DNA of 64,000 nt from Dyella sp. OK004. GTDB taxonomy: Bacteria > Pseudomonadota > Gammaproteobacteria > Xanthomonadales > Rhodanobacteraceae. The position numbers were made by a program, and so were the translations under genes. Shown piece after piece: positions 1-64,000 of the stretch. The first letter of the stretch is position 1; the number at the start of each line of letters is the position of its first letter. The stretch is taken from NCBI RefSeq assembly GCF_900114495.1, contig NZ_FOZI01000003.1, positions 496,001 to 560,000 of the forward strand, read 5' to 3'. The notes under the pieces are model-generated. The model ran no database searches and was not told the DNA's origin. It was given only the letters and a program-made list of their open reading frames with translations.

Positions 1-433
1 CAAGCGGAACGTCTTCACCTTCGACCGGTGATGCTCATCACATTGTCTTCGCGAGTACAAGGATTGCTGTTGCGCAGTTTCAATTTTCGCAATTGCGATT
101 GATGTTCTTCGCAATGCCGCGTGCTGCGCAATGAGCATAAAGTGCCTATGCGTGAGAGAGCCGTGATGCATGCACAGGATCCTTCATCAGCTTCATGCAG
201 GTGCATGGCGTGCGGCATCTCTCGCTGTCACCCGATGTCGTTCGTTCGTCACCATGCGGACAGGGGAATGAAATGCGGCGCGGCATAACGTGCCGCCTCT
301 TTCGCGAAGCACATGGCGAGAGATTTCTTTCGCTGCATTCAAAGCGACGCAATGGTTCGCCGGCATGCGCCCCGCCCTGATGGACCAGCGGCGGCGGAGC
401 ACCGCGGCGAGCCGATATCAACCTGGAGGAATC
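1..433. other. Non-coding left edge
   Basis: No convincing gene is visible in this stretch. It holds the leader of the GH74 gene, ending in a strong ribosome binding site, ggagga at 425-430, four bases before the ATG. I saw no clear operator, tRNA or terminator. Confidence 0.5.
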
Positions 434-2692
434 ATGCAGAAACTCATGTCGCGGGCCGTCGCCTGCGCTCTTGCCTGTGGCGCGCTCGCGCTGCCATCGA
501 TCGCCGCGTTCGCGCAGTCATCGGCACCGGCCTACACCTGGAACAATGTGCAGATCGTGGCCGGCGGCTACGTCGACGGCATCATCGCGCATCCCAAGCA
601 GCAGGGGCTGTTTTACGCGCGCACCGACGTTGGTGGGGCCTATCGCTACAACTCGCAGACCGCCACCTGGGTGCCTCTCAACGACGGCACGCCGCCGGAG
701 AATGCGCAGTGGACGGGCATCAACAGCATCGCCATCGACCCTTCCAATCCGAACATGCTTTATCTGGCGACGGGTTTGTATACGTCATCCTGGGGCGCCA
801 ATGGCGCGATGCTCGTGTCGTCCGACCAAGGTGCGCACTTCACTGCACACCCGCTCAGTTTCCGCATCGGTGGCAACGAGGACGGGCGCAATGTGGGCGA
901 ACGTCTACAAGTGGATCCGAACAAGGGATCGATCCTGTTCTATGGAACCTCCAACGAGAGTAATCAGGCCAGCACGAACGGCTTGTGGACCAGCGCGGAC
1001 AGCGGCAGCACCTGGTCGAAGGTGAGCGGGTTCACTGCCCTATCGAACGATGGCACCGGAGCGGGCGTGGCGTTCCTCGCCTTCTACAAACCATCCGGCA
1101 CGAGCGGTTCGCCAACCAAGACCTTGTTTGCCGGCGTATCTACCGGTACGGCAGCCGCGACGCTCTACAAAAGCGCCGACGGTGGCGCGACCTGGGCACC
1201 GATAGCCGGCGGCCCGGTCGGCCTCATGCCACAGCGCGGCCTGATCGGCCCGGACGGCAGCCTGTACATCACTTATGGCAACGCCATCGGGCCCAACGGC
1301 ATGTCCGCGGGACAGGTCTGGAAATACAGCGTCGGCCTCGGCACCTGGCAGAACATCACGCCGACCGATCCCTACAACTATCCGTCAGGCTTCAGCGGTC
1401 TGGCAGTGGATCCGGCGCGGCCCAGCACGCTGGTGGTGATGACGATGGATCACTGGTGGCCAGACGACACCATGTACCGCAGCACCGACGGCGGTTCGAC
1501 CTGGAAGGAGGTGGGCAGCAGCGCGGTGCGCGACTCCAGCGTGTCGCCATGGATCGTGCCGCCAGGCAAGACCCAGGCGCCGTTCGGCAACTGGGGCGAG
1601 GTAGTCATCGATCCCTTCGATTCAGGGCATGCGATGTATGGCTTCGGCGGCGGCATCTGGAGCAGCTCCGACCTCACCGCGGCGGACGCCGGCAAGCCCA
1701 CCCACTGGAGTGTTGGCGCCAATGGCATCGAGGAAACGGCGGTACTGGGGCTGCTCTCGCCCACCGCCGGCGCACCCTTGATCAGCGCCCTGGGCGACGT
1801 CTGCGGTTTCGTGCATAACGATCTCAACACTGCCCCCGCCACCCAGGTCACCAACCCTCTCTGTGGCAATGGCACGGGTCTGGATTTCGCCAAGAACACG
1901 CCTCTGACGCTCGTGCGCGTAGGCAGCAGTGGCAACTCCAGCAACAACGTGTACGGCGCGTGGTCGACCGATGGCGGCAAGAGCTGGTCGCCGTTCGCCA
2001 ACCAGGCAGGTTCCACCAAGGGCAGCGGCACGGTGGCGATCTCCGCCGACGCTGGCACCATCGTGTGGTCGCCGTCGGATGTGGCGCCAGTGGCCTCCAC
2101 AGATCACGGCAGCACCTGGCATACCCTCGCCTATCCTTCCGCCAACGGCATGGCCAGCTTACCGATCGGCGCACAGGTGTTGTCCGACGGTATCAACGGC
2201 AATTTGTTCTACGCATGGAATCAGGCGACAGGCACCTTTTTCAGCAGCTCTGACAAGGGTGCAAGCTGGTATGCGTCGACCACTTCGGGCTTGCCCGTGG
2301 TGCCGTCGTGGCAGGCCAGCCAGGCCGTCACCGTCACCGGTGTGCAGGGCGATATCTGGCTTGCGACGCAGTCAGGCCTGTATCGCAGCCAGAGTTCCGG
2401 TTGGAACTGGAGTCGAGTGGATGCGACCACGGTCAGCGCTGCCACTTCGATTGGCTTCGGCAAGGCGGCGGTCGGCAAGTTCTACCCGACCATCTATCTC
2501 GCCGGCACGGTGAACGGCGTCACCGGTCTGTTCCGCTCCATCGACGTTGGTGCAACCTGGGTGCAGATCAATGACACGCAGCACCAGTGGGGCGGCGTGT
2601 CGCGCGTGATCGGCGACCCGCGCAGCTTCGGTACGGTATACCTGGGCACGAACAGCGGCCGCGGCATCATCTACGGAACGTCCACCAACTGA
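434..2692 (+). CDS. GH74 xyloglucanase (secreted)
   Basis: Secreted endo- or oligo-xyloglucan hydrolase of glycoside hydrolase family 74, about 752 residues. The ATG at 434 is chosen because ggagga sits just upstream and it opens a Sec signal peptide with a cut near AAFAQ (residues 24-28). The first beta-propeller begins at about residue 35. The two aspartates expected to be catalytic in GH74 are present: D65 in ARTDVGGAYR and D455 in ALGDVCGF. Repeated sialidase/BNR-like blades (STDGGSTW, SADSGSTW, SSDKGASW) run along the protein. No carbohydrate-binding module is attached. It is the first gene of a run of glycoside hydrolases and is separated from the GH27 gene by a strong hairpin. The family assignment is firm; exo versus endo action cannot be read here. 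Confidence 0.92.
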   Translation: MQKLMSRAVACALACGALALPSIAAFAQSSAPAYTWNNVQIVAGGYVDGIIAHPKQQGLFYARTDVGGAYRYNSQTATWVPLNDGTPPENAQWTGINSIAIDPSNPNMLYLATGLYTSSWGANGAMLVSSDQGAHFTAHPLSFRIGGNEDGRNVGERLQVDPNKGSILFYGTSNESNQASTNGLWTSADSGSTWSKVSGFTALSNDGTGAGVAFLAFYKPSGTSGSPTKTLFAGVSTGTAAATLYKSADGGATWAPIAGGPVGLMPQRGLIGPDGSLYITYGNAIGPNGMSAGQVWKYSVGLGTWQNITPTDPYNYPSGFSGLAVDPARPSTLVVMTMDHWWPDDTMYRSTDGGSTWKEVGSSAVRDSSVSPWIVPPGKTQAPFGNWGEVVIDPFDSGHAMYGFGGGIWSSSDLTAADAGKPTHWSVGANGIEETAVLGLLSPTAGAPLISALGDVCGFVHNDLNTAPATQVTNPLCGNGTGLDFAKNTPLTLVRVGSSGNSSNNVYGAWSTDGGKSWSPFANQAGSTKGSGTVAISADAGTIVWSPSDVAPVASTDHGSTWHTLAYPSANGMASLPIGAQVLSDGINGNLFYAWNQATGTFFSSSDKGASWYASTTSGLPVVPSWQASQAVTVTGVQGDIWLATQSGLYRSQSSGWNWSRVDATTVSAATSIGFGKAAVGKFYPTIYLAGTVNGVTGLFRSIDVGATWVQINDTQHQWGGVSRVIGDPRSFGTVYLGTNSGRGIIYGTSTN

Positions 2693-2715
2693 CGCCTGAG
2701 TGCGTCATGCAGCAA

Positions 2716-2752
2716 CACCTCGCTCCTTTCCGCGGAGGGAAGGAGCGAGGTG
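2716..2752 (+). promoter_or_regulatory. Strong hairpin between GH74 and GH27 genes
   Basis: CACCTCGCTCCTT and its reverse complement flank a GC-rich loop, giving about 15 paired bases with one bulge. No T-tract follows, so it is more likely a transcript-processing or 3' stabilising structure, or a weak terminator, than a classical intrinsic terminator. It lies 24 bases after the GH74 stop and 17 before the GH27 ATG. Confidence 0.6.
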
Positions 2753-2769
2753 TCACGGGAGCAAAGTCG

Positions 2770-4140
2770 ATGCGCAATAGCATGCAAGCCGTACTGCTGA
2801 TCTTCCTGCTGACCATCGCCGGCGCGACGACAGCACAGGAAGTCAGCCCTACCCCGCCCATGGGTTGGAACAGCTGGGACTCGTTCGGACTCACCATCGA
2901 CGAAGCCGATTTCAAGGCGAACGCTAGCGTTCTTGCCGGATTACACAGCTATGGCTGGACTTACGCGGTCATCGACCAGGGCTGGTACATGCGCAATCCC
3001 TTCGGCGACAAGCTGCAGGCCCGGGACTACGCCTTGGATGCGAACGGCCTGCTGGTCCCCGCGCTTAACCGTTTTCCCTCCGCTGCCGATGGGCAAGGCT
3101 TCAAGCCGCTGGCCGATTGGGTGCATGCGCAAGGATTGAAGTTCGGCATCCATATCGTGCGCGGCGTTCCCAAGCAGGCCGTGGCGGCCGACGTGCCGAT
3201 CGCCGACTCCGGATTCCACGCGAAGGATGTCGCCGACACCGCGGACACCTGCCCCTGGGACGACAGCAACTACGGCGTGCGTGACACGCCCGCCGGGCAG
3301 GCGTACTACGATGCCATGCTGGCCTTGTACGCTCGCTGGGGCGTGGACTTTCTCAAGGTCGACTGCATCGCTGACCATCCCTACCGGATCAGCGAAATTC
3401 GCCAGATTGCCGCCGCGATCGGCAAGACCGGACGCCCGATCGTGCTCAGCTTGTCGCCCGGCCCGACCCAGTTGTCGCATGCCGCTGAGATTCAGCAGTA
3501 CGGACAGATGTGGCGCATCTCCAACGATGTCTGGGACGGTTGGTCGTTCGTCCATGAGCATCCTAACGACGATTTTCCTATGGGCGTTCGCGATGTTTTC
3601 GATCGCCTACCACTATGGGTGGGTCAGGCCCGTGATGGCCATTGGCCCGATGCCGACATGCTGCCGCTCGGCATGCTCGCGCCGCACCCCGGCCTCGGCT
3701 CGCCACGCCCATCGCGCCTGACCCCGGATGAACAGCGCACGCTGCTGACATTGCACGCCATCGCACGTTCCCCGCTGATCCTGGGCGCCAACCTGACCAA
3801 GCTGGACGACGTCACGCGCGGGTTGATCACCAACAAGGAGGTGATCGCCATCAACCAGACCAGCCGTGACAATCATCCCGTTACCCGCCTGCCGAAAGGA
3901 TTCGATAGCGTGCGCGTATGGGTGGCGTCAGGCCGGGGCGACGAACGCTATCTGGCGATATTCAACCTGGACGACAAGCCCGTGACGCTGGACACGGCAT
4001 GGAGCGCGCTCGGCTTGAACTCCGGCAGCTATCGCGCTCGCGACCTTTGGAGCGGTCACCGGCGGAAAGCATCCATGCGCCTGGCCGTCGACCTGCCCGC
4101 CCACGGGTGTGCATTGCTGGTCATGCGACCAGCGCTTTAA
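2770..4140 (+). CDS. GH27 alpha-galactosidase (secreted)
   Basis: Family 27 alpha-galactosidase-type enzyme, about 456 residues, expected to remove terminal alpha-galactosyl groups. The start at 2770 is preferred over the in-frame ATG at 2707 because it gives a proper signal peptide (hydrophobic AVLLIFLLTIAGA, cut near TTAQE) and has gggag upstream. The family opening TPPMGWNSWDSF is at about residues 29-40. The nucleophile is D198 in FLKVDCI and the likely acid/base is D253 in RISNDVWDGW. A small C-terminal beta domain follows (about 365-456). It is co-directional with the GH74 and GH2 genes. Other GH27 activities, such as beta-L-arabinopyranosidase, remain possible. Confidence 0.88.
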   Translation: MRNSMQAVLLIFLLTIAGATTAQEVSPTPPMGWNSWDSFGLTIDEADFKANASVLAGLHSYGWTYAVIDQGWYMRNPFGDKLQARDYALDANGLLVPALNRFPSAADGQGFKPLADWVHAQGLKFGIHIVRGVPKQAVAADVPIADSGFHAKDVADTADTCPWDDSNYGVRDTPAGQAYYDAMLALYARWGVDFLKVDCIADHPYRISEIRQIAAAIGKTGRPIVLSLSPGPTQLSHAAEIQQYGQMWRISNDVWDGWSFVHEHPNDDFPMGVRDVFDRLPLWVGQARDGHWPDADMLPLGMLAPHPGLGSPRPSRLTPDEQRTLLTLHAIARSPLILGANLTKLDDVTRGLITNKEVIAINQTSRDNHPVTRLPKGFDSVRVWVASGRGDERYLAIFNLDDKPVTLDTAWSALGLNSGSYRARDLWSGHRRKASMRLAVDLPAHGCALLVMRPAL

Positions 4141-4356
4141 ATGGACTGATAAGCGATTTCCGGTGCTATCGCGGCGCGCTTTCGGATCAACAGGTGGCGG
4201 CGCTCGTGACCTGCTGATTCCGTCGCGATGCAACGGCGGATTTCGTAAAGAACTCCGCCGTATTTCGCCAGTGACTCGCCAGACGATCTGATCCAACGTG
4301 GCCGACGCTGAGCCCTGCCCTCAGGGCCGGCCTTCGTTGCCGCCTACGAGCCGCTT

Positions 4357-6786
4357 ATGACCGCAAAGCATGGATGGGCTTTCTGCATAGCCATCGCCGC
4401 CCTCGTTTTCTTGCCGCAGGTTGCTGCCGAGCAACGCAGCTTGTCGCAGAACTGGCGATTTCAGCGCGGCGATAGCAAGGACGCCAAACTGGCCACCTAC
4501 GACGATCGCGCATGGCGGCAGGTGTCGGTGCCGCACGACTGGTCTATCGAGGATAAGCCCGACGGTTCGCCGCCCTTCGACCGCGACGCGGTCAGTGGAC
4601 AGGATTCGGGCTATCTGCCCGGCGGCGTCGGCTGGTATCGGCGCCACCTGGTGCTCGATGCGCAGTCTGCGGCGCAGACCGTGCTGGTCCATTTCGAGGC
4701 GATCTACATGGACGCCGACGTGTGGATCAACGGCCAGCACGTAGAGAAGCATCATTACGGCTATAGCGCCTTCACCGTCGACCTGACTGGCAACGTGCAT
4801 GCCGGCGACAATGTGCTCGCCATCCGGGTCGATCACGCCGATCCGTCCTCGCGCTGGTATGCCGGCTCGGGCCTGATCCGCCCCGCGACGCTGGAACTGC
4901 TGCCTCCCGTGCATATCGAGCCGGACAGCATCCAGGTGACCACACCGGTCGCCACCAACGAGGCTGGCCGAGTGATTGCGCGATTAGCCATCGCCAATGG
5001 CACGGCGAAGACTCAGAGCGTGAAAATGGTCTCGCGCATCGTGTCGCCGTCCGGAAGGACGGTGGTCCAGAAAAGTAGCCAGGCCACGCTTGCGCCCCAT
5101 GCCAAGACCGCGGACGAAACTGCATTCGAGCTGAGCGAACCCGCATTGTGGTCGCCGGACTCACCCAATCTGTACGTACTCGAGCAGACCATTCGCACCA
5201 GCGATGGCGTCGCCGATATTCGCCGCACACGCTTCGGCATTCGCACGATCGCTGTCGACGCGGCCAACGGACTGCGCATCAACGGCAAGAAGTTCGTGCT
5301 ACGCGGCGGCAATATCCACCACGACAACTACATGCTGGGCGCGGCCGGCCTCCCCGATGCCGACGCGCGCAAGGTCGCGCTGATGAAGGGCGCTGGCTAC
5401 AACGCCATTCGCAGCGCACACAATCCTGCCAGTCAGGCGACGCTCGATGCCGCGGATGAGTTGGGCATGCTCGTCGTCGACGAGGCATTCGATGCGTGGG
5501 GCAAGAACAAGAAGGCGATGGACTACGCCCGCTTCTTCAAGGAGGACTGGCAAGCCGATCTGGATAGCCTCGTGCTGAGTGGCCGCAATCATCCCAGCGT
5601 AGTGTTCTGGAGCATCGGCAACGAAATCCCCGAACAGGGCACTGAGCCGGGCATCGAGACCGCACGCCAGATGGTTGCCCGCGTCCGCCGCCTCGACACC
5701 ACCCGCCCGATCACCCAGGCCATCAGCATCGACAGCCCCCAGAGCGACGGGCAGTTCGCCGCGCTCGACGTGGCCGGGTACAACTACCACGCGCACGAGT
5801 TTGCCGATGACCATCGACGGTTTCCCGAACGGGTGATGTTCACCTCGGAGTCCACGCCGAAGGATGCCTTCACGTATTGGCGGGCAGTGGAAACCATGCC
5901 CTGGGTGATCGGTGATTTCGTGTGGACTGCCGTCGACTACCTCGGGGAAACGGGTATCGGTTGGATGGGCTACAGCCAGGACTGGCAGAAACTGGGGCCC
6001 TACCCGTGGCACCTGGCCTACTGCGGCGAGATCGATGCCACCGGCCGCAAGCGGCCGGCGGCGTATTACCGGGAGGTGCTGTGGAAAACCGGCATCGATC
6101 CGATATCGGCTTTCATCAAGCAGCCGCCTGGCACCGAAGACCTTCCCGATCGGCATCTGTTTCCCATCACGCCGCCACACCTCGACTGGTCGCTGGACGA
6201 CGTCCATCCGAGCTGGACCTGGCCGGGACAGGAGGGAAAACCGCTGGAAGTGGTGATCTACTCCGAGTACCCCGAGGTGGAGCTTCTCCTCAACGGCAAG
6301 AGTCTCGGGCGCAAGAAGGTCGATGTGGCAACCGAGTACAAGGCGAACTACCAAGTTCCTTATGCGCCCGGGCGTCTTGTAGCGGTTGGGTATCGCGATG
6401 GCCAGGCGGCGGGACGCTGGGAGCTGCAGACGGAAGGCGAGCCAGCGACTGTCCGGCTATCTCTCGATCGGATGCAGTTTCGAGCGAACGGCGAAGATCT
6501 CGTATATGTGACGGCGGAACTCGTCGACGCCAGCGGCGTGCCGATCTACGCGCAAAATCATGATCGGGAAGTGACCGTCCATGTTGCCGGCGCCGGCCAG
6601 CTAGCGGGCATCGGCAATGGCAATCCGCATGATGCCTCCAGCTTTCAGTCGGGACAGCGACGCACGTTTCATGGGCGTGTCGTTGCAGCCATCAAGGCGG
6701 CGACGCATGCCGGGGCCGTCACGGTACAAGTCGAAGTTCCCGGATTGCCGCCGCAGCAAACCCGTTTCAATGCCGTATCGCCTTGA
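4357..6786 (+). CDS. GH2 beta-galactosidase-like enzyme with DUF4982
   Basis: Family 2 glycoside hydrolase of 809 residues, exported by an N-terminal signal peptide cut near QVAAEQ. Domains in order: sugar-binding jelly roll (about 25-185), immunoglobulin-like domain (190-300), TIM barrel (300-600), DUF4982-like domain around YPEVELLLNGKSLGRKKV (635-700), and a C-terminal Ig-like domain. Acid/base is E423 in WSIGNEIPEQ and nucleophile is E498 in MFTSESTPKD, so the active site is intact. This architecture is typical of Bacteroides-style beta-galactosidases acting on side chains of plant polysaccharides. Within this locus it would remove beta-galactose from xyloglucan oligosaccharides, which is inference from neighbours. 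A beta-glucuronidase or other GH2 activity cannot be excluded. Confidence 0.88.
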   Translation: MTAKHGWAFCIAIAALVFLPQVAAEQRSLSQNWRFQRGDSKDAKLATYDDRAWRQVSVPHDWSIEDKPDGSPPFDRDAVSGQDSGYLPGGVGWYRRHLVLDAQSAAQTVLVHFEAIYMDADVWINGQHVEKHHYGYSAFTVDLTGNVHAGDNVLAIRVDHADPSSRWYAGSGLIRPATLELLPPVHIEPDSIQVTTPVATNEAGRVIARLAIANGTAKTQSVKMVSRIVSPSGRTVVQKSSQATLAPHAKTADETAFELSEPALWSPDSPNLYVLEQTIRTSDGVADIRRTRFGIRTIAVDAANGLRINGKKFVLRGGNIHHDNYMLGAAGLPDADARKVALMKGAGYNAIRSAHNPASQATLDAADELGMLVVDEAFDAWGKNKKAMDYARFFKEDWQADLDSLVLSGRNHPSVVFWSIGNEIPEQGTEPGIETARQMVARVRRLDTTRPITQAISIDSPQSDGQFAALDVAGYNYHAHEFADDHRRFPERVMFTSESTPKDAFTYWRAVETMPWVIGDFVWTAVDYLGETGIGWMGYSQDWQKLGPYPWHLAYCGEIDATGRKRPAAYYREVLWKTGIDPISAFIKQPPGTEDLPDRHLFPITPPHLDWSLDDVHPSWTWPGQEGKPLEVVIYSEYPEVELLLNGKSLGRKKVDVATEYKANYQVPYAPGRLVAVGYRDGQAAGRWELQTEGEPATVRLSLDRMQFRANGEDLVYVTAELVDASGVPIYAQNHDREVTVHVAGAGQLAGIGNGNPHDASSFQSGQRRTFHGRVVAAIKAATHAGAVTVQVEVPGLPPQQTRFNAVSP

Positions 6787-6869
6787 AACTCAGAGGCGAT
6801 ACATGCGCATGCTGTGCTCGACGGCCTCTTTCATTAGCGTGATCGATAGCGCAAAGCCCCTGCAAGCGA

Positions 6870-8465
6870 TCATTTATCTCGCCCACGTCGCGTGATTTCG
6901 ATCAATACAATGTCATTGGACCGCATGGGAATAGACAGCGTGGCGTGTCCGTGGGCGTCGACACTGAGCACATGCACTTCGGCTTTGTCCGCAGTGATCG
7001 TCTGCAATTGCCGCAGCTGATCGTTTGTCAGCGCCTTGGGGGATTCCATGCGCAGATAGGCCGAATAGGCATCATTGGCGTCGTAGCCCGTACGGTAGAT
7101 GGCGGCTTGCCACTGGCCCGGCTGCATATGCTCGAGTTCCAGGCTGAGCGGCCGGCGTGGCTGTGACGGAAACAGCTTGGTGTAGAAGGATCGGTTGCTC
7201 TTGTCCTGCTCGGGTTGTACGAAATCCCATACCAGCGCCTTGAGTACGCCGCCATCCCAGGTGACATGGCTTTGCGCGTCCGACGTCTTTAACTCCGTCG
7301 GGCCGAGACGATTCAAGTATTTGTAAGCGAAATAAGCCGGCTTTCGGATGCCTTGAGGATTCAACAGGCCGAATCCACCCTGGAATGGCGCAGTCGGTGG
7401 GCCGGGTTCCTCGAACAGATCGCTGAAGGTCCAGTAGCTCATGCCCTGCACCATGCCCTCGCAAGCCTTGAGCTTTTGAAGAATGTACGCAGCACTTACA
7501 TACGAATCGTGTACGGAGTCGCGCGGCGTATAGCTGGTGCTCCATTCGGTGAAATAGAGAGGCAGTCCTGGTTTCGATGAATGGTCGATCTGTTGGCGCA
7601 CACTACGGACATCGCCGACGATTGCATCCGGCGATGGTGAGAGCTTGGTGTCGCTTTCACCCTTCTCATCGAGAAAGCCCCCATCGACACCATAGGTGTG
7701 GGTGGAAACGAAATCGAGAGGTGTACGCGCCTGCGTGGTGTGTTCGATCAATGCCGGCACCCATGCGGCGCCAGCCGTGGCCGGGCCACCCACTTTCAGT
7801 TGGGGATCAATCCGCTTGATGGTGCGCGCGGTGGCATCGAAGAGGTCGAAATAAGCCTTTTGATCGCCACCTTCCCAGAAGCCAGCCAGGTTGGGTTCGT
7901 TCCAGACCTCGAAGTACCAATGGCGAATTTCCTGTTGCCCATAGCGCTGCTCAAGGTGACGCACGAAGGCATCCACCAATGCGGTCCACTTTGAAAGCAC
8001 CGGATGGGATGTGTTGCCTTTCCAGTAAAAAATGCTCTGATTCGAGGTCTTCATCGCTTCCGGCGTGAAGCCCAGCTCCACAAACGGCCGGATGCCCATC
8101 GCGAGCAAGCGATCGTAGAGATAGTCGATCTTGGTCCAGTCGTAGACAGGCTTTCCGTCGACTTCCCGATAAGTGCCGAGCACGTCATGGAAGATCGCGT
8201 GAAACCGAATGTAGCGAAAGCCGAGCTCCGCCTGCACGGTCTTGAGCTGAGCGAGGTTGTCATCGCGGATCAGCGTGCCTGGATAATCGGAGCCAATGGA
8301 AGCGTTGTAAGCGCGGTCCGTCGGAAACGAAGACCCCTTCACGTCGATGGCGATCTGCCGAGCCTCCTGCCCCGCTTGAACCGCCAGGGGCAGGCAGGCC
8401 AGCATGCACATGAATCCACTTGCCGCCGCCCAGCCTCGACGCCGTGCCATTGCCTTCCCGCGCAT
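6870..8465 (-). CDS. GH39 beta-xylosidase-like enzyme (secreted)
   Basis: Glycoside hydrolase of family 39, about 531 residues, encoded convergently to the GH2 gene. An arginine-rich N-terminus and hydrophobic stretch (about 10-30) form a signal peptide with a cut near VQAGQ; the ATG at 8450 is an alternative start. The TIM barrel carries the acid/base E190 in YFEVWNEPNL and the nucleophile E307 in PLYFTEWSTS. The surrounding LGFRYIRFHAIFHD and WTKIDYLYDRLL are typical of GH39 beta-xylosidases. A beta-sandwich domain follows from about residue 410. Known GH39 members also include alpha-L-iduronidases and arabinofuranosidases; with GH74 and GH27 next door, xylosidase or arabinosidase action on hemicellulose fits best. 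Confidence 0.87.
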   Translation of the reverse strand: MRGKAMARRRGWAAASGFMCMLACLPLAVQAGQEARQIAIDVKGSSFPTDRAYNASIGSDYPGTLIRDDNLAQLKTVQAELGFRYIRFHAIFHDVLGTYREVDGKPVYDWTKIDYLYDRLLAMGIRPFVELGFTPEAMKTSNQSIFYWKGNTSHPVLSKWTALVDAFVRHLEQRYGQQEIRHWYFEVWNEPNLAGFWEGGDQKAYFDLFDATARTIKRIDPQLKVGGPATAGAAWVPALIEHTTQARTPLDFVSTHTYGVDGGFLDEKGESDTKLSPSPDAIVGDVRSVRQQIDHSSKPGLPLYFTEWSTSYTPRDSVHDSYVSAAYILQKLKACEGMVQGMSYWTFSDLFEEPGPPTAPFQGGFGLLNPQGIRKPAYFAYKYLNRLGPTELKTSDAQSHVTWDGGVLKALVWDFVQPEQDKSNRSFYTKLFPSQPRRPLSLELEHMQPGQWQAAIYRTGYDANDAYSAYLRMESPKALTNDQLRQLQTITADKAEVHVLSVDAHGHATLSIPMRSNDIVLIEITRRGRDK

Positions 8466-8726
8466 AGGGTTTCCTATTTCAAGATCGTCTCAGCGATGAA
8501 GTTCAACAAATCCCCGGCAGCGATTTCCAGAGGGAGCCTTTTATGATTTTGACCAGCCACGCGCTGTGGCACGCTACGCGGCAAGTCTGGCTCCAGACAC
8601 GGGCTCGATTTGAGGTCCGTCGCAACGCATGGCAAAAACATAAGCCGATGCGGCGGATATCTGAAGGCGACTTGCTCTAAACAGCGATGCCACGCTCCGA
8701 GGCCAGTCAATCCAGGGGAACCTACC

Positions 8727-10319
8727 TTGCTCAACGCATCCATGCTCTCGCGCCGCATCCTCCTGGGTCTGATGGCCGCCATGACCGCAGCGCCAACTCT
8801 GGCTTCCACCTCAACGCCGGAAGCGACCGTTGCCGGAGGTCGCTTGTCCGGCACTCGCGATGCCAAAACCGGTTTGAACGAGTTCAAGGGCATTCCTTAC
8901 GCCGCACCACCTGCCGGTCCGTTGCGGTGGAAGCCGCCGCAACCGATGGCCGCATGGACGGGTGTGCGCAAAGCCGATCATTTCGGACCGCGCTGCATGC
9001 AACGTCCCGTGTTCAGCGACATGGTGTTTCGTTCCGACGGCATGAGCGAAGATTGCCTGTATCTCAACGTCTGGACGCCCGCGGACAGTCCGCGCAAGAA
9101 ACTCCCGGTACTGGTCTATTTCTATGGCGGAGGGCTCATCGCTGGCGACGGCTCGGAGCCGCGATACGACGGCGCCAGCCTGGCGCAACGGGGGATCGTG
9201 ACGGTCACAGTGAACTATCGGCTGGACGTCTTTGGTTTCCTGGCATCCCCTGCCCTGGTTGCCGAGTCGCCCGAGCACGCCGCTGGTAACTATGGGTTGC
9301 TCGACCAGCAAGCCGCGCTGCAGTGGGTTCAGCGCAATATCGCCGCATTCGGCGGCGACCCGGACCAGGTGACCATTGGCGGCGAGTCGGCAGGGTCCAT
9401 GTCGGTATCGGCGCACATGGCCTCTCCGTTGTCGAAGGGCCTGATGCATCGCGCGATAGGCGAAAGCGGCGCCATGCTCGGCAACCTTAATCCGACACCA
9501 CTCGCCCAGGCGACGCGTGAAGGTGAAGCGTTCGAGCGGCGTGTTGGAGCGCGCTCACTGGATCAGCTGCGCGCGATGAGCGCACAGGCGCTACTCGATG
9601 CTGCGGGCCAAAAGGATGCACCCGAATTCCGGCCCACCATCGATGGCTACTTCCTCCCCCGCCCGCCCGAGGCTATCTACGCGGCCGGCGAGCAGGCACA
9701 TATTCCTCTGCTGCTCGGCACCAACTCGCAGGAGGCCAGTTACACCAGCTTGTTCGAAGATCAGGCGCCGACGCCCAACAACTATCGTGCGGCAGTGCAG
9801 AAGCGATTTGGCGAACACGCCACGGAAGCCCTCAAGTTCTATCCGGGCCGGACCGAAGCCGACGTCAAGGCGTCCGGCACGGCGCTCGCGGGCGACCAGT
9901 TCATCACTTTCTCGACCTGGCAATGGATGCGTCTGCACCGCCAGACCGGACAAGCGCCGGTGTACTACTACTATTTCACCCAGGCGCGCCCATCCAGGCG
10001 CGACCGCAGCAAAGCTCCGGATACCGGCGCGGTGCACAGCGGTGAAATTGAGTATGCCCTGGGCAATTTATCCAGTAACGAGGTCTATGCCTGGACCGTG
10101 GCCGATCACCATGTCTCGGACATCATGCAGGGTTACTGGGCTCGTTTTATCAAGACAGGCGATCCCAATGGCCCAGGCCTGCCGCATTGGCCGGTCGCGG
10201 CGAGCAAGAATGGCGGCTTGTCGCGTCAGGTCATCGGCGCGGATACACACCCGATGGTTGATCGCGACGCGGCGCGCTATGAGTTTCTGCAGCGCGTCGA
10301 GGCTGGTGGCACCCTGTAA
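8727..10319 (+). CDS. Type-B carboxylesterase (secreted)
   Basis: Alpha/beta-hydrolase of the carboxylesterase type B family, about 530 residues. A TTG at 8727 is chosen because aggggaa lies seven bases upstream; the ATG at 8742 would also give a signal peptide (SRRILLGLMAAMTAAPTLA). The nucleophile is Ser in GGESAGS (about residue 221), the oxyanion hole is FYGGGL, the acid is likely Glu in NSQEASYTSLFED, and the histidine is in GAVHSGEIEY. The family signature EDCLYLNVWTP is present. It follows the glycoside hydrolase cluster and could deacylate plant polysaccharide substituents, but type-B esterases have broad substrates and no specific one can be named. Confidence 0.87.
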   Translation: MLNASMLSRRILLGLMAAMTAAPTLASTSTPEATVAGGRLSGTRDAKTGLNEFKGIPYAAPPAGPLRWKPPQPMAAWTGVRKADHFGPRCMQRPVFSDMVFRSDGMSEDCLYLNVWTPADSPRKKLPVLVYFYGGGLIAGDGSEPRYDGASLAQRGIVTVTVNYRLDVFGFLASPALVAESPEHAAGNYGLLDQQAALQWVQRNIAAFGGDPDQVTIGGESAGSMSVSAHMASPLSKGLMHRAIGESGAMLGNLNPTPLAQATREGEAFERRVGARSLDQLRAMSAQALLDAAGQKDAPEFRPTIDGYFLPRPPEAIYAAGEQAHIPLLLGTNSQEASYTSLFEDQAPTPNNYRAAVQKRFGEHATEALKFYPGRTEADVKASGTALAGDQFITFSTWQWMRLHRQTGQAPVYYYYFTQARPSRRDRSKAPDTGAVHSGEIEYALGNLSSNEVYAWTVADHHVSDIMQGYWARFIKTGDPNGPGLPHWPVAASKNGGLSRQVIGADTHPMVDRDAARYEFLQRVEAGGTL

Positions 10320-10602
10320 AGTCGGGCTGTTGCCATGACTAACGCCGTCAGCTCTCGATTCATTTGCGCGATCACGGCCTACAGCGGCCGAGTGGCAGCG
10401 AGCCAGTCGGTTTGTGGAAGTGACGGATTGAGCGGGGCCACGTTGGTGCTTCACCTTTGTAAGTGGGGCACGGAGAGCAAGAACGAGTAACGAGCGCCAT
10501 CCCGCGTGGGATGAACAGTATCCTGCGCACGGCGAGCTGCACAGATTCCAGGTGGCGTCGACGCCCGAGAAAAGCAGTCGCCAATTATCTTGAGGATCTC
10601 GA

Positions 10603-11346
10603 TTGAACCAGTCTCCTGGCATTGTCGGTATGGCACCCTTCGAGTTGCCTGATGACGCATGGGCTTACTGGCGTCCGGGTGTCGCAGATATCGTCGAGCT
10701 CGCCCTTGTTCATGGCGAGGACGTCGGCCTTCCGGACCACTTTCACGACGAGGACCAGGTCACGTTCGTGATCTCCGGCTATCGGCGGTTCCTTATTGGT
10801 ACGGAGCTGGTGATCATTGGGCCGAGCCAAGGCGTCTGTATTCCGGCGGGGACACCTCATCGCTCATTGCCGGAGCCGGATGGCGTGGTATGCATCAATC
10901 TTTATTTGCGTGCATCTGAGTGCGACACACGCGCCCTGCTGGATCGCCTTGCTGTGCTCTGGTGCCAGGAGGCGCGTCTACAAGTGGACACGCTGGCTAG
11001 TCTGGTCCGCGAGTACCGCTACCCCAGGTCCATAAACCCCGTGCCTATGAACAACGTCGCTCCCCTGCCTTTGATGAGCGACTTGGTCGTATCGGTGACC
11101 GCCGCTGCGCGAGAGTTCGCTATGAGCCGTGAGGGCTACTCCCGAGCCTTCCGGCGAGTCCATGGGATGCCGCCGCAAACGTTCGGCATCATGGCCAGGC
11201 TAAATGGCGCGCGAAAGCTCCTTCGTGCAGGAGTATCCCCTGCTGATGCGGCCGCGGCGGCTGGATTTGCCGACCAGAGTCATCTTGGACGCTTGTTTCG
11301 TCGGACCTTTGGCGTCGCGCCTGGCCGCTACCGCACTGGTCCGTGA
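10603..11346 (+). CDS. AraC-family transcriptional regulator
   Basis: About 247 residues: an N-terminal cupin-like sensor domain (HFHDEDQVTFVISGYRR, then IPAGTPHRSLPEP, about residues 43-95) and a C-terminal pair of AraC helix-turn-helix motifs (about 150-245) ending in FADQSHLGRLFRRTFGVAPGRYR. The start is taken as TTG 10603 because gaggat lies just upstream; ATG 10630 is the alternative. The inducer is unknown. It sits between the esterase and a phosphoesterase gene on the same strand and may control the sugar-hydrolase genes upstream, which is only a positional guess. Confidence 0.88.
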   Translation: MNQSPGIVGMAPFELPDDAWAYWRPGVADIVELALVHGEDVGLPDHFHDEDQVTFVISGYRRFLIGTELVIIGPSQGVCIPAGTPHRSLPEPDGVVCINLYLRASECDTRALLDRLAVLWCQEARLQVDTLASLVREYRYPRSINPVPMNNVAPLPLMSDLVVSVTAAAREFAMSREGYSRAFRRVHGMPPQTFGIMARLNGARKLLRAGVSPADAAAAAGFADQSHLGRLFRRTFGVAPGRYRTGP

Positions 11347-11497
11347 GCGTCACATTCGTTCCAGACATCTCTGGCAGGCCGAAATAGCCTGCGATCATCG
11401 CGGCGCCTGGCGAATCTCGCACGACTGGTGGGTGCGGCGCTGCTTATCGCCAGCGTGGTCTTGATTCAACGGCAATGGCTGGAACGGAAACGCGCCT

Positions 11498-12190
11498 ATG
11501 AAAGTAGTGATCGTCTCGGATCTCCATGGCAACTACGACGCGTGGTCTCACTTGCCCGAGGAGAACTACGATGAGCTGTGGGTGCTTGGGGACTTGGTCA
11601 ACTACGGTCCTGAGCCCGAGAAGATCGTCGAGGAGATGATGACCAAAGCCCACGTTATTGTTCGCGGGAATCACGACCAAGCCGTCGCTTATGAAGATGA
11701 CTCGACCTGGTCGCCGCGCTACCGTGAACTGGCCACGGCCAGCAGGCGACACACCTCGTCCGTGCTCAGTGCGCAACAGAAAAACTTTCTGCGCGACCTT
11801 CCCCTCCAGGCAACCCGCGAGCAGCGCGGCACCGTGTTTCATATGGTTCATGCCACGCCGTCTAACCCCATGTACGGGCGGCTCGCCCCCGATGCCGATG
11901 CTTGGCTTGATGAGATCGAGAGCACGCCCGGCGATGTCCTGTTGGTGGGTCATTCCCACATCCCGTTTGTCCGAACCATCGGCAACAAGGTCTTGCTGAA
12001 CCCCGGAAGCCTAGGGCAGCCGCGCTCCGGTGGATCCGATGCCTGCTACGCCACCTGGGAGGGCGGCAAGTTCAGCCTGAAGTCCTACCCCTACCCCGTC
12101 GATACCACGATCCGGAAAATCGAGGCCTTGGCCCTTGCACCGCCTATTGTGGAACGCCTGACTACCATTCTGCGCACGGGATACGTTTGA
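11498..12190 (+). CDS. Calcineurin-like metallophosphoesterase
   Basis: Cytoplasmic binuclear-metal phosphoesterase of the YfcE/MJ0936 type, 230 residues. All family motifs are intact: SDLHGN (8-13), GDLVNYGP, GNHDQ, and the C-terminal GHSH with LLNPGSLGQPR. These enzymes cleave phosphodiesters or phosphomonoesters and some act on cyclic nucleotides; the substrate here is unknown. No signal peptide. It stands alone between the AraC gene and the membrane-protein gene. Confidence 0.85.
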   Translation: MKVVIVSDLHGNYDAWSHLPEENYDELWVLGDLVNYGPEPEKIVEEMMTKAHVIVRGNHDQAVAYEDDSTWSPRYRELATASRRHTSSVLSAQQKNFLRDLPLQATREQRGTVFHMVHATPSNPMYGRLAPDADAWLDEIESTPGDVLLVGHSHIPFVRTIGNKVLLNPGSLGQPRSGGSDACYATWEGGKFSLKSYPYPVDTTIRKIEALALAPPIVERLTTILRTGYV

Positions 12191-12351
12191 TCAACGAAAC
12201 CATGCGTCGAAAGATGGGTGGAACTCTCCAACAGATGCTGGCTAGATTGAGACGACAAGCACCTCATCGTGAGTCGTCCGACAAAACGATGTGTGGTACG
12301 TCCCCGCTTTTGTAAAACACATGCACTGACGCGCCCTACCAGGATCAGCAG

Positions 12352-13677
12352 ATGACGAGTGCAACAGGATCCACCGAGCCCGCTTCCCCCGTTGGCATGG
12401 CGCCCGATACACCGCGCCGCATTTTCGTGATCTGGATCGTCGTTGTTAGCTTGCTTGCGTTGGGCGGCACGATCGCTGTCCTGGCGATCGGTGGCCGCCC
12501 CGACCCATCCGCATTACGTGCCGCTGCCCCATTGCTGGATGGCGCATGGCGATTTCATATCGGCGACGATCCGCACTGGGCCGATGCGGACGTGGACGAT
12601 AGCGGTTGGGAAACGATGGACCTGAGCGCACCGGCAAGCAGCCATGATGGCGATGTCGGTCTGCCGAACTATGTCGGGGGTTGGATGGTGCACGGCCACC
12701 CCGGTTATCAGGGGTATGCCTGGTATCGACGCACAGTGACGGTACCGGCAGGAAACCGTGCATGGGATGTCCTGGGGCCCACTGCCGTCGACGATGGTTA
12801 CGAGTTGTATTGGAACGGCGTGCGACTGGGCGGATCGGGGCGGCTTGGCGCATCCCCCAGAGTCGTCGGCACACGGCCGATGATTTTTGCGCTTCCCGCT
12901 GATACGGTCGGTACTCGTGGGGTGCTCACCATTCGCGCGTTCATGCAGCCGGGCAACGACGCCAACCCCGATGGCGGTGGTATACACGTCGCGCCGACGC
13001 TGGCACCGCGCCCGGAGAGCTACGCGCTGTACCGGGTGGAATGGTGGCGCACGATCGCAGGCTACATCGTCGAAGTGGTCGAGCCCCTGGCGATGTTTGC
13101 GCTTATCGGTCTGGCGCTTGCGGTCCGGCGGCGCAGCAGCCACCCGGGCTTCATCGCGTTTGTCTGCATCGCACTCGCGCTGTCGGCAGTGAAGCGCCTC
13201 GACAACGCGATTGTCTCGTGGACCGATCTGATGAGCCTGCCCACCTACGCCTGGTTGTCAAAAGTACTCTGGATGCCCTTTAGCCTTGCCGCCTGGACGC
13301 TCGCCTGGAACCGTTGGAGCACGCGCGCCTCGCGAGCCGTCGATGGAGCCGCCCTGCTGCTTACTCTGGTGGGCATCGTGAGTGGCCTGATGCAGCTTGC
13401 GGCGATGACCCACGTCTTTCGGCTCGGACTGCTCGTGTTGCTCGTGCTGATTGCCGTGCGGATACTTCGCAGCGGCCCGATGCGCGGAATGGCGGTCGCC
13501 ACGATGGCCACTATCCTGGTGTCGCAATATGCAGGCGAACTGGGCTCGATCGGCGTCCCAACCATCTGGTTTCCGTTTGGCATCGGCGTAACGCTTACGC
13601 AATATGTCTATGCGATCGCAATACCGCTGCTGGCTTTGCTGATCGTGCGAACCTTGCATTCGAAGAGCGCGCGATGA
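12352..13677 (+). CDS. Membrane protein: GH2-like jelly roll plus seven or so TM helices
   Basis: Unrecognised integral membrane protein of 441 residues. One TM helix (about 24-47) leads to a periplasmic beta-sandwich (about 60-215) that reads like the sugar-binding domain of GH2 enzymes: DGAWRFHIGDD, DDSGWETMDLSAP, YQGYAWYRRTVTVP, DGYELYWNGVRLGGSG. At least seven hydrophobic helices follow (about 225-435), and the protein then ends with a short basic tail. The shape resembles 7TMR-DISM receptors, but there is no kinase, GGDEF or other output domain. No catalytic residues are evident. The next gene starts 62 bases downstream, so the two are probably co-transcribed. Confidence 0.75.
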   Translation: MTSATGSTEPASPVGMAPDTPRRIFVIWIVVVSLLALGGTIAVLAIGGRPDPSALRAAAPLLDGAWRFHIGDDPHWADADVDDSGWETMDLSAPASSHDGDVGLPNYVGGWMVHGHPGYQGYAWYRRTVTVPAGNRAWDVLGPTAVDDGYELYWNGVRLGGSGRLGASPRVVGTRPMIFALPADTVGTRGVLTIRAFMQPGNDANPDGGGIHVAPTLAPRPESYALYRVEWWRTIAGYIVEVVEPLAMFALIGLALAVRRRSSHPGFIAFVCIALALSAVKRLDNAIVSWTDLMSLPTYAWLSKVLWMPFSLAAWTLAWNRWSTRASRAVDGAALLLTLVGIVSGLMQLAAMTHVFRLGLLVLLVLIAVRILRSGPMRGMAVATMATILVSQYAGELGSIGVPTIWFPFGIGVTLTQYVYAIAIPLLALLIVRTLHSKSAR

Positions 13678-13739
13678 TGGCCGCGATGAAATCGCCAGCC
13701 GGATTCGCTCCATCCATTCAACAGAATGAGGTCCCTGCA

Positions 13740-15179
13740 ATGAAGCAGAAGCCGTTCGCACGCACCTCCATTTTTACAAGCCTTGCTGGTCTGCTGGTTA
13801 TCGCTAGTGCTTCGTGCGTGGCCGGCAGCGCGGCTTCGACACCGACGGCGCAGCAGGTACTTGAGCGGGCTACCGCCAAGCTGGCCGTGCCCGACGGCGA
13901 CATGGCTGTCGCGCTTCAAATACAAGGTAACCGTAACCAGCCCGAGCAGGCTCAATACCCAACCCAGCCCTTTGCGAAAGTAGCTTCGCAGCAGTCGCTG
14001 CTACTGGTTAACGATGGCCGCTTCAGCCTGCAAACCGACAGCCACTACCCGGGCGGCATCGAGTTTAGATTTATGACTGTGGGCTCTCGCAACGGCTCGG
14101 CCACTGTGGATCCGATGCATTGGCGTGAGGGCATCGAAATCTTGCGCGACTCGGCTGAAGGTGCGCGTGGAGACTATGCGGATTTCTTGTTTCTGATTCC
14201 CACGATGCTGCTGCGCGACGCGGTCGATCATCACCCCATCGCGTCAATGAAGAGCGGCAAAGTAGAAATCACCTATAAGGATGCTGTTGCTCGGCCAGTG
14301 ACACTGATGCTCGACCCTGTTAGCGCACAGGTGAATGAAGCCATCGTGGGCAAAGATCGCTATGTGTACACCAACTATCGCGAACAGCAGAAACTGAGCC
14401 AGCCGAAACACATGGCGCGGTTCAAGGGCGAGCAACTGATTGCTGAGTGGGACACTATCAGCGCTCGGCTCCAGTCAACACTGCCAGCCGATGCATTCCA
14501 TTTGCCACCGGGTTACCAGGAAAAGGGCTTGCGCGGCCTATTGCGTGCGACGGATCTTGGTCATGGGACTTGGCGAGTCGATGGCACGACTTCCGGCTAT
14601 CACACTGGCTTTGTGGTTGGCGAACGCTCGGTAGCCGTTTTCGATGCGCCTGTCAGTGTAGATGAGGCCAATCAGGTGGCCGCGCTAATTCATCGCACCG
14701 CTCCGGGAAAGCCCATTGCCTACGTTGTGGTTTCGCATGTCCATGGCGATCATGTTGCCGGGCTGCCCGCTTACCTCAAGGATGGTGCACAGGTGCTGGC
14801 CGGAACGGATGCGGATATCGCACTGCGACGTCAGTTTGGCGACAAAACAGAGCTGCATTTGCAGCAGGTGGCTCAGCCTCGCGAGCTTGATCTTGGCAAG
14901 ACGACAGTCACGATCTATCCCCTGGCCAGCACGCATGCTTCAACCATGCTGGTTGGTTATGCACCACAGTCGCATACGGTCTTTCAGGGGGATCTGTTCT
15001 ATTTGCCGGAGGTCGGCCCCATCCCCCCAGCGTTCGAAGGTGCCGAAGAATTAGCAGGATTGATTGCGCGAGAGAAGCTTGTCGTTGCGCACATTGTTGG
15101 CGTGCATGGCCGCAGCGGCGGTACGAAGGATCTGGCTGAGTCTGTGCGCTTACGCCAGGCAGCACCTGTAGCTCAATAA
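13740..15179 (+). CDS. Periplasmic metallo-beta-lactamase-fold hydrolase
   Basis: Secreted protein of 479 residues. ATG 13740 has gagg eight bases upstream and a signal peptide; an ATG at 13674 overlaps the preceding stop and is less likely. Residues about 30-255 form a beta-rich domain resembling outer-membrane lipoprotein-sorting/DUF2092-type proteins. The C-terminal half is a metallo-beta-lactamase fold with the metal motif SHVHGDHVAGLPAY (HxHxDH), later ASTHAS and FQGDLFYLPE, and a final HIVGVHG. The substrate is unknown. It is 62 bases after the sugar-binding-like membrane protein, which suggests a joint role. Confidence 0.8.
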   Translation: MKQKPFARTSIFTSLAGLLVIASASCVAGSAASTPTAQQVLERATAKLAVPDGDMAVALQIQGNRNQPEQAQYPTQPFAKVASQQSLLLVNDGRFSLQTDSHYPGGIEFRFMTVGSRNGSATVDPMHWREGIEILRDSAEGARGDYADFLFLIPTMLLRDAVDHHPIASMKSGKVEITYKDAVARPVTLMLDPVSAQVNEAIVGKDRYVYTNYREQQKLSQPKHMARFKGEQLIAEWDTISARLQSTLPADAFHLPPGYQEKGLRGLLRATDLGHGTWRVDGTTSGYHTGFVVGERSVAVFDAPVSVDEANQVAALIHRTAPGKPIAYVVVSHVHGDHVAGLPAYLKDGAQVLAGTDADIALRRQFGDKTELHLQQVAQPRELDLGKTTVTIYPLASTHASTMLVGYAPQSHTVFQGDLFYLPEVGPIPPAFEGAEELAGLIAREKLVVAHIVGVHGRSGGTKDLAESVRLRQAAPVAQ

Positions 15180-15336
15180 GCCGTCCACTCCCCGATACAT
15201 TCGTTTGATTCAGTCCGAGGCGGCCAATGACCAGGGCTTCCTTTAATCCAACCCAGCCGGAGCAAGCACATGAAAAGGAACGCCTTCCATACCGACACCC
15301 GTGGCTTGGTGGCTGCGGCGGGATACCCGCATCAGA

Positions 15337-15732
15337 TCACTTCTCGTTGACGAGCTTCTCAAGCGCCAACGTTCGCTTGATCAAATCATCCAACTCAAAA
15401 CTCTCCGATACTTCGAATGCGGCGTCCCCAATATCCGGTTGGGCAGCCAGACGGTGGGTCTCGCTCAAGTGATGCTTCAGCCATGCTCTCTGTTCTTGCT
15501 GCAATTGAGCCCGCTCCTTGTCCTTGAACCGACGCAAAAGCGTCTGATAGGCCGCATTCAGTCTCGGGTCCCATCTGCCGATTTCAGCTTTATGGCATTC
15601 CGACATTTTCCAGGGAACGCCGCTTGCTTGATCCAGGCATGCGCTGAACTCCGCACCCTCCTGTGCGCTTGCAGAAAATGCGGCGATACAGAGGGCGGCG
15701 CCAAAAACGAGAGCTGATTTGCGGAATATCAT
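15337..15732 (-). CDS. LprI/DUF1311-family secreted protein
   Basis: Exported protein of 131 residues with a signal peptide cut near FSASAQE. The mature part has the LprI N-terminal domain pattern: spaced cysteines (ACLDQ...MSECHKAE), then RLNAAYQTLLRRF and LQQEQRAWLKHH. Some relatives inhibit lysozyme, many are uncharacterised. It is convergent with the metallo-beta-lactamase gene and not in an obvious operon. Confidence 0.8.
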   Translation of the reverse strand: MIFRKSALVFGAALCIAAFSASAQEGAEFSACLDQASGVPWKMSECHKAEIGRWDPRLNAAYQTLLRRFKDKERAQLQQEQRAWLKHHLSETHRLAAQPDIGDAAFEVSESFELDDLIKRTLALEKLVNEK

Positions 15733-16325
15733 GGCGATCTTTTGAGTCTCTCTGACTGAGGTAGGGCCTGGTCAGCTGATAGTGGGCCATTTTTGCATCA
15801 AAAAATGCGCGCCCCGAACACTGCACTCGATACTGCGCGCCAACAACGATGGCGGTAGTGAATCACAGTGCTGAATGGGCGAGGCCGCTGGAACATCAGA
15901 GACGCGACGGATCATGTCTGCCATCTCCGTATGGTTGGATCGCGCTCTCCATTGAAACATCAGGGCAAACCCCCGCCCACTAGGGCGAACCCTAGCCGCT
16001 GGCTCGCTCGCGGAGGGCTCAGTCTGCCCACCCTCGATAACCCCCTCTAATCACCCTGCCCGGCGCCCACCCTTGACCACAAGCGGACATTCCTAATCGA
16101 GCAGCGAGTTTATGGGCTGGCATGCAGGGCTATCAGGCCGTCGATGGCTTGGTCCACTTCCCCGCCGCGATCCTTGCTCCTTTCAGGCGACAAAGCACCA
16201 CGAACAAGGGGGCATCACCGCTCCGATTGGTTGGCGAGCTGCACTGTTGCGACGCCCCCTCTGCCCGAGCACCTCCTGATCGCGACCTCGTTGAGCCGGT
16301 GAATTCGCGACAATCCCACCGATAG
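15733..16325. other. Gene-free region upstream of the cytochrome genes
   Basis: I see no convincing gene here. Short open frames exist on both strands but lack ribosome binding sites and family features. The one notable structure is a small perfect hairpin, CTAGGG-CGAA-CCCTAG at 15980-15995. Confidence 0.45.
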
Positions 16326-16339
16326 TTGACCTCGATCAA
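16326..16339 (+). promoter_or_regulatory. FNR/FixK-type box upstream of Cyc2-like gene
   Basis: TTGACCTCGATCAA, differing from the FNR consensus TTGAT-N4-ATCAA at one position. A -10-like GAATCT lies at 16362-16367, 22 bases after the box, which is class II activator spacing. The start codon is at 16407. Confidence 0.75.
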
Positions 16340-16406
16340 CTTCGAGCCTTAGCCACAAGCGGAATCTCTTTCCATGCATGGGGCATGTTCGTGGGGAGAT
16401 ACTTCA

Positions 16407-17807
16407 ATGCGCCACAGCCGAGCGTTTGCGTATAGCGCGGGGTTGGTTGCCTGCTTTAGCTTGCTGACCTGGCTCGCGCTTATCGACACCGCGCGTGCTT
16501 TGCCGGCCTACGCAAGGCAGACCGGGCAAGCCTGCGTGGCCTGTCACGTGAGCTTTCCTGAGCTGACGCCTTACGGCCGCATGTTCAAACTCAGCGGCTA
16601 CACCATCGGCAAACGGCAGGAACTGCCACTGGCGATGATGGCGCAGTTCGGCGTCACCAGTGTGAGCAACAACAAGGATGACCAGGGCCAGAAGATCGTT
16701 CCCAAAACCAACCAGCCGGTGCTTTCCGCCGCGAGCGTATTCGCGGCCGGCAAGATCACCGACAACATCGGTGGCTGGATCCAGTGGACCTATAACAATC
16801 TCGCGACAAATAGTGCTGGCGGCACGGTAGGCCATAGCGGCATCGACAACACCGACCTGCGCATCGTCGGCCGCTCGGAGAACACCGACCAGACCGATAT
16901 GCGCTGGCTCTACGGCCTCACTATTCACAACAACCCTACCGTGCAGGATGTGTGGAACAGCACGCCGGCATTCGGCTTTCCCTTCACCGTGCCGCCCAAT
17001 GGCATTGGCGCAGCTGCCGCCACCATGCTCGATGGCGCGCTGGCTCAGCAGGTCGCCGGTGTGGGCGGCTACGTCTATTGGAACCGCAGCGTGTACGTGG
17101 AGCTGACCGGCTATCAGACGGCCGATGGCTTCTTCTCACCACTGCGTGCTGGCCAAGACATTCATTCCCCGGGCGGTGTGCATCGCCTTAGTGGCGTGAA
17201 CCCTTACTGGCGCGTGGCCTATAACCGCGAATGGGGTTTCAACTCGCTGATGGTCGGTGCCTATGGCGCGCAGTTCCGGCTGTACCCCGACAACACCACG
17301 CCATTCACCCCAACCGATCGCTTCACCGACATCGCGGTCGATGCGCAATTCCAGCACATCAGCGATCCGCACACCTACACCTTCCAGTTCACGCGGATCC
17401 ACGAGAAACAGGACTACCACGCAAGCTATCCCGCCACCCTGACTGGATCGCCGATCGGCGCTGGGCCAACGCCGGCGAATGCCCATGACACGTTGACCAC
17501 CGATAAATTCAAGGCCACCTATTACTTCAGGCGAAAGTACGGCGCATCGCTGGCGCTGTTTCGAACCCATGGAACGACCGATGCGGGTCTATACGGGCCA
17601 GGCTCGGTAGGTGGGAGTGCCAACGGCAGTCCAAATACGAACGGTTATATCGTCGAGCTGGATTATCTGCCGCTGCAAAACCTGCGCCTGATGCTGCAGT
17701 ACTACGGTTACGGGAAATTCAACGGCTCGCGCAGCAACTACGATGGTTCAGGGCGCCGGGCCAGTGACAACAACACGGTATTCGCCAATGTGTGGCTGGT
17801 GTACTGA
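16407..17807 (+). CDS. Cyc2-like fused monohaem cytochrome-porin
   Basis: Predicted outer-membrane protein of 466 residues that couples a single haem to a beta-barrel. A signal peptide (about 1-31) is followed by LPAYARQTGQACVACH, with the haem motif CVACH at 43-47, then FPELTPYGRMFKLSGY. This block matches the conserved N-terminus of Cyc2 iron oxidases (ARQTG, CxxCH, P.L...GR.FK..GY). The rest, about 390 residues, is alternating aromatic/polar sequence ending in NTVFANVWLVY, as expected for a porin barrel with a terminal aromatic residue. ATG 16407 is chosen over 16374 because ggggag precedes it and the signal peptide fits. A c4-type cytochrome follows 40 bases later, the same pairing as Cyc2-Cyc1. 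Iron oxidation is an inference; other extracellular electron donors are possible. Confidence 0.75.
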   Translation: MRHSRAFAYSAGLVACFSLLTWLALIDTARALPAYARQTGQACVACHVSFPELTPYGRMFKLSGYTIGKRQELPLAMMAQFGVTSVSNNKDDQGQKIVPKTNQPVLSAASVFAAGKITDNIGGWIQWTYNNLATNSAGGTVGHSGIDNTDLRIVGRSENTDQTDMRWLYGLTIHNNPTVQDVWNSTPAFGFPFTVPPNGIGAAAATMLDGALAQQVAGVGGYVYWNRSVYVELTGYQTADGFFSPLRAGQDIHSPGGVHRLSGVNPYWRVAYNREWGFNSLMVGAYGAQFRLYPDNTTPFTPTDRFTDIAVDAQFQHISDPHTYTFQFTRIHEKQDYHASYPATLTGSPIGAGPTPANAHDTLTTDKFKATYYFRRKYGASLALFRTHGTTDAGLYGPGSVGGSANGSPNTNGYIVELDYLPLQNLRLMLQYYGYGKFNGSRSNYDGSGRRASDNNTVFANVWLVY

Positions 17808-17847
17808 CATGCACAGCTCAGATGCGAAATCCAAGCGAGGACACGTC

Positions 17848-18471
17848 ATGACTCGTATCAACGTGCTGCACCTGGGGATATGCATCCTGCTGCCATGTGT
17901 GATCGCGACCGCAGCCAGCGCCCAGTCGACTGCGGCCAGCGATGACGCGGCCACCAAGCTGGCAAGCCAGGTCTGTTCGAGCTGCCATGGTCCCGGCGGC
18001 CATAGCGTGTCGCCTACCTTCCCTAAACTGGCCGCACAGCAACAAGCCTATCTCGTGGCTCAGATACAGGCGTTCAAGAGCGGTGGACGCAGCGAGCAAG
18101 AGGCGCACGACTATATGCTCGGCATGACCACGCTGATCGACGACGACACGGCAGCCGCTCTTGCGCGCTACTTCGCCAGGCAATCCCCGCCACATGGGGT
18201 CAGCTCAGATCCCGCGCTGGTGGCTGCCGGGCAAAAACTGTTTACCCAAGGCATCGGCGATCGTGTGGTGGCTTGCGCCAGCTGCCACGGTGACCATGCC
18301 CAAGGCAATGGCATCTTTCCTCGCCTGGCGGGGCAGCACGCGCCCTACATCGTGCGTCAGCTCAAGGTGATCCAGGGGAATCTGCGTAACTCACCAGTGA
18401 TGCACGGCATCATCAAGAATCTCACCCCGGAAGAAATGAATGAGGTCGCGGCCTATCTGCAATCGTTGTAG
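17848..18471 (+). CDS. Dihaem cytochrome c4-type protein
   Basis: Periplasmic dihaem cytochrome of 207 residues. The signal peptide ends near ASAQS (about 25). Two cytochrome c domains carry CSSCHG (43-47) and CASCHG (143-147); FPKLAAQQQAY and FPRLAGQHAPY show the internal duplication typical of c4. Methionine ligands are likely in the MLGM and SPVMHG segments. ATG 17848 has gcgagg seven bases upstream; ATG 17809 is an alternative. c4 cytochromes carry electrons between periplasmic donors and terminal oxidases, so this would accept electrons from the Cyc2-like protein. Probably co-transcribed with it. Confidence 0.88.
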   Translation: MTRINVLHLGICILLPCVIATAASAQSTAASDDAATKLASQVCSSCHGPGGHSVSPTFPKLAAQQQAYLVAQIQAFKSGGRSEQEAHDYMLGMTTLIDDDTAAALARYFARQSPPHGVSSDPALVAAGQKLFTQGIGDRVVACASCHGDHAQGNGIFPRLAGQHAPYIVRQLKVIQGNLRNSPVMHGIIKNLTPEEMNEVAAYLQSL

Positions 18472-18510
18472 GCGCCCTCCAGCACCCGCGCACCACATGG
18501 CAGGCCCGCA

Positions 18511-19797
18511 TCAAAGCAGCGTGCCGATGACCACCATCGCCATCGCCGCCGTAGCCAGCCAGCCGAGCCAGCGCAAAGCCCCATCGATGGCAAAACGTCC
18601 CATCACAGCGCGGTGGGTGGCCACCCACATGATGCCGACCATCAAGGGAACAGAGATCACGCCATTGATCACGGCTGACCAGAACAGCATGCGGATGGGG
18701 TCCATCGGCGAGAGACTCAGCAACGTGCCCAACACCGTTGCGCCGATGATGATCAGATAGAACAGCTTGGCGTCCGCCGGTTTGCGCCCGAGTCCGGATT
18801 GACGGTCGAATGTTTCGGCAACCGCATAAGCTGCCGATCCGGCGAGGATCGGCACGGCCAGCAAGCCGGTGCCCACAATGCCGGCAGCAAAGAGCAACGA
18901 TGCAAAGCGTCCCGCCAATGGCCTGAGTGCCTGCGCTGCTTCCGCCGAGGTATTGATGTCGGTGATGCCGTGCGGATGGAGTACCACGGCCGTCGTCAGC
19001 ATGATGAAGAACGCCACCACGTTGGAATAGAACATGCCGATGTCGGTATCGAAGCGGATCCGCTCAAACGCGGCACTGGCCTGTTCGGGAGCAGCCTCCA
19101 GTGGTGACTGATCCGCCGCGCTCTCTTCTTCCTCCGCTTCCTGTGACGCCTGCCAGAAGAACAGGTACGGGCTGATGGTTGTGCCGAACACAGCAACGAC
19201 GGTCACCAGATAGTTGTGCCCCGATTGACGTGATGGCCACCACTGGGTAGCTACCTCACGCCAGGGCACGTCGATCACCAACACGGTCAGCACATAGGCG
19301 AACAGACTCAGCGTGAGCAACTTGAGCAAAGGCGCATAACGGGGAAAGGGAATCACCACCTCCAGCGCCAGTGACAACAATGCGAAGCCCAGCGCGTATA
19401 GGGCGGATGGCCCACCCACCAGAAGGGTCAGTGCCGCCCCCATCGCGCCAATGTCCGCGGCAAGATTGATGATATTGGCCAGCAACAAGAGGCTGACCAA
19501 TACAAGCACCAGGGGCTGCGGAAAATGCAGGCGCATATTGGCCGCCAATCCGCGCCCGGTCACGCGACCCACATGGGCACAGATCGTCTGGATGCCGATC
19601 ATCAAGGGCAGCGTAAATAGCGTGGTCCACAGCGTGGTGTAACCAAACTGAGCGCCGGCCTGCGAATAGGTAGCGATGCCGCTCGGGTCGTCATCCGCCG
19701 CCCCGGTGATGAGGCCGGCGCCAAGCCGGCGCAGCCAATGCCGGGGCGGCGCCCGAACGGGAGCAACTGCGTGGTCGATGCCAGGTGTCTCAGCCAA
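18511..19797 (-). CDS. NRAMP-family metal ion transporter (atypical motifs)
   Basis: Inner-membrane transporter of 428 residues with about eleven TM helices and overall NRAMP-type order. The TM1 region reads GAADDDPSGIATYSQ where classical Mn/Fe NRAMPs have DPGN, and the TM6 region reads GTTISPYLFFWQ rather than the usual methionine-containing MPHN motif. A charged loop (EAEEEESAADQ) lies between. The family call is secure, but the changed metal-site motifs mean Mn or Fe specificity should not be assumed; Mg or another divalent ion is possible. An FNR-type box at 19858-19871 with a -10-like TAGCGT 21 bases away faces this gene. It converges on the cytochrome c4 gene. Confidence 0.82.
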   Translation of the reverse strand: MAETPGIDHAVAPVRAPPRHWLRRLGAGLITGAADDDPSGIATYSQAGAQFGYTTLWTTLFTLPLMIGIQTICAHVGRVTGRGLAANMRLHFPQPLVLVLVSLLLLANIINLAADIGAMGAALTLLVGGPSALYALGFALLSLALEVVIPFPRYAPLLKLLTLSLFAYVLTVLVIDVPWREVATQWWPSRQSGHNYLVTVVAVFGTTISPYLFFWQASQEAEEEESAADQSPLEAAPEQASAAFERIRFDTDIGMFYSNVVAFFIMLTTAVVLHPHGITDINTSAEAAQALRPLAGRFASLLFAAGIVGTGLLAVPILAGSAAYAVAETFDRQSGLGRKPADAKLFYLIIIGATVLGTLLSLSPMDPIRMLFWSAVINGVISVPLMVGIMWVATHRAVMGRFAIDGALRWLGWLATAAMAMVVIGTLL

Positions 19798-19857
19798 GGT
19801 GCCACCCCCGTTTCGGTATCAATCGCTGGCACGCTAACGCTTTTTGCCATCGCGAAA

Positions 19858-19871
19858 TTGACGTTCGTCAA
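19858..19871 (-). promoter_or_regulatory. FNR/FixK-type box facing the NRAMP gene
   Basis: TTGACGTTCGTCAA, a near-perfect inverted repeat. On the minus strand a -10-like TAGCGT lies at 19836-19831, 21 bases downstream, and the NRAMP start codon is at 19797. Confidence 0.7.
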
Positions 19872-19895
19872 TCATGGCATCGATCGGGCCTTTAG

Positions 19896-19909
19896 TTGAC
19901 TACGATCAA
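19896..19909 (+). promoter_or_regulatory. FNR/FixK-type box upstream of SDR gene
   Basis: TTGACTACGATCAA, one mismatch from consensus, 57 bases before the SDR start codon. The downstream -10 is weak (CACGCT about 22 bases away). Together with the box at 19858 it makes a two-box divergent promoter region. Confidence 0.68.
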
Positions 19910-19965
19910 GATCGCCTGCCCCCGGCCCGCGCACGCTGTCACCACATTCTTGTGGGGGTGCAGTC

Positions 19966-20727
19966 ATGGGGCGGCTCGATGGCAAGGTCGCACTGGTAAC
20001 CGGTGGCGCGCTGGGGATTGGTGCTGCATGCGCCACCCGCCTGGTTGAAGCAAACGCGCGCGTGGCCATCGTCGACCTGCTCGATGACGAGGGACAAAAG
20101 CTGGCGGCGAAGCTGGGGGACCGTGCCCTCTACTTTCATGCGGATGTCACGAAGGAATCCGAGGTGGCACAAGTGATCGCCGACATTGTCCATCGGTTTG
20201 GCCGGCTGGACGTACTGGTCAACAACGCAGGCATCTCGGGGGCGAATAAACCGACGCATGAACTGACTGAAGCCGAGTGGGACCAGGTGCAGGCCGTCAA
20301 TGTCAAAGGCGTGTTCTTTTTCACCAAGCACGCCATTGCGCCGATGCGTGCCGCCGGTGGCGGCAGCATTATCAACCTGTCGTCCATCTACGGCCTCGTG
20401 GGGGCACCCGATGTCCCCCCGTATCACGCCTCCAAGGGGGCGGTACGGCTTATGAGCAAGGTTGACGCCCTGTACTACGCCGCCGACCGGATCCGGGTGA
20501 ATTCGATCCACCCCGGTTTCATCTGGACGCCCATGGTGGAGCACCACCTCGCCGCGCTGGGCGGAGACCCGGAGCAGCACCGCAGCGACGTCGGCGCATT
20601 GCATCCGCTCGGCCACATGGGCGAACCGGATGACATCGCCTGGGGCGTCGTCTATCTGGCTTCCGACGAATCGAAATTCGTGACGGGAAGCGAGTTGGTC
20701 ATTGACGGCGGCTACAGCTGCCACTGA
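19966..20727 (+). CDS. SDR-family NAD(P)-dependent oxidoreductase
   Basis: Classical short-chain dehydrogenase of 253 residues. The cofactor motif TGGALGIG (about 14-21), NNAG (about 87), the catalytic Ser in INLSSIYG, and YHASK (Tyr and Lys) are all intact; the C-terminus has GSELVIDGGYSCH. The acidic IVDLLDD after beta-2 favours NAD over NADP. It resembles cyclohexanol or glucose dehydrogenase-type SDRs, but the substrate cannot be read. A Usp gene starts 20 bases after the stop, so the two form a short operon under the FNR-type box. Confidence 0.85.
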   Translation: MGRLDGKVALVTGGALGIGAACATRLVEANARVAIVDLLDDEGQKLAAKLGDRALYFHADVTKESEVAQVIADIVHRFGRLDVLVNNAGISGANKPTHELTEAEWDQVQAVNVKGVFFFTKHAIAPMRAAGGGSIINLSSIYGLVGAPDVPPYHASKGAVRLMSKVDALYYAADRIRVNSIHPGFIWTPMVEHHLAALGGDPEQHRSDVGALHPLGHMGEPDDIAWGVVYLASDESKFVTGSELVIDGGYSCH

Positions 20728-20747
20728 TCCCCGAAGGGAGCACTGAT

Positions 20748-21188
20748 ATGTTCAAGCACATTCTGTTGCCGACCGATGGTTCCGAGCTGGCATTGCGCGC
20801 CGTCGATATCGGTATCGCGTTGGCTAAATCACTGGGGTCCCAGGTGCATGCTCTTTACGTCGCAACACCATTTTCCGCGGTGACTTACTTCGCTGGAGTG
20901 ATTCAAACGCCTGCAGAGCCCGCTTATGTCGAAGGCGTGGTGAAGTTGGCGGAGCGCTGTCTTGAAGAAGTCAGCCAGCGTGCCAACGCCGCAGGCGTTG
21001 CCTACGACGGCAACTATACCTTCGACCACCGCCCCTACACGGCCATCGTGGGCGAGGCCACCAAGCGCCAGTGCGACCTGATTGTCATGGGGTCTCACGG
21101 CCGGAGCGGGCTGGACCGGCTCATCCTTGGCAGCGAGACCTACAGGACGATGCTGAGCACCGATGTTCCCGTACTGGTGTGTCACTAG
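20748..21188 (+). CDS. Universal stress protein (single domain, ATP-binding type)
   Basis: 146-residue UspA-fold protein beginning MFKHILLPTDGSELA and ending DVPVLVCH. The ATP-binding signature G-2x-G-9x-GS is present as GSHGRSGLDRLILGS (about 115-129). The start has gggag nine bases upstream. It closely resembles the Usp at 28804. In Pseudomonas, several Usp genes are Anr-controlled and help anaerobic survival, which matches the promoter box ahead of this operon. Confidence 0.92.
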   Translation: MFKHILLPTDGSELALRAVDIGIALAKSLGSQVHALYVATPFSAVTYFAGVIQTPAEPAYVEGVVKLAERCLEEVSQRANAAGVAYDGNYTFDHRPYTAIVGEATKRQCDLIVMGSHGRSGLDRLILGSETYRTMLSTDVPVLVCH

Positions 21189-21218
21189 CTTCACATCGAA
21201 ACGGGATCATTCCGCTTG

Positions 21219-21232
21219 TTGATCCTGGTCAA
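21219..21232 (+). promoter_or_regulatory. FNR/FixK-type box upstream of GNAT gene
   Basis: TTGATCCTGGTCAA, followed 21 bases later by TACAAC (21254-21259). It lies 92 bases before the GNAT start codon and would drive the run of genes from 21325 to about 25554. Confidence 0.72.
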
Positions 21233-21324
21233 GTCATGCCGCCAGGTGCGGCGTACAACAACATCGTCGGTATCGCTGATATATGCCGGCCATCCCGTAT
21301 TTCGTGATCACCGGAGATCGCATC

Positions 21325-21891
21325 ATGACCACTCCCTCCACCCAGCCACCCGGCACCGATACCACAACCCCGCTGCTGACCGGCGAGCACTGGATCGAAA
21401 CGCTGAACGACGGAAGCCATGTGTTGGTGAGGCCGATCCGGCCTGAAGATCGCGAACGCGAGAGCCATTTCATCGAGCGGCTGTCGCCGGAGTCCAGGCA
21501 TTTCCGCTTCCTGGGTGAAATCCGGGAGGCGAATCCCGCGTTGCTCGATCAGTTGGTCAACGTGGATTACAAGAAGAGCATGGCGTTTGTAGCGCTCGTG
21601 CACGACAACGGCGAATTGCGCGAGGTGGGCGTGAGCCGCTACAGCGCCTCCGGCGACGACCAGCACTGCGAATGCGCCGTAACCGTCGCCGACGACTGGC
21701 AGCACCGCGGTCTCGGTGTCGCGCTGATGCGTCACCTGATTGGCGTGGCCCGCCATAACGGATTCCGCCAGATGTTCTCGATGGATGCTGCATCCAATGA
21801 GCCCATGCGCGATCTGGCGAAGTATCTAGGGTTCGACCGGAAACGTGATCCGCAGGATGCCGCGCAGGTCATCCATAGCCTGGATCTGTGA
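21325..21891 (+). CDS. GNAT-family acetyltransferase (Pat-like domain)
   Basis: 188-residue acetyltransferase. The acetyl-CoA site is visible as DDWQHRGLGVALMRHLI. The N-terminal VLVRPIRPEDRERESHF and RLSPESRHFRFLG resemble the GNAT domain at the C-terminus of Pat-type protein lysine acetyltransferases, here without the large acyl-CoA synthetase-like part. ATG 21325 has ggagat upstream; ATG 21283 is less likely. Protein acetylation, for instance of acetyl-CoA synthetase, is a reasonable hypothesis. The next Usp gene starts 26 bases after the stop. Confidence 0.82.
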   Translation: MTTPSTQPPGTDTTTPLLTGEHWIETLNDGSHVLVRPIRPEDRERESHFIERLSPESRHFRFLGEIREANPALLDQLVNVDYKKSMAFVALVHDNGELREVGVSRYSASGDDQHCECAVTVADDWQHRGLGVALMRHLIGVARHNGFRQMFSMDAASNEPMRDLAKYLGFDRKRDPQDAAQVIHSLDL

Positions 21892-21917
21892 TCCCTAAGC
21901 TCAAAGGGAAACTGAAC

Positions 21918-22802
21918 ATGTCCATGTATGCCGAAGAAACAGAGACCGCCGCAACGGGCGCCGATCCCGCGCCGTCGCCTCACTGGCCGAACGATGTGGT
22001 GGCATTGGTCACTTCGACCGACCCGTGGAGCCCTGCCGCCACAGCGGGCATCGCCCTGGCCCGGCAGTGGGGAAGCCGCCTGACCGGCTGCTACGTAGAC
22101 CCGTCGTTGCGTACGCTCAGCGGCGCCGACGCGGAACCCACGGTACTTGGCCTTTTGATGCGTGCGTGGGATGAGGATCACGGCGAACGTGCCGCTTTTG
22201 AATCGCTGGCTCGCGCATCAGGAGTGTCCGATGCGGCCTGGGCGGTCACCCATACCGGTGTGGCGCCAACGCTGCGCCAGCTGGGCGCCTGGCACGACCT
22301 GGCCATACTGGAGCGCGACATGGTGGAAGGCCATGCCTTGCTCGACATCCTGGGTGAGACGATGCTGAGCTGCCGCCTCCCCTGCCTGATCCTGCCGCCC
22401 GACTGGAAGGGCGGGATCGCCTTCAAACGCATCCTGATCGCCTGGAACGGAAGCATCGAATCCACACGCGCGCTGCATGCCGCGCTGCCATTCCTTGAGG
22501 CCGCCAAGGAAGTCACCCTGATCGATGGCGAACGACTGAACCCCGAGGATCTCACCGGCCACCCGCCGCGGTTTGACCCCGTTACCTACCTGATGCGCCA
22601 TAACGTTGCCGCGCAACCTCATTGCATCCGGGGGCCTCATCACCTCGCCGGGGAAAAGTTGCTTCAGGAGGCCGCGCACCTGCATGCCGACCTGCTGGTG
22701 ATGGGCGCCTACGGACATTCGCGTACACGCGAGCGGATTCTTGGCGGCGCCACCAGGCACGCCCTGCAGCACGCGAAAATTCCATTACTGATGCAGCACT
22801 AA
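21918..22802 (+). CDS. Tandem universal stress protein
   Basis: 294-residue protein made of two Usp-like halves. The N-terminal half (about 25-160) is degenerate, without a nucleotide-binding signature. The C-terminal half (about 170-294) retains FKRILIAWNGS and VMGAYGHSRTRERILGGAT, a variant of the G-2x-G-9x-G motif. ATG 21918 has aagggaaa upstream; the GTG at 21888 overlapping the GNAT stop is an alternative. It is similar in layout to the tandem Usp at 27962. The beta-CASP nuclease gene starts 4 bases after its stop, so translation is probably coupled. Confidence 0.88.
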   Translation: MSMYAEETETAATGADPAPSPHWPNDVVALVTSTDPWSPAATAGIALARQWGSRLTGCYVDPSLRTLSGADAEPTVLGLLMRAWDEDHGERAAFESLARASGVSDAAWAVTHTGVAPTLRQLGAWHDLAILERDMVEGHALLDILGETMLSCRLPCLILPPDWKGGIAFKRILIAWNGSIESTRALHAALPFLEAAKEVTLIDGERLNPEDLTGHPPRFDPVTYLMRHNVAAQPHCIRGPHHLAGEKLLQEAAHLHADLLVMGAYGHSRTRERILGGATRHALQHAKIPLLMQH

Positions 22803-22805
22803 CGC

Positions 22806-24233
22806 ATGAGTCACGCAACGGAAGCTCCCCGCAAAACCCGGAACATCACTTATAGCTGCCATGGTGCGGCGAAACAGGTAACGGGTTCGTGCCACCTGGT
22901 CACCTGCAACGGACGGCGCATATTGATCGACTGTGGACTGTTCCAGGGCGGCGCTGAGCAAGAGCGGGCCAATTACCAGCCCTTTGGCTTCGATCCGGCC
23001 AGTATCGATGCGCTTCTGCTTACGCACGCGCATCTGGATCACTGCGGCCGCATTCCGCGGCTGGTGCGCGAAGGGTTTCGCGGGCCGATTTTCACCACCG
23101 CGGCAACGCGGGAACTGGCGCGCGTCGTGCTCATCGATGCCGCCGGCCTGCAGGAAGAGGCGGCACGGCGCCAGCAACGCAGCGCACGTCGCCGCGACGA
23201 GCCGAAGATGGAGCCGCTGTATACACTCGATGACGCTTTCCACGCGCTTGAGTTCTTCACCGGCGACGTGCGCTACGGCGACTGGGTGGCCGTCACGCAG
23301 GGCATCCACGCTCAGTTTCTGGACGCCGGCCATATCCTCGGCTCCGCCTCCATTCTGCTTGAACTCGGTGATGGCGAAGACACTTGCCGAATGGTGTTCT
23401 CCGGCGACCTGGGTAGCCCCGGGCGCCCCATCCTGCGCGATCCCGCGCCCGCACCGGACGCCGATTACGTGGTGATGGAAACGACCTATGGCGACCGTCC
23501 GCACCGTCCCTTGCCCGATTCAGTGGATGAACTGCATCAAGCCGTGCGCCAGACCATCGAGCGCCATGGCAACGTGATCATTCCCACCTTTGCGCTGGAA
23601 CGCGCACAGGACGTGCTCTATTACCTTCACCGGGGCATAGAGGACGGCGCCATCCCCTCGCATATCCCCATCTTCCTCGACTCGCCGATGGCGGTTTCCG
23701 CCACCGAGATCTTTCGCCGCCACCCGGAGTGTTTTGGCGAGAACTTCGTCAAGGAGCTGCAAAGCGGCGACCCGTTCGCCATGCCGGGGCTGCACTTCAC
23801 GCGGGAGTCCGCCGAATCGATGGCGATCAACCATATCGAAGGCGGGGCCATCATTCTGGCGGGCTCGGGGATGTGCAATGGCGGCCGCGTCCAACACCAC
23901 CTCAAACACAACCTGTGGCGTGACAAGAGCAGCATCGTCTTTGTCGGCTATGCGGCCGAAGGCACGCTCGCCCGGCGCATCATCGATGGTGCGCCAAGCG
24001 TCCGGATATTCAACGATGAGATCCGCGTGCGCGCGCAAATCTGGACCATCAATGGTTTCTCGGCGCATGCCGATCAGGGATCGCTGCTTGCCTGGCTGGG
24101 CCATCGCCATCCGCGCAAAGTGTTTCTCGTACACGGCGAATACAACCGCGGCATGAAGGCCATGGAGCAATGCCTGACTGATCGCGGCATCGCCAGCCAG
24201 ATACCCGCCATCCACGAATCCATCCCCCTCTGA
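22806..24233 (+). CDS. Beta-CASP metallo-RNase
   Basis: 475-residue metallo-beta-lactamase/beta-CASP protein of the Ysh1/CPSF73-like bacterial group. Motif 2 is THAHLDHCGRIPRL (HxHxDH); later metal ligands are in DAGHILGSAS and FSGDLG. The beta-CASP cap carries ETTYGDRPHR, PTFALERAQDVLYYL and SGMCNGGRVQHHL, and the C-terminus has GFSAHADQGSLLAWL and VFLVHGEYN. These proteins process or degrade RNA. A nuclease embedded in a stress operon with Usp and acetyltransferase genes suggests controlled RNA turnover under oxygen limitation, which is inference. Confidence 0.9.
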   Translation: MSHATEAPRKTRNITYSCHGAAKQVTGSCHLVTCNGRRILIDCGLFQGGAEQERANYQPFGFDPASIDALLLTHAHLDHCGRIPRLVREGFRGPIFTTAATRELARVVLIDAAGLQEEAARRQQRSARRRDEPKMEPLYTLDDAFHALEFFTGDVRYGDWVAVTQGIHAQFLDAGHILGSASILLELGDGEDTCRMVFSGDLGSPGRPILRDPAPAPDADYVVMETTYGDRPHRPLPDSVDELHQAVRQTIERHGNVIIPTFALERAQDVLYYLHRGIEDGAIPSHIPIFLDSPMAVSATEIFRRHPECFGENFVKELQSGDPFAMPGLHFTRESAESMAINHIEGGAIILAGSGMCNGGRVQHHLKHNLWRDKSSIVFVGYAAEGTLARRIIDGAPSVRIFNDEIRVRAQIWTINGFSAHADQGSLLAWLGHRHPRKVFLVHGEYNRGMKAMEQCLTDRGIASQIPAIHESIPL

Positions 24234-24294
24234 GAACAACGGCGGTGGCCGGGGGCATGTCTTTGCCGCCGGATCGCCCTTCATAGGCAGGCCT

Positions 24295-25554
24295 ATGTCG
24301 CCAGGCTCCAACATGAGTGAAATAGCCATCAGCGCGCTGGGCCTTGGCGTTGCTCTTGGCGTCGGCCTGCTGATAGGACTCGAGCGGGAACGGAACAAAC
24401 GCACCGGGCCGATGCGTAGTCAAGCCGGCGTGCGCACCTTTGCCTTGCTTGGTCTCGCCGGTGCTATCGCGACCCTGATCGGCACGAAAGGCATTTATGC
24501 CGCCAGTTTCTTTATTGCGCTGGCGATGGTGGTCAGCTATCGGCGGACGCGCCAGCGCGACCCCGGCCTCACCACCGAGATGGCGATGCTGGTGACCTTT
24601 CTGCTGGGAATCCTGGCGATGTCGATGCCTGAACTGGCCGGCGGGATTGGCGTGATCGTCGCTGTTCTGCTGGCGAGCCGGAGAAGACTGCATATGTTCG
24701 CCCGGCAGTGGCTGACCGCGCAGGAACTGCACGATCTGCTGATTCTCGCTACTGCTGCCTTTGTCATTCTTCCCATGTTGCCTGATCGCACCATCGACCC
24801 TTGGGCCGCCATCAATCCGCACCGGCTTTGGTTTCTGGTAGTGGCGGTGATGTCGATTTCGTCGCTTGGTTATCTCACCCTTCGTTCGTTTGGTTCGCGG
24901 CTCGGATTGGCGGTTGCCGGTCTGGCCGGCGGTTTTGTTTCCAGCACCCTGACCGTCGCCGCCATGGCGGACCGGGCCAGGGAAGCGCCTCGACTCACTG
25001 CAGCGGCGGCAAGCGCCGCGGTCATGTCGAACGTAGGCACCATCGTGCAATTGGCGGTGGTGGTTGGCTCGTTGTCACGCGCACTGCTGGCACATATTGC
25101 TGTGCCGCTGATGGTCGCTGGCACCACCGCGGTAGCGGCATCGGTCTTGTCCAGCTGGCGAACGTTCTCCTCATCCATCCCGGTGGATACGCTTGCCGGA
25201 AATCGCCCTTTCAAGCCGGCCGCTGTGCTGCGATTTGTTGCCGTGCTGGCGGGGATCATGCTTGTGAGCGCCATCATTCGCAGCGCTCTGGGCAACGCAA
25301 GCCTGCCCTGGGTGATGATGCTTTCCGGGCTGGCCGACGTTCACGCCGCCGCGGCTTCTGTCGCTCAGGCCACCGCAACAGGACAGGTTGATGTGGAGCG
25401 AGCGGCGGTGGGGGTACTGATCGCGCTCACCACCAACTCGTTGCTCAAATGCACCATGGCGCTCGTCAAGGGCAGCCGCTCCTATGCGCTGCGCGTCATC
25501 CCCGGGGTTATCGCCATGGTTTCGGGCTTTGCGATCACCTTGCTCACCGTCTAG
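24295..25554 (+). CDS. MgtC/SapB and DUF4010 membrane protein
   Basis: About 419-residue integral membrane protein. The N-terminal part has the MgtC/SapB pattern (GVGLLIGLERERNKR, then RTFALLGLAGA) and the C-terminal part is DUF4010-like (about 190-419, with LAGGFVSSTLTVAAMA). Around eleven to twelve hydrophobic helices. Function in the family is unsettled; MgtC links to magnesium limitation and to F-type ATPase control. Either ATG 24295 or ATG 24313 could be the start. It is 61 bases after the beta-CASP gene and probably the last gene of that operon. Confidence 0.82.
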   Translation: MSPGSNMSEIAISALGLGVALGVGLLIGLERERNKRTGPMRSQAGVRTFALLGLAGAIATLIGTKGIYAASFFIALAMVVSYRRTRQRDPGLTTEMAMLVTFLLGILAMSMPELAGGIGVIVAVLLASRRRLHMFARQWLTAQELHDLLILATAAFVILPMLPDRTIDPWAAINPHRLWFLVVAVMSISSLGYLTLRSFGSRLGLAVAGLAGGFVSSTLTVAAMADRAREAPRLTAAAASAAVMSNVGTIVQLAVVVGSLSRALLAHIAVPLMVAGTTAVAASVLSSWRTFSSSIPVDTLAGNRPFKPAAVLRFVAVLAGIMLVSAIIRSALGNASLPWVMMLSGLADVHAAAASVAQATATGQVDVERAAVGVLIALTTNSLLKCTMALVKGSRSYALRVIPGVIAMVSGFAITLLTV

Positions 25555-25586
25555 GCGCGCCGCGTGTAACGACAGGTCATCCCTGG

Positions 25587-25600
25587 TTGACCTGCATCAA
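25587..25600 (+). promoter_or_regulatory. FNR/FixK-type box upstream of flavodoxin gene
   Basis: TTGACCTGCATCAA, one mismatch from consensus, 86 bases before the flavodoxin start. The -10 is weak (AGGATG about 23 bases downstream). Confidence 0.68.
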
Positions 25601-25686
25601 GTCGATGGCTGGGCACACGCGCCAGGATGTGTCCCGGGGGATAGGGATCCCTTGCATAGAGAACGTAACTACGGGGGTGATACACC

Positions 25687-26241
25687 ATGCCGTCCATACT
25701 GGTCGTTTACTACAGCCGCTCCGGCACCACGCGCCAGGTCGCCAAACAGCTGGCGGAAAAACTGGGCGCCGACCTCCTTGCTGTTCAGGACATACAGTCT
25801 CGTCGCGGACTGTCGGGATACTTGCGCTCCGCACTGGAGGTCATGGGTCGGTCCTTGCCGGCCATCGAGCCCACCTGCACTCCGCTGTCGCGCTATGACC
25901 TGATCGTGCTTGGCACCCCCGTTTGGATGGGGCGCCTTTCCAGCCCCATGCGCCGCTTTCTCAATGACCATGCACCTCAGATGCGCAAGGCTGCGTTCTT
26001 TACCACCATGGGTGGCAAGGATGCCCGCCGTGCTTTCGCCGACATGCAGGAGCTGCTCAACCACCCACCCGTGGCTACGCTGGCGCTCACGCATGGCCAA
26101 GTTCTTCACGACCAATGTCTCGCGCCGATCCACGACTTTGCGAGTGAACTCGAGAGGGCTGCGATGCGGCCAGCGGCTCCACATATCGCGACATGTGGCG
26201 AACCCCAGTCAGCGTGTCCTTCACTGAAATGGCAGTCCTGA
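25687..26241 (+). CDS. Flavodoxin-family protein
   Basis: 184-residue FMN-binding flavodoxin fold. The phosphate-binding loop is VVYYSRSGTTRQVAKQLAEK at the N-terminus; LIVLGTPVWMGRLSSPMRRF and FFTTMGGKDARRAF are the isoalloxazine-contact loops. It is related to WrbA/menaquinone-dependent protoporphyrinogen-oxidase-type flavodoxins rather than small electron-carrier flavodoxins. It likely reduces quinones or serves as a redox partner under low oxygen. The small membrane protein gene follows 31 bases later. Confidence 0.85.
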   Translation: MPSILVVYYSRSGTTRQVAKQLAEKLGADLLAVQDIQSRRGLSGYLRSALEVMGRSLPAIEPTCTPLSRYDLIVLGTPVWMGRLSSPMRRFLNDHAPQMRKAAFFTTMGGKDARRAFADMQELLNHPPVATLALTHGQVLHDQCLAPIHDFASELERAAMRPAAPHIATCGEPQSACPSLKWQS

Positions 26242-26272
26242 GCGCTACGACCGTTGAAAGAGGAGATATTCC

Positions 26273-26440
26273 ATGCGCGCGTTTTCGCCTATATCGGTTC
26301 TCTTCCTCATCTTCGCCATCGTATGTGCCGTACTGATCGGGCTGGACAAGACGCCCATCCTGAAGCCGACACTTGAATGGCTCTGCGCGGTCAATGTCGT
26401 GATGTTTGTCATCGCGCTTTGGAACCGTCGCCGGCTTTAG
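26273..26440 (+). CDS. Small two-helix membrane protein (55 aa)
   Basis: A short gene encoding 55 residues, beginning MRAFSPISVLFLIFAIVCAV and ending ALWNRRRL. Two hydrophobic segments (about 7-24 and 36-50) flank a short polar loop with LDKTPILKP; the basic tail suggests a cytoplasmic C-terminus. A very good ribosome binding site, gaggag at 26260-26265, precedes the ATG, and the codon choice is coding-like. It is 31 bases after the flavodoxin gene and likely shares its promoter. I do not recognise the family. Confidence 0.75.
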   Translation: MRAFSPISVLFLIFAIVCAVLIGLDKTPILKPTLEWLCAVNVVMFVIALWNRRRL

Positions 26441-26477
26441 CGATGCGCGTCGGTGCGGTTGGCGATTCGCGCCGAAT

Positions 26478-27206
26478 CTATGACAAACCGGCCTGACGAT
26501 CCGGAGGCAAGCTCACTATTTGGCCCGACATGGGTTCCACCGTAGTCAATTCGTCCTCGACGCGGATGACGCCTGGAATGTTTTCCACCAACACCCTCAA
26601 TGCGTCACGCATGGCATCGTTGACGATCACCCCGTGCAGATGGACAACGCCGCGACGCACATCCGCATGTGCTGTGGTGCGTGGCGCCCAGGATTGCGAG
26701 TCAAATTCCATCGCGATGCGCTCGCTGATCGTGGCATCCGAAGTATCGGCCGAGACTAACCCAGGGGTTCTCGACAGAGCGGCCCGCATCAGATCCGCAC
26801 GACTCAGGATGCCTTCAAGCCGACCCTGATGAACCACCGGGATGCGCCTGATCTGACGCTCCTCCATCAGATTCACCGCTTCGGCCAGCGGGGCTTCTCT
26901 GTGGATGGTGATCACCTCTGGCGTCATGACTTCCTCCACCGTGCATCCGTGCGAGTCGACGTACTCGCGCGCAAGGCGCCCCGGCCCCATCAGGAAGCTG
27001 AGCCAGCGAGGATGTTTCTGCTCCGTGCCCAGTTCCCCGCGGCGCATGAGATCGCCTTCGGTGAGTATGCCGACAAGCATTCCTTTGCGGTCGACCACTG
27101 GCAGACCACTGATATGTGTCCGCAGCATCAGGCGCATGGCGTCGCTGATGTTGGCCCTGGGGGCGATTGTCGCCACCTGGCGTGTCATGGCATCGCTGAC
27201 TTTCAT
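26478..27206 (-). CDS. CBS-CBS-BON protein 1
   Basis: 242-residue cytoplasmic protein: CBS domain 1 (about 1-60, SDAMRLMLRTHISGLPVVD), CBS domain 2 (about 93-150, RRIPVVHQGRLEGILSRADL), and a C-terminal BON domain (about 165-230, VHLHGVIVNDAMRDALRVLV). CBS pairs bind adenosine nucleotides, so this may sense energy state; BON usually binds membranes or phospholipids. ATG 27206 begins directly at MKVSDAM, the normal start of such proteins. The box at 27259-27272 and -10-like ATACTG lie upstream. It is a paralogue of the gene at 35714. Confidence 0.88.
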   Translation of the reverse strand: MKVSDAMTRQVATIAPRANISDAMRLMLRTHISGLPVVDRKGMLVGILTEGDLMRRGELGTEQKHPRWLSFLMGPGRLAREYVDSHGCTVEEVMTPEVITIHREAPLAEAVNLMEERQIRRIPVVHQGRLEGILSRADLMRAALSRTPGLVSADTSDATISERIAMEFDSQSWAPRTTAHADVRRGVVHLHGVIVNDAMRDALRVLVENIPGVIRVEDELTTVEPMSGQIVSLPPDRQAGLS

Positions 27207-27258
27207 GGCTTCGGCCCTCGCTGAGATTCTCAGTATCGGTACTGCGTGACATGGCTCA

Positions 27259-27272
27259 TTGACCTGGGTCAA
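27259..27272. promoter_or_regulatory. FNR/FixK-type box between CBS-BON 1 and a secreted-protein gene
   Basis: TTGACCTGGGTCAA. Minus strand: -10-like ATACTG at 27236-27231, 22 bases away, then the CBS-BON start at 27206. The divergent gene starts at 27406, 133 bases on the other side, so control of that gene is less certain. Confidence 0.72.
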
Positions 27273-27405
27273 CTTCTTGCGCGTCGTTCGCTCTGTCTCG
27301 CTCTTTCCGGCAACGACGGCTGCATCGCGGATCTTCAGCTCTTCTTGACGACAGCGGGCGCAGCCTGGGGGCTTCACGCCGGCACCCGCCGACGGAGGGG
27401 TCATC

Positions 27406-27756
27406 ATGAAACTCACCTATCTGACTCGCACGGCGTCATTGGGAGTACTGGCCGCGGCGCTGTTCGCCAACGCGCCGCTCCATGCACAGGACAGCATGCC
27501 TCCGGCACCGGCATCGCAGGATCGGGCGACGGGCCAACCTGTCGGGCCAGCGAATCGCGTCGGGGTCATGAAGGTCCGCGATGTCGATGGCAGACACACC
27601 ATGCAGGCGACGGTGACCGCCACCGATCCCGCCACCGGCATCGTCGACGTGACCACCGGAGGTATGGCTTTGCGGGTGCATTTCCCGCCGCCGGCGATGG
27701 CTCCGTTGAAAGCTGGTGATCAAATCACCTTGTATCTGGGCTTTACCAAGCCCTAG
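27406..27756 (+). CDS. Small secreted protein of unknown function
   Basis: 116-residue exported protein with a clear signal peptide (about 1-27, cut near LHAQD). The mature part is Pro/Ala-rich at first, then a compact beta-type domain (about 50-116; VGVMKVRDVDGRHTMQATV, ALRVHFPPPAMAPLKAGDQI) that looks like a small OB-type or CusF-like barrel. It lacks the CusF metal residues. ggaggg lies just upstream of the start. No function assigned. Confidence 0.7.
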   Translation: MKLTYLTRTASLGVLAAALFANAPLHAQDSMPPAPASQDRATGQPVGPANRVGVMKVRDVDGRHTMQATVTATDPATGIVDVTTGGMALRVHFPPPAMAPLKAGDQITLYLGFTKP

Positions 27757-27851
27757 GGATGCTCTGAGCTATTCCGCGCTGGCGCTACCCGGCGTGATCG
27801 TCATGACCCGCCGACCCGGTGGTACGACGGCTTGAGGCCCGTGATGCGCAG

Positions 27852-27865
27852 TTGATGCAGATCAA
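27852..27865 (+). promoter_or_regulatory. Perfect FNR-consensus box upstream of Usp pair
   Basis: TTGATGCAGATCAA matches TTGAT-N4-ATCAA exactly. A -10-like TACCCT lies at 27887-27892, 21 bases downstream. The tandem Usp gene starts at 27962. Confidence 0.8.
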
Positions 27866-27961
27866 CGTGCGGATCGCATCGCTGACTACCCTGACCCCTA
27901 CGAATCGTGGGGGCCCAGTCACATGCATTGGGCCATCAATCCTCTGCCGGGATGAGACGTC

Positions 27962-28789
27962 ATGCGCGATGTGCTGGTTTATTCCGAAAGCTACAAAGTG
28001 TGGTCGCCTGGCGTTGAATACGCCGCCCGTCTGGCGACGGCCTTCGACGCTCACTTGACCGGCATATGGATTTGCCCGTCGCCGAGCGCCGCCATCCCGG
28101 CCTTCGAAGCGCCGGAGCTGCTCGCTCTGCTATTCGAAACCACGCGCCAGCTTGAAGATGAGGCGTTCGCCGCCGGCCCTCCGTTCGTGGACTACGTGCA
28201 TAAACTGGGGGTACACAAGACGTCCTGGCAGGTAGCAGAAGGGTATGTACCCGACACCCTGGCGCTAGCCAGCCGCTACCACGACCTGCTGGTGATTGAC
28301 TGCAGCAATGACACCCCCTGGGGTTCGCTCTCGGCGGTGGGCAATATCGTGATGGGCTCGGGCATCCCCAGCCTTGTCGTTCCGCCAGGCCAGCTCAACC
28401 TTCCCGCCCTGGACACCGTGGCCATTGCCTGGAACGGTTCCGCCGAGGCGCTTCATGCTGTGCACGCTGCGTTGCCGCTGCTCGCGCGCGCACTGCGCGT
28501 GGTGATTCTGCATGGCGAACAGCAGCAGCCCATCAGCATGCTGTCCTGGCGCCCGCCATTTGATCTGGCCAGCTACCTGCTTCGCCATGGCATCGCTGCG
28601 GAAAGCAAACGGCTCAATGACGGTAATAGGGACATCGGCGCTACCTTGCTGGCCGCCGCCGGACATGCCGGGGCCACCCTCCTGGTCATGGGCGCCTACG
28701 GCCACACCCGCTTCAGCGAATGGGTGCTTGGCGGAGCGACAAGGTCCGTACTGGAGCAAGCGACGATCCCCGTTCTGATGCTTCATTGA
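27962..28789 (+). CDS. Tandem universal stress protein
   Basis: 275-residue protein with two Usp-like halves, similar to that at 21918. The N-terminal half (about 1-140, MRDVLVYSESYKVWSPG) lacks the ATP signature; the C-terminal half (about 150-275) ends VMGAYGHTRFSEWVLGGATR and ATIPVLMLH. A single-domain Usp gene follows 14 bases later. Located behind a perfect FNR-consensus box, so expected to rise at low oxygen. Confidence 0.88.
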   Translation: MRDVLVYSESYKVWSPGVEYAARLATAFDAHLTGIWICPSPSAAIPAFEAPELLALLFETTRQLEDEAFAAGPPFVDYVHKLGVHKTSWQVAEGYVPDTLALASRYHDLLVIDCSNDTPWGSLSAVGNIVMGSGIPSLVVPPGQLNLPALDTVAIAWNGSAEALHAVHAALPLLARALRVVILHGEQQQPISMLSWRPPFDLASYLLRHGIAAESKRLNDGNRDIGATLLAAAGHAGATLLVMGAYGHTRFSEWVLGGATRSVLEQATIPVLMLH

Positions 28790-28803
28790 TTGCAGAGGTC
28801 GAT

Positions 28804-29241
28804 ATGTTCAAGCGCATCATGATCCCAACCGATGGTTCGGCCTTGTCTGAGAAAGCTATCGCGCTCGGCGTCGAGCTCGCTGCCAGTCTCAAGGCAAGCG
28901 TCTGCGGCTTCTATGCCGCACCCACCTTCCATATGGTCTCCTCGGTGATCGATGTGATCGAAGCGACGCCGGCTGACTATGTCAAAGAAGCCATCCAGCG
29001 CGTCGAGCGATATCTGGAAGCGATCAACGCGGCCTGTCGCCAGGCGGGCGTGGCGTGCGAATGCGCGCATGAATTCAACGACCATCCATACCAGGCCATT
29101 GTGCGGGTAGCCGCCGAGCAACGCTGCGATCTCGTAGTGATGGCTTCTCATGGCCGACATGGGGTCAGTCGCCTGCTGCTTGGCAGCGAAACAGCCAAGG
29201 TGTTGCTGGAGTCGTCCGTCCCTGTACTGGTCTGTCATTAG
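28804..29241 (+). CDS. Universal stress protein (single domain)
   Basis: 145-residue UspA-fold protein starting MFKRIMIPTDGSALSEKA. The nucleotide signature reads ASHGRHGVSRLLLGS, with Ala in place of the first Gly, so ATP binding is likely but slightly altered. gaggt lies upstream of ATG 28804. It is paralogous to the Usp at 20748 (same ends DGSALS/DGSELA and SVPVLVCH/DVPVLVCH) and co-transcribed with the tandem Usp. Confidence 0.9.
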   Translation: MFKRIMIPTDGSALSEKAIALGVELAASLKASVCGFYAAPTFHMVSSVIDVIEATPADYVKEAIQRVERYLEAINAACRQAGVACECAHEFNDHPYQAIVRVAAEQRCDLVVMASHGRHGVSRLLLGSETAKVLLESSVPVLVCH

Positions 29242-29606
29242 GTAGAGAAAGTCCGAGAGGCAGGCCGCGCATCCATTGCCGCCGGCCCTTCTGTCGGCCT
29301 GCCGGAAGGCATGGCGCAAGCAGTTGCCCTCCTCATCCGCGACGAGGCCAGTTTCATCATCGGCGCCATGCCCGACATCAACGCACGGCAGTTGATGCGC
29401 GAACCGCGCCACCCTTCCCAGGCACACTCGGTGCCCGCCTCTCCCGGCGACACGCCGCCGGATGTATCGTTCTGTCCGCAGCAGATACCTTCGCAGGCAG
29501 GCCGGACCACGCCTTATAGCGGGTCGGGCCAAAGGCTGAGGCTTGAAGGTAGTGGCGACGCACCTGTCAGTAAGATGCACCTACGCTCAACCAAAGGTTT
29601 TCTCGC
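29242..29606. other. Gene-free spacer
   Basis: No convincing gene or FNR-type box seen in these 365 bases between the Usp pair and the two-component system. Confidence 0.4.
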
Positions 29607-30362
29607 ATGTCGGTTGAAAGCTTTGAGCCCGCCAACGGATCACGCCCGACCCGCCTGCTGGTGGTGGAGGACGACCCGGAAATCTCGACCCTGGTAAATC
29701 GCTACCTCACCAGCCAGGGCTTTGAGGTGATGGTCGCGGCTAATGGCGCCATGCTGAGAAACACGCTGGCGGCCACGGCCGTGGATCTTGTGCTGCTCGA
29801 CCTGGGCCTGCCGGGTGAAGATGGCTTTGCGCTGACCCGCTACCTGCATGAGCACTGGCAAGGACCGGTCATCATCGTGTCCGGCCGTGGCGAATCGGTC
29901 GATCGCGTGGTCGGGCTGGAGCTGGGTGCCGACGACTACGTGACTAAACCCTTCGAACTGCGCGAATTGCTGGCACGCATACGCAGCGTGCTTCGCCGGT
30001 CCGCCGGGCGGCCGCCGCCGAAAACTCCCTCCGGGGAGGGTTCGCCGGCCCTGCATTTTGCCGGCTACCAACTCGACCCCGGATCGCGCCTGCTCACCGG
30101 CCCTGAAGGCCAGGAGATCTCGCTGACCACCGGCGAATTCGACCTGCTGCAGCTGTTCCTGGAGCACCCCAATCGGGTGTTGTCGCGCAACGACATCATG
30201 ACTCACATCCATGGACGGGACGCTGGCCCCTTTGACCGCGCCATCGACGTGCAGATCAGCCGCCTGCGTCGCAAGATCGACGCCGACCCGACACGCCCCG
30301 CCCTGTTCAAGTCGATCCGCGGCGCCGGCTATATGTTTACCGAACGAGTAAAGCGGGCATGA
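29607..30362 (+). CDS. OmpR-family response regulator
   Basis: 251-residue response regulator. Receiver domain (about 16-128) with acidic pocket VVEDDPE, phospho-acceptor D65 in LVLLDLGLPG, and the conserved Lys in DDYVTKPFE. C-terminal winged helix (about 155-245) of the OmpR/PhoB type, ISLTTGEFDLLQLFL and IDVQISRLRRKI. Its stop overlaps the start of the hybrid kinase (ATGA), so the two are co-expressed partners. It lies in the middle of the FNR-box region. Confidence 0.9.
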   Translation: MSVESFEPANGSRPTRLLVVEDDPEISTLVNRYLTSQGFEVMVAANGAMLRNTLAATAVDLVLLDLGLPGEDGFALTRYLHEHWQGPVIIVSGRGESVDRVVGLELGADDYVTKPFELRELLARIRSVLRRSAGRPPPKTPSGEGSPALHFAGYQLDPGSRLLTGPEGQEISLTTGEFDLLQLFLEHPNRVLSRNDIMTHIHGRDAGPFDRAIDVQISRLRRKIDADPTRPALFKSIRGAGYMFTERVKRA

Positions 30363-32404
30363 GTACGGTCCCCGATCTGGCCACCAACGCCGACCTGTTC
30401 AAGGCGCTCTTCGAGACCGCGCCCGACGCGATGATCGTGGTCGATCATGACGGCCGCATCGTGCTGGCCAATCCGCAGGCCGACCACCTGTTCGGTTATG
30501 ACGAAGGCCAATTGCGCGGACTGAAAGTCGAGGCATTGTTGCCCGAGCAGGTGCGCAGCGCACATATCGTGCATCGCTCCACCTACATGTCGAGCCCGCG
30601 CGTGCGTCCCATGGGCGCGGGTTACGAGCTGACTGGTGTGCGCCGCAATGGCCAGTCCTTTCCAGTGGAAATCGGACTCAGCCCGATTCCGGTCGATGGC
30701 CGCCCGTTGTTTGCGGCATCGATCCGCGACATCTCCGAAACGCAGCGGGCCCGCCAGGCCCTGGTGCGTGCCCGCTATGACGCTTTCGTTGCGGAAGCGA
30801 GCCGCCTGCTGCTCGAATCGCCCAACTACGACGTGGCCGTGGATGGCATGCCGTCGCTGATCACTGCGGCGCTGAAAACCGATGCCACCGCCATTCTGTT
30901 TCGGGACGCCCACGGCACCGATCTCCATGCCCGCGCGGCGACTGGAGCGCCGTCCGACCTGTTGCGGACCGTCTGTGTTCAGATTTCGCAGAGCGCCTGG
31001 ATGACGAAAGTACTTGAGCGCGACGTCGCACCGATTATGTTGTCGCGTACCGGTGAGACGTTCAGCCAGATGCGGGCCACCCTGATCGAGGCCGGCTTCC
31101 GAGAGGCGGGCATGGTTCCGCTGTTCGACCGTTACGAGCCGATGGGCGTGCTGCTTGTGCTGTCCAGGGAACAGGACAGCTTCGATCACGACAAACTCCA
31201 CTTTCTGCAATCCGTCGCCAACATGCTCGCGGCAGCGGTCCAGCGTAGCCGCAGCGAAGAAAAACTCTCTCACGCACAACGGCTCGATGCGATCGGCCAG
31301 CTCACCGGTGGTATTGCTCACGACTTCAACAATCTGCTGACGGTGATCTCGGGCAACTTGCAGTTGCTCATGGCGACGCTGCCAACTCACTCGTCAGCCA
31401 CGGAGATTATCGAAAGCGCGGCACGCGCGACGGATCGTTGCGCCGCGCTGACCAGCAAGCTGCTGTCCTTCGCAAGTCGCCGGCGTCTCACGCCACGCCC
31501 GGTCCATGCCACCCACGTACTCACGGACCTCAAGGAAATGCTGGGCCGCACCCTGGGCGAGCGGATCACGGTGGTAACTGAGGGGCCGGCCGAAATTTCA
31601 CCCATCCATGTCGATCCGGCCGAATTCGATGCGGCCCTGGTGAATCTGGCTGTCAACGCGCGCGATGCCATGCCACGGGGCGGAACTCTGACCATCACTG
31701 TACGCGAAGAACATATCGGCCCCACCCAGGCGGGCATCAAGATCCCGCAGGGTTCTTATGTGGTTTTCAGCATCGCCGACACCGGCATGGGGATGACACC
31801 CGAGGTGCAGGCCCACGCGCTGGAGCCCTTCTTCACCACAAAGGAAGTCGGCAAAGGCAGCGGCCTCGGATTGAGCATGGTGTACGGCTTCGTCAAGCAG
31901 TCCGGCGGACATCTCAGCATCGACAGCCAACTAGGCTATGGCACCCGCGTCGACCTGCATTTTCCAGTGGCCATTCCCGCGCCCGAAGAAGGTTCTGTGC
32001 CGCAGAAACGCGCGGTTCCGCCAGGCCATGAAACCATTTTGGTAGTGGAGGATGAGCCCGAAGTGCGGGGCATTGCGCTGGCCTTCCTGCACTCGATGGG
32101 TTACGCCACGCGAGAGGCCGACAATGCCAGCCAGGCACTCGACCAGCTTGAACAACATCCGGAAATCGCCCTGCTCTTCTCCGACGTCGTGCTCGGCAAC
32201 GGCATGACCGGCATGGAGCTGGCCAAGGCCGCGCAACAGATGCGCCCCGGCCTGCCCGTGTTGTTGACCTCGGGCTATGAGCATTGGTCGCTTGATACCG
32301 ACGACGCCTCACTCAAGCGATTTAACCTGCTGCGCAAGCCTTATCGCATGGAAGCGCTTGCCGCTGCCATGCACGATGCGTTGAAGCATCGTTCGCCGCC
32401 ATAG
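30359..32404 (+). CDS. PAS-GAF hybrid histidine kinase with C-terminal receiver
   Basis: 681-residue soluble sensor kinase without TM helices. Order: PAS (about 12-125), GAF (about 145-290), HisKA with H321 in GGIAHDFNN, HATPase (about 405-525; DTGMGM, GSGLGLSMVYGF), and a receiver (about 560-675; VVEDEPEVRG, LLFSDVVLG, LLRKPYR). The PAS segment LLPEQVRSAH carries a histidine that lines up with the haem-ligating His of FixL when aligned from memory; the FixL distal Arg position appears as Tyr, and non-haem PAS domains can share this His. It is next to the FixK-like gene, so an oxygen or redox role is plausible. The extra receiver suggests a phosphorelay or feedback. Confidence 0.87.
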   Translation: MSTVPDLATNADLFKALFETAPDAMIVVDHDGRIVLANPQADHLFGYDEGQLRGLKVEALLPEQVRSAHIVHRSTYMSSPRVRPMGAGYELTGVRRNGQSFPVEIGLSPIPVDGRPLFAASIRDISETQRARQALVRARYDAFVAEASRLLLESPNYDVAVDGMPSLITAALKTDATAILFRDAHGTDLHARAATGAPSDLLRTVCVQISQSAWMTKVLERDVAPIMLSRTGETFSQMRATLIEAGFREAGMVPLFDRYEPMGVLLVLSREQDSFDHDKLHFLQSVANMLAAAVQRSRSEEKLSHAQRLDAIGQLTGGIAHDFNNLLTVISGNLQLLMATLPTHSSATEIIESAARATDRCAALTSKLLSFASRRRLTPRPVHATHVLTDLKEMLGRTLGERITVVTEGPAEISPIHVDPAEFDAALVNLAVNARDAMPRGGTLTITVREEHIGPTQAGIKIPQGSYVVFSIADTGMGMTPEVQAHALEPFFTTKEVGKGSGLGLSMVYGFVKQSGGHLSIDSQLGYGTRVDLHFPVAIPAPEEGSVPQKRAVPPGHETILVVEDEPEVRGIALAFLHSMGYATREADNASQALDQLEQHPEIALLFSDVVLGNGMTGMELAKAAQQMRPGLPVLLTSGYEHWSLDTDDASLKRFNLLRKPYRMEALAAAMHDALKHRSPP

Positions 32405-32419
32405 CTTGACAGGACAAGG

Positions 32420-33142
32420 CTAGGCGCGCATTCCTGCCATGGCCCTCAGGCCGCTATCGTCCAGTACGTGGACTTCACGGCGCTCGACCGAGATCAGGCG
32501 AAGGTCATCCAACCGCGACATGACGCGGCTGACGGTTTCGTGCTTAAGCGCCAGGAAATTCGCCATGTCCGTGCGGCGCATGCGCAGCATGAAATGACGG
32601 GCGCTGTAACCCAATTGCGCATAGCGCTTGGCGACGTCGAGCAGGAAACTCGCCACGCGCTGCTCGGCATTCAACGTGCCAATCGCCAGCATCCAGGCGT
32701 GGTCGTCGCGGATCTCCTGCGCCAGGGCCGCGGTCAGGCGTGCCTGTAGCTCGGGAATCTCCCGGCACGCAGTAAGCATTGCGGGATAAGGGAGTTCCCA
32801 GGCCTCGCCGGATTCCAGAGAAACGACACCGCAAGCGTAGGTTTTCAGCCCGATGGACTCGGCGCCCAAAAAGTCGCCGCGCATACGGAAGCCGGTGACC
32901 TGGTCGCGTCCGTCGTCCGCCAGCTCAACCGTTTTCAGGAACCCCGAGTTGATCAGGTACAGCGACTGGAAAGGCTGGCCGGCGTGATAGAGATATTGCC
33001 CGGCGGAAAGCTTGTGGCGAAGTACCGGCACGTACTTGCGTAGCAGATCGATATCGATGTCGGTGAATCCGGCTTCATGCTCAGTTGCCGGATAGCGGGC
33101 GGTCGGCGCCCGGGTTGAAGCAACTGTAGTCTGCATGATCAT
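32420..33142 (-). CDS. FNR/FixK-type Crp-family regulator without Fe-S cysteines
   Basis: 240-residue Crp/Fnr protein. cAMP-type sensor barrel (about 25-145; LSAGQYLYHAGQPFQSLYLI, RDQVTGFRMRGDFLG), dimer helix, and a DNA-binding helix-turn-helix with LALKHETVSRVMSRL. The E..SR of this helix matches FNR (ETISR) and predicts TTGAT half-sites, exactly those found nearby. The N-terminus has no cysteines, and the FNR Cys122 position reads EAWELPY, so it cannot hold a 4Fe-4S cluster like FNR or Anr. Only two other Cys are present (ACGV, ACRE). It is therefore FixK- or Dnr-like. The start is taken at 33142 with ggggtg upstream; ATG 33136 is possible. Confidence 0.87.
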   Translation of the reverse strand: MIMQTTVASTRAPTARYPATEHEAGFTDIDIDLLRKYVPVLRHKLSAGQYLYHAGQPFQSLYLINSGFLKTVELADDGRDQVTGFRMRGDFLGAESIGLKTYACGVVSLESGEAWELPYPAMLTACREIPELQARLTAALAQEIRDDHAWMLAIGTLNAEQRVASFLLDVAKRYAQLGYSARHFMLRMRRTDMANFLALKHETVSRVMSRLDDLRLISVERREVHVLDDSGLRAMAGMRA

Positions 33143-33267
33143 GACGACACCCCATAGTCCTGGCGAATCCCCGAAACACATGCAGAAAGTAGCGTCGCCG
33201 TGTCACAGGGTGACGTCAGCCCGGAAACGGTTTGTAACAGTACGTAACCGACCCATCGCTCAAAAAA

Positions 33268-33281
33268 TTGATGTGGCTCAA
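33268..33281 (+). promoter_or_regulatory. FNR/FixK-type box upstream of RNR-like gene
   Basis: TTGATGTGGCTCAA, one mismatch from consensus. A strong -10-like TAATAC lies at 33302-33307, 20 bases downstream. It also lies in the regulator's upstream region (126 bases from its start). Because it overlaps the TTG 33268 and ATG 33271 codons, the RNR-like gene probably starts further down. Confidence 0.75.
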
Positions 33282-33336
33282 GTCCCTCGCCGGCGGCCGT
33301 CTAATACTTGCAGGCAAGTTCATCGTGCGGGTCGCC

Positions 33337-34413
33337 ATGCGCCATTCATCGCCCTTCAAGGACATCATCGCGGTCGAAGCCTGGGATGCCTGGTTTCGCT
33401 GGCGCGAAGAAGGATATCTGCGCGACCTTTCCATCCATGACACCTGGTCGCGCATCGCGCGGTTGCTGTCGACGGCGGAACCCCGAGATCAGGCGGCAGC
33501 CTTCGAACGTCGGATGATCGAAGCGAGCGAAAGTTGGCGCTTGTTGCTGGATGAGCGAATCATAGTCAGCGCCGGAACCGCGAAACCCGACTGGCCCGGC
33601 GACGGATTGGCGGCGGTACTGAATGCAGCAAGTTTCGTATGCGCGCCGTATTCGGACGATGCCTGTTTTGAACACGAGCCGTTCGAGGCTGTTGCCGCAC
33701 TGGCAGTTCACGCGCTGGACAATGCGTGTTGCATGGCCGATCAGTCCGGCGGTCAGGCCCATACCCATTTGCGTATCGGCGTGATGGGGCTGGCCGATGC
33801 CATGGCCATGTTGCAGTTGCCCTACGACAGCGCGGCAGGACGCCGTTTCGCACATGACGTTGCCCGGAGCTTGGCCATTGGCTGCCTGCACGGCAGTCTG
33901 CGGATGGCCTGCGACCGGGGTGATGCGCATTCGCTGTCGGCATGTCCGGCACAACAGCATAAATTGCAGGCGCAGCCCGCTGAGTTGCTCCGGGATGTTC
34001 AACGCCATGGGTTGAGGCATCAACGGCTGACCACGATCGAGCCGCAACGACGGATCGCCCTGCTGGCAAACAATATCGCAGACGCGGTGGACCCGCTGCT
34101 AGCCCATGGTTACGCCCACACCATCGCCGATGCCTATACCACCCGATCGATATGCTCGTCCGGCTATGCGATCAATCTGGCCAAACATCTCAACGCACAC
34201 GGTGCGCTCACGGCCTTGTTCAAGGAATTGGCGATCTTGTCGCCGGAAGCGCAGCTCGCGCTTCGAGCAGCCATGCAGGCGTGGATCGACTACCCCATGG
34301 ACTACCTGTTGGCGCAGTCCGTTCCGTCAGAAACGTTGAGCGCCGTTGCCGCGCTCCGACCAACTCAGGAAAGAATCGATCCTCGTCAATATGGACCGCG
34401 CTACCGCGCGTGA
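33337..34413 (+). CDS. Shortened ribonucleotide-reductase-like protein (class II type), catalytic core missing
   Basis: 358-residue protein related to class II ribonucleotide reductases but far shorter than the usual 700-plus residues. Family-like blocks: TWSRIARLLSTAEP near the N-terminus, SWRLLLDERIIVSAGT (compare the fPnSPtLmNaG region), VHALDNACC then LRIGVMGLADAMAMLQLPYD (compare RRIGLGVMGLADLL.LGIPYDS), TIEPQRRIALLANNIADAVD (compare the IAPTGTIS..GvSsGIEP block), and SPEAQLALRAAMQAWIDYPM (compare the h..mQaafQkhvDnavSkT block). The glycyl/thiyl catalytic barrel with the NxCxE motif is not seen between these, so reductase activity is very unlikely. Start 33337 follows the promoter box and -10; ATG 33271 is an alternative. 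The function is unknown. Confidence 0.65.
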   Translation: MRHSSPFKDIIAVEAWDAWFRWREEGYLRDLSIHDTWSRIARLLSTAEPRDQAAAFERRMIEASESWRLLLDERIIVSAGTAKPDWPGDGLAAVLNAASFVCAPYSDDACFEHEPFEAVAALAVHALDNACCMADQSGGQAHTHLRIGVMGLADAMAMLQLPYDSAAGRRFAHDVARSLAIGCLHGSLRMACDRGDAHSLSACPAQQHKLQAQPAELLRDVQRHGLRHQRLTTIEPQRRIALLANNIADAVDPLLAHGYAHTIADAYTTRSICSSGYAINLAKHLNAHGALTALFKELAILSPEAQLALRAAMQAWIDYPMDYLLAQSVPSETLSAVAALRPTQERIDPRQYGPRYRA

Positions 34414-34469
34414 AGTGAGCTGCGTCCACCCATTTGCCTGTTACAGCAACCCCGGCCGCTCTCGCTCGC

Positions 34470-34483
34470 TTGATCGAGATCAA
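34470..34483 (+). promoter_or_regulatory. Perfect FNR-consensus box upstream of adhP
   Basis: TTGATCGAGATCAA matches the FNR consensus exactly. A -10-like TAACGT lies at 34505-34510, 21 bases downstream. The adhP start is at 34538. Confidence 0.82.
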
Positions 34484-34537
34484 TACACCGTCCGCCACAT
34501 TGTTTAACGTCGCCCTATCAACCCGAGGAGCAGTGAT

Positions 34538-35563
34538 ATGGCGAAGACCATGCGAGCGGCAGTCGTCCACACATTCGGCAAGCCGCTGACGATCGATGAG
34601 ATACCGATCCCCGTGCCGGGCTATGGCGAAGTGCTCGTCAAGATTGTTTCGACCGGCGTATGCCACACCGACCTTCACGCCGCCGACGGCGACTGGCCGG
34701 TCAAACCAACGCCATCTTTTGTTCCGGGCCACGAGGGTGCCGGCTTTGTCGCCGCAATCGGGCCGGGTGTGAAGCATCTCAAGGAGGGCGACCCCGTCGG
34801 TATTGCCTGGCTGCACGATGCCTGCGGTGGATGCGAATACTGCACCGACGGCTGGGAGACGCTGTGCGAATCGCAGCACAACAGCGGCTACAGCGTGAAT
34901 GGCACGTTCGCGGAATACGCTATCGGTTCGGCAGCCTATGTCGCCCGTCTGCCGGCCAGCCCGGATTTTGCGGCGCTTGCACCGATACTTTGCGCAGGCG
35001 TCACCACCTATAAAGGCATCAAGGAAACGGAGGCAAAGCCGGGCGAATGGATTGCCATCTCCGGTATTGGTGGTCTGGGCCACATCGCCATCCAGTATGC
35101 CAAGGCGATGGGTTTGTACGTCGCCGCGCTCGATGTCACCCAAGAGAAGCTCGACCTGGCCCGGCAGCTCGGCGCGGATATCGCCGTCAATGCCAAAGCG
35201 CCGGATGCCGCGGCGCAGATCGTGAAGCAGACGGGTGGCGGCGCGCATGGCGTGCTGGTCACCGCGGTATCGCCGCCGGCCTTCAATCAGGCGCTACACA
35301 TGGCACGACGCAAAGGCACCGTGAGCCTTGTTGGCTTGCCTCCTGGTGATTTTTCGACCCCCATCTTCGATGTTGTGCTGAAGCGCATCACCTTGCGGGG
35401 ATCGATAGTCGGCACGCGCAAGGATCTTGCCGAAGCCCTGGCTTTCGCGGCCGATGGCAAGGTGCGCGCCCATATTCACAAGGCCAAGCTGACCGACATC
35501 AACCAGGTATTCGCGGACCTTAAGGCCGGCAAGATCGACGGGCGGATCGTCATCGACTTGTAG
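34538..35563 (+). CDS. adhP: Zinc-dependent alcohol dehydrogenase, AdhP type
   Basis: 341-residue medium-chain alcohol dehydrogenase. Catalytic zinc ligands are visible in TGVCHTDLHA and PGHEGAG, and the structural-zinc loop in ACGGCEYCTDGWETLC. The nucleotide fold has GIGGLGHIAIQYAKAMG, and the following YVAALDV favours NAD. Length and motifs match bacterial AdhP/AdhA ethanol dehydrogenases, which oxidise ethanol or reduce acetaldehyde during oxygen-limited fermentation. gaggagcag lies upstream of the start. A perfect FNR box precedes it, matching Anr control of adhA in Pseudomonas. A hairpin follows the stop. Confidence 0.92.
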   Translation: MAKTMRAAVVHTFGKPLTIDEIPIPVPGYGEVLVKIVSTGVCHTDLHAADGDWPVKPTPSFVPGHEGAGFVAAIGPGVKHLKEGDPVGIAWLHDACGGCEYCTDGWETLCESQHNSGYSVNGTFAEYAIGSAAYVARLPASPDFAALAPILCAGVTTYKGIKETEAKPGEWIAISGIGGLGHIAIQYAKAMGLYVAALDVTQEKLDLARQLGADIAVNAKAPDAAAQIVKQTGGGAHGVLVTAVSPPAFNQALHMARRKGTVSLVGLPPGDFSTPIFDVVLKRITLRGSIVGTRKDLAEALAFAADGKVRAHIHKAKLTDINQVFADLKAGKIDGRIVIDL

Positions 35564-35574
35564 ACGTTGCTTGA

Positions 35575-35605
35575 AACGCTCGTTTTTGGCTCAAGAGCGA
35601 GCGTT
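35575..35605 (+). terminator. Hairpin after adhP
   Basis: AACGCTCG and CGAGCGTT form an 8-bp stem with a 15-base loop, 12 bases after the adhP stop. No T-tract follows, so terminator function is uncertain. Confidence 0.4.
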
Positions 35606-35713
35606 GCCAATCACCCGACGATGGCTTGCGAAGCAAGCAGATCTACTCGGGGTATCCGTGAGATAGCACCAGCAATAAACATCCGTTGGCAGCACGAGCG
35701 TTGCTGACCGAAC

Positions 35714-36409
35714 TTAAATGTCGCCCGTGATCAGCGAGGCGTTAGTCAGCTTATCTTTGACGCTTACGACGCCGGGAACATTCTCCACCAGCACACGCAG
35801 CGCGTGACGCATGACGTCATTTGTAACGACACCATGAAGATCGACAGCGCCCTTGGTCACCTCAACCTGGATCGCCGAATGGGTGATCCATGGATGCCGC
35901 AGCATCTCTTGATAGATATGCGCCCGAATATCAGCATCCGGTATGTCGGCCACGCCTTCCTCTCTAGGCATAGCGTTGAGAAACACCCGCATAAGGTCTG
36001 CCCGACTGAGCATGCCTATGAGCCGACCTTGATGCATCACGGGCAAGCGCTTGATATGGTGCTTTTCCATGAGGTCTACCGCATCAACCAGAGGGGCGGT
36101 CTCGTCAATAGTCAGCACATTAGTCGTCATCAGGTCCCCCACCCGGCGACTGTGAGACTCCACATACTCCTGTGCCAGGCGTCGAGGTCCGAGAATGATT
36201 TCCAGCCAGCGTGGCCGCCGACGCTCGGTTCCAATCTCCGTCCGGCGCAGTAAGTCGCCCTCCGTCACTATGCCGATCAAGGCTCCGTGACCATCAACGA
36301 CAGGGAGCCCGCTCACCCTCACTCCCAGCATGATGCGCATCACGAGAGACACTCTGTCGGTGACAAGAGCGGTACGTACCTGGCAGGTCATGGCGTCGCT
36401 GACGATCAT
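35714..36409 (-). CDS. CBS-CBS-BON protein 2
   Basis: 231-residue paralogue of the protein at 26478, with CBS 1 (about 1-60, SLVMRIMLGVRVSGLPVVD), CBS 2 (about 93-150, KRLPVMHQGRLIGMLSRADL) and BON (about 165-230, VDLHGVVTNDVMRHALRVLV). The linker with LGPRRLAQEYVESH is also shared with paralogue 1. Nucleotide sensing through the CBS pair is the likely role. An FNR-type box and a good -10 (CATACT) lie upstream. It is the last gene of the box-bearing region. Confidence 0.88.
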   Translation of the reverse strand: MIVSDAMTCQVRTALVTDRVSLVMRIMLGVRVSGLPVVDGHGALIGIVTEGDLLRRTEIGTERRRPRWLEIILGPRRLAQEYVESHSRRVGDLMTTNVLTIDETAPLVDAVDLMEKHHIKRLPVMHQGRLIGMLSRADLMRVFLNAMPREEGVADIPDADIRAHIYQEMLRHPWITHSAIQVEVTKGAVDLHGVVTNDVMRHALRVLVENVPGVVSVKDKLTNASLITGDI

Positions 36410-36462
36410 GATTCAGACCTCCTCTGACTGGCTCGAGTATGGGCAAGCCAAAAAAGGAAGGA

Positions 36463-36476
36463 TTGACGTATATCAA
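36463..36476 (-). promoter_or_regulatory. FNR/FixK-type box upstream of CBS-BON 2
   Basis: TTGATATACGTCAA on the minus strand, one mismatch from consensus. A -10-like CATACT lies at 36441-36436, 21 bases downstream, and the start codon at 36409. Confidence 0.75.
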
Positions 36477-36587
36477 TTCTTGAGCTGAATCACGCCTCCA
36501 TTTGAGCGCATAGCCGCCGAGAGAAAGTCATGGCGATGCGAGGGCTGCTAACGCGCAGGATGCCCACACCGCCAGACGACGTCCGTA

Positions 36588-37340
36588 TCAGTGATTATGC
36601 GTGCCCACAGGCGTTCCGTCGGACCAAGTGGGGGCTGGGACTAAGAACACGAGAATCGGCGGCAGCCCTTTCATTTGGGGCTGTTCTTTCGGGGAGAAGA
36701 ACCAATACGGGCTGGACATAACCGGCGAGCCCTCAGCGCCTGAACCCCAATCCTTGCCGTCTTTGACCAGGGTGTCGAACATGAGATGCGGCATGTTGTG
36801 GTCCCCTTCGTCGGTCAGATACGACGATTTCGACATCATGTAATCCATGGCGCCGCTTTCGAGGTCCGGCAGTTGTTTATTCGCGTACGCGGCTTGGACT
36901 GCCGACAGCATCTCCGCCTTGGAACGACCAGCCATCGCCATCTTGGCGCGCAGATTGAAGATGGGCACGATCGAACGTGCAGCTTGGGGGTTCAGGCAAT
37001 CGGCCGCCCTCACTTTCGGGCTCCAGAACTCGGGCCAGTCAAACGGTCCCGACCAACCTCTAGCCACCAAGCAGACAAACCCGTTCTTGCCTTTGACCGC
37101 TGTCTCGTAACCCTTGCGTCCCAGCACCAGGATCGTCGCATCACGGGAAATGGACGCCGGCGCCGCACTGCGTGCCAGGGCTATCTCCGCTTCCCGATCC
37201 GCCATGAGGTATTGCTCGATCGGGGCCATCTTCGGATAGGGTGTCGCGGCATCCTGTGCCATCGCCTGGTGTACCGCCCCAAGCCCGATAAGCAGGACAG
37301 AGCACTTCATCAAGAATGCGCCAATCTCGTTTTTACGCAT
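36588..37340 (-). CDS. Secreted protein of unknown function
   Basis: 250-residue exported protein. ATG 37340 is chosen over 37355 for the aagga just upstream and gives a signal peptide (about 10-29, cut near AMAQD). The mature protein has paired features such as DATILVLGRKGYETAVKGKN, LVARGWSGPF and DHNMPHLMFDTLVKDGKDWG, with two cysteines. No catalytic motif is recognised. It is separated from the FNR-box region by about 180 bases and lies upstream of a YciI gene on the same strand. No function assigned. Confidence 0.7.
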   Translation of the reverse strand: MRKNEIGAFLMKCSVLLIGLGAVHQAMAQDAATPYPKMAPIEQYLMADREAEIALARSAAPASISRDATILVLGRKGYETAVKGKNGFVCLVARGWSGPFDWPEFWSPKVRAADCLNPQAARSIVPIFNLRAKMAMAGRSKAEMLSAVQAAYANKQLPDLESGAMDYMMSKSSYLTDEGDHNMPHLMFDTLVKDGKDWGSGAEGSPVMSSPYWFFSPKEQPQMKGLPPILVFLVPAPTWSDGTPVGTHNH

Positions 37341-37428
37341 GGTCCTTCCCCACAATCGGTTATTTCATATAGAAACGTGCCGTGCGCCTGACCCTCCGCG
37401 CAGCACCCGTTCGCTGCTGCCGTACCGC

Positions 37429-37785
37429 TCAGTTTTCCGCGGGGGCGGGATTAAAGAAAATCTCTCGCACCTCGACCACGCCATGGAGCGCCTTGGCACC
37501 CTTGCGCATCCACGCCAACACCTCGTCCAGGTTCTCGGTTTCCAGTATCGAAAGACCGCCCACGAACTCTTTCGTCTCCAGATACGGCCCGTCGGTGACG
37601 AGCACCTCACCGTTGGGCTGCGACCGCAGTGTCACGGCCTTCGGGCTCACGCCGCACGCGAACTTCCTGACCCCAGCGGCGATCATTTCCTTGTTGAGCG
37701 CGTGGATGGCTTCGATGGTCGCTTCGGTGACGACGGACGGGTCAAAGTCATCGGGGAGGTAGGTAGAGATCAGATACTGCGGCAT
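37429..37785 (-). CDS. YciI/DGPF-domain protein
   Basis: 118-residue YCII-related protein. The typical DGPYLETKEFVGG block (about 66-78) and the start MPQYLISTYLPDD are clear; ferredoxin-like fold expected. Relatives are of uncertain function and often sit with ECF sigma factors, none of which is seen here. gaga lies upstream of the start. It has the same orientation as the VOC gene and the secreted protein. Confidence 0.85.
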   Translation of the reverse strand: MPQYLISTYLPDDFDPSVVTEATIEAIHALNKEMIAAGVRKFACGVSPKAVTLRSQPNGEVLVTDGPYLETKEFVGGLSILETENLDEVLAWMRKGAKALHGVVEVREIFFNPAPAEN

Positions 37786-38060
37786 TTTGGTCTCCTGATA
37801 GGGGCATCGGCCAGGCTGGTTGCCTGGCCTTCACTGTAGCGACGAACGGCAAGGCCGGATTTCGACAAGTTGCCCGGAAAAATTTTGGCTCTTTTCGCAT
37901 GGTGTTGCCCTCCGGGATCGTAAGCACTTCCCGCCTATGATTGGACTGCCCCGATAACGCTCCCTAATCACTAGCGCGAGTGACGTCATGGGTGCTGGCC
38001 AAGGTGTATGCCACCGCTCCTGAGAGTGAGTTCCCTCAGCCTGGATCCAGATGTTTCGCC

Positions 38061-38405
38061 TTAGCTTCGCCGTGCACTGGCAAACGTGATCCTGTTTCCG
38101 TCGGGATCGAGAATGCACATAACAAAGTAGCCGCGGGTTTCCTCAATGGGTCCTGGCTCCAGGCCTGCGTCGATCAAACGTTGGCGCTCAGGCTGCATGG
38201 GCAGAACGCCCAGGGTCAGATGGGTGTGGCCCGCGTTTTCAGATGCCTGGATGAGTTGTACTTCGGCCGAGTCGCTGAACTGGAACTCCACTTGGGTGGA
38301 GCTGGGTTGTCGAATGGGGCGGCGACCGAAGAGTTTTTCGTACCAGGGGGCACTGAGGCGTAAGTCGGAACAGCACACATGTGCAAATACCGTTGCAATG
38401 CTCAT
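38061..38405 (-). CDS. VOC-family (glyoxalase/bleomycin-resistance fold) protein
   Basis: 114-residue single VOC module. It opens MSIATVFAHVCCSDL and has the DPDGNRITFAS motif at the end, which normally carries a metal-ligand Glu; here the usual E is replaced by Ile or Thr (NRITF), so metal-dependent catalysis is doubtful. The first metal-ligand His is likely in FAHVCC. Substrate unknown. gagg precedes the start. Confidence 0.8.
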   Translation of the reverse strand: MSIATVFAHVCCSDLRLSAPWYEKLFGRRPIRQPSSTQVEFQFSDSAEVQLIQASENAGHTHLTLGVLPMQPERQRLIDAGLEPGPIEETRGYFVMCILDPDGNRITFASARRS

Positions 38406-38487
38406 GGTTCCTCCAGGTTACAAAAAAGCATGCCGGACATATCCCTTTCCTTCTAGTTCATCGCGCAGCTTCGCCGTCATCAGGTGG

Positions 38488-38589
38488 CGCTGGCAATGGC
38501 TGCTACTGGAAGACGTCACCACGGGTTTCATGTATCTGCGGCTGCATGACGCGGCATCACTGACTGCCATGCTCGGCATGAGGCCATGA
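38488..38589 (+). pseudogene. Possible remnant of a DUF72 (YecE-like) gene
   Basis: In one frame the sequence reads EDVTTGFMYLRLHD, close to the DUF72 core (DVTADFvYvRLHG). Neither end of a DUF72 protein is present and the frame closes at 38589. It lies in a 340-base stretch with no intact gene. A decayed gene is the best guess, with chance similarity possible. Confidence 0.35.
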
Positions 38590-38747
38590 AATCCCGAAGT
38601 TCCCTGCATTTTTCGTACCCACGCCGCGTCACGCGATCTGAGACTGCACGATGGCTGCATGAGCCATATCCGGGTTCACGCCGCTGTCACCCCACCCTAT
38701 TCGCGAATTATTTACGCTACGGCGCCCAGCCCTGCGGGGAGACCGCC

Positions 38748-39509
38748 ATGCGTAGGCGCGAAGAACACAGCGGAATGATCCTGCTCATCGAAGACGACCG
38801 CCATGTCGCCGAAGGCATTGGCGAGTTCCTCGACATCCGTGGCTTTACCGTGGATTACAGCTACGACGGCATCGGTGGATTACATCTGGCTGTGACGCAC
38901 GGCTACGACGCCATCGTGCTCGACCGCATGCTTCCCGACATGGATGGCCTGGAGGTTTGTCGCAAGTTGCGCAAGGAGGCCAGGAGGTCCACGCCCATCC
39001 TTATGCTCGCCGCTTGCGGGACGCTCGACGACAAACTGCTTGGGTTGGAGGCCGGCGCGGACGACTATCTGGTCCAACCTTTCGCCCTGCGCGAGCTGGA
39101 AGCCCGCATACGTGCCTTGATCCGTCGCGACCGGCGGCAAGTGTCGACGGAGATTCTCCGGGTTGGTGATCTAACCCTTGAAATGGGTGCGCGGCATTTG
39201 CAGCGTGGAGATCAATGGCTGACTGTTTCGCCCATTGGTCTAAAGCTCCTGGCGATTCTTATGCGTGAATCGCCACACATCGTCTCTCGTCAGGGTCTGG
39301 AGCGCGAAGTGTGGGGCGACGCGCCGCCTAACTCAGACACCTTGCGTACGCATATCTATCATTTGAGGCGGGTCATCGATCATCCATTCGACTCGCCGTT
39401 GCTGCATACGATTCAATCCGCGGGCTATCGAATGGCCGACTTGCAAGCTGAAGTTTCATTGCTTCACCGCAGTGCTGGCGATCATGTCCACGACCGACCG
39501 AGTGCGTAG
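38748..39509 (+). CDS. Atypical OmpR-family response regulator (orphan)
   Basis: 253-residue receiver plus winged-helix protein. The acidic pair (LLIEDDR) and D59 in AIVLDRMLPD are present, but the conserved Thr of the switch is Ala (LMLAACG, about 88) and the conserved Lys is Gln110 in DDYLVQPF. The winged helix (about 135-230) has LTVSPIGLKLLAILM and DTLRTHIYHLRRVI. ATG 38748 has gggga upstream. No kinase gene is adjacent. The changed switch residues suggest it acts without normal phosphorylation. Confidence 0.85.
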   Translation: MRRREEHSGMILLIEDDRHVAEGIGEFLDIRGFTVDYSYDGIGGLHLAVTHGYDAIVLDRMLPDMDGLEVCRKLRKEARRSTPILMLAACGTLDDKLLGLEAGADDYLVQPFALRELEARIRALIRRDRRQVSTEILRVGDLTLEMGARHLQRGDQWLTVSPIGLKLLAILMRESPHIVSRQGLEREVWGDAPPNSDTLRTHIYHLRRVIDHPFDSPLLHTIQSAGYRMADLQAEVSLLHRSAGDHVHDRPSA

Positions 39510-39953
39510 CGTGGTTCTTGTCATCCTTTTTTCACGTTACTGACGTTCACTTAATCGCGCCGCATTGGTCATGGAAAGAATCGCCGAGAAGCATGCAAGA
39601 ATCGAGAAGTACGCAGGATGCTTACCTAACAAGGGGGATTGTTTTCCTGCGGAATTGATTAGACATGGCATATCGTTTCGGTTGGTTATGGGCTTTCCGT
39701 AAAGCCCGCAGCTTGGACGTCTCTTTCGTCCGGGCCATATGGGGAGCGACGAGGTACGTGCTCCTCGGAAACTCGGGCCACCTTGTTTCACGACGAAGAA
39801 AGATCTACCGGCTTACGCGCCGCGAGATACATTTGCAGTAGCAACCAGCCTTAGCGGCGCGCGCTTTTCTCCTCCCCCTGCTTGCAGGGGGAGGGAGCCA
39901 AGAATTCGCGCCGCTGAGGTTCGACGCTAAATCAGGACGACAGGTGTGTAGCC
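39510..39953. other. Non-coding region with a repeat hairpin
   Basis: No convincing gene. Short frames are present without family features. The notable element is the single-hairpin repeat copy at 39869-39898, close to the NmrA-type gene end. Confidence 0.45.
39869..39898. repeat. CTCCCCCTGC palindrome, single hairpin copy
   Basis: CTCCTCCCCCTG-CTTG-CAGGGGGAGG hairpin. It matches the outer end of the composite repeats at 44144, 58760 and 62736 and is preceded by the same GCGCGCTTTTCTCCTCC context. It could also act as a bidirectional terminator. Confidence 0.7.
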
Positions 39954-40823
39954 TCAGGCTGCTGTCGTGATTTCGGTGGCAAAGCCACGATAGGAATGCA
40001 GCGGCCGGCCCAACAAGTTCGTCAGGCGCTCGACATCGCCCGCTTCGGGGATCATGCCTTCGCTGACGAAGCGCTCGGCCATCAGGCGCATCTCATACGC
40101 CATCCACTTCGGCATGAAGCTGGCCATGTTCTGCTCGAACCCTGCAAGATCATCGCCGCCATATGCCACGGGACGTCCCAGTACATCCGACCAGATCGCA
40201 GCCACATCCGAGCCCGTCAACGTGTCAGGGCCGACCAGGTTGATCGTTTCGACAGGCAATGTAGCGGGGGCTTGGTCCCGACGAATCAGCTCGATGGCGG
40301 CGACTTCGGCGATATCGCGCGCATCGACCATGGCGATGCCCTTGCTACCGATCGGCATCGGATAGACGCCATGATTGAGGACCACATCCTTGATCGTGTG
40401 CTCGTTGTCGATGAAGTAGCTCGGACGCAGGATCGTGGCGCTGAAGCCCATCTGTTCGAGCATCCGCTCGGCGCCGAACTTCACCGCGAAGTGCGGCACG
40501 TTCACGAAGCGGTCCGCATGGATGACCGACAGATAGACGACACGCTCGACTCCCGCCTCACGGGCAACGTTGAGCGTGATGATCGCCTGGGTGAATTCAT
40601 CGCCGGTGACAGCATTGAGCAGAAACAAAGTGCTGACACCATCAAACGCGGCGCGCAGCGTATCGATGTCGAGCAGGTCTCCCTGGACCACGTCGACGCC
40701 AGCGGGGAATTGAGCCTTCGACGGGTCGCGGGTGAGCACGCGCACCGAGGCGCCGCGCTTGACGAGCTGGTCGACGACATGGCGGCCGACGCGGCCGGTG
40801 GCACCAGTAACGAGGATAGTCAT
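39954..40823 (-). CDS. NmrA-like NAD(P)-binding protein
   Basis: 289-residue atypical SDR of the NmrA/QOR2-like group. The dinucleotide motif is TGATGRVGRHVV at the N-terminus and the second beta-strand ends VRVLTRDPSK, suggesting NADP. No catalytic YxxxK in the usual place; family members act as redox-sensing regulators or quinone reductases. The LysR gene at 40929 is divergent, 105 bases away, a typical arrangement for regulator and target. Confidence 0.85.
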   Translation of the reverse strand: MTILVTGATGRVGRHVVDQLVKRGASVRVLTRDPSKAQFPAGVDVVQGDLLDIDTLRAAFDGVSTLFLLNAVTGDEFTQAIITLNVAREAGVERVVYLSVIHADRFVNVPHFAVKFGAERMLEQMGFSATILRPSYFIDNEHTIKDVVLNHGVYPMPIGSKGIAMVDARDIAEVAAIELIRRDQAPATLPVETINLVGPDTLTGSDVAAIWSDVLGRPVAYGGDDLAGFEQNMASFMPKWMAYEMRLMAERFVSEGMIPEAGDVERLTNLLGRPLHSYRGFATEITTAA

Positions 40824-40928
40824 GGAATTACTCCGGGTTGGGTTGAGAACACACCCGACATGTTATTGATCCAATTTTCGGCGAATAGCCGTTAAAATTA
40901 GACGCCCCGTCCCACTGGTGAGACACAT

Positions 40929-41822
40929 ATGGACCTGCTCGCGCTCGCCGACTTCAACCTGGTGGCCCGCCATGGCGGGTTTGGCAGAGCCGCCCGCGAA
41001 GCCGGCCGCCCGAAGGCGACCCTGTCCCGGAGGGTGGCCGAGTTGGAAGCCAGCCTGGACCTGCGCTTGTTCGAGCGAGGCGCGCGATCCCTCAAGCTCA
41101 CCGAAGAGGGCCGCGCTCTGTTCGAACGAACGGGCCTCTTGCTGACCGAGCTTGAGGAAACGGCCACAGCGATCGCCTCAGGTGGACACGCCGCCCGCGG
41201 TCGATTGCGAATCAGCGCGCCGCTGCTCTTTTCGCAAGCCGCCATGGGAAAACTGGCGGCGGGTTTTGCGCTTCGGTATCCGGAGGTGCAGTTGGAGATC
41301 ACCGCGGAAGATCGCGCCGTGGACATGATTGAAGAAGCCTATGACCTGGTCATTCGCGTCAATCCGGAACCTGATGCAACGCTTGTCGGGCGCATCTTCC
41401 TTCGTGATCGGCTGGTGGTTGTCGCGAGCCCGAACCTGCCACTTCCCGCCGACGGCGGACCGGTGCCTACCGTAACCCGCGGACCCATGACGCAGGCAGA
41501 AATCTGGACGGTGGCGACGCCCTCGGGGCCATTGACCATAGCGGCCAAGCCCGTGCTCAGCCTGTCATCGCTCATCATGGCTCGCGATGCCGTTCGCATG
41601 GGTGTCGGCGCCGCGCGCCTCCCCCTGTCGTTGGCCATCCCGGATCTGGCCGCCGGAACGCTGGTGCATTGGGGTGACGTGGAAGGGCCTGAGATCGCCC
41701 TTTGGGTGCTTTACCCCACGCGGCGATTGCTGAGCGCTCGCGTGTCGGCGTTCCTGGACTATCTCAGGGAAGCCTTCCCACTGGGTACGCCCGACGAACT
41801 CGCCGCCTATATCGGGAGATGA
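40929..41822 (+). CDS. LysR-family transcriptional regulator
   Basis: 297-residue LysR protein. N-terminal winged helix (about 1-60; FGRAAREAGRPKATLSRRVA) and C-terminal substrate-binding domain (about 90-290; GRLRISAPLLFSQAAMG). It resembles the group that controls divergently encoded oxidoreductases, so the NmrA-like gene is the likely target. The inducer is unknown. The gap between the genes contains AT-rich sequence (40857-40905) where an operator would be expected, but I could not mark a definite site. Confidence 0.88.
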   Translation: MDLLALADFNLVARHGGFGRAAREAGRPKATLSRRVAELEASLDLRLFERGARSLKLTEEGRALFERTGLLLTELEETATAIASGGHAARGRLRISAPLLFSQAAMGKLAAGFALRYPEVQLEITAEDRAVDMIEEAYDLVIRVNPEPDATLVGRIFLRDRLVVVASPNLPLPADGGPVPTVTRGPMTQAEIWTVATPSGPLTIAAKPVLSLSSLIMARDAVRMGVGAARLPLSLAIPDLAAGTLVHWGDVEGPEIALWVLYPTRRLLSARVSAFLDYLREAFPLGTPDELAAYIGR

Positions 41823-41870
41823 AGGTTCTCTCGTCGCTCAAGGGAGCCTCGAATAACTGACCTTCAAGTT

Positions 41871-41983
41871 CGTCATCCCGGCGAAAGCCGGGATCCAGCG
41901 ACTTTAAATTCTTGAAGAGCAAAGGCACTGGATTCCGGCTTTCGCCGAAGCGCTTTACAACAGCGAAGCTGGTCAATGACGAG
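41871..41983. repeat. CGTCATCCCGGCGAAAGC repeat pair
   Basis: The sequence CGTCATCCCGGCGAAAGCCG at 41871 and an inverted relative, CTGGATTCCGGCTTTCGCCG near 41930, are arranged around a short spacer, ending in CAATGACGAG. This type of dispersed element is common in proteobacteria. It lies between the LysR gene and the CocE-like gene. Confidence 0.75.
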
Positions 41984-42023
41984 TAAGAAGAGGTTATTCG
42001 AGCGTTTCACCCGCTGACGCTAG

Positions 42024-44015
<1,992 letters not shown>

Positions 44016-44525
44016 ATGAGCTCCCCTGGTGGTGATGCCGCCGACTATAAGAAGAATCGGCGCGTGGGGATATTGCGCAGTGCCGCACGGTTGCCTTGTT
44101 GCGCCCTCCGATTAGCAATGAGTCTCAGCGACGTGAATGGTGGGCTCCCTCCCCTGCTCGCGACGCGAAGCTAGTCCCGTGGGACAGGGGAGGGTTGGGG
44201 AGGGGTGAGTACTTAAGGAAGAGCATCGGGGGAGGTTTTCTTAAGGGCTTACCCCCTCCCAGCCTCCCCCTGCTCGCAGGGGGAGGAGCGCCATCGGAGC
44301 TTCGATCAGGCTCGCTCAACGCGCCGACATCATCGCGACACCGCGACGAAGAAAACCCTGACAGACGCGCGATGCATCCTTTGCTACGTTCGGTCAGTCA
44401 CCGACGCCGTCTCTGAAAGGGCTACGTCGGTGACCATGGCAGCGATGCTGTGGAAGAAGCGCGGATCGTGGGAGCGTTGGACCTCACACGACCCGCTAAC
44501 CAAACCAACTAGATAGGAGTTGATT
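44016..44525. other. Intergenic region with composite repeat
   Basis: No gene seen. The main content is the composite repeat at 44144-44289 with its flank gattagcaatgagtctcagc at 44110, and then the leader of the small gene at 44526. Confidence 0.5.
44144..44289. repeat. Composite inverted repeat, copy A
   Basis: About 146 bases running from GCTCCCTCCCCTGCTCGCGA to CCTGCTCGCAGGGGGAGGAG. Inside are GACGCGAAGCTAGTCCCGTG and TTGGGGAGGGGTGAGTACTT. Closely similar copies lie at 58760 and 62736, with single hairpins at 39869 and 47339. The structure is consistent with a REP/BIME-like or MITE-like family. Confidence 0.8.
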
Positions 44526-44864
44526 GTGGCTACGCCCGATCATACGGCACCTGTTCGCCTGTCGGATCCCCCCGACGAAAAATCCACCGCTCCACGCGAC
44601 CGCTCGCGCCCTTCCACAGGCGCGACGAGAGGGGCGCGCAAGCGCCGATCCATCAAGCTCACCGGCATCGCCATTGCGGTGGACGCGGTCACGTGTGTGC
44701 TTGCACGCAATGAGAAACTTCGTGGTGTGCAAGATCACAGCAATCCGGCTGAAGCGACGTACGATCCACTGACGCTGGAATGCAGCGGCGGATTACTCGT
44801 CGCGGTTCACTTTCTGAAGCAGTACGCCAGGAAAGTTAAGCAAGGGAAAGTGACAGACGACTAG
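44526..44864 (+). CDS. Hypothetical basic protein
   Basis: 112-residue protein of unknown function. A GTG at 44526 is chosen because taggag lies six bases upstream; TTG 44520 is also in frame. The first 45 residues are rich in Arg, Lys, Ser and Pro (DRSRPSTGATRGARKRRS) and likely disordered; the rest (about 46-112) is a small domain with IAIAVDAVTCVLARN and LECSGGLLVAVHFLKQYARK. No recognised family. It stands alone, with a repeat upstream. Confidence 0.5.
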   Translation: MATPDHTAPVRLSDPPDEKSTAPRDRSRPSTGATRGARKRRSIKLTGIAIAVDAVTCVLARNEKLRGVQDHSNPAEATYDPLTLECSGGLLVAVHFLKQYARKVKQGKVTDD

Positions 44865-44959
44865 CGGCCAATGATCACCCGCGACACATCGCGTTATGAG
44901 CACGGTGTGTCGCACCTGGGTGGCTGGTTGCTTGGAGCGCCCCTTCCCAGCTGGCACGC

Positions 44960-47134
44960 CTATAAGCCGCTGACCGCCAGCTCATAGCACGCTCTCCCCG
45001 CCTCCTTGGCCCGATAGAGCGCCACATCGGCGCGTTGCATCAGTTCGTCCTCGGATCCTACGTCGCGGCACAATGCCGCCCCGATGCTCAAGGTGACATC
45101 CAGTCTGGCTGAGTCCAGTAGAACTGGCTCGGACATGGCATCGGTAATCTTCTTCGCCAAGGCCTCGGCCGCATAGGTGGCATCCACGTCATTGCATAGA
45201 ATGACGAACTCATCGCCTCCCAGGCGCGCCACCACATCCGATTTGCGGGTCACGCTCTTGAGTCGATGCGCGATTTCCCGGAGCACCGCATCACCCGTGC
45301 CGTGCCCATAGCTGTCATTGATGGATTTGAAATGATCGACATCGATGATCAGCAACATCAAGGGAAAGCGTGCAGCCCGTGCGCGCTCAAGCGCCAGGTG
45401 AAGACAGTCGACGAAATAGCGCCTATTCGCGAGCCCGGTAAGCGCGTCGTAGTGGGCCAGGTAGGCCAGCTCTTGTTCGGCGCGTTTGATGTCGGTGATG
45501 TCGGTGGTCAGCGCATAGAATCCGGTGCGCTCGCCCGCCGCCGACATCGCCGGAAGATACGTGGTTTGCAGGTAATGGTTCTGGCCATCGCTCCCTTCCA
45601 TTTCGTAGGAGAAGGTGGCCTCTCCGCCGGCGAGCGCACAGGCGATATGAGCGTAAAAGCGCTCATAGAGAGCCGCACCCCGAACCTCTCGAACGGTACG
45701 GCCGATGATGTCCTGAGGCTTCTGGCCGGAGACCTTTTGAACGTACGCATTGATGAAGGTGTAGCGTTCCGCGGAATCTACATGCGCAATAACAGCCGGA
45801 ATATTGTCCGTGATGGTGCGCAACCGCTTCTCGCTGTCAGCCAGCGCCTGTTCGGCGAGCACACTCTCGGTAACGTCACGCCCGGTGTAGATCAGCTCCG
45901 ACTCGGCCGGGTTGTCAGGGCTTGGCGCTATGCGTACTAAGGCCTCGATCCAGACATAGTGCCCGTCGCGATGCTGCAGGCGATACTGGGTCAGGGAGGA
46001 TTTACCCGACGCCCACAGCTCGGCGACGGCTGTGGCTACCCGCTCCCGATCGTCCGGGTGAATGAGTTCCGGGTGAGGCTTCATGAAGTCCGCCACCTCC
46101 CAGCCCAGCAAATCTTTGATGGAAGGTGACACATAGCGTCGCTCACCGTTACGGCAAATGCGCATGACCAGGTCGCTCGCGTAATCCGCCAGCAGGCGAT
46201 AACGAATTTCGCTGTCACGAATTTGCTGCTCCAGCCGCCGACGATCGGCCAGCGTGAGCGCAACGGGCACCGTGATCAGGCAAATCACGCCGAGATAGAC
46301 CTGCGCCAGCAACGCGTGCGCATTCGGGCTGGCGTTGACCATGAGATCGAATGGCCCCGTGCCCATGGCGGTAGCCACATTGGTGATCAATGCGACCATC
46401 AAAACGCCAACCACCAGCCCAGGGAAGTGATGGCGAAACACCGCGAAGAGCAAGGGCGCAAAGACCAGGAAGAGCAGCGGATATCGCGATTGGACAAATA
46501 CCCCGATGGTCGTCACAGCGACCAGCGTCATATCCCGGAAGAATGCGATGCGGTGCCCTGGGTTGCCGAGCATACGGCTCCGCTGCGTCAGCACCACTAG
46601 AGTCGCCGTCGCCACAATCACCATGCCCAGGACATGGGCGCGGAACCACCAGTCGACCGTAGGCCAGTAGCTGCCTTTGTGCGTCGCCGCGATAACCCCT
46701 GCCGCCAGGAGCGCGGAGACCGCACTGGCGACCAAGGTCGAGCTCAACGCCACCCGGCCCAGGCGCAGGAAGGTGGTGTCGTCGGCAATGCGCGGGAATG
46801 CGCGGCGCACCGCGAAGGCGACGATCAGCGTTTCCAGGCCATTGATGAGGCCCAGGGCCAGGCTGGGTAGCAGCGGCGCCCTCTGCAGTCCCTTGCCAGC
46901 CAGGTAGGCGATTAAAGAGACCGCCAGGTAGACAGGCCATTTCTTGCCTGAAACGCGCAAAAGGGAGCCGACCACCACTCCGTTGGCGATCCAGATGGAT
47001 ACCACGCTACTGGTTGCGCTAGTCAGCACCAGCGAGTAGCTGGTCACGGCAAAGATCGCGGCAAACAACCCCAGCGCCTCCCATAGAAGCGTGTGGTGCT
47101 TGAACCTTGGTTCTTCGGAAATTCGCCGGTTCAT
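44960..47134 (-). CDS. MASE1-PAS-PAS-GGDEF diguanylate cyclase
   Basis: 724-residue membrane-bound diguanylate cyclase. ATG 47134 follows ggggaagg and begins just before the MASE1 segment; the longer frame from 47302 is unlikely. MASE1 with about eight TM helices (about 15-300), two PAS domains (about 315-430 and 440-560), then GGDEF (about 565-715). The active site RLGGDEF is intact, and the inhibitory I-site RxxD is present as RKSD five residues before it, so product inhibition by cyclic di-GMP is expected. No EAL domain follows. Signal unknown; it stands alone. Confidence 0.92.
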   Translation of the reverse strand: MNRRISEEPRFKHHTLLWEALGLFAAIFAVTSYSLVLTSATSSVVSIWIANGVVVGSLLRVSGKKWPVYLAVSLIAYLAGKGLQRAPLLPSLALGLINGLETLIVAFAVRRAFPRIADDTTFLRLGRVALSSTLVASAVSALLAAGVIAATHKGSYWPTVDWWFRAHVLGMVIVATATLVVLTQRSRMLGNPGHRIAFFRDMTLVAVTTIGVFVQSRYPLLFLVFAPLLFAVFRHHFPGLVVGVLMVALITNVATAMGTGPFDLMVNASPNAHALLAQVYLGVICLITVPVALTLADRRRLEQQIRDSEIRYRLLADYASDLVMRICRNGERRYVSPSIKDLLGWEVADFMKPHPELIHPDDRERVATAVAELWASGKSSLTQYRLQHRDGHYVWIEALVRIAPSPDNPAESELIYTGRDVTESVLAEQALADSEKRLRTITDNIPAVIAHVDSAERYTFINAYVQKVSGQKPQDIIGRTVREVRGAALYERFYAHIACALAGGEATFSYEMEGSDGQNHYLQTTYLPAMSAAGERTGFYALTTDITDIKRAEQELAYLAHYDALTGLANRRYFVDCLHLALERARAARFPLMLLIIDVDHFKSINDSYGHGTGDAVLREIAHRLKSVTRKSDVVARLGGDEFVILCNDVDATYAAEALAKKITDAMSEPVLLDSARLDVTLSIGAALCRDVGSEDELMQRADVALYRAKEAGRACYELAVSGL

Positions 47135-47475
47135 AACCTTCCCCGTCAACACCCGGGGAACACTATGCATAGTTCGGGCCAGCATGCCCGGACATGGCGC
47201 ACATCGGCGTGTCAAGAAATTGACGCGCTTGGCGTATGAGCGCTGCGGCGGCAGCCTGACCCGCGCGGCTCTTCTGTCAGCCCGCAATGATGTGCTTGCC
47301 AATACCTGATTAGCGTCGAGTCTCAGCTAGGCGCGCTTTTCTCCTCCCCCTGCTCGCGACGCGACTTTCATTCACGGATCGATCGCGCGGGTGAAGCGTT
47401 TGTGTGAAGCGAGTTGCGACTAGCGCGCCTTTGACCAGGAGCGGTTCGAGTTCGGAGCGGGCTACGCAGAACACA
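47135..47475. other. Intergenic region with partial repeat
   Basis: No gene seen. A partial copy of the repeat family lies at 47307-47369 (gattagcgtcgagtctcagc, then CTCCTCCCCCTGCTCGCGAC). The rest appears featureless. Confidence 0.5.
47307..47369. repeat. Partial copy of the composite repeat
   Basis: Contains GCGCGCTTTTCTCCTCCCCC and TGCTCGCGACGCGACTTTCA, matching one end plus the flank of copies A and C. The inner part and second end are missing. Confidence 0.65.
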
Positions 47476-48765
47476 TCACCGGCGCTGCGCCACCTCTGCC
47501 GCGCTAAGCGTGCCCTGCTGCCCGCCAAAGTGGCTGACTACGTAGTTGGATAGTGCGGCGATCTCAGCATCGGTATAGGCGTGCCCGAACGATGGCATGA
47601 AGATGCGCTGCCCACTTACGTGCAGCTGCGATCCATGCAGGATCACCTGGGTGAGATTGGTGGCATGAGGATCGCGCACGGAACGCGTGCCGGTGAGCGA
47701 GGCGTAATCGGTCTGGCGCCCCTGCCCGCTATCGAGATGGCAACCCGCGCATGCGCCAACGAAGAGTTGTTCGCCCAGGCCCGCGGTGGACGCCACCGGT
47801 GCGCTGCCCGTTGCGGCGGCGGGTGGTACGGATATGCCGCCCGCCTGCGGCTTCACCTCGCGTAGGTAGGCGACCAGCGCCGAGATATCGGAAGGCGTCA
47901 GGTATTGCAGGCTGTTCTCCACGACCTCGCCCATCGGGCCAGACGCAGTGCCCCGCCCGGCGGCATGTCCCTTGGATAAATAACTGGCCAGCTCCTGATC
48001 GGTCCAGGAGCCAATGCCGTGATCCTTGTCCGGCGTGATGTTGTAGGCCTTCCAGCCCTGCAGCTCGGTGCCGGCCAGCGCCTGGCCGGTCTTCAACGCA
48101 AAAGCAGCATTCCTTGGCGTGTGGCATTCATCGCAATGCCCCAACGCCGTTGCCAGGTAGGCGCCACGATTCCAGGCTTCAGACTTGCCCTGCTCCGGCT
48201 GGAAACGCTGCTTTTTCAGGAACGCCGCATTCCATAGGCTGATCGCCCAACGCTGGTTGTAGGGAAAGGACAGCTCATTCGTGCGAGCCGGCGCATGGAT
48301 GGCCGGAAGGCTAAACAGATACGCCTTGATCGCAAGAATGTCATCGCGGCTGAGCGCCGTGTACGACGTATAGGGAAACGCCGGATACAGCGGCTGGCCT
48401 TCTTTGTTGACACCCGCATGCATCGCGCGCACGAACTCGTCGTCGCTCCACGTACCGATGCCGGTGTCCTTGTCGGCGGTGATATTGGTGGAATAGATCG
48501 TGCCCATCGGCAGCTTGAAGGCCACGCCACCGGCGAAGGCCTGCCCACCGGGCACGGTGTGGCAGGCCGCGCAATCGGCGGCGCGCGTGAGGTATTCGCC
48601 GCGCGCCTGTGGTGTCGTGAGCTCGGCCGGTGCGCCGGCGACCGTCGGCTGGGTCGCGGTTTCGTCGCCACTGTGACGTACGGTAAGCAAGGCGTAGGCA
48701 CTGAAACCGATCACCACCAGCAGAATCAGGGCCACGAGCCGGCCGATGAGGCGTCCGATTTTCAT
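47476..48765 (-). CDS. Trihaem cytochrome c, electron-accepting subunit
   Basis: 429-residue membrane-anchored cytochrome. One N-terminal TM helix (about 8-28), then three cytochrome c domains with haem motifs CAACHT (65-69), CDECHT (about 213) and CAGCHL (about 340), matching the three-haem subunits of alcohol dehydrogenases and isoquinoline-oxidoreductase-like Mo hydroxylases. Methionine ligands are likely near MHAG, MGEV and FMPSFGHAY. Its start overlaps the stop of the molybdopterin subunit by 4 bases, so it is part of that complex and delivers electrons to the respiratory chain. Confidence 0.9.
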   Translation of the reverse strand: MKIGRLIGRLVALILLVVIGFSAYALLTVRHSGDETATQPTVAGAPAELTTPQARGEYLTRAADCAACHTVPGGQAFAGGVAFKLPMGTIYSTNITADKDTGIGTWSDDEFVRAMHAGVNKEGQPLYPAFPYTSYTALSRDDILAIKAYLFSLPAIHAPARTNELSFPYNQRWAISLWNAAFLKKQRFQPEQGKSEAWNRGAYLATALGHCDECHTPRNAAFALKTGQALAGTELQGWKAYNITPDKDHGIGSWTDQELASYLSKGHAAGRGTASGPMGEVVENSLQYLTPSDISALVAYLREVKPQAGGISVPPAAATGSAPVASTAGLGEQLFVGACAGCHLDSGQGRQTDYASLTGTRSVRDPHATNLTQVILHGSQLHVSGQRIFMPSFGHAYTDAEIAALSNYVVSHFGGQQGTLSAAEVAQRR

Positions 48766-51047
48766 GCGAGGCTCCTCGCTTTTGCGGCGACGTCGCCAAC
48801 GATGTCCGCCGGCTCGCTCACGGCCGACATCACGGCCTTCAGCGCATTCTTGTCCTGCACCAGTGCGGTGGTATCGATCGGCAACGTTCTGAGACGGACG
48901 CCGGTCGCGGCGAAGATGGCATTGGTCAGGCTGGGCATAGCCATCACCGTGCCGGTTTCACCGATGCCGCCAGGCTGCTCCTTGCTCGGCACGATATAGA
49001 CCTCGATCGGTGGCGTCTCGTTGAGGCGCAGCACGCGGTAATCGTTGAAGTTGCGCTGCTCCACGGCGCCGCCCTTCAGCGTAATGCCGCTGTAGAGCGC
49101 CGCGCTCCAGCCGAACACGAGGCCGCCCTGAATCTGCGCTTCCACAGTATTGGGGTTGATCACGGTGCCGCAGTCGACAGCCGCCACCGCGCGCTTCATG
49201 CGGATCTCGCCTTGCGGCGACACCTCCACATCCATCACCACGCAGAGATAACTGCCGAACGGCGCGGCCAGGGCGATACCGCGTCCGTGCCGCGCAGGCA
49301 ATGCGCCCTGGCCCCATCCTGCCTTCTGCACGGCCAGCTCCAGCACGGCACGCGCGCGTGGATTGTCGCCGAGCATGTCGCGTCGATAGGCCACGGGGTC
49401 TTTGCCAGCAGCATGAGCAAGCTCGTCCACGAAGCTCTCGACCACGAAGACGTTGTGCGTGGGGCCGACGCCACGCCACCAGCCAACCGGAACGCCCGCA
49501 GGCATGTCATGACGCACCCAGTCCACGCGCATGTTGGGTATGGCATAGGGGAGATCGGCAGCGCATTCCACCAGGTCCGGATCGAGGCCGTTCTTGCCCA
49601 TGGCGCCGGGCGCAAACACCGCCATCACCGAGGCGCCCGTCGTGCGATGGGTCCAGGCCACCGGTTGGCCCTGGCCATCGAGCGTGGCCGAGATGCGGTC
49701 GTAATAGGCGGGGCGATAGCGATCCTGGGCGATGTCTTCCTCGCGCGTCCAGATCACCTTCACCGGATAGTCCGCCTGCTTGGCGATGGCGACGGCCTGC
49801 TCCACCGAATCCTCGAACAGGCGCCGCCCGAAGCCGCCGCCCATGTACTGGTTGTGCACCATGATGCGCTCAGCCGGCAAGCCGGTGATCTTGGTGGCGA
49901 CGTCGACGCAGCGCGCGGGCACCTGTGTGCCTACCCAGATTTCGCAGGCATCGGGGCGCACATGCACCACGGTGTTGAGCGGTTCCATGGTGGTATGCGC
50001 CAGCATCGGCAACTGATACGTGGCCGAGATCGCCTTGCCGCTCACGCCGTCGACATGCCCGACCTCGCGCCCCATGATGGGTGTGCCGTGCTCGGAGGCA
50101 TGCGCCATGTCCTGGAACAGTTGTTCCGTGGTGAAGTTGGCATTCGCGCCGCGATTCCAGGTGATGTCCAACGCTTCGAGCCCCTGCTTCGCCGCCCAGA
50201 AGTGTTCGCCGATTACGGCGACAGCGCTGTCCAGTTTCACCACCTTGAGCACGCCGGGGATGGCGCGCGCGCGGGTGTCATCCACCGCACCCACGCGCCC
50301 GCCAAGCGTAGGACAGGCCTGCACGGTGGCGACCTTCATGCCGGGCACGCGGATGTCGATGCCGAAAGGCAGCGTGCCATCCACTTTCCCTGGCGTATCC
50401 ACGCGACGCATCGGTTTGCCGATGAGCTGGAAATCACTGGGGTCTTTCAGCGGCGCCTTATCGGGCGGTAGCAATTTCGCCGCCGCGTCGGCCAGTTCGG
50501 CGTAGCGCAGCGTGCGCCCGGTCGGCGCATGAGTGACCAAGCCGCGCGACGCCGTGCATTGCGACGCATCCACCTTCCAGCGTTGGGCGGCCGCGCTCAC
50601 CAACATGGAGCGAGCCGCGGCGCCGGCATTGCGCAGGGTGGTCCAGCAATAGCGGATGGTGGTGGAGCCGCCCGTCGCCTGTTCGCCTAGCAAGGGGTTG
50701 GCGTAGAGCTTGCGGTTGGCCGGCGCATGTTCGACGGTGATCTGGTCGAGGCCTACGTCCAGTTCTTCGGCCAGTAAGGTGGCTTGGCCGGTATAGGCGC
50801 CCTGCCCCATCTCGATGCTTGGCATCACCAATTGCACGCTGCCATCGTTGCCGATGCGCACATACGCGTTGGGCGCGAACTGCGGATGGCCCGCGTCGAT
50901 GCGGGCGCTGTCCGCCAATCCCCATACGCGACTGGCGCCGCCCAGCCACATGAAAGCCACCACCAGGCCACCACGCTTCAGCAACTCGCGGCGGGATGGG
51001 TCCAGCAAATCGGTATCGGCCTCAGCGGGGTGTGTGCGATGGGTCAT
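48762..51047 (-). CDS. Molybdopterin-binding hydroxylase large subunit (IorB-like, Tat-exported)
   Basis: 761-residue subunit of a xanthine-dehydrogenase-family molybdenum hydroxylase. ATG 51047 has gaggat upstream and opens a Tat signal with SRRELLKRGG (about 18-27). IorB-type features are present: MPSIEMGQGAYTGQATLLAEE, the N-terminal ferredoxin-like part, MPMLAHTTMEPLN, GGGFGRRLFEDSV in the molybdenum region, and the near-C-terminal GGIGETGTVMAMP with the active-site Glu. It is expected in the periplasm together with the Fe-S subunit. Substrates could be N-heterocycles or aldehydes; the sequence does not decide. Confidence 0.88.
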   Translation of the reverse strand: MTHRTHPAEADTDLLDPSRRELLKRGGLVVAFMWLGGASRVWGLADSARIDAGHPQFAPNAYVRIGNDGSVQLVMPSIEMGQGAYTGQATLLAEELDVGLDQITVEHAPANRKLYANPLLGEQATGGSTTIRYCWTTLRNAGAAARSMLVSAAAQRWKVDASQCTASRGLVTHAPTGRTLRYAELADAAAKLLPPDKAPLKDPSDFQLIGKPMRRVDTPGKVDGTLPFGIDIRVPGMKVATVQACPTLGGRVGAVDDTRARAIPGVLKVVKLDSAVAVIGEHFWAAKQGLEALDITWNRGANANFTTEQLFQDMAHASEHGTPIMGREVGHVDGVSGKAISATYQLPMLAHTTMEPLNTVVHVRPDACEIWVGTQVPARCVDVATKITGLPAERIMVHNQYMGGGFGRRLFEDSVEQAVAIAKQADYPVKVIWTREEDIAQDRYRPAYYDRISATLDGQGQPVAWTHRTTGASVMAVFAPGAMGKNGLDPDLVECAADLPYAIPNMRVDWVRHDMPAGVPVGWWRGVGPTHNVFVVESFVDELAHAAGKDPVAYRRDMLGDNPRARAVLELAVQKAGWGQGALPARHGRGIALAAPFGSYLCVVMDVEVSPQGEIRMKRAVAAVDCGTVINPNTVEAQIQGGLVFGWSAALYSGITLKGGAVEQRNFNDYRVLRLNETPPIEVYIVPSKEQPGGIGETGTVMAMPSLTNAIFAATGVRLRTLPIDTTALVQDKNALKAVMSAVSEPADIVGDVAAKARSLA

Positions 51048-51109
51048 GACATCCTCTCGATCGGTATCCGATACATGTGATGGCATCCGCGAAGATGCCG
51101 GCCACTCAC

Positions 51110-51589
51110 TCAGGCGATGGTTTGCGGCAGGGTCATCTGTCCCGTGGCGGCCTGCTTGATGGCCGCGCGGATGCGTACATAGGTGCCGCATCGGCAGAGG
51201 TTGCCGGACATGGCCGTGTCGATGTCCGCGTCGGTGGGCGTGGGCTTCTGTGCGAGCAAGGCGGTGGCCGCCATGATCTGCCCTGTCTGGCAGTAACCGC
51301 ACTGCGCCACTTCGATACCCAGCCAGGCCTGCTGCACCTTCTTGCCGAGATCGGTGCCGCTGACACCTTCGATGGTGGTGACTTTCTTGCCGACCGCACC
51401 GGCCACCGGCAGCACGCAGGAACGCACCGCTTGGCCGTCGAGATGCACAGTGCAGGCGCCGCATTGGGCGATGCCGCAGCCGAACTTGGTGCCGGTCAGG
51501 CCGATGACGTCGCGCAGCACCCATAACAGGGGCATGTCATCGGGTACGTCGACCTGGGTTTCCTGGCCGTTGATGGTAAGGACGATCAT
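51110..51589 (-). CDS. 2Fe-2S small subunit of Mo hydroxylase (IorA-like)
   Basis: 159-residue Fe-S subunit with two clusters. The N-terminal plant-type cluster motif is [16 protein letters not shown] (about 38-53) and the C-terminal helical cluster has [11 protein letters not shown] and [15 protein letters not shown]. It has no own export signal, so it is exported with the Tat-bearing large subunit, as in other IorAB-type enzymes. It is the first gene of the operon, 62 bases before the large subunit. Confidence 0.93.
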
Positions 51590-51816
51590 GCGGAGCTCCC
51601 TGGCAAAGCGTTGTTGTCACAGCACGCGCCAGGATCAACGACCCGTCGAAGCATGCCAGCAGCCATGTGCGCGCTGTCGCCATCGGGCGGGTCACCGCCT
51701 ACCCGTGAAGACAGCGCCAAATCTTCCTCTTCGGGAACGAAAAGACAAGTGAAGATGTGGCGGCAACCAAGGCCCTGCTGGTGAAGTGCGCCTGTCGCTG
51801 GCTTTGACGGGCCGTT

Positions 51817-52932
51817 ATGGCAGAACATCGACTCATGAACGTCGCCCAAGAGTTTGATCCGCTATATCGCGCCGCCCTGGCGCTCAACTTGGAACACAGC
51901 CATGACGGCGCGGCATTGGCCACCATTACCCAGACGCGGGGCTCCACCTTCCGTCGCGCTGGTGCCAGCATGCTGGTGCTGCGTGACGGGCGGCTGATCT
52001 GCGAGCTCTCCGGCGGCTGTCCGCAGCGCGACATTGCATGGCGCGCACAGCAAGTGATCGACAGCGGCCAACCGGCGCTCGTCGCGTATGGCCGCGAGGC
52101 AAATTACGACGTGATGATCGAAACCGGCTGCGGCGGCGAACTGGAAGTGCTTATCGAGCCGTTGCAGGTGCCGCGTGACCTGCAGTTCCTCGATGCCATC
52201 GCGCAATTGCGATCGCGTCGTTTGCCAGGTGCCATGGCGACCGTCTACGCAGCCGATGGCGACGTGCTCGGGCCCAGACCGCAGCGCCTGGTGCAAGGCG
52301 AAGGCGTTACATGGAGTGATATCGAAGTCGATGCATTGCGGCAGCAGATTGCTGCCGCGCTGCCGACGATCGATGCCAGCATGCCAAAGGCGGCCACGCG
52401 GCGCATGTCGGTGGACGGCCGGAGCTATGAAGTACTGGTTGAGTCGCTGCTGCCACCACATGCACTGGTCATCGTGGGCGACGGCGTCAGCGCGCGCGTG
52501 CTTGCTGAGTTGTCCGTGCAGCTGGGCTGGCAAACGACGCTGGTCGATCCGGCGCAGACAACTACGGAAACAAGTAACGGCATCCGGCACATCGCCGCCT
52601 CCCCCCAGGCATTGGCGACTCAGGTGGTGCTGGACCACCTGACGTCCGCGGTCGTGATGACTCATCGCCTTGAGCGCGACCTGGGTTACCTGGAGGCGTT
52701 GCTGGACACGCCAGTGAGCTATCTCGGCGTCATCGGGTCACGCCAGCGCGCCGCGCAGATACAGGGAGCTTTACCCCACGGCCATCCGCGCTTGCACATG
52801 CCGGCGGGATTGGACGTGGGTTCGGAAACGCCGCAGGAAATCGCCCTGGCGGTCGCCGCGGAAATCCTGGCGACACGCAACGGGCGAAGCGGCGGTCCAC
52901 TAACTCACTCGCAAATGCCCATCCACCCGTGA
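51817..52932 (+). CDS. XdhC/CoxI-family molybdenum cofactor insertion protein
   Basis: 371-residue XdhC-type maturation factor. The N-terminal XdhC domain has ATITQTRGSTFRRAGASML and LSGGCPQRDIAWRAQ with the conserved Cys; the C-terminal Rossmann part has ALVIVGDGVSARVLAEL and YLGVIGSRQRAAQIQGAL. Family members bind the molybdenum cofactor, help sulphuration, and load it into hydroxylases. It is divergent from the IorA gene and its stop overlaps the mocA start, so it likely serves the neighbouring enzyme. ATG 51835 is an alternative start. Confidence 0.9.
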   Translation: MAEHRLMNVAQEFDPLYRAALALNLEHSHDGAALATITQTRGSTFRRAGASMLVLRDGRLICELSGGCPQRDIAWRAQQVIDSGQPALVAYGREANYDVMIETGCGGELEVLIEPLQVPRDLQFLDAIAQLRSRRLPGAMATVYAADGDVLGPRPQRLVQGEGVTWSDIEVDALRQQIAAALPTIDASMPKAATRRMSVDGRSYEVLVESLLPPHALVIVGDGVSARVLAELSVQLGWQTTLVDPAQTTTETSNGIRHIAASPQALATQVVLDHLTSAVVMTHRLERDLGYLEALLDTPVSYLGVIGSRQRAAQIQGALPHGHPRLHMPAGLDVGSETPQEIALAVAAEILATRNGRSGGPLTHSQMPIHP

Positions 52933-53528
52933 ACGGCAGCGACCTGCACATCGGCGCCGTGGTGCTTGCAGCCGGCAACGCCAGCCGGTTTGGAGCAGCC
53001 AAGCAAACCCTGCCAATCAAGGGTATGCCCATGGTGCGGCTTGTCGCCATGGCCGCCCTGGAGGCGGGACTGTCGCCGGTCGTGGTGGTCACCGGTGCCT
53101 ATGGCGACGCGGTGGCGCGCAGCCTTGACGGCTTGGCCGTCCATCGGGCTGACAACCCGGACTGGACCTCCGGCATGGGAACCTCGCTGGCGTTCGGCGT
53201 CACCGCTGCTGCAGCACAGGCAGCGTCACTGCAGGCCGTACTTGTGCTGCTGGCGGATCAGCCCGCCATCACCGCTGCAGACTTGCGCGGCATGCTCGAA
53301 GCACACGCTTCCGCTCCGGAACGCATTCTGGCCGCCCGCTACGAAGACCACCTCGGTCCGCCCTGCATCTTCCCCCGCACCATCTTCGACGAATTGATGG
53401 CGCTCCGTGGCCCGCATGGCGCACGTTTGCTACTGAAACATCACGCCACCTGCGTCGATGCCTACGACCTGCCATCGGCCGCTTTAGACATTGATACGCC
53501 GGCGGATTACGCAGCGTGGTCGCCATAA
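52929..53528 (+). CDS. mocA: Molybdenum cofactor cytidylyltransferase, MocA-like
   Basis: 199-residue nucleotidyltransferase of the MobA/MocA group. The nucleotide motif is VVLAAGNASRFGAAKQTLPI at the N-terminus, with LLADQPAI carrying the metal Asp and DIDTPADYAAW at the C-terminus. MocA makes molybdopterin cytosine dinucleotide, the cofactor form used by this hydroxylase family, so the genes match. The GTG start overlaps the xdhC stop (GTGA). Confidence 0.87.
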   Translation: MNGSDLHIGAVVLAAGNASRFGAAKQTLPIKGMPMVRLVAMAALEAGLSPVVVVTGAYGDAVARSLDGLAVHRADNPDWTSGMGTSLAFGVTAAAAQAASLQAVLVLLADQPAITAADLRGMLEAHASAPERILAARYEDHLGPPCIFPRTIFDELMALRGPHGARLLLKHHATCVDAYDLPSAALDIDTPADYAAWSP

Positions 53529-53770
53529 GCGCGCGCCGTCAGTTGATGCCCCGCGCGACCTCTCCGAACCCCGCCTAGGCATGGTTCGGCGACAAGATTT
53601 TCGAGCCACTGGCAAACTCTTGCGACGCCGGCGAAGGGCAAGAATTCGAGCATGATTTCTTTCGCGGGGTATTGCTTTTGCACATGCCCGAAGTCTGAAA
53701 AGTCGGCGTATAAGAGAAGGCGAAAAGGGGGCATGGGTTCACAAGCGAAACACGGCCCCCAAGGGGTCTG

Positions 53771-54697
53771 ATGGCCGCCATGAACGCCAAAGCTGTATCC
53801 GTTATCGATATGGATTGGGATGCATTCGATCCCTGGCGCATCCAGCCGTTGACGCACACGCTGACGGAACACCCGCTGCTGCAATCCGATCAACTGGTGG
53901 CGCTGGGAAAGCGTTGCCGAGGAACGAGCCGCTGGTATTCCTTCAGTAGCAACGTGAGCGCTGGTACCAACTTCGATGACGCAGCGAGCCTCTTTCCGAG
54001 CGGCCAGTCGGCGGTGGATTCACTTAGGGATATCGCCAACGCCAATGCATGGGTACTGCTACGGCACATTCAGGCCGATCCGCTTTACCAGGAGCTGGTC
54101 GACTTCGTCATCAACTCCATTCGGTCGCAGATCGAGCGCAAGGATCCCGGCTTGTACTACCGCGCCGGCTGGATCTTCTCCGCCTCACCCCGCACCGCCA
54201 CACCCTTTCATATCGACCGGAGCCACGTGGTGCTGCTGCAGGTGCGCGGCACCAAGACGATATATGTGTGGGATCCCGATGACACGGTAGTGGTCAGCGA
54301 TCGCGCACGCGATTGCTTCCACATGCGTCACGACCTGAGCCGCACCGTATGGCATGAAGAGTTTCGCGACCGCGCCCATGCTTTCGTATTGAAGCCCGGC
54401 ACGGGTGTCTACATGCCGCTGACCAGCCCGCATATGGTCGAGACAAGCAACGAGGCATCCACCACAATCAGCTTTACCTACAACACCGACGCTACCCGCC
54501 GGATTGCAAAAATACACGTCATGCGGGAGATGCTTAACCGCATGGGCATTACTCCACCCGCTTTCGGCAGAAACAACATCTTCGATCATGCGGCACTCGC
54601 CGCCGCTTCGGCCATCATCGTATGCAGAGGACCCGGCGGACATCCGCCAGCCTGTCCGTCCCTGCTACATAAAAGCGCGTACGCAGTGGCGGACTGA
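53771..54697 (+). CDS. JmjC/cupin-like protein
   Basis: 308-residue protein of the cupin-like/JmjC-like type. The likely Fe(II) facial triad is visible: HxD in TPFHIDRSHVVLL (about 140-152) and a distal His in MPLTSPHMVET (about 218-228). RGTKTIYVWDPDD is typical of the core beta-strands. Relatives are Fe(II)/2-oxoglutarate hydroxylases or related proteins. No signal peptide is seen. It starts about 240 bases after mocA and could be in the same unit. The substrate is unknown. Confidence 0.72.
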   Translation: MAAMNAKAVSVIDMDWDAFDPWRIQPLTHTLTEHPLLQSDQLVALGKRCRGTSRWYSFSSNVSAGTNFDDAASLFPSGQSAVDSLRDIANANAWVLLRHIQADPLYQELVDFVINSIRSQIERKDPGLYYRAGWIFSASPRTATPFHIDRSHVVLLQVRGTKTIYVWDPDDTVVVSDRARDCFHMRHDLSRTVWHEEFRDRAHAFVLKPGTGVYMPLTSPHMVETSNEASTTISFTYNTDATRRIAKIHVMREMLNRMGITPPAFGRNNIFDHAALAAASAIIVCRGPGGHPPACPSLLHKSAYAVAD

Positions 54698-54754
54698 AGC
54701 ATCATTCCGGCGTCGCGCCTGGCGGATCATTTCAGATGAAAGGCGTGGCGAAGC

Positions 54755-55357
54755 TCAGCACTTCGGCGCACTTGCGCCGGCCATGAAGAACGCCAGCGCC
54801 TGGGCAAGCTCGTCGCGCAAGCTAGCCTCGCCATGATCCAGCCAGCGCAATACCGCACCCAGATAAAGGAAATGCAGGTGGCTGGATAACAGGAGCGGAG
54901 CGATATCGTTGCGGATTTCGCCTTTCGCTTGCGCCTGTTCGATCAACTGCGCATACAGCGTCAGCATGTCGGAGTCGCCCTGCCCGGCCTGCCCGTCGCC
55001 GACCGCCTGGAAGCGGTAGCGGATGTAGGGCGCTGCATAGTCGCGGTGCGCCTCCCACCATTGCGCCGAGGCATCCAATACCCCGGTCAGTCTCGCCTGC
55101 ACGCTGCGGCGTGCCATGGCCTTGTGCAGCAAGGGCCCGAGATCGCTGGCCAATTGCTGGTGCAGGGCGTGCACGAGTGCCGCCTCTTTGACCGGAAAGT
55201 GGTTGTACAGCGTGCCGCGTGCGACGTCCGCTTCAGCGGCGATCTGCTCCATGGTGACGGCCTCGTAACCCAACTTCTCAAACAGGGTCAGCGCCACCGC
55301 GGACAGATGTTCACGAGTGCGGACGCGCTTGCGATGGGTGCGGGTGGATGTAGACAT
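54755..55357 (-). CDS. TetR-family transcriptional repressor
   Basis: 200-residue TetR protein. Helix-turn-helix with TMEQIAAEADVARGTLYNHF (about 33-52), then a variable ligand domain. ATG 55357 with aagg upstream is chosen over 55396, because the latter would start inside the operator. A long palindrome at 55372-55403 precedes it, so autorepression and control of the divergent CrtI-like gene are likely. The ligand is unknown. Confidence 0.88.
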   Translation of the reverse strand: MSTSTRTHRKRVRTREHLSAVALTLFEKLGYEAVTMEQIAAEADVARGTLYNHFPVKEAALVHALHQQLASDLGPLLHKAMARRSVQARLTGVLDASAQWWEAHRDYAAPYIRYRFQAVGDGQAGQGDSDMLTLYAQLIEQAQAKGEIRNDIAPLLLSSHLHFLYLGAVLRWLDHGEASLRDELAQALAFFMAGASAPKC

Positions 55358-55371
55358 GCCAGGGCCTTGTG

Positions 55372-55403
55372 TTGAACAATGCTCATAATTAGACATTGTT
55401 CAA
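55372..55403. promoter_or_regulatory. TetR operator palindrome
   Basis: TTGAACAATG at 55372-55381 and CATTGTTCAA at 55394-55403 form a perfect 10-bp inverted repeat with a 12-base spacer, between the TetR gene and the CrtI-like gene. Typical of TetR operators in divergent regulator/target pairs. Confidence 0.78.
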
Positions 55404-55496
55404 TTATGTGTTGGGCCAGCTTACCACGCCACGGCAGAAACGGCCGCTGGTGGCGCGTGCGCGCCTGCCATCACCATCCTTCCGCGAGAGTCCTCC

Positions 55497-56966
55497 ATGC
55501 CTGGCAGCCATCCTCCCGTCATCGTGATCGGCACCGGCCTGTCCGGCCTTTCCGCTGCGCTTGCACTGGCTCGTGCTGGCCGTGAGGTGGTGGTGCTGGA
55601 AGCTGCCGATAGCCTGGGTGGTTGTTGCTCTACCAACGAGATCAATGGCTACACGTTCAACAACGGCGCCGTCTATGTGGCCGTGCCTTCGCTGCTTCGC
55701 AGAGCCTTTGATCAGCTGGGGCTGAATTTCGATGTAGAGGTGCCGCTGGTGTCTATCGAGCATCCGCACGAGACGCATCTCGACGATGGCACGGTTGTGC
55801 ACCTGGGTGCGCTCGACACGGCGCGGATGGAGGGGCACCGGGCATCGGCGCGCACCGCACTGTTGCGCGATGGCCTACACAAGCTGCAAAGCAACTGGCA
55901 ACCCATTTACCGCCGTCTGCTTGACGGTGTCCTGCCGTTCGAGCCTTCCCTGCCGCGGACACTGGCTCAACTCTGGCGTTATCTGCCGGAGCTGGGCGGC
56001 CGGGCAGATCGACTTATCGCTCGTTATTTCCCGGACCCTGCATTGCAAGCGGCGGTTGCCTCCACGTTGCTTTACACCGGTACGGCACCGGGGCGCTTGC
56101 CTTCTTCCCAGCTGATCGGCCTGCTGGCCTTGCTGGAGGAAGGGTTCCACTTGCCGAAGACCGGCATGGGCGCGATTACTACCGCGCTGCATCGCGCACT
56201 CCTGACGCTTGGCGTGTCCGTGCGATACGGTTGCAACGTTGTGCAAATCGAGGTGGCTAGCGCGGGTGTGACGGGCATTACGCTGGCCGGTGGCGAACAC
56301 ATTCCCGCGCGCGACGTCATCGCGACCTGTTCCGGCTTCAGCGTGGTCAACCGCTTATTGCCATCCACGGCAGTGCCGCCTGCTTTGCGGCGCACAGCGC
56401 GCAAGGCGCCACTTTCGCACCGGGCCATCGCCGTACAACTGGGTGGCCGGTTCGAGGCCTCATCCAACGCCTTCATCGTCAATCACGTGCCTGATATGGA
56501 TCGCCAGGGCGCCATGCATCTGGCCGCGACCGATACGCCGCGCTGGCTTTCCTGGACGTCGCCGAGCCAGGTGCTGACCGGCCTTGCCCCGGCCGGCAAA
56601 GCAGTACTCGAGCTGTACGCACCGGTGTCGGGTATCGAACGCGCCGAGGCATGGACGCCGGCTATGACCGAGCATGCGCTCGAAACACACCTGGCCGCGT
56701 TGCGAAACCATCTGCCGGCACTGGAGATTGATACTGTGAGAACGCTCGACCCACAGGCCTTCGTGCGCGAGCGGCATCTGCATGAAGGTGCTCTCTACGG
56801 CATCGCGCCCGGCGCAAATCCCAATACCTATTTTCCACATCGCACCGCCCTGCCCGGCTTGTATCTGGCCGGCCAGACCACCTTTCCTGGCTTTGGCGTA
56901 GCTACGTCGATGTACTCAGGGCTGCAGGCGGTGGAAAGCCTGTTGCTTGCGCGCCGCCAGCTCTGA
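55497..56966 (+). CDS. FAD-dependent oxidoreductase, phytoene desaturase (CrtI)-like
   Basis: 489-residue flavoprotein of the CrtI/amine-oxidase-like group. The FAD motif is VIGTGLSGLSAALALARAG then VVVLEAADSLGG (about 9-42), and the C-terminal FAD contact is GLYLAGQTTFPGFGVATSM (about 457-475). It lacks any neighbouring carotenoid genes, so a specific desaturase function should not be assumed; related proteins include retinol saturases and other oxidoreductases. The divergent TetR gene and operator suggest inducible expression. Confidence 0.85.
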   Translation: MPGSHPPVIVIGTGLSGLSAALALARAGREVVVLEAADSLGGCCSTNEINGYTFNNGAVYVAVPSLLRRAFDQLGLNFDVEVPLVSIEHPHETHLDDGTVVHLGALDTARMEGHRASARTALLRDGLHKLQSNWQPIYRRLLDGVLPFEPSLPRTLAQLWRYLPELGGRADRLIARYFPDPALQAAVASTLLYTGTAPGRLPSSQLIGLLALLEEGFHLPKTGMGAITTALHRALLTLGVSVRYGCNVVQIEVASAGVTGITLAGGEHIPARDVIATCSGFSVVNRLLPSTAVPPALRRTARKAPLSHRAIAVQLGGRFEASSNAFIVNHVPDMDRQGAMHLAATDTPRWLSWTSPSQVLTGLAPAGKAVLELYAPVSGIERAEAWTPAMTEHALETHLAALRNHLPALEIDTVRTLDPQAFVRERHLHEGALYGIAPGANPNTYFPHRTALPGLYLAGQTTFPGFGVATSMYSGLQAVESLLLARRQL

Positions 56967-57011
56967 AACTTTCATAGCGTTGCAAGCAAAGGTTCGAATG
57001 ATGGTATCGCT

Positions 57012-57344
57012 TCACAGCTCACATTTGTGCTGATTGCCAGCCTCTATCTCTTGATGCGGAAAGCCGATAGTCAACGACTTGAAGGTCACCAGGAAACCGC
57101 CGTTGGCCCAACCCCAGGAACCAGTGCCGTATTGCGGTGAATAGGCATCGCACGTGCGGCCCAGATAGATGGCTATCCCAGCCGATTTAAGTACCGCACC
57201 ATGCGGGTTGATGCTGGCCGCGTACTCGTTACCCTTGCCGTCGAGATAGCTGGCATTGGGGGCCACTGAGTCGGTGGCTTGAGAATCTGCGATATGGCTG
57301 GCCATTGCCATTGCAACGAACGCAGAAAATAGATGCTTCATCAT
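57012..57344 (-). CDS. Small secreted protein of unknown function
   Basis: 110-residue exported protein with a signal peptide (about 1-24, cut near SQATD). The mature part has two cysteines (RTCDAYS and HKCEL at the C-terminus) that may pair, and NGGFLVTFKSLTIGFP. No family recognised. It ends 45 bases from the stop of the convergent CrtI-like gene. The stop is TGA, but I see no good case for Sec read-through. Confidence 0.6.
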   Translation of the reverse strand: MMKHLFSAFVAMAMASHIADSQATDSVAPNASYLDGKGNEYAASINPHGAVLKSAGIAIYLGRTCDAYSPQYGTGSWGWANGGFLVTFKSLTIGFPHQEIEAGNQHKCEL

Positions 57345-57466
57345 CTTTAAGGGTTCTCTGTTTTGTCAGGGCATAAATGCTTTGAGCCAGCTTTAAGTTC
57401 CGCCATTTTTCGCTATGCTCGCTGGAATCCGGCCTCCATGCCATCGGTATTTTCACAGGAGCTTGC

Positions 57467-58507
57467 ATGACTTCTGTTCGTTTGACCGACCTCGCCCATG
57501 GCGGCGGCTGTGGCTGCAAGCTCGCGCCTTCCGTGCTTCAAGAGTTGCTCGCCAACAAGCCGGCGGCGATGCCGTTCGCGCAGCTCCTGGTGGGCACCGA
57601 GTCCAGTGACGATGCGGCGGTGTGGCAGGTGGATGAGCGCACCTGCGTGATCGCCACTACCGATTTCTTCATGCCGGTGGTCGACGATCCTTATGACTTC
57701 GGTCGCATCGCCGCAGCCAATGCGCTGTCCGACGTGTACGCGATGGGCGGCAAGCCGATCATGGCTTTGGCCATCCTGGGGATGCCGCTGGGCAAACTGG
57801 AAGTGGAGACGGTGCGCGCGATCCTTGCCGGTGGCGAAGCGATCTGTGCGGAGGCCGGTATTCCCGTTGCCGGCGGCCACTCGATCGATTCGGCCGAGCC
57901 GATTTACGGTCTCGCGGCAATCGGTCTGTGCGCGCCTGCTCATGTGCGCCGCAACTCCGCTGCGCAAGCGGGCGATGCGCTGATCCTGACCAAGGGCATT
58001 GGTGTCGGCATCTATTCGGCGGCCTTCAAGAAGGAGGCGCTGCCGGCGGATGCGTACGCGGAGATGCTGGCTTCGACCACGTTGCTCAACAGCATCGGCC
58101 ACGAGCTGGCCAAGGATGAGGACGTGCATGCGATCACGGATGTCACCGGTTTCGGCCTGTTGGGACATGGCATGGAAATGGCCCGCGGCAGCGGCGTGCG
58201 AATGAAGATCGAGCAAGCGCGCATTCCCTTTTTCGCCCAGGCCGAAGCTTTGGCCGAAGCGGGCTACATCACAGGCGCTTCCAAACGAAACTGGAACAGC
58301 TATGGCGATGGCGTCGCCCTGCCCGCTGACTTGCCCGAATGGCGCCGCGCCTTATTGACCGATCCGCAAACTTCGGGCGGCCTGCTGGTGGCCTGCAAGC
58401 CGGAACGGGCCGAAGCGATCCGCGCGATGATCGAGGCCGCAGGCTATCCGCGTGCGAGCATCATCGGAGCGACGATGGCGGGAACGCCGGGTATTGAGGT
58501 GGTCTGA
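57467..58507 (+). CDS. selD: Selenide, water dikinase
   Basis: 346-residue SelD, which makes selenophosphate from selenide and ATP. The N-terminal catalytic loop GGGCGCK has Cys15 and Lys18, corresponding to the essential Cys17 and Lys20 of E. coli; Cys, not Sec, is used. Further signatures are [37 protein letters not shown] and [11 protein letters not shown]. aggag lies upstream. It faces the selA-selB-selC unit on the other strand; the gap holds a large palindrome. Confidence 0.95.
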
Positions 58508-58523
58508 CTTTCGCTCTCTCCCG

Positions 58524-59070
58524 GTTGGGGTGTATCGACCTGGCCGCTTATGCAGCGGGCATTCCGACTCGCTGCCGCGAGCCGGGTCACTTTCTCTTTG
58601 CTGGCCCAAAGAGAAAGTAACCAAAGAGAAATGGCCTGAGAGCAGGCCGTGTGCTTTGTAGCTGCGCTTTTTCCAGTGTCAGGCATCTGGATAGTTTCTC
58701 TTCTTGTTCCGCTCTCCTCTGGATTGGATTAGCGCCGAATCTCCGCTAAGCGCGCCTTTCTCCTCCCCCTGCTCGCAGGGGGAGGCCGGGAGGGGGTAAG
58801 CCCTTGTGAAAACCTCTCCCGATACGCTTTCTCAAGTACTCACCCCTCCCCAACTCTCCCCTGCGAGCAGGGGAGGGGGCAAGAGCGAAGGTGAGAGAAC
58901 CATTTCGACGCCTGACACTGGAAAAAGCTTAGCCACGAAGCACGCCGCGCTCTTTAGACCATTTCTCTTTGGTTACTTTCTCTTTGGGTCAGCAAAGAGA
59001 AAGTGACTCGGGCGCCGGCAGGCGTCCGAAATGCCCGCTGCATAAGCGGCCAGGTCGAGAAAACCCAACG
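58524..59070. repeat. Large palindrome with arms of about 160 bases
   Basis: Left arm 58524-58685 and right arm 58915-59070 are inverted copies, with matches including TCGACCTGGCCGCTTATGCA, TTTCTCTTTG, GTAACCAAAGAGAAATGG and GCTTTTTCCAGTGTCAGGC. The central loop holds copy B of the composite repeat. CTTTCTCTTTGG-type repeats are typical of Xanthomonadaceae. Located between the convergent selD and selC, so it may end transcription in both directions. Confidence 0.85.
58760..58880. repeat. Composite inverted repeat, copy B
   Basis: CTCCTCCCCCTGCTCGCAGG starts it and CTGCGAGCAGGGGAGGGGGC ends it. It is an inverted-repeat element related to copies at 44144 and 62736, but lacks their GACGCGAAGCTAGTCCC modules. 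The flank GCTAAGCGCGCCTTTCTCC is shared with 39869 and 47339. Confidence 0.8.
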
Positions 59071-59113
59071 ATTGACGCCCGCTTCATAAGCGGCCAAGCC
59101 GCGACAACCCAAC
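59033..59113. repeat. Tandem duplication next to selC
   Basis: Two 37-base units at 59033-59069 and 59077-59113, both starting GCCCGCT and containing CATAAGCGGCCA and ACCCAAC, with a 44-base period. The second unit ends 20 bases from the selC 3' end. Confidence 0.7.
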
Positions 59114-59132
59114 CTGGAGAGCCACCACGAAA

Positions 59133-59228
59133 TGGCGGAAGAGAGTGGGAGTCGAACCCACCCGAGACAGTCTGGCTGCCTCACCCGGATTTGAAGTCCG
59201 GACGCCCCACCGGAGACGATTCTCTTCC
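59133..59228 (-). tRNA. selC: tRNA-Sec (UCA)
   Basis: 96 bases including an encoded CCA. The acceptor stem has 8 pairs (GGAAGAGA with TCTCTTCC), discriminator G, a long variable arm (GGCAGCCAGACTGTCTC region), T-arm GGGTTCGACTCCC, and anticodon TCA at 59194-59192. All match a bacterial selenocysteine tRNA. It lies 15 bases after the selB stop on the same strand, completing selA-selB-selC. Confidence 0.95.
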
Positions 59229-59242
59229 ATTCAACGCGGTCA

Positions 59243-61177
59243 TCATGGCGGGGCGGATCCGAACAAGTCGAGGTACCGCGCCTGGATCCTGCGCAAGGTG
59301 CCGTGATTGAGCGTGACGCCTTGCCGGTCGAAGAATTCTAGTATCTGGATCGCGACTTTTCGACCGTTGTCGAGACGGTCGCGAAATTGCGCCGCCGTAA
59401 ACCGGCCGTCGGCCGCCTGTGAAGCAAGGTCGGCGGCGATCAACGCCATCTCGTGCGTGGTCGCGCGCAGGAAGAAATGGTCGTGCGCCACTTCGTCGGC
59501 CAGTCCCAATCGCGCCGCGAATAGCAGCAGCTGCCGGATGTCCTGCTCCGGACGTGCAAGCACCCCGGCGATATCGCGCACCCGCGGTGGACGGAAGCGA
59601 ATGTCGCCGCCAAGCAGTGGCGCGATCGTCTGCCATAACATTTCGCGTTCCGGGCTCAGCTGCAGGGAATGGCTGGCGAGTCGCACGAAGGCGCCGTCGC
59701 GGACCACGTGTCCCACGAAGTCGGTGTGCTGCAGCGCCAGCGCGAAAGCGGCAGCGGGCAGCTTGGGTTGCAACGCCAGTCGCAGTTTTTCCCGACCCAC
59801 GCCTTGCAAATCCGGATTATTTGCGTGGAAGGTTTGGAGATATTCGACCAGGCCGGCAACGAAGCCTTGCCAGCGTGCCTGGCTGACCGCGACGCGTTCC
59901 TCGCCCATACCGAAGACGACTGGTGAGAGCGCGGCGACGATGGCATCGAGTTTGGCAGCGGACAATACGCGATCACGCGCGAAAGCCGAGAGATCCCATG
60001 CGAACGGCGGCGCCTCAAGCAAAGCGGCGAAGGCCTCCTGCGGATCGGCGTTAGTCAGCGCAGCGCGCTGGGCCTCGCGCTCGGCGGTGCGGCGTTGTCG
60101 CGAAGGCGCGTGCAGATCGAGAAACTGTCCGCCGCCGATTGTACGCTGGGCGGAGACATCGCGCAGCACGAAGCGGTCGAGCGCTGCGGCGGCGATCGGC
60201 TGACTCAACACCAGTTGCACGTCGGCCAAGCCGCCTGGCCGCAATTGCTCACCTTCGAGCACGACGACGCGCGCGCCGACATCGACGGCACCATGATGCA
60301 GTCGCGCCGGAAACCATTGGCCGATCGGCTTGGGCTCGCCGGGCAGAAGATGCAGTCGCGCGTCGATGCGGTCGGTAGGCGCGTGCAGTGAGGGATCGAC
60401 GACCATGTCGCCGCGATGGATCACATCCTTGGCGATGTCTTCGCCGGTGAGGTTGAGTGCGCAACGGTCCCCTGCCCGGCCACTCTCCACCGGTTGGTTC
60501 TGTGCATGCAGCGAGCGCACGCGTGCAGTGAGTCCCGAAGGGCTGAGCAAGACTTGATCCTTGATGTGCACCACGCCGGAAAGCACGGTGCCAGTCACCA
60601 CCACGCCGATACCCGGCAAGGTAAACACGCGATCGACGGCAAGGCGGAAACGGCCATCATCGGCGCGCGCGCCCAGCCTGTGTGCTTCGGCAGCGAGCCG
60701 GTCGCGCAGCGCATCAATGCCCAGACCAGTGGTCGAAGAGACCGGCAGAATGTCGGCGCTCTCGAGCACGGTGCCCACCGCCGCTTCGCGAATCTGCGCG
60801 CTCACTTCGGCCAACCGTTCGGGTGTTACCAGATCGGCTTTGGTGAGTGCGATAAGGCCGCGCCCGATGTGCAGCAGATCCAGGATCGCCAGATGTTCCA
60901 GGGTCTGCGGCATCACTCCGTCATCGGCCGCCACCGTCAGCAGCGCGATGTCGATGCCGCTGGCACCGGCCACCATGGTGTGCACGAAACGCTCATGCCC
61001 AGGCACGTCAATGAAGCCGAGGATGGTGCCATCTTTCAGCGGAAGATAGGCGAAGCCCAGATCGATGGTGATGCCTCGCGCCTTCTCTTCTTTCAGGCGG
61101 TCACCATCGACACCGGTCAAGGCTTTAACTAGCGACGTCTTGCCGTGATCGATATGGCCCGCCGTGCCAACGATCAT
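59243..61177 (-). CDS. selB: Selenocysteine-specific elongation factor
   Basis: 644-residue SelB, which delivers Sec-tRNA to the ribosome at UGA codons next to SECIS hairpins. The EF-Tu-like GTPase has [19 protein letters not shown] (G1), [12 protein letters not shown] (G3) and TKAD (G4). C-terminal winged-helix repeats (about 380-640) bind the [20 protein letters not shown] lies near the end. The start overlaps the selA stop (ATGA). selC follows 15 bases after its stop. Confidence 0.95.
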
Positions 61178-62598
61178 GGAGTGTGCGCAGCCAGGCCGTC
61201 GGTGTTGAGCTCGGCGAGGTTCGCCAGGAACAGTGTTTCGTCGGCTTCGGCAAGGCAGCGCACATCCAGCTGCAGCGCACCGTCGGCGACGCGGCCAATG
61301 ACCGGACGCGGCAGCGTGCGCAACACGGCGGCCAGATGCTCCAGCGCTTTCTGGCTACCGCGCGCGCGAACCATCAATGCGGAGCTGGCGAGCGTATCCA
61401 GCGGCAGCGCGCCTGAGCCGATCTGGCTCAGGCAATCGCCAACCTCTACGAGGAAGGCGTCGCCGAGTCGCTCAGCCACGGCTGGCTGCAGGCGGCGTGC
61501 CTGAGCTTCAATGTCCGCTTTGCCGCGCGCCAGGAAGCGCAGCGTGGGCAGCCGTTCGGCGAGGCGATCAGGGTCACGATAGAGATTCAACGTCGCTTCG
61601 ATCGCGGCAAGGCGAAGCTTGTCCACGCGCAGCGCGCGCTTGAGCGGATTGCTATTGATCTGATCGATCAGCACGCGATCGCCAACGATGAAGCCAGCCT
61701 GCGGGCCGCCCAGCAGCTTGTCACCGGAAAAAGTGACCAGCCGCGCCCCCTCCTCCACGGCCTGCCGTACGGTCGGTTCCTTGGCGAGTCCGTAATTCGA
61801 CAGATCAACCAGGCTGCCGGAGCCCAGATCGTTCAACAACGGCACACCAGAGGCATCGGCGATCGCGGCTAGCTCACGCGCACCGACTTCCGCGGTGAAG
61901 CCCTGGATACGATAGTTCGAGGTATGCACCTTGAGCACGAGGCCGGTGCCGGTGTTGATCGCGTTACGGTAGTCCGCAGGATGAGTGCGGTTGGTGGTAC
62001 CCACTTCGACCATGCGTGCGCCGGCCCGCGCCATGATGTCGGGCATGCGGAACGCGCCGCCGATCTCGATCAGCTCACCGCGCGACACCACTGCCTCGCG
62101 TCCGAGCGCGAACGTGTTGAGGCAAAGCAGTACGGCGGCGGCGTTGTTGTTGACCACGGTGGCATCTTCCGCGCCGGTCAATTCGCAGAGCAGGCCGCGC
62201 AGGTGATCGTCGCGCTCTCCGCGCGTGCCGTCGGCAAGGTCGTATTCCAGCGCCACGGCGTGACGCATCGCTTCTACCGCTGCATCGATGGCCGCCTCCG
62301 CAAGCACTGCTCGGCCGAGATTGGTGTGCAGCACGGTGCCGGTGAGATTGAACAGCGGGCGCAGGGCGGGGGCGCGCGCTTCAAGCAGGCCCCGTGCAAT
62401 TTGCGCGACTTCAGTGGCGGTGGGCGCTACGGCGAGTGCGGTACGCAAGACCCCGCGCGCTTCGTCGATGGCCTGCCGAACGGCGTCAGTAGTTGCGACG
62501 CGGCCGTGGCGTTCCAAAAGCACAGCCGCTTCGGCTGTTGCCAGGACGGCGGCAACCGCAGGGAGGTGGCGCAGCGAGGTTGCCTCGGGTTCGGCCAT
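61174..62598 (-). CDS. selA: L-seryl-tRNA(Sec) selenium transferase
   Basis: 474-residue SelA, a PLP enzyme that converts Ser-tRNA(Sec) to Sec-tRNA(Sec) using selenophosphate. The start at ATG 62598 has agga eight bases upstream and aligns with E. coli SelA (LPAV near the N-terminus); the longer frame from 62685 is unlikely. The PLP lysine is in FSGDKLLGGPQAGFI, and NVNAAAVLLCLN-like and RGELIEIGGAFRMPDIM segments are typical. First gene of selA-selB-selC. Confidence 0.94.
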   Translation of the reverse strand: MAEPEATSLRHLPAVAAVLATAEAAVLLERHGRVATTDAVRQAIDEARGVLRTALAVAPTATEVAQIARGLLEARAPALRPLFNLTGTVLHTNLGRAVLAEAAIDAAVEAMRHAVALEYDLADGTRGERDDHLRGLLCELTGAEDATVVNNNAAAVLLCLNTFALGREAVVSRGELIEIGGAFRMPDIMARAGARMVEVGTTNRTHPADYRNAINTGTGLVLKVHTSNYRIQGFTAEVGARELAAIADASGVPLLNDLGSGSLVDLSNYGLAKEPTVRQAVEEGARLVTFSGDKLLGGPQAGFIVGDRVLIDQINSNPLKRALRVDKLRLAAIEATLNLYRDPDRLAERLPTLRFLARGKADIEAQARRLQPAVAERLGDAFLVEVGDCLSQIGSGALPLDTLASSALMVRARGSQKALEHLAAVLRTLPRPVIGRVADGALQLDVRCLAEADETLFLANLAELNTDGLAAHTP

Positions 62599-63076
62599 GC
62601 AGCTCATCCTGTGACATCGCCTGACGCGCGGCGACAGAGATTCAGTGTAGTTCGTATGCTGCGGCGCGGAGCGCGTGAGGGTCAAGGTGAACTGGCAGCG
62701 GGTATGCAGAGATCTTCAACTGAAGTGAATGCTTCGCTCCCTCCCCTGCTCGCGACGCGAAGCTAGTCCCGTGGGACAGAGGAGGGTTGGGGAGGGCTGA
62801 GTACTTGAGGCAGAGTCCGGGAGAGGTTTTCTCAAGAGCCAACCCCCTTCCAGCCTCCCCCTGTCCCACGGGACTAGCTTCGCGTCGCAAGCAGGGGGAG
62901 GAGCAAAGCTTAGATTCGCACCATGGTGACTTTGGTCAAATGCCGTAGCATGCTCGACACCGTTGTATTCGCTCAAAAGTCTTGCCCCTCCGCAGCGCAC
63001 CCGGCCTGCGGCATCCGGCGGGCAATGTCGTGCCCTGTAGGGCCGTCACATCCCAAACGGTTCGCAAGGGGGAACG
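62599..63076. other. Intergenic region with composite repeat and weak box
   Basis: No gene seen. It contains composite repeat copy C (62736-62904) and a near-FNR sequence, GTGACTTTGGTCAA at 62926-62939. The permease leader with gggggaac closes it. Confidence 0.5.
62736..62904. repeat. Composite inverted repeat, copy C
   Basis: 169 bases with terminal inverted repeats of roughly 45 bases: GCTCCCTCCCCTGCTCGCGA then GACGCGAAGCTAGTCCCGTG on the left, and the reverse complement of near-identical sequence on the right. The core shares GAGTACTTGAGGCAGAGT with copy A. This is the most complete copy. Confidence 0.82.
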
Positions 63077-64000
63077 ATGCCCGCCGCATTGCAAACAGCG
63101 CGTACTGTGCGTCTGTTCGTGTTCCTGCTGCTGGCGGTCGCCGGCTTGTTCTACGTGAAATGGCATCCGTACTACGACCGCGCCTTCGTCGCTGCGGCTC
63201 AGCATTCCATCGGCCATTCCATCCTGATGGGCGACGCGGCGAGCGCGCCGGCGCCGTCCTGGAACGCGGCGTTTGGCTACGCGTTGGCTTACGGCAAGGC
63301 GATCTGGCAGGCGATGGTGTTGGGTTTGTTGCTGGGATCGGGCATTCAGGCGTTGCTGCCGGTGAACTGGGTGCAGCGCGTACTCGGCGGCCGCGGCTTC
63401 GGCAGTGTGCTGGCCGGCGGTCTGTTGGCGGTGCCTGGAATGATGTGCACCTGCTGCGCGGCACCGGTCGTCGTGGGCCTGCGCAAACACCAGGCGACGC
63501 CCGGAGCAGCGATGGCGTTCTGGCTCGGTAACACGATGTTGAATCCAGCGACGCTGATATTTATCGGCTTCGTGCTCGGCTGGCACTGGACCTTGCTGCG
63601 TCTGTTGCTGGGTGTGCCGATGGTGTTCGGGCTCGGTTACCTGGCCAACCGGCTGACGGGGCCAAGCCCGACGGCGATGGCCGCATCGTTACCTATGGAG
63701 CCCGAGCCGCGCTCGCTGGCTGAGGTGGGCCGGTGCTGGATGCAGATCTTCGCGCGAATGACGGTGCGGCTGATTCCCGAATACGTGGTGATCGTATTGC
63801 TGCTGGGTGCGATGCGCGCGTGGATGTTCCCCCACATCGGGCCTGAAATCGGCGACCAATGGTTCTGGATCGCGGCCTTGGCGCTGGCCGGCATGCTGTT
63901 TGTGATTCCGACGGCTGGCGAGGTGCCGATCGTGCAGGCGATGCTGGCCCTGGGACTGGGTGGCGGGCCGGCTGCCGCCTTGCTGCTCACCTTGCCTGCG
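63077..64000 (+). CDS. DUF318/ArsP-like permease (truncated at window end)
   Basis: First 308 residues of a membrane permease that runs off the window. ATG 63077 has aaggggg upstream. At least seven hydrophobic segments are visible, with the conserved VPGMMCTCCAAPVVVGLRK (about 117-135) and FWLGNTMLNPATLIFIGFVLG. The CTCC cysteines lie in a membrane-embedded motif used by this family for thiol- or metalloid-containing substrates. The position after selA may hint at selenium or arsenic transport, which is inference only. Confidence 0.82.
   Translation, partial: MPAALQTARTVRLFVFLLLAVAGLFYVKWHPYYDRAFVAAAQHSIGHSILMGDAASAPAPSWNAAFGYALAYGKAIWQAMVLGLLLGSGIQALLPVNWVQRVLGGRGFGSVLAGGLLAVPGMMCTCCAAPVVVGLRKHQATPGAAMAFWLGNTMLNPATLIFIGFVLGWHWTLLRLLLGVPMVFGLGYLANRLTGPSPTAMAASLPMEPEPRSLAEVGRCWMQIFARMTVRLIPEYVVIVLLLGAMRAWMFPHIGPEIGDQWFWIAALALAGMLFVIPTAGEVPIVQAMLALGLGGGPAAALLLTLPA

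Follow-up and report, generated by a model that had tools for sequence, protein, structure and literature searches.

Two adjacent genes of Dyella sp. OK004, one encoding a porin-like protein with a heme-binding motif and the other a c-type cytochrome, raise the question of whether this bacterium takes up electrons from outside the cell, from which donor and under which conditions. They lie within the 64,000-nucleotide stretch of DNA analyzed here (the window; G000:C3:496001-560000 of a 4.96-Mb genome in 8 contigs). According to excerpts of PMC8406198, the gene for Cyc2 serves to mark iron oxidation by microbes, an activity for which biochemical evidence exists for one protein of each of Clusters 1-3, and many Cyc2 homologs occur in bacteria not known to oxidize iron, where their function is unverified.

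A preliminary description of the locus had placed an open reading frame containing ALPAYARQTGQACVACHVSFPELTPYGRMFKLSGY at this site, and both were found there. The first gene (16407..17807, forward strand) encodes a protein of 466 residues from an ATG at 16407, preceded by a Shine-Dalgarno-like GGGGAGA at 16393-16399, and carries exactly one CxxCH, near its N-terminus. A signal-like helix (residues 2-24 of the structural model) is followed by ARA at residues 29-31 and by an N-terminal heme segment (residues 32-70; 16500..16616, forward strand; CxxCH at 43-47) delineated from the sequence, the published consensus and the model, from which we infer both the attachment of the heme and its position. 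No significant Pfam or NCBIfam model was matched by the protein (best Pfam value, 0.2), and just one of 69 aligned relatives touched any Pfam family at E 0.01. Base composition around the two genes showed nothing unusual.

To place the porin-cytochrome among its relatives, homologs were gathered from 31 of 81 near genomes, 45 of 274 genomes of the class and 88 of 398 of the phylum that had a match, together with 9 plasmid records and the best 80 of 563 confirmed named candidates. The resulting set comprised 179 proteins, all 179 with exactly one CxxCH, a count that is partly built in since the collection pattern demanded at least one. Two named loci (L097 and L106) yielded no protein under this pattern and stand outside the tree and the counts; of the other 78, two had too little downstream and three too little upstream sequence. 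A tree was built from 99 of the 179 proteins, picked for spread (IQ-TREE, LG+C20), and the window protein fell in a 35-row clade (98/85) nested in an 80-row clade (99/99) that also contains L215, the Cyc2 of a rusticyanin operon in the gammaproteobacterium G341, used here as the Cluster 2 reference. Rhodanobacter sp. OK091 adjoins the window protein (85% over 421 columns), and the nearest named relatives of the gene among the best 80 of 563 candidates are from Rhodanobacter and Dyella, in line with the Xanthomonadales-type host proposed earlier. The window protein aligned with L215 from end to end (34% identity, 4e-75), and residues of the loop after strand 5 (N175-x-P177-x3-D181) and of the C-terminal NYDGxGR segment, both conserved among its relatives, are common to the two proteins. 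As read from translations, the operon of L215 runs cyc2 - cupredoxin-like - coxB - coxA - small membrane protein - ctaA - ctaB - rusticyanin; its rusticyanin matched TIGR03095 at 1e-39 with 137 bits (cut-off 146.7), the best of the genomes matched, in a scan where 15 of 52 genomes gave any match and none exceeded the cut-off. Within this tree of collected relatives, the position near L215 points tentatively to Cluster 2.

Outside the 80-row clade stood a group with ARKY-type motifs and a group of another class, family f208, which was the source of 65 of the 88 matching genomes in the phylum scan and would correspond to the Mariprofundaceae, with Cluster 1 and Cluster 3 copies; the tree program warned that two of the outside long-branch groups may join falsely. 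The window protein shares its N-terminal heme motif and single heme with the putative Cluster 1 proteins (Mariprofundus type, of neutrophilic iron oxidizers), but these form a separate clade (100/100) and the only meaningful BLASTP stretch between the two covered residues 28-73 around the heme.

Measured against the features set out for Cyc2 by Keffer 2021, the porin-cytochrome is longer than the minimum of at least 365 residues, has its single CxxCH near the N-terminus, carries the PXL motif just after it (CVACH-VSF-PEL) and is predicted to form a barrel of 16 strands. Its N-terminus had been read as that of a Cyc2 protein; the heme motif and PxL bear this out, but the strict motif AXPXFAR[Q/K][T/Y] is missed by one letter (ALPAYARQT, with Y for F). 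F occupies that position in the rows closest to the window protein, L058 and L059, and L215 itself departs from the consensus at another letter (ARQL). The strict motif was present in 23 of the 35 clade rows and 124 of the 179 homologs; allowing Y raised these counts to 33 and 158, respectively, with 34 of the 179, the window protein included, fitting only then. A published screen, as described in part of PMC8406198, applied the strict motif; by its stated rules it would drop the window protein, which may thus not be represented in the tree published with it. Given this one-letter departure, we named the protein a Cyc2-type cytochrome-porin by descent and architecture. Tree and alignments together support common descent with Cyc2, as had been proposed, and no placement outside the family was encountered.

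The fold was predicted with AlphaFold2 from an input alignment of the porin-cytochrome and 68 relatives (68 of the 78 proteins from named loci), yielding a model with a mean pLDDT of 91.7 and a pTM of 0.86, with residues 29-34 below a pLDDT of 50. DSSP assigned to this model barrel strands at residues 75-86, 105-116, 121-134, 140-158, 165-174, 216-225, 229-238 and 265-276 (strands 1-8), and 279-292, 304-318, 322-336, 360-374, 378-389, 411-423, 426-438 and 457-465 (strands 9-16). Foldseek comparison of the model with the PDB returned OmpF-type porins at the top (E about 1e-9; TM about 0.46 by query and 0.6 by target) and AlgE within the top 50 matches; a sequence profile searched against solved structures found no significant relative. 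The protein is thus predicted to form a 16-strand outer-membrane barrel (residues 75-466; 16629..17804, forward strand), consistent with the barrel that had been anticipated.

The second gene (17848..18471, forward strand) begins 40 bp past the stop codon of the first and encodes a protein of 207 residues with two CxxCH motifs. The description of this gene as a c4-type diheme cytochrome was borne out by its length, of the order of 200 residues, and by its similarity to c4 structures in the PDB, namely 1h1o (3.2e-34, residues 32-207), 6q2u (1.7e-27) and 1etp (7.7e-27); Pfam Cytochrom_C was matched over two stretches (3.5e-20). The first of these structures, labeled cytochrome c-552 in the PDB table, we take to be the c4 of Acidithiobacillus ferrooxidans. 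Co-transcription of the two genes is what we infer from their arrangement. A c4-like neighbor, defined as an ORF starting at most 450 bp downstream of cyc2 on the same strand, accompanied 33 of the 35 rows of the window's clade, and the two exceptions both have a same-strand c4 upstream of cyc2, immediately adjacent in L082 and at a distance of about 1.8 kb in L033. Such a neighbor was also present at 65 of 76 named loci (from the best 80 of 563 candidates) and at 10 of 45 rows in the remainder of the 80-row clade. Adjacent c4 genes were found in none of the 8 rows of group B, none of the 5 rows of group C, to which a paralog from the window genome itself belongs, and none of the 3 testable putative Cluster 1 rows. 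Nor did the ORFs read in the L215 operon include a c4 beside Cyc2; the c4 link is therefore to Acidithiobacillus as in print, and not to L215. The genome holds two other long matches to this c4 (37% and 35%) and four shorter ones, making the cyc2-linked c4 one of several; it may be a dedicated copy.

The locus had also been described as being under FNR-type control, and a strict FNR-type box (TTGACCTCGATCAA; TTGAY-N4-RTCAA) is indeed present at 16326..16339, centered 74.5 bp ahead of the start codon (16407); a search of its vicinity gave no sigma-70-like promoter. When 300 bp upstream of cyc2 were searched across the collected loci, the strict box occurred in 46 of 173 regions vs. a mean of 0.2 (maximum 2) in 30 Markov resamples, and in front of 18 of 1373 other ORFs of at least 250 residues from the same loci, a rough comparison set in which antisense ORFs are included. 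With the letters reversed the count was 0 of 173, two scrambled palindromes gave 0 and 0, and a separate set with a span of up to 430 bp had the box in 38 of 104 loci. Crp control was rejected, TGTGA-N6-TCACA occurring in 3 of 173 upstream regions vs. 46 for the FNR box. The box is absent from 127 of the 173 loci, including 21 of the 35 in the window's own clade; by group, it was found in 14 of 35 rows of that clade, 7 of 8 of group B, 0 of 5 of group C, 1 of 9 of the ARKY group and 0 of 9 of the putative zeta groups. Mapped as a label onto the tree (29 of 97 rows), it required 20 changes, indicating that the boxes are scattered and not one inherited site. Same-family relatives assigned to group B (L041-L052) had the box in 11 of 12 cases and no c4 nearby.

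An FNR homolog encoded outside the window (G000:C6) has a CX2CX5C cluster (GCSGCAHAATC) and is thus presumably of the Fe-S type; it scored 146 bits with NF008365 (cut-off 228). One candidate regulator is a Crp/Fnr-family protein encoded closer by (32420..33139, reverse strand; NF008365 138.7 bits, cut-off 228), in which no N-terminal cysteine cluster was seen. In the literature searched we found no report tying cyc2 to FNR-type oxygen control: FNR in the excerpts of PMC8125076 denotes ferredoxin-NADP oxidoreductase, and the mentions in the available portions of PMC7236192 and PMC5506826 are reference titles. Expression of the cyc2-c4 pair is probably turned on by a shortage of oxygen.

The box upstream of cyc2 does not stand alone. 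All nine strict FNR boxes of the window lie within 20 kb (16326-36476), compared to a mean of 0.18 per window (maximum 2) in 50 Markov shuffles. They are located before cyc2, between the NRAMP and SDR genes (two boxes), before a GNAT acetyltransferase gene, and before genes for a flavodoxin-like protein, a CBS protein, a universal stress protein, adhP and a second CBS protein, several of these neighbors being named from a reading of their translations. This segment is a putative low-oxygen stress island, whose genes include those for universal stress, CBS, beta-CASP, AdhP and ribonucleotide-reductase-like proteins. The beta-CASP protein (22806-24233) gave 373 bits with a type VII Cas14 model (cut-off 800); as this is far under the cut-off, a CRISPR reading was discarded in favor of a beta-CASP RNase relative. 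A conserved link to the NRAMP metal transporter was likewise discarded, such a gene lying within 9 kb of cyc2 in just 3 of 117 loci. At least two of the window's neighbors (25-44% identity) were found within 9 kb of cyc2 in only five of the 117 loci (L060, L061, L064, L078 and L080), making the window's setting an occasional one.

Outer-membrane electron transfer at low oxygen is the best reading of the cyc2-c4 pair. On balance we favor, with some confidence, a Cyc2-like conduit that moves electrons through the outer membrane, with Fe(II) as its most likely donor, c4 as acceptor and FNR-type control at low oxygen. The 16-strand barrel would carry its short one-heme (c-type) segment at the periplasmic end. 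The heme would be reduced by a small donor that enters the pore in reduced form, most likely Fe(II) in solution, and the periplasmic c4 from the adjacent gene would accept the electron and hand it on to the inner-membrane respiratory chain. The presence of c4 directly after a Cyc2-type pore suggests this order (outside donor, Cyc2 heme, c4, respiratory chain); the inward direction of flow, and an acceptor beyond c4, are presumed. At neutral pH, Fe(II) is stable only at low oxygen, and FNR-type control, which would confine expression of the pair to conditions under which Fe(II) persists, therefore fits Fe(II) as the donor, a plausible assignment. As for terminal acceptors, the genome encodes two heme-copper oxidases and one bd oxidase. 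A cbb3 oxidase was rejected, as no ccoN exceeded the cut-off (one 27-bit match, cut-off 583, at a heme-copper oxidase), and so was nitrate via NarG, for which the genome gave no match.

The most serious alternative retains the cytochrome-porin and exchanges its substrate: the protein would be fed by a different small donor or by an electrode, or would serve as an outward redox valve that releases electrons via its heme at low oxygen. We regard this as rather unlikely, though well worth weighing. Among the matches listed (best 80 of 563 candidates), relatives occur in Pseudomonas fluorescens, Ralstonia pickettii, Burkholderia and Chromobacterium. These are organotrophs. The names of the genes around cyc2 moreover bring to mind a locus for survival at low oxygen, and Keffer et al., in the excerpted text of PMC8406198, allow for additional functions and call for verification of distant homologs. 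Conversely, the loop-5 and NYDG residues held in common with the Cyc2 of a rusticyanin operon, and a c4 next in order, of the class of Cyc1 (PMC10654088, in part), argue against this alternative. A second alternative, a low-oxygen stress porin whose heme serves structure or sensing and conveys no respiratory electrons, appears improbable: it draws on the universal stress, CBS-domain and AdhP genes that share the box-rich stretch and on the 8 of 8 group B rows lacking an adjacent c4, but the c4-like neighbor in 33 of 35 clade rows, and the monoheme cytochrome c that follows the cyc2-type gene in the 5 rows examined of the paralog's group, would be difficult to account for if no electrons were transferred. 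That the protein is a common porin unconnected with Cyc2 whose CxxCH arose by chance, a reading to which the lack of a Pfam or NCBIfam family and the one-letter motif departure might point, is very improbable, being contradicted by the tree, by the full-length alignment with L215 and by the single CxxCH in all homologs, partly built in as that count is.

Returning to the favored conduit for Fe(II), comparison with known systems brings out what it shares with each. With L215 (Cluster 2 by print) the window protein has in common full-length homology and one N-terminal heme; the differences are that the window genome gave no match to rusticyanin (TIGR03095), that no cox genes are among the neighbors read, and that the window has an FNR-type box, an FNR-box-rich stretch and Y for F in the motif. 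In Acidithiobacillus, according to part of PMC10654088, cyc2 is followed by the c4 Cyc1, with rusticyanin between the two in the electron path; the window likewise has c4 directly after its cyc2-type gene. Bradyrhizobium has, per excerpts of PMC5566968, a Cyc2 cluster with HiPIP and Cyc1/CycA1-like cytochromes, which resembles the window in setting Cyc2 beside Cyc1-class cytochromes and differs from it in that the neighbors read in the window include no HiPIP and a single cytochrome follows. A Caballeronia plasmid (L032) has a HiPIP gene upstream of its cyc2-c4 pair. Lastly, the low-oxygen-activated lxa locus of Burkholderia cenocepacia (PMC6127331 and PMC3759415, in part) resembles the island by gene names, with a universal stress protein, a Zn-alcohol dehydrogenase and a metallo-beta-lactamase-fold protein in one numbered series; it differs in that the excerpts of PMC6127331 list a small cytochrome c (M0284) and no cytochrome-porin.

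Cyc2 homologs in Rhodanobacter are already in print: they are reported for the Rhodanobacter of culture KS in excerpts of PMC5566968, and homologs of both Cyc2 and Cyc1 in Rhodanobacteraceae in those of PMC10654088. Excerpts of PMC11366258 report a Rhodanobacter isolated from culture KS as unable to oxidize Fe(II) by itself, which would count against the favored reading, and call the Rhodanobacter of that study's own culture an iron oxidizer. The less expected part is the recurrent FNR box together with the neighboring c4, which predicts specifically that such pairs are expressed and used at low oxygen; this is open to test in the easily grown Rhodanobacter, Dyella and Pseudomonas fluorescens. 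More tentatively, and with somewhat less than even confidence, FNR-controlled Cyc2-c4 couplets could be a widespread facultative low-oxygen module for electron uptake from outside in organotrophic Proteobacteria. If so, ordinary bacteria of soil and water, and not specialists alone, would use iron oxidation or extracellular electron uptake conditionally, to survive under micro-oxic conditions, and the window genome would run cyc2-c4 beside a box-less Cyc2-type paralog with its own monoheme cytochrome. The recurrent box with its c4 also advises caution in taking every Cyc2 match as a sign of iron lithotrophy.

The paralog in question (G000:C1:23361-24725; L054:8314-9729) has no FNR box and is followed by a monoheme cytochrome c gene and a 292-residue ORF; a monoheme cytochrome c came next in all five rows examined of its group, group C. 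Five sampled congeners held no copy of the porin-cytochrome at 70% identity or above (best 40%), and the cyc2-c4 couplet is thus patchy. In the Cyc2-type gene of G013 (L053, also L019) the match was split over two separate ORFs, so that the gene looks split or decayed. Carriage by viruses was rejected, as no relative was confirmed among viral contigs and no match was found in phages. Plasmid-borne Cyc2-type genes of Acidithiobacillus ferrooxidans YQ-N3 (L035), where a transposase lies beside the gene, and of Acidiphilium cryptum (hit H6) had the same match statistics; plasmid transfer of Cyc2-type genes between these two acidophile genera is possible.
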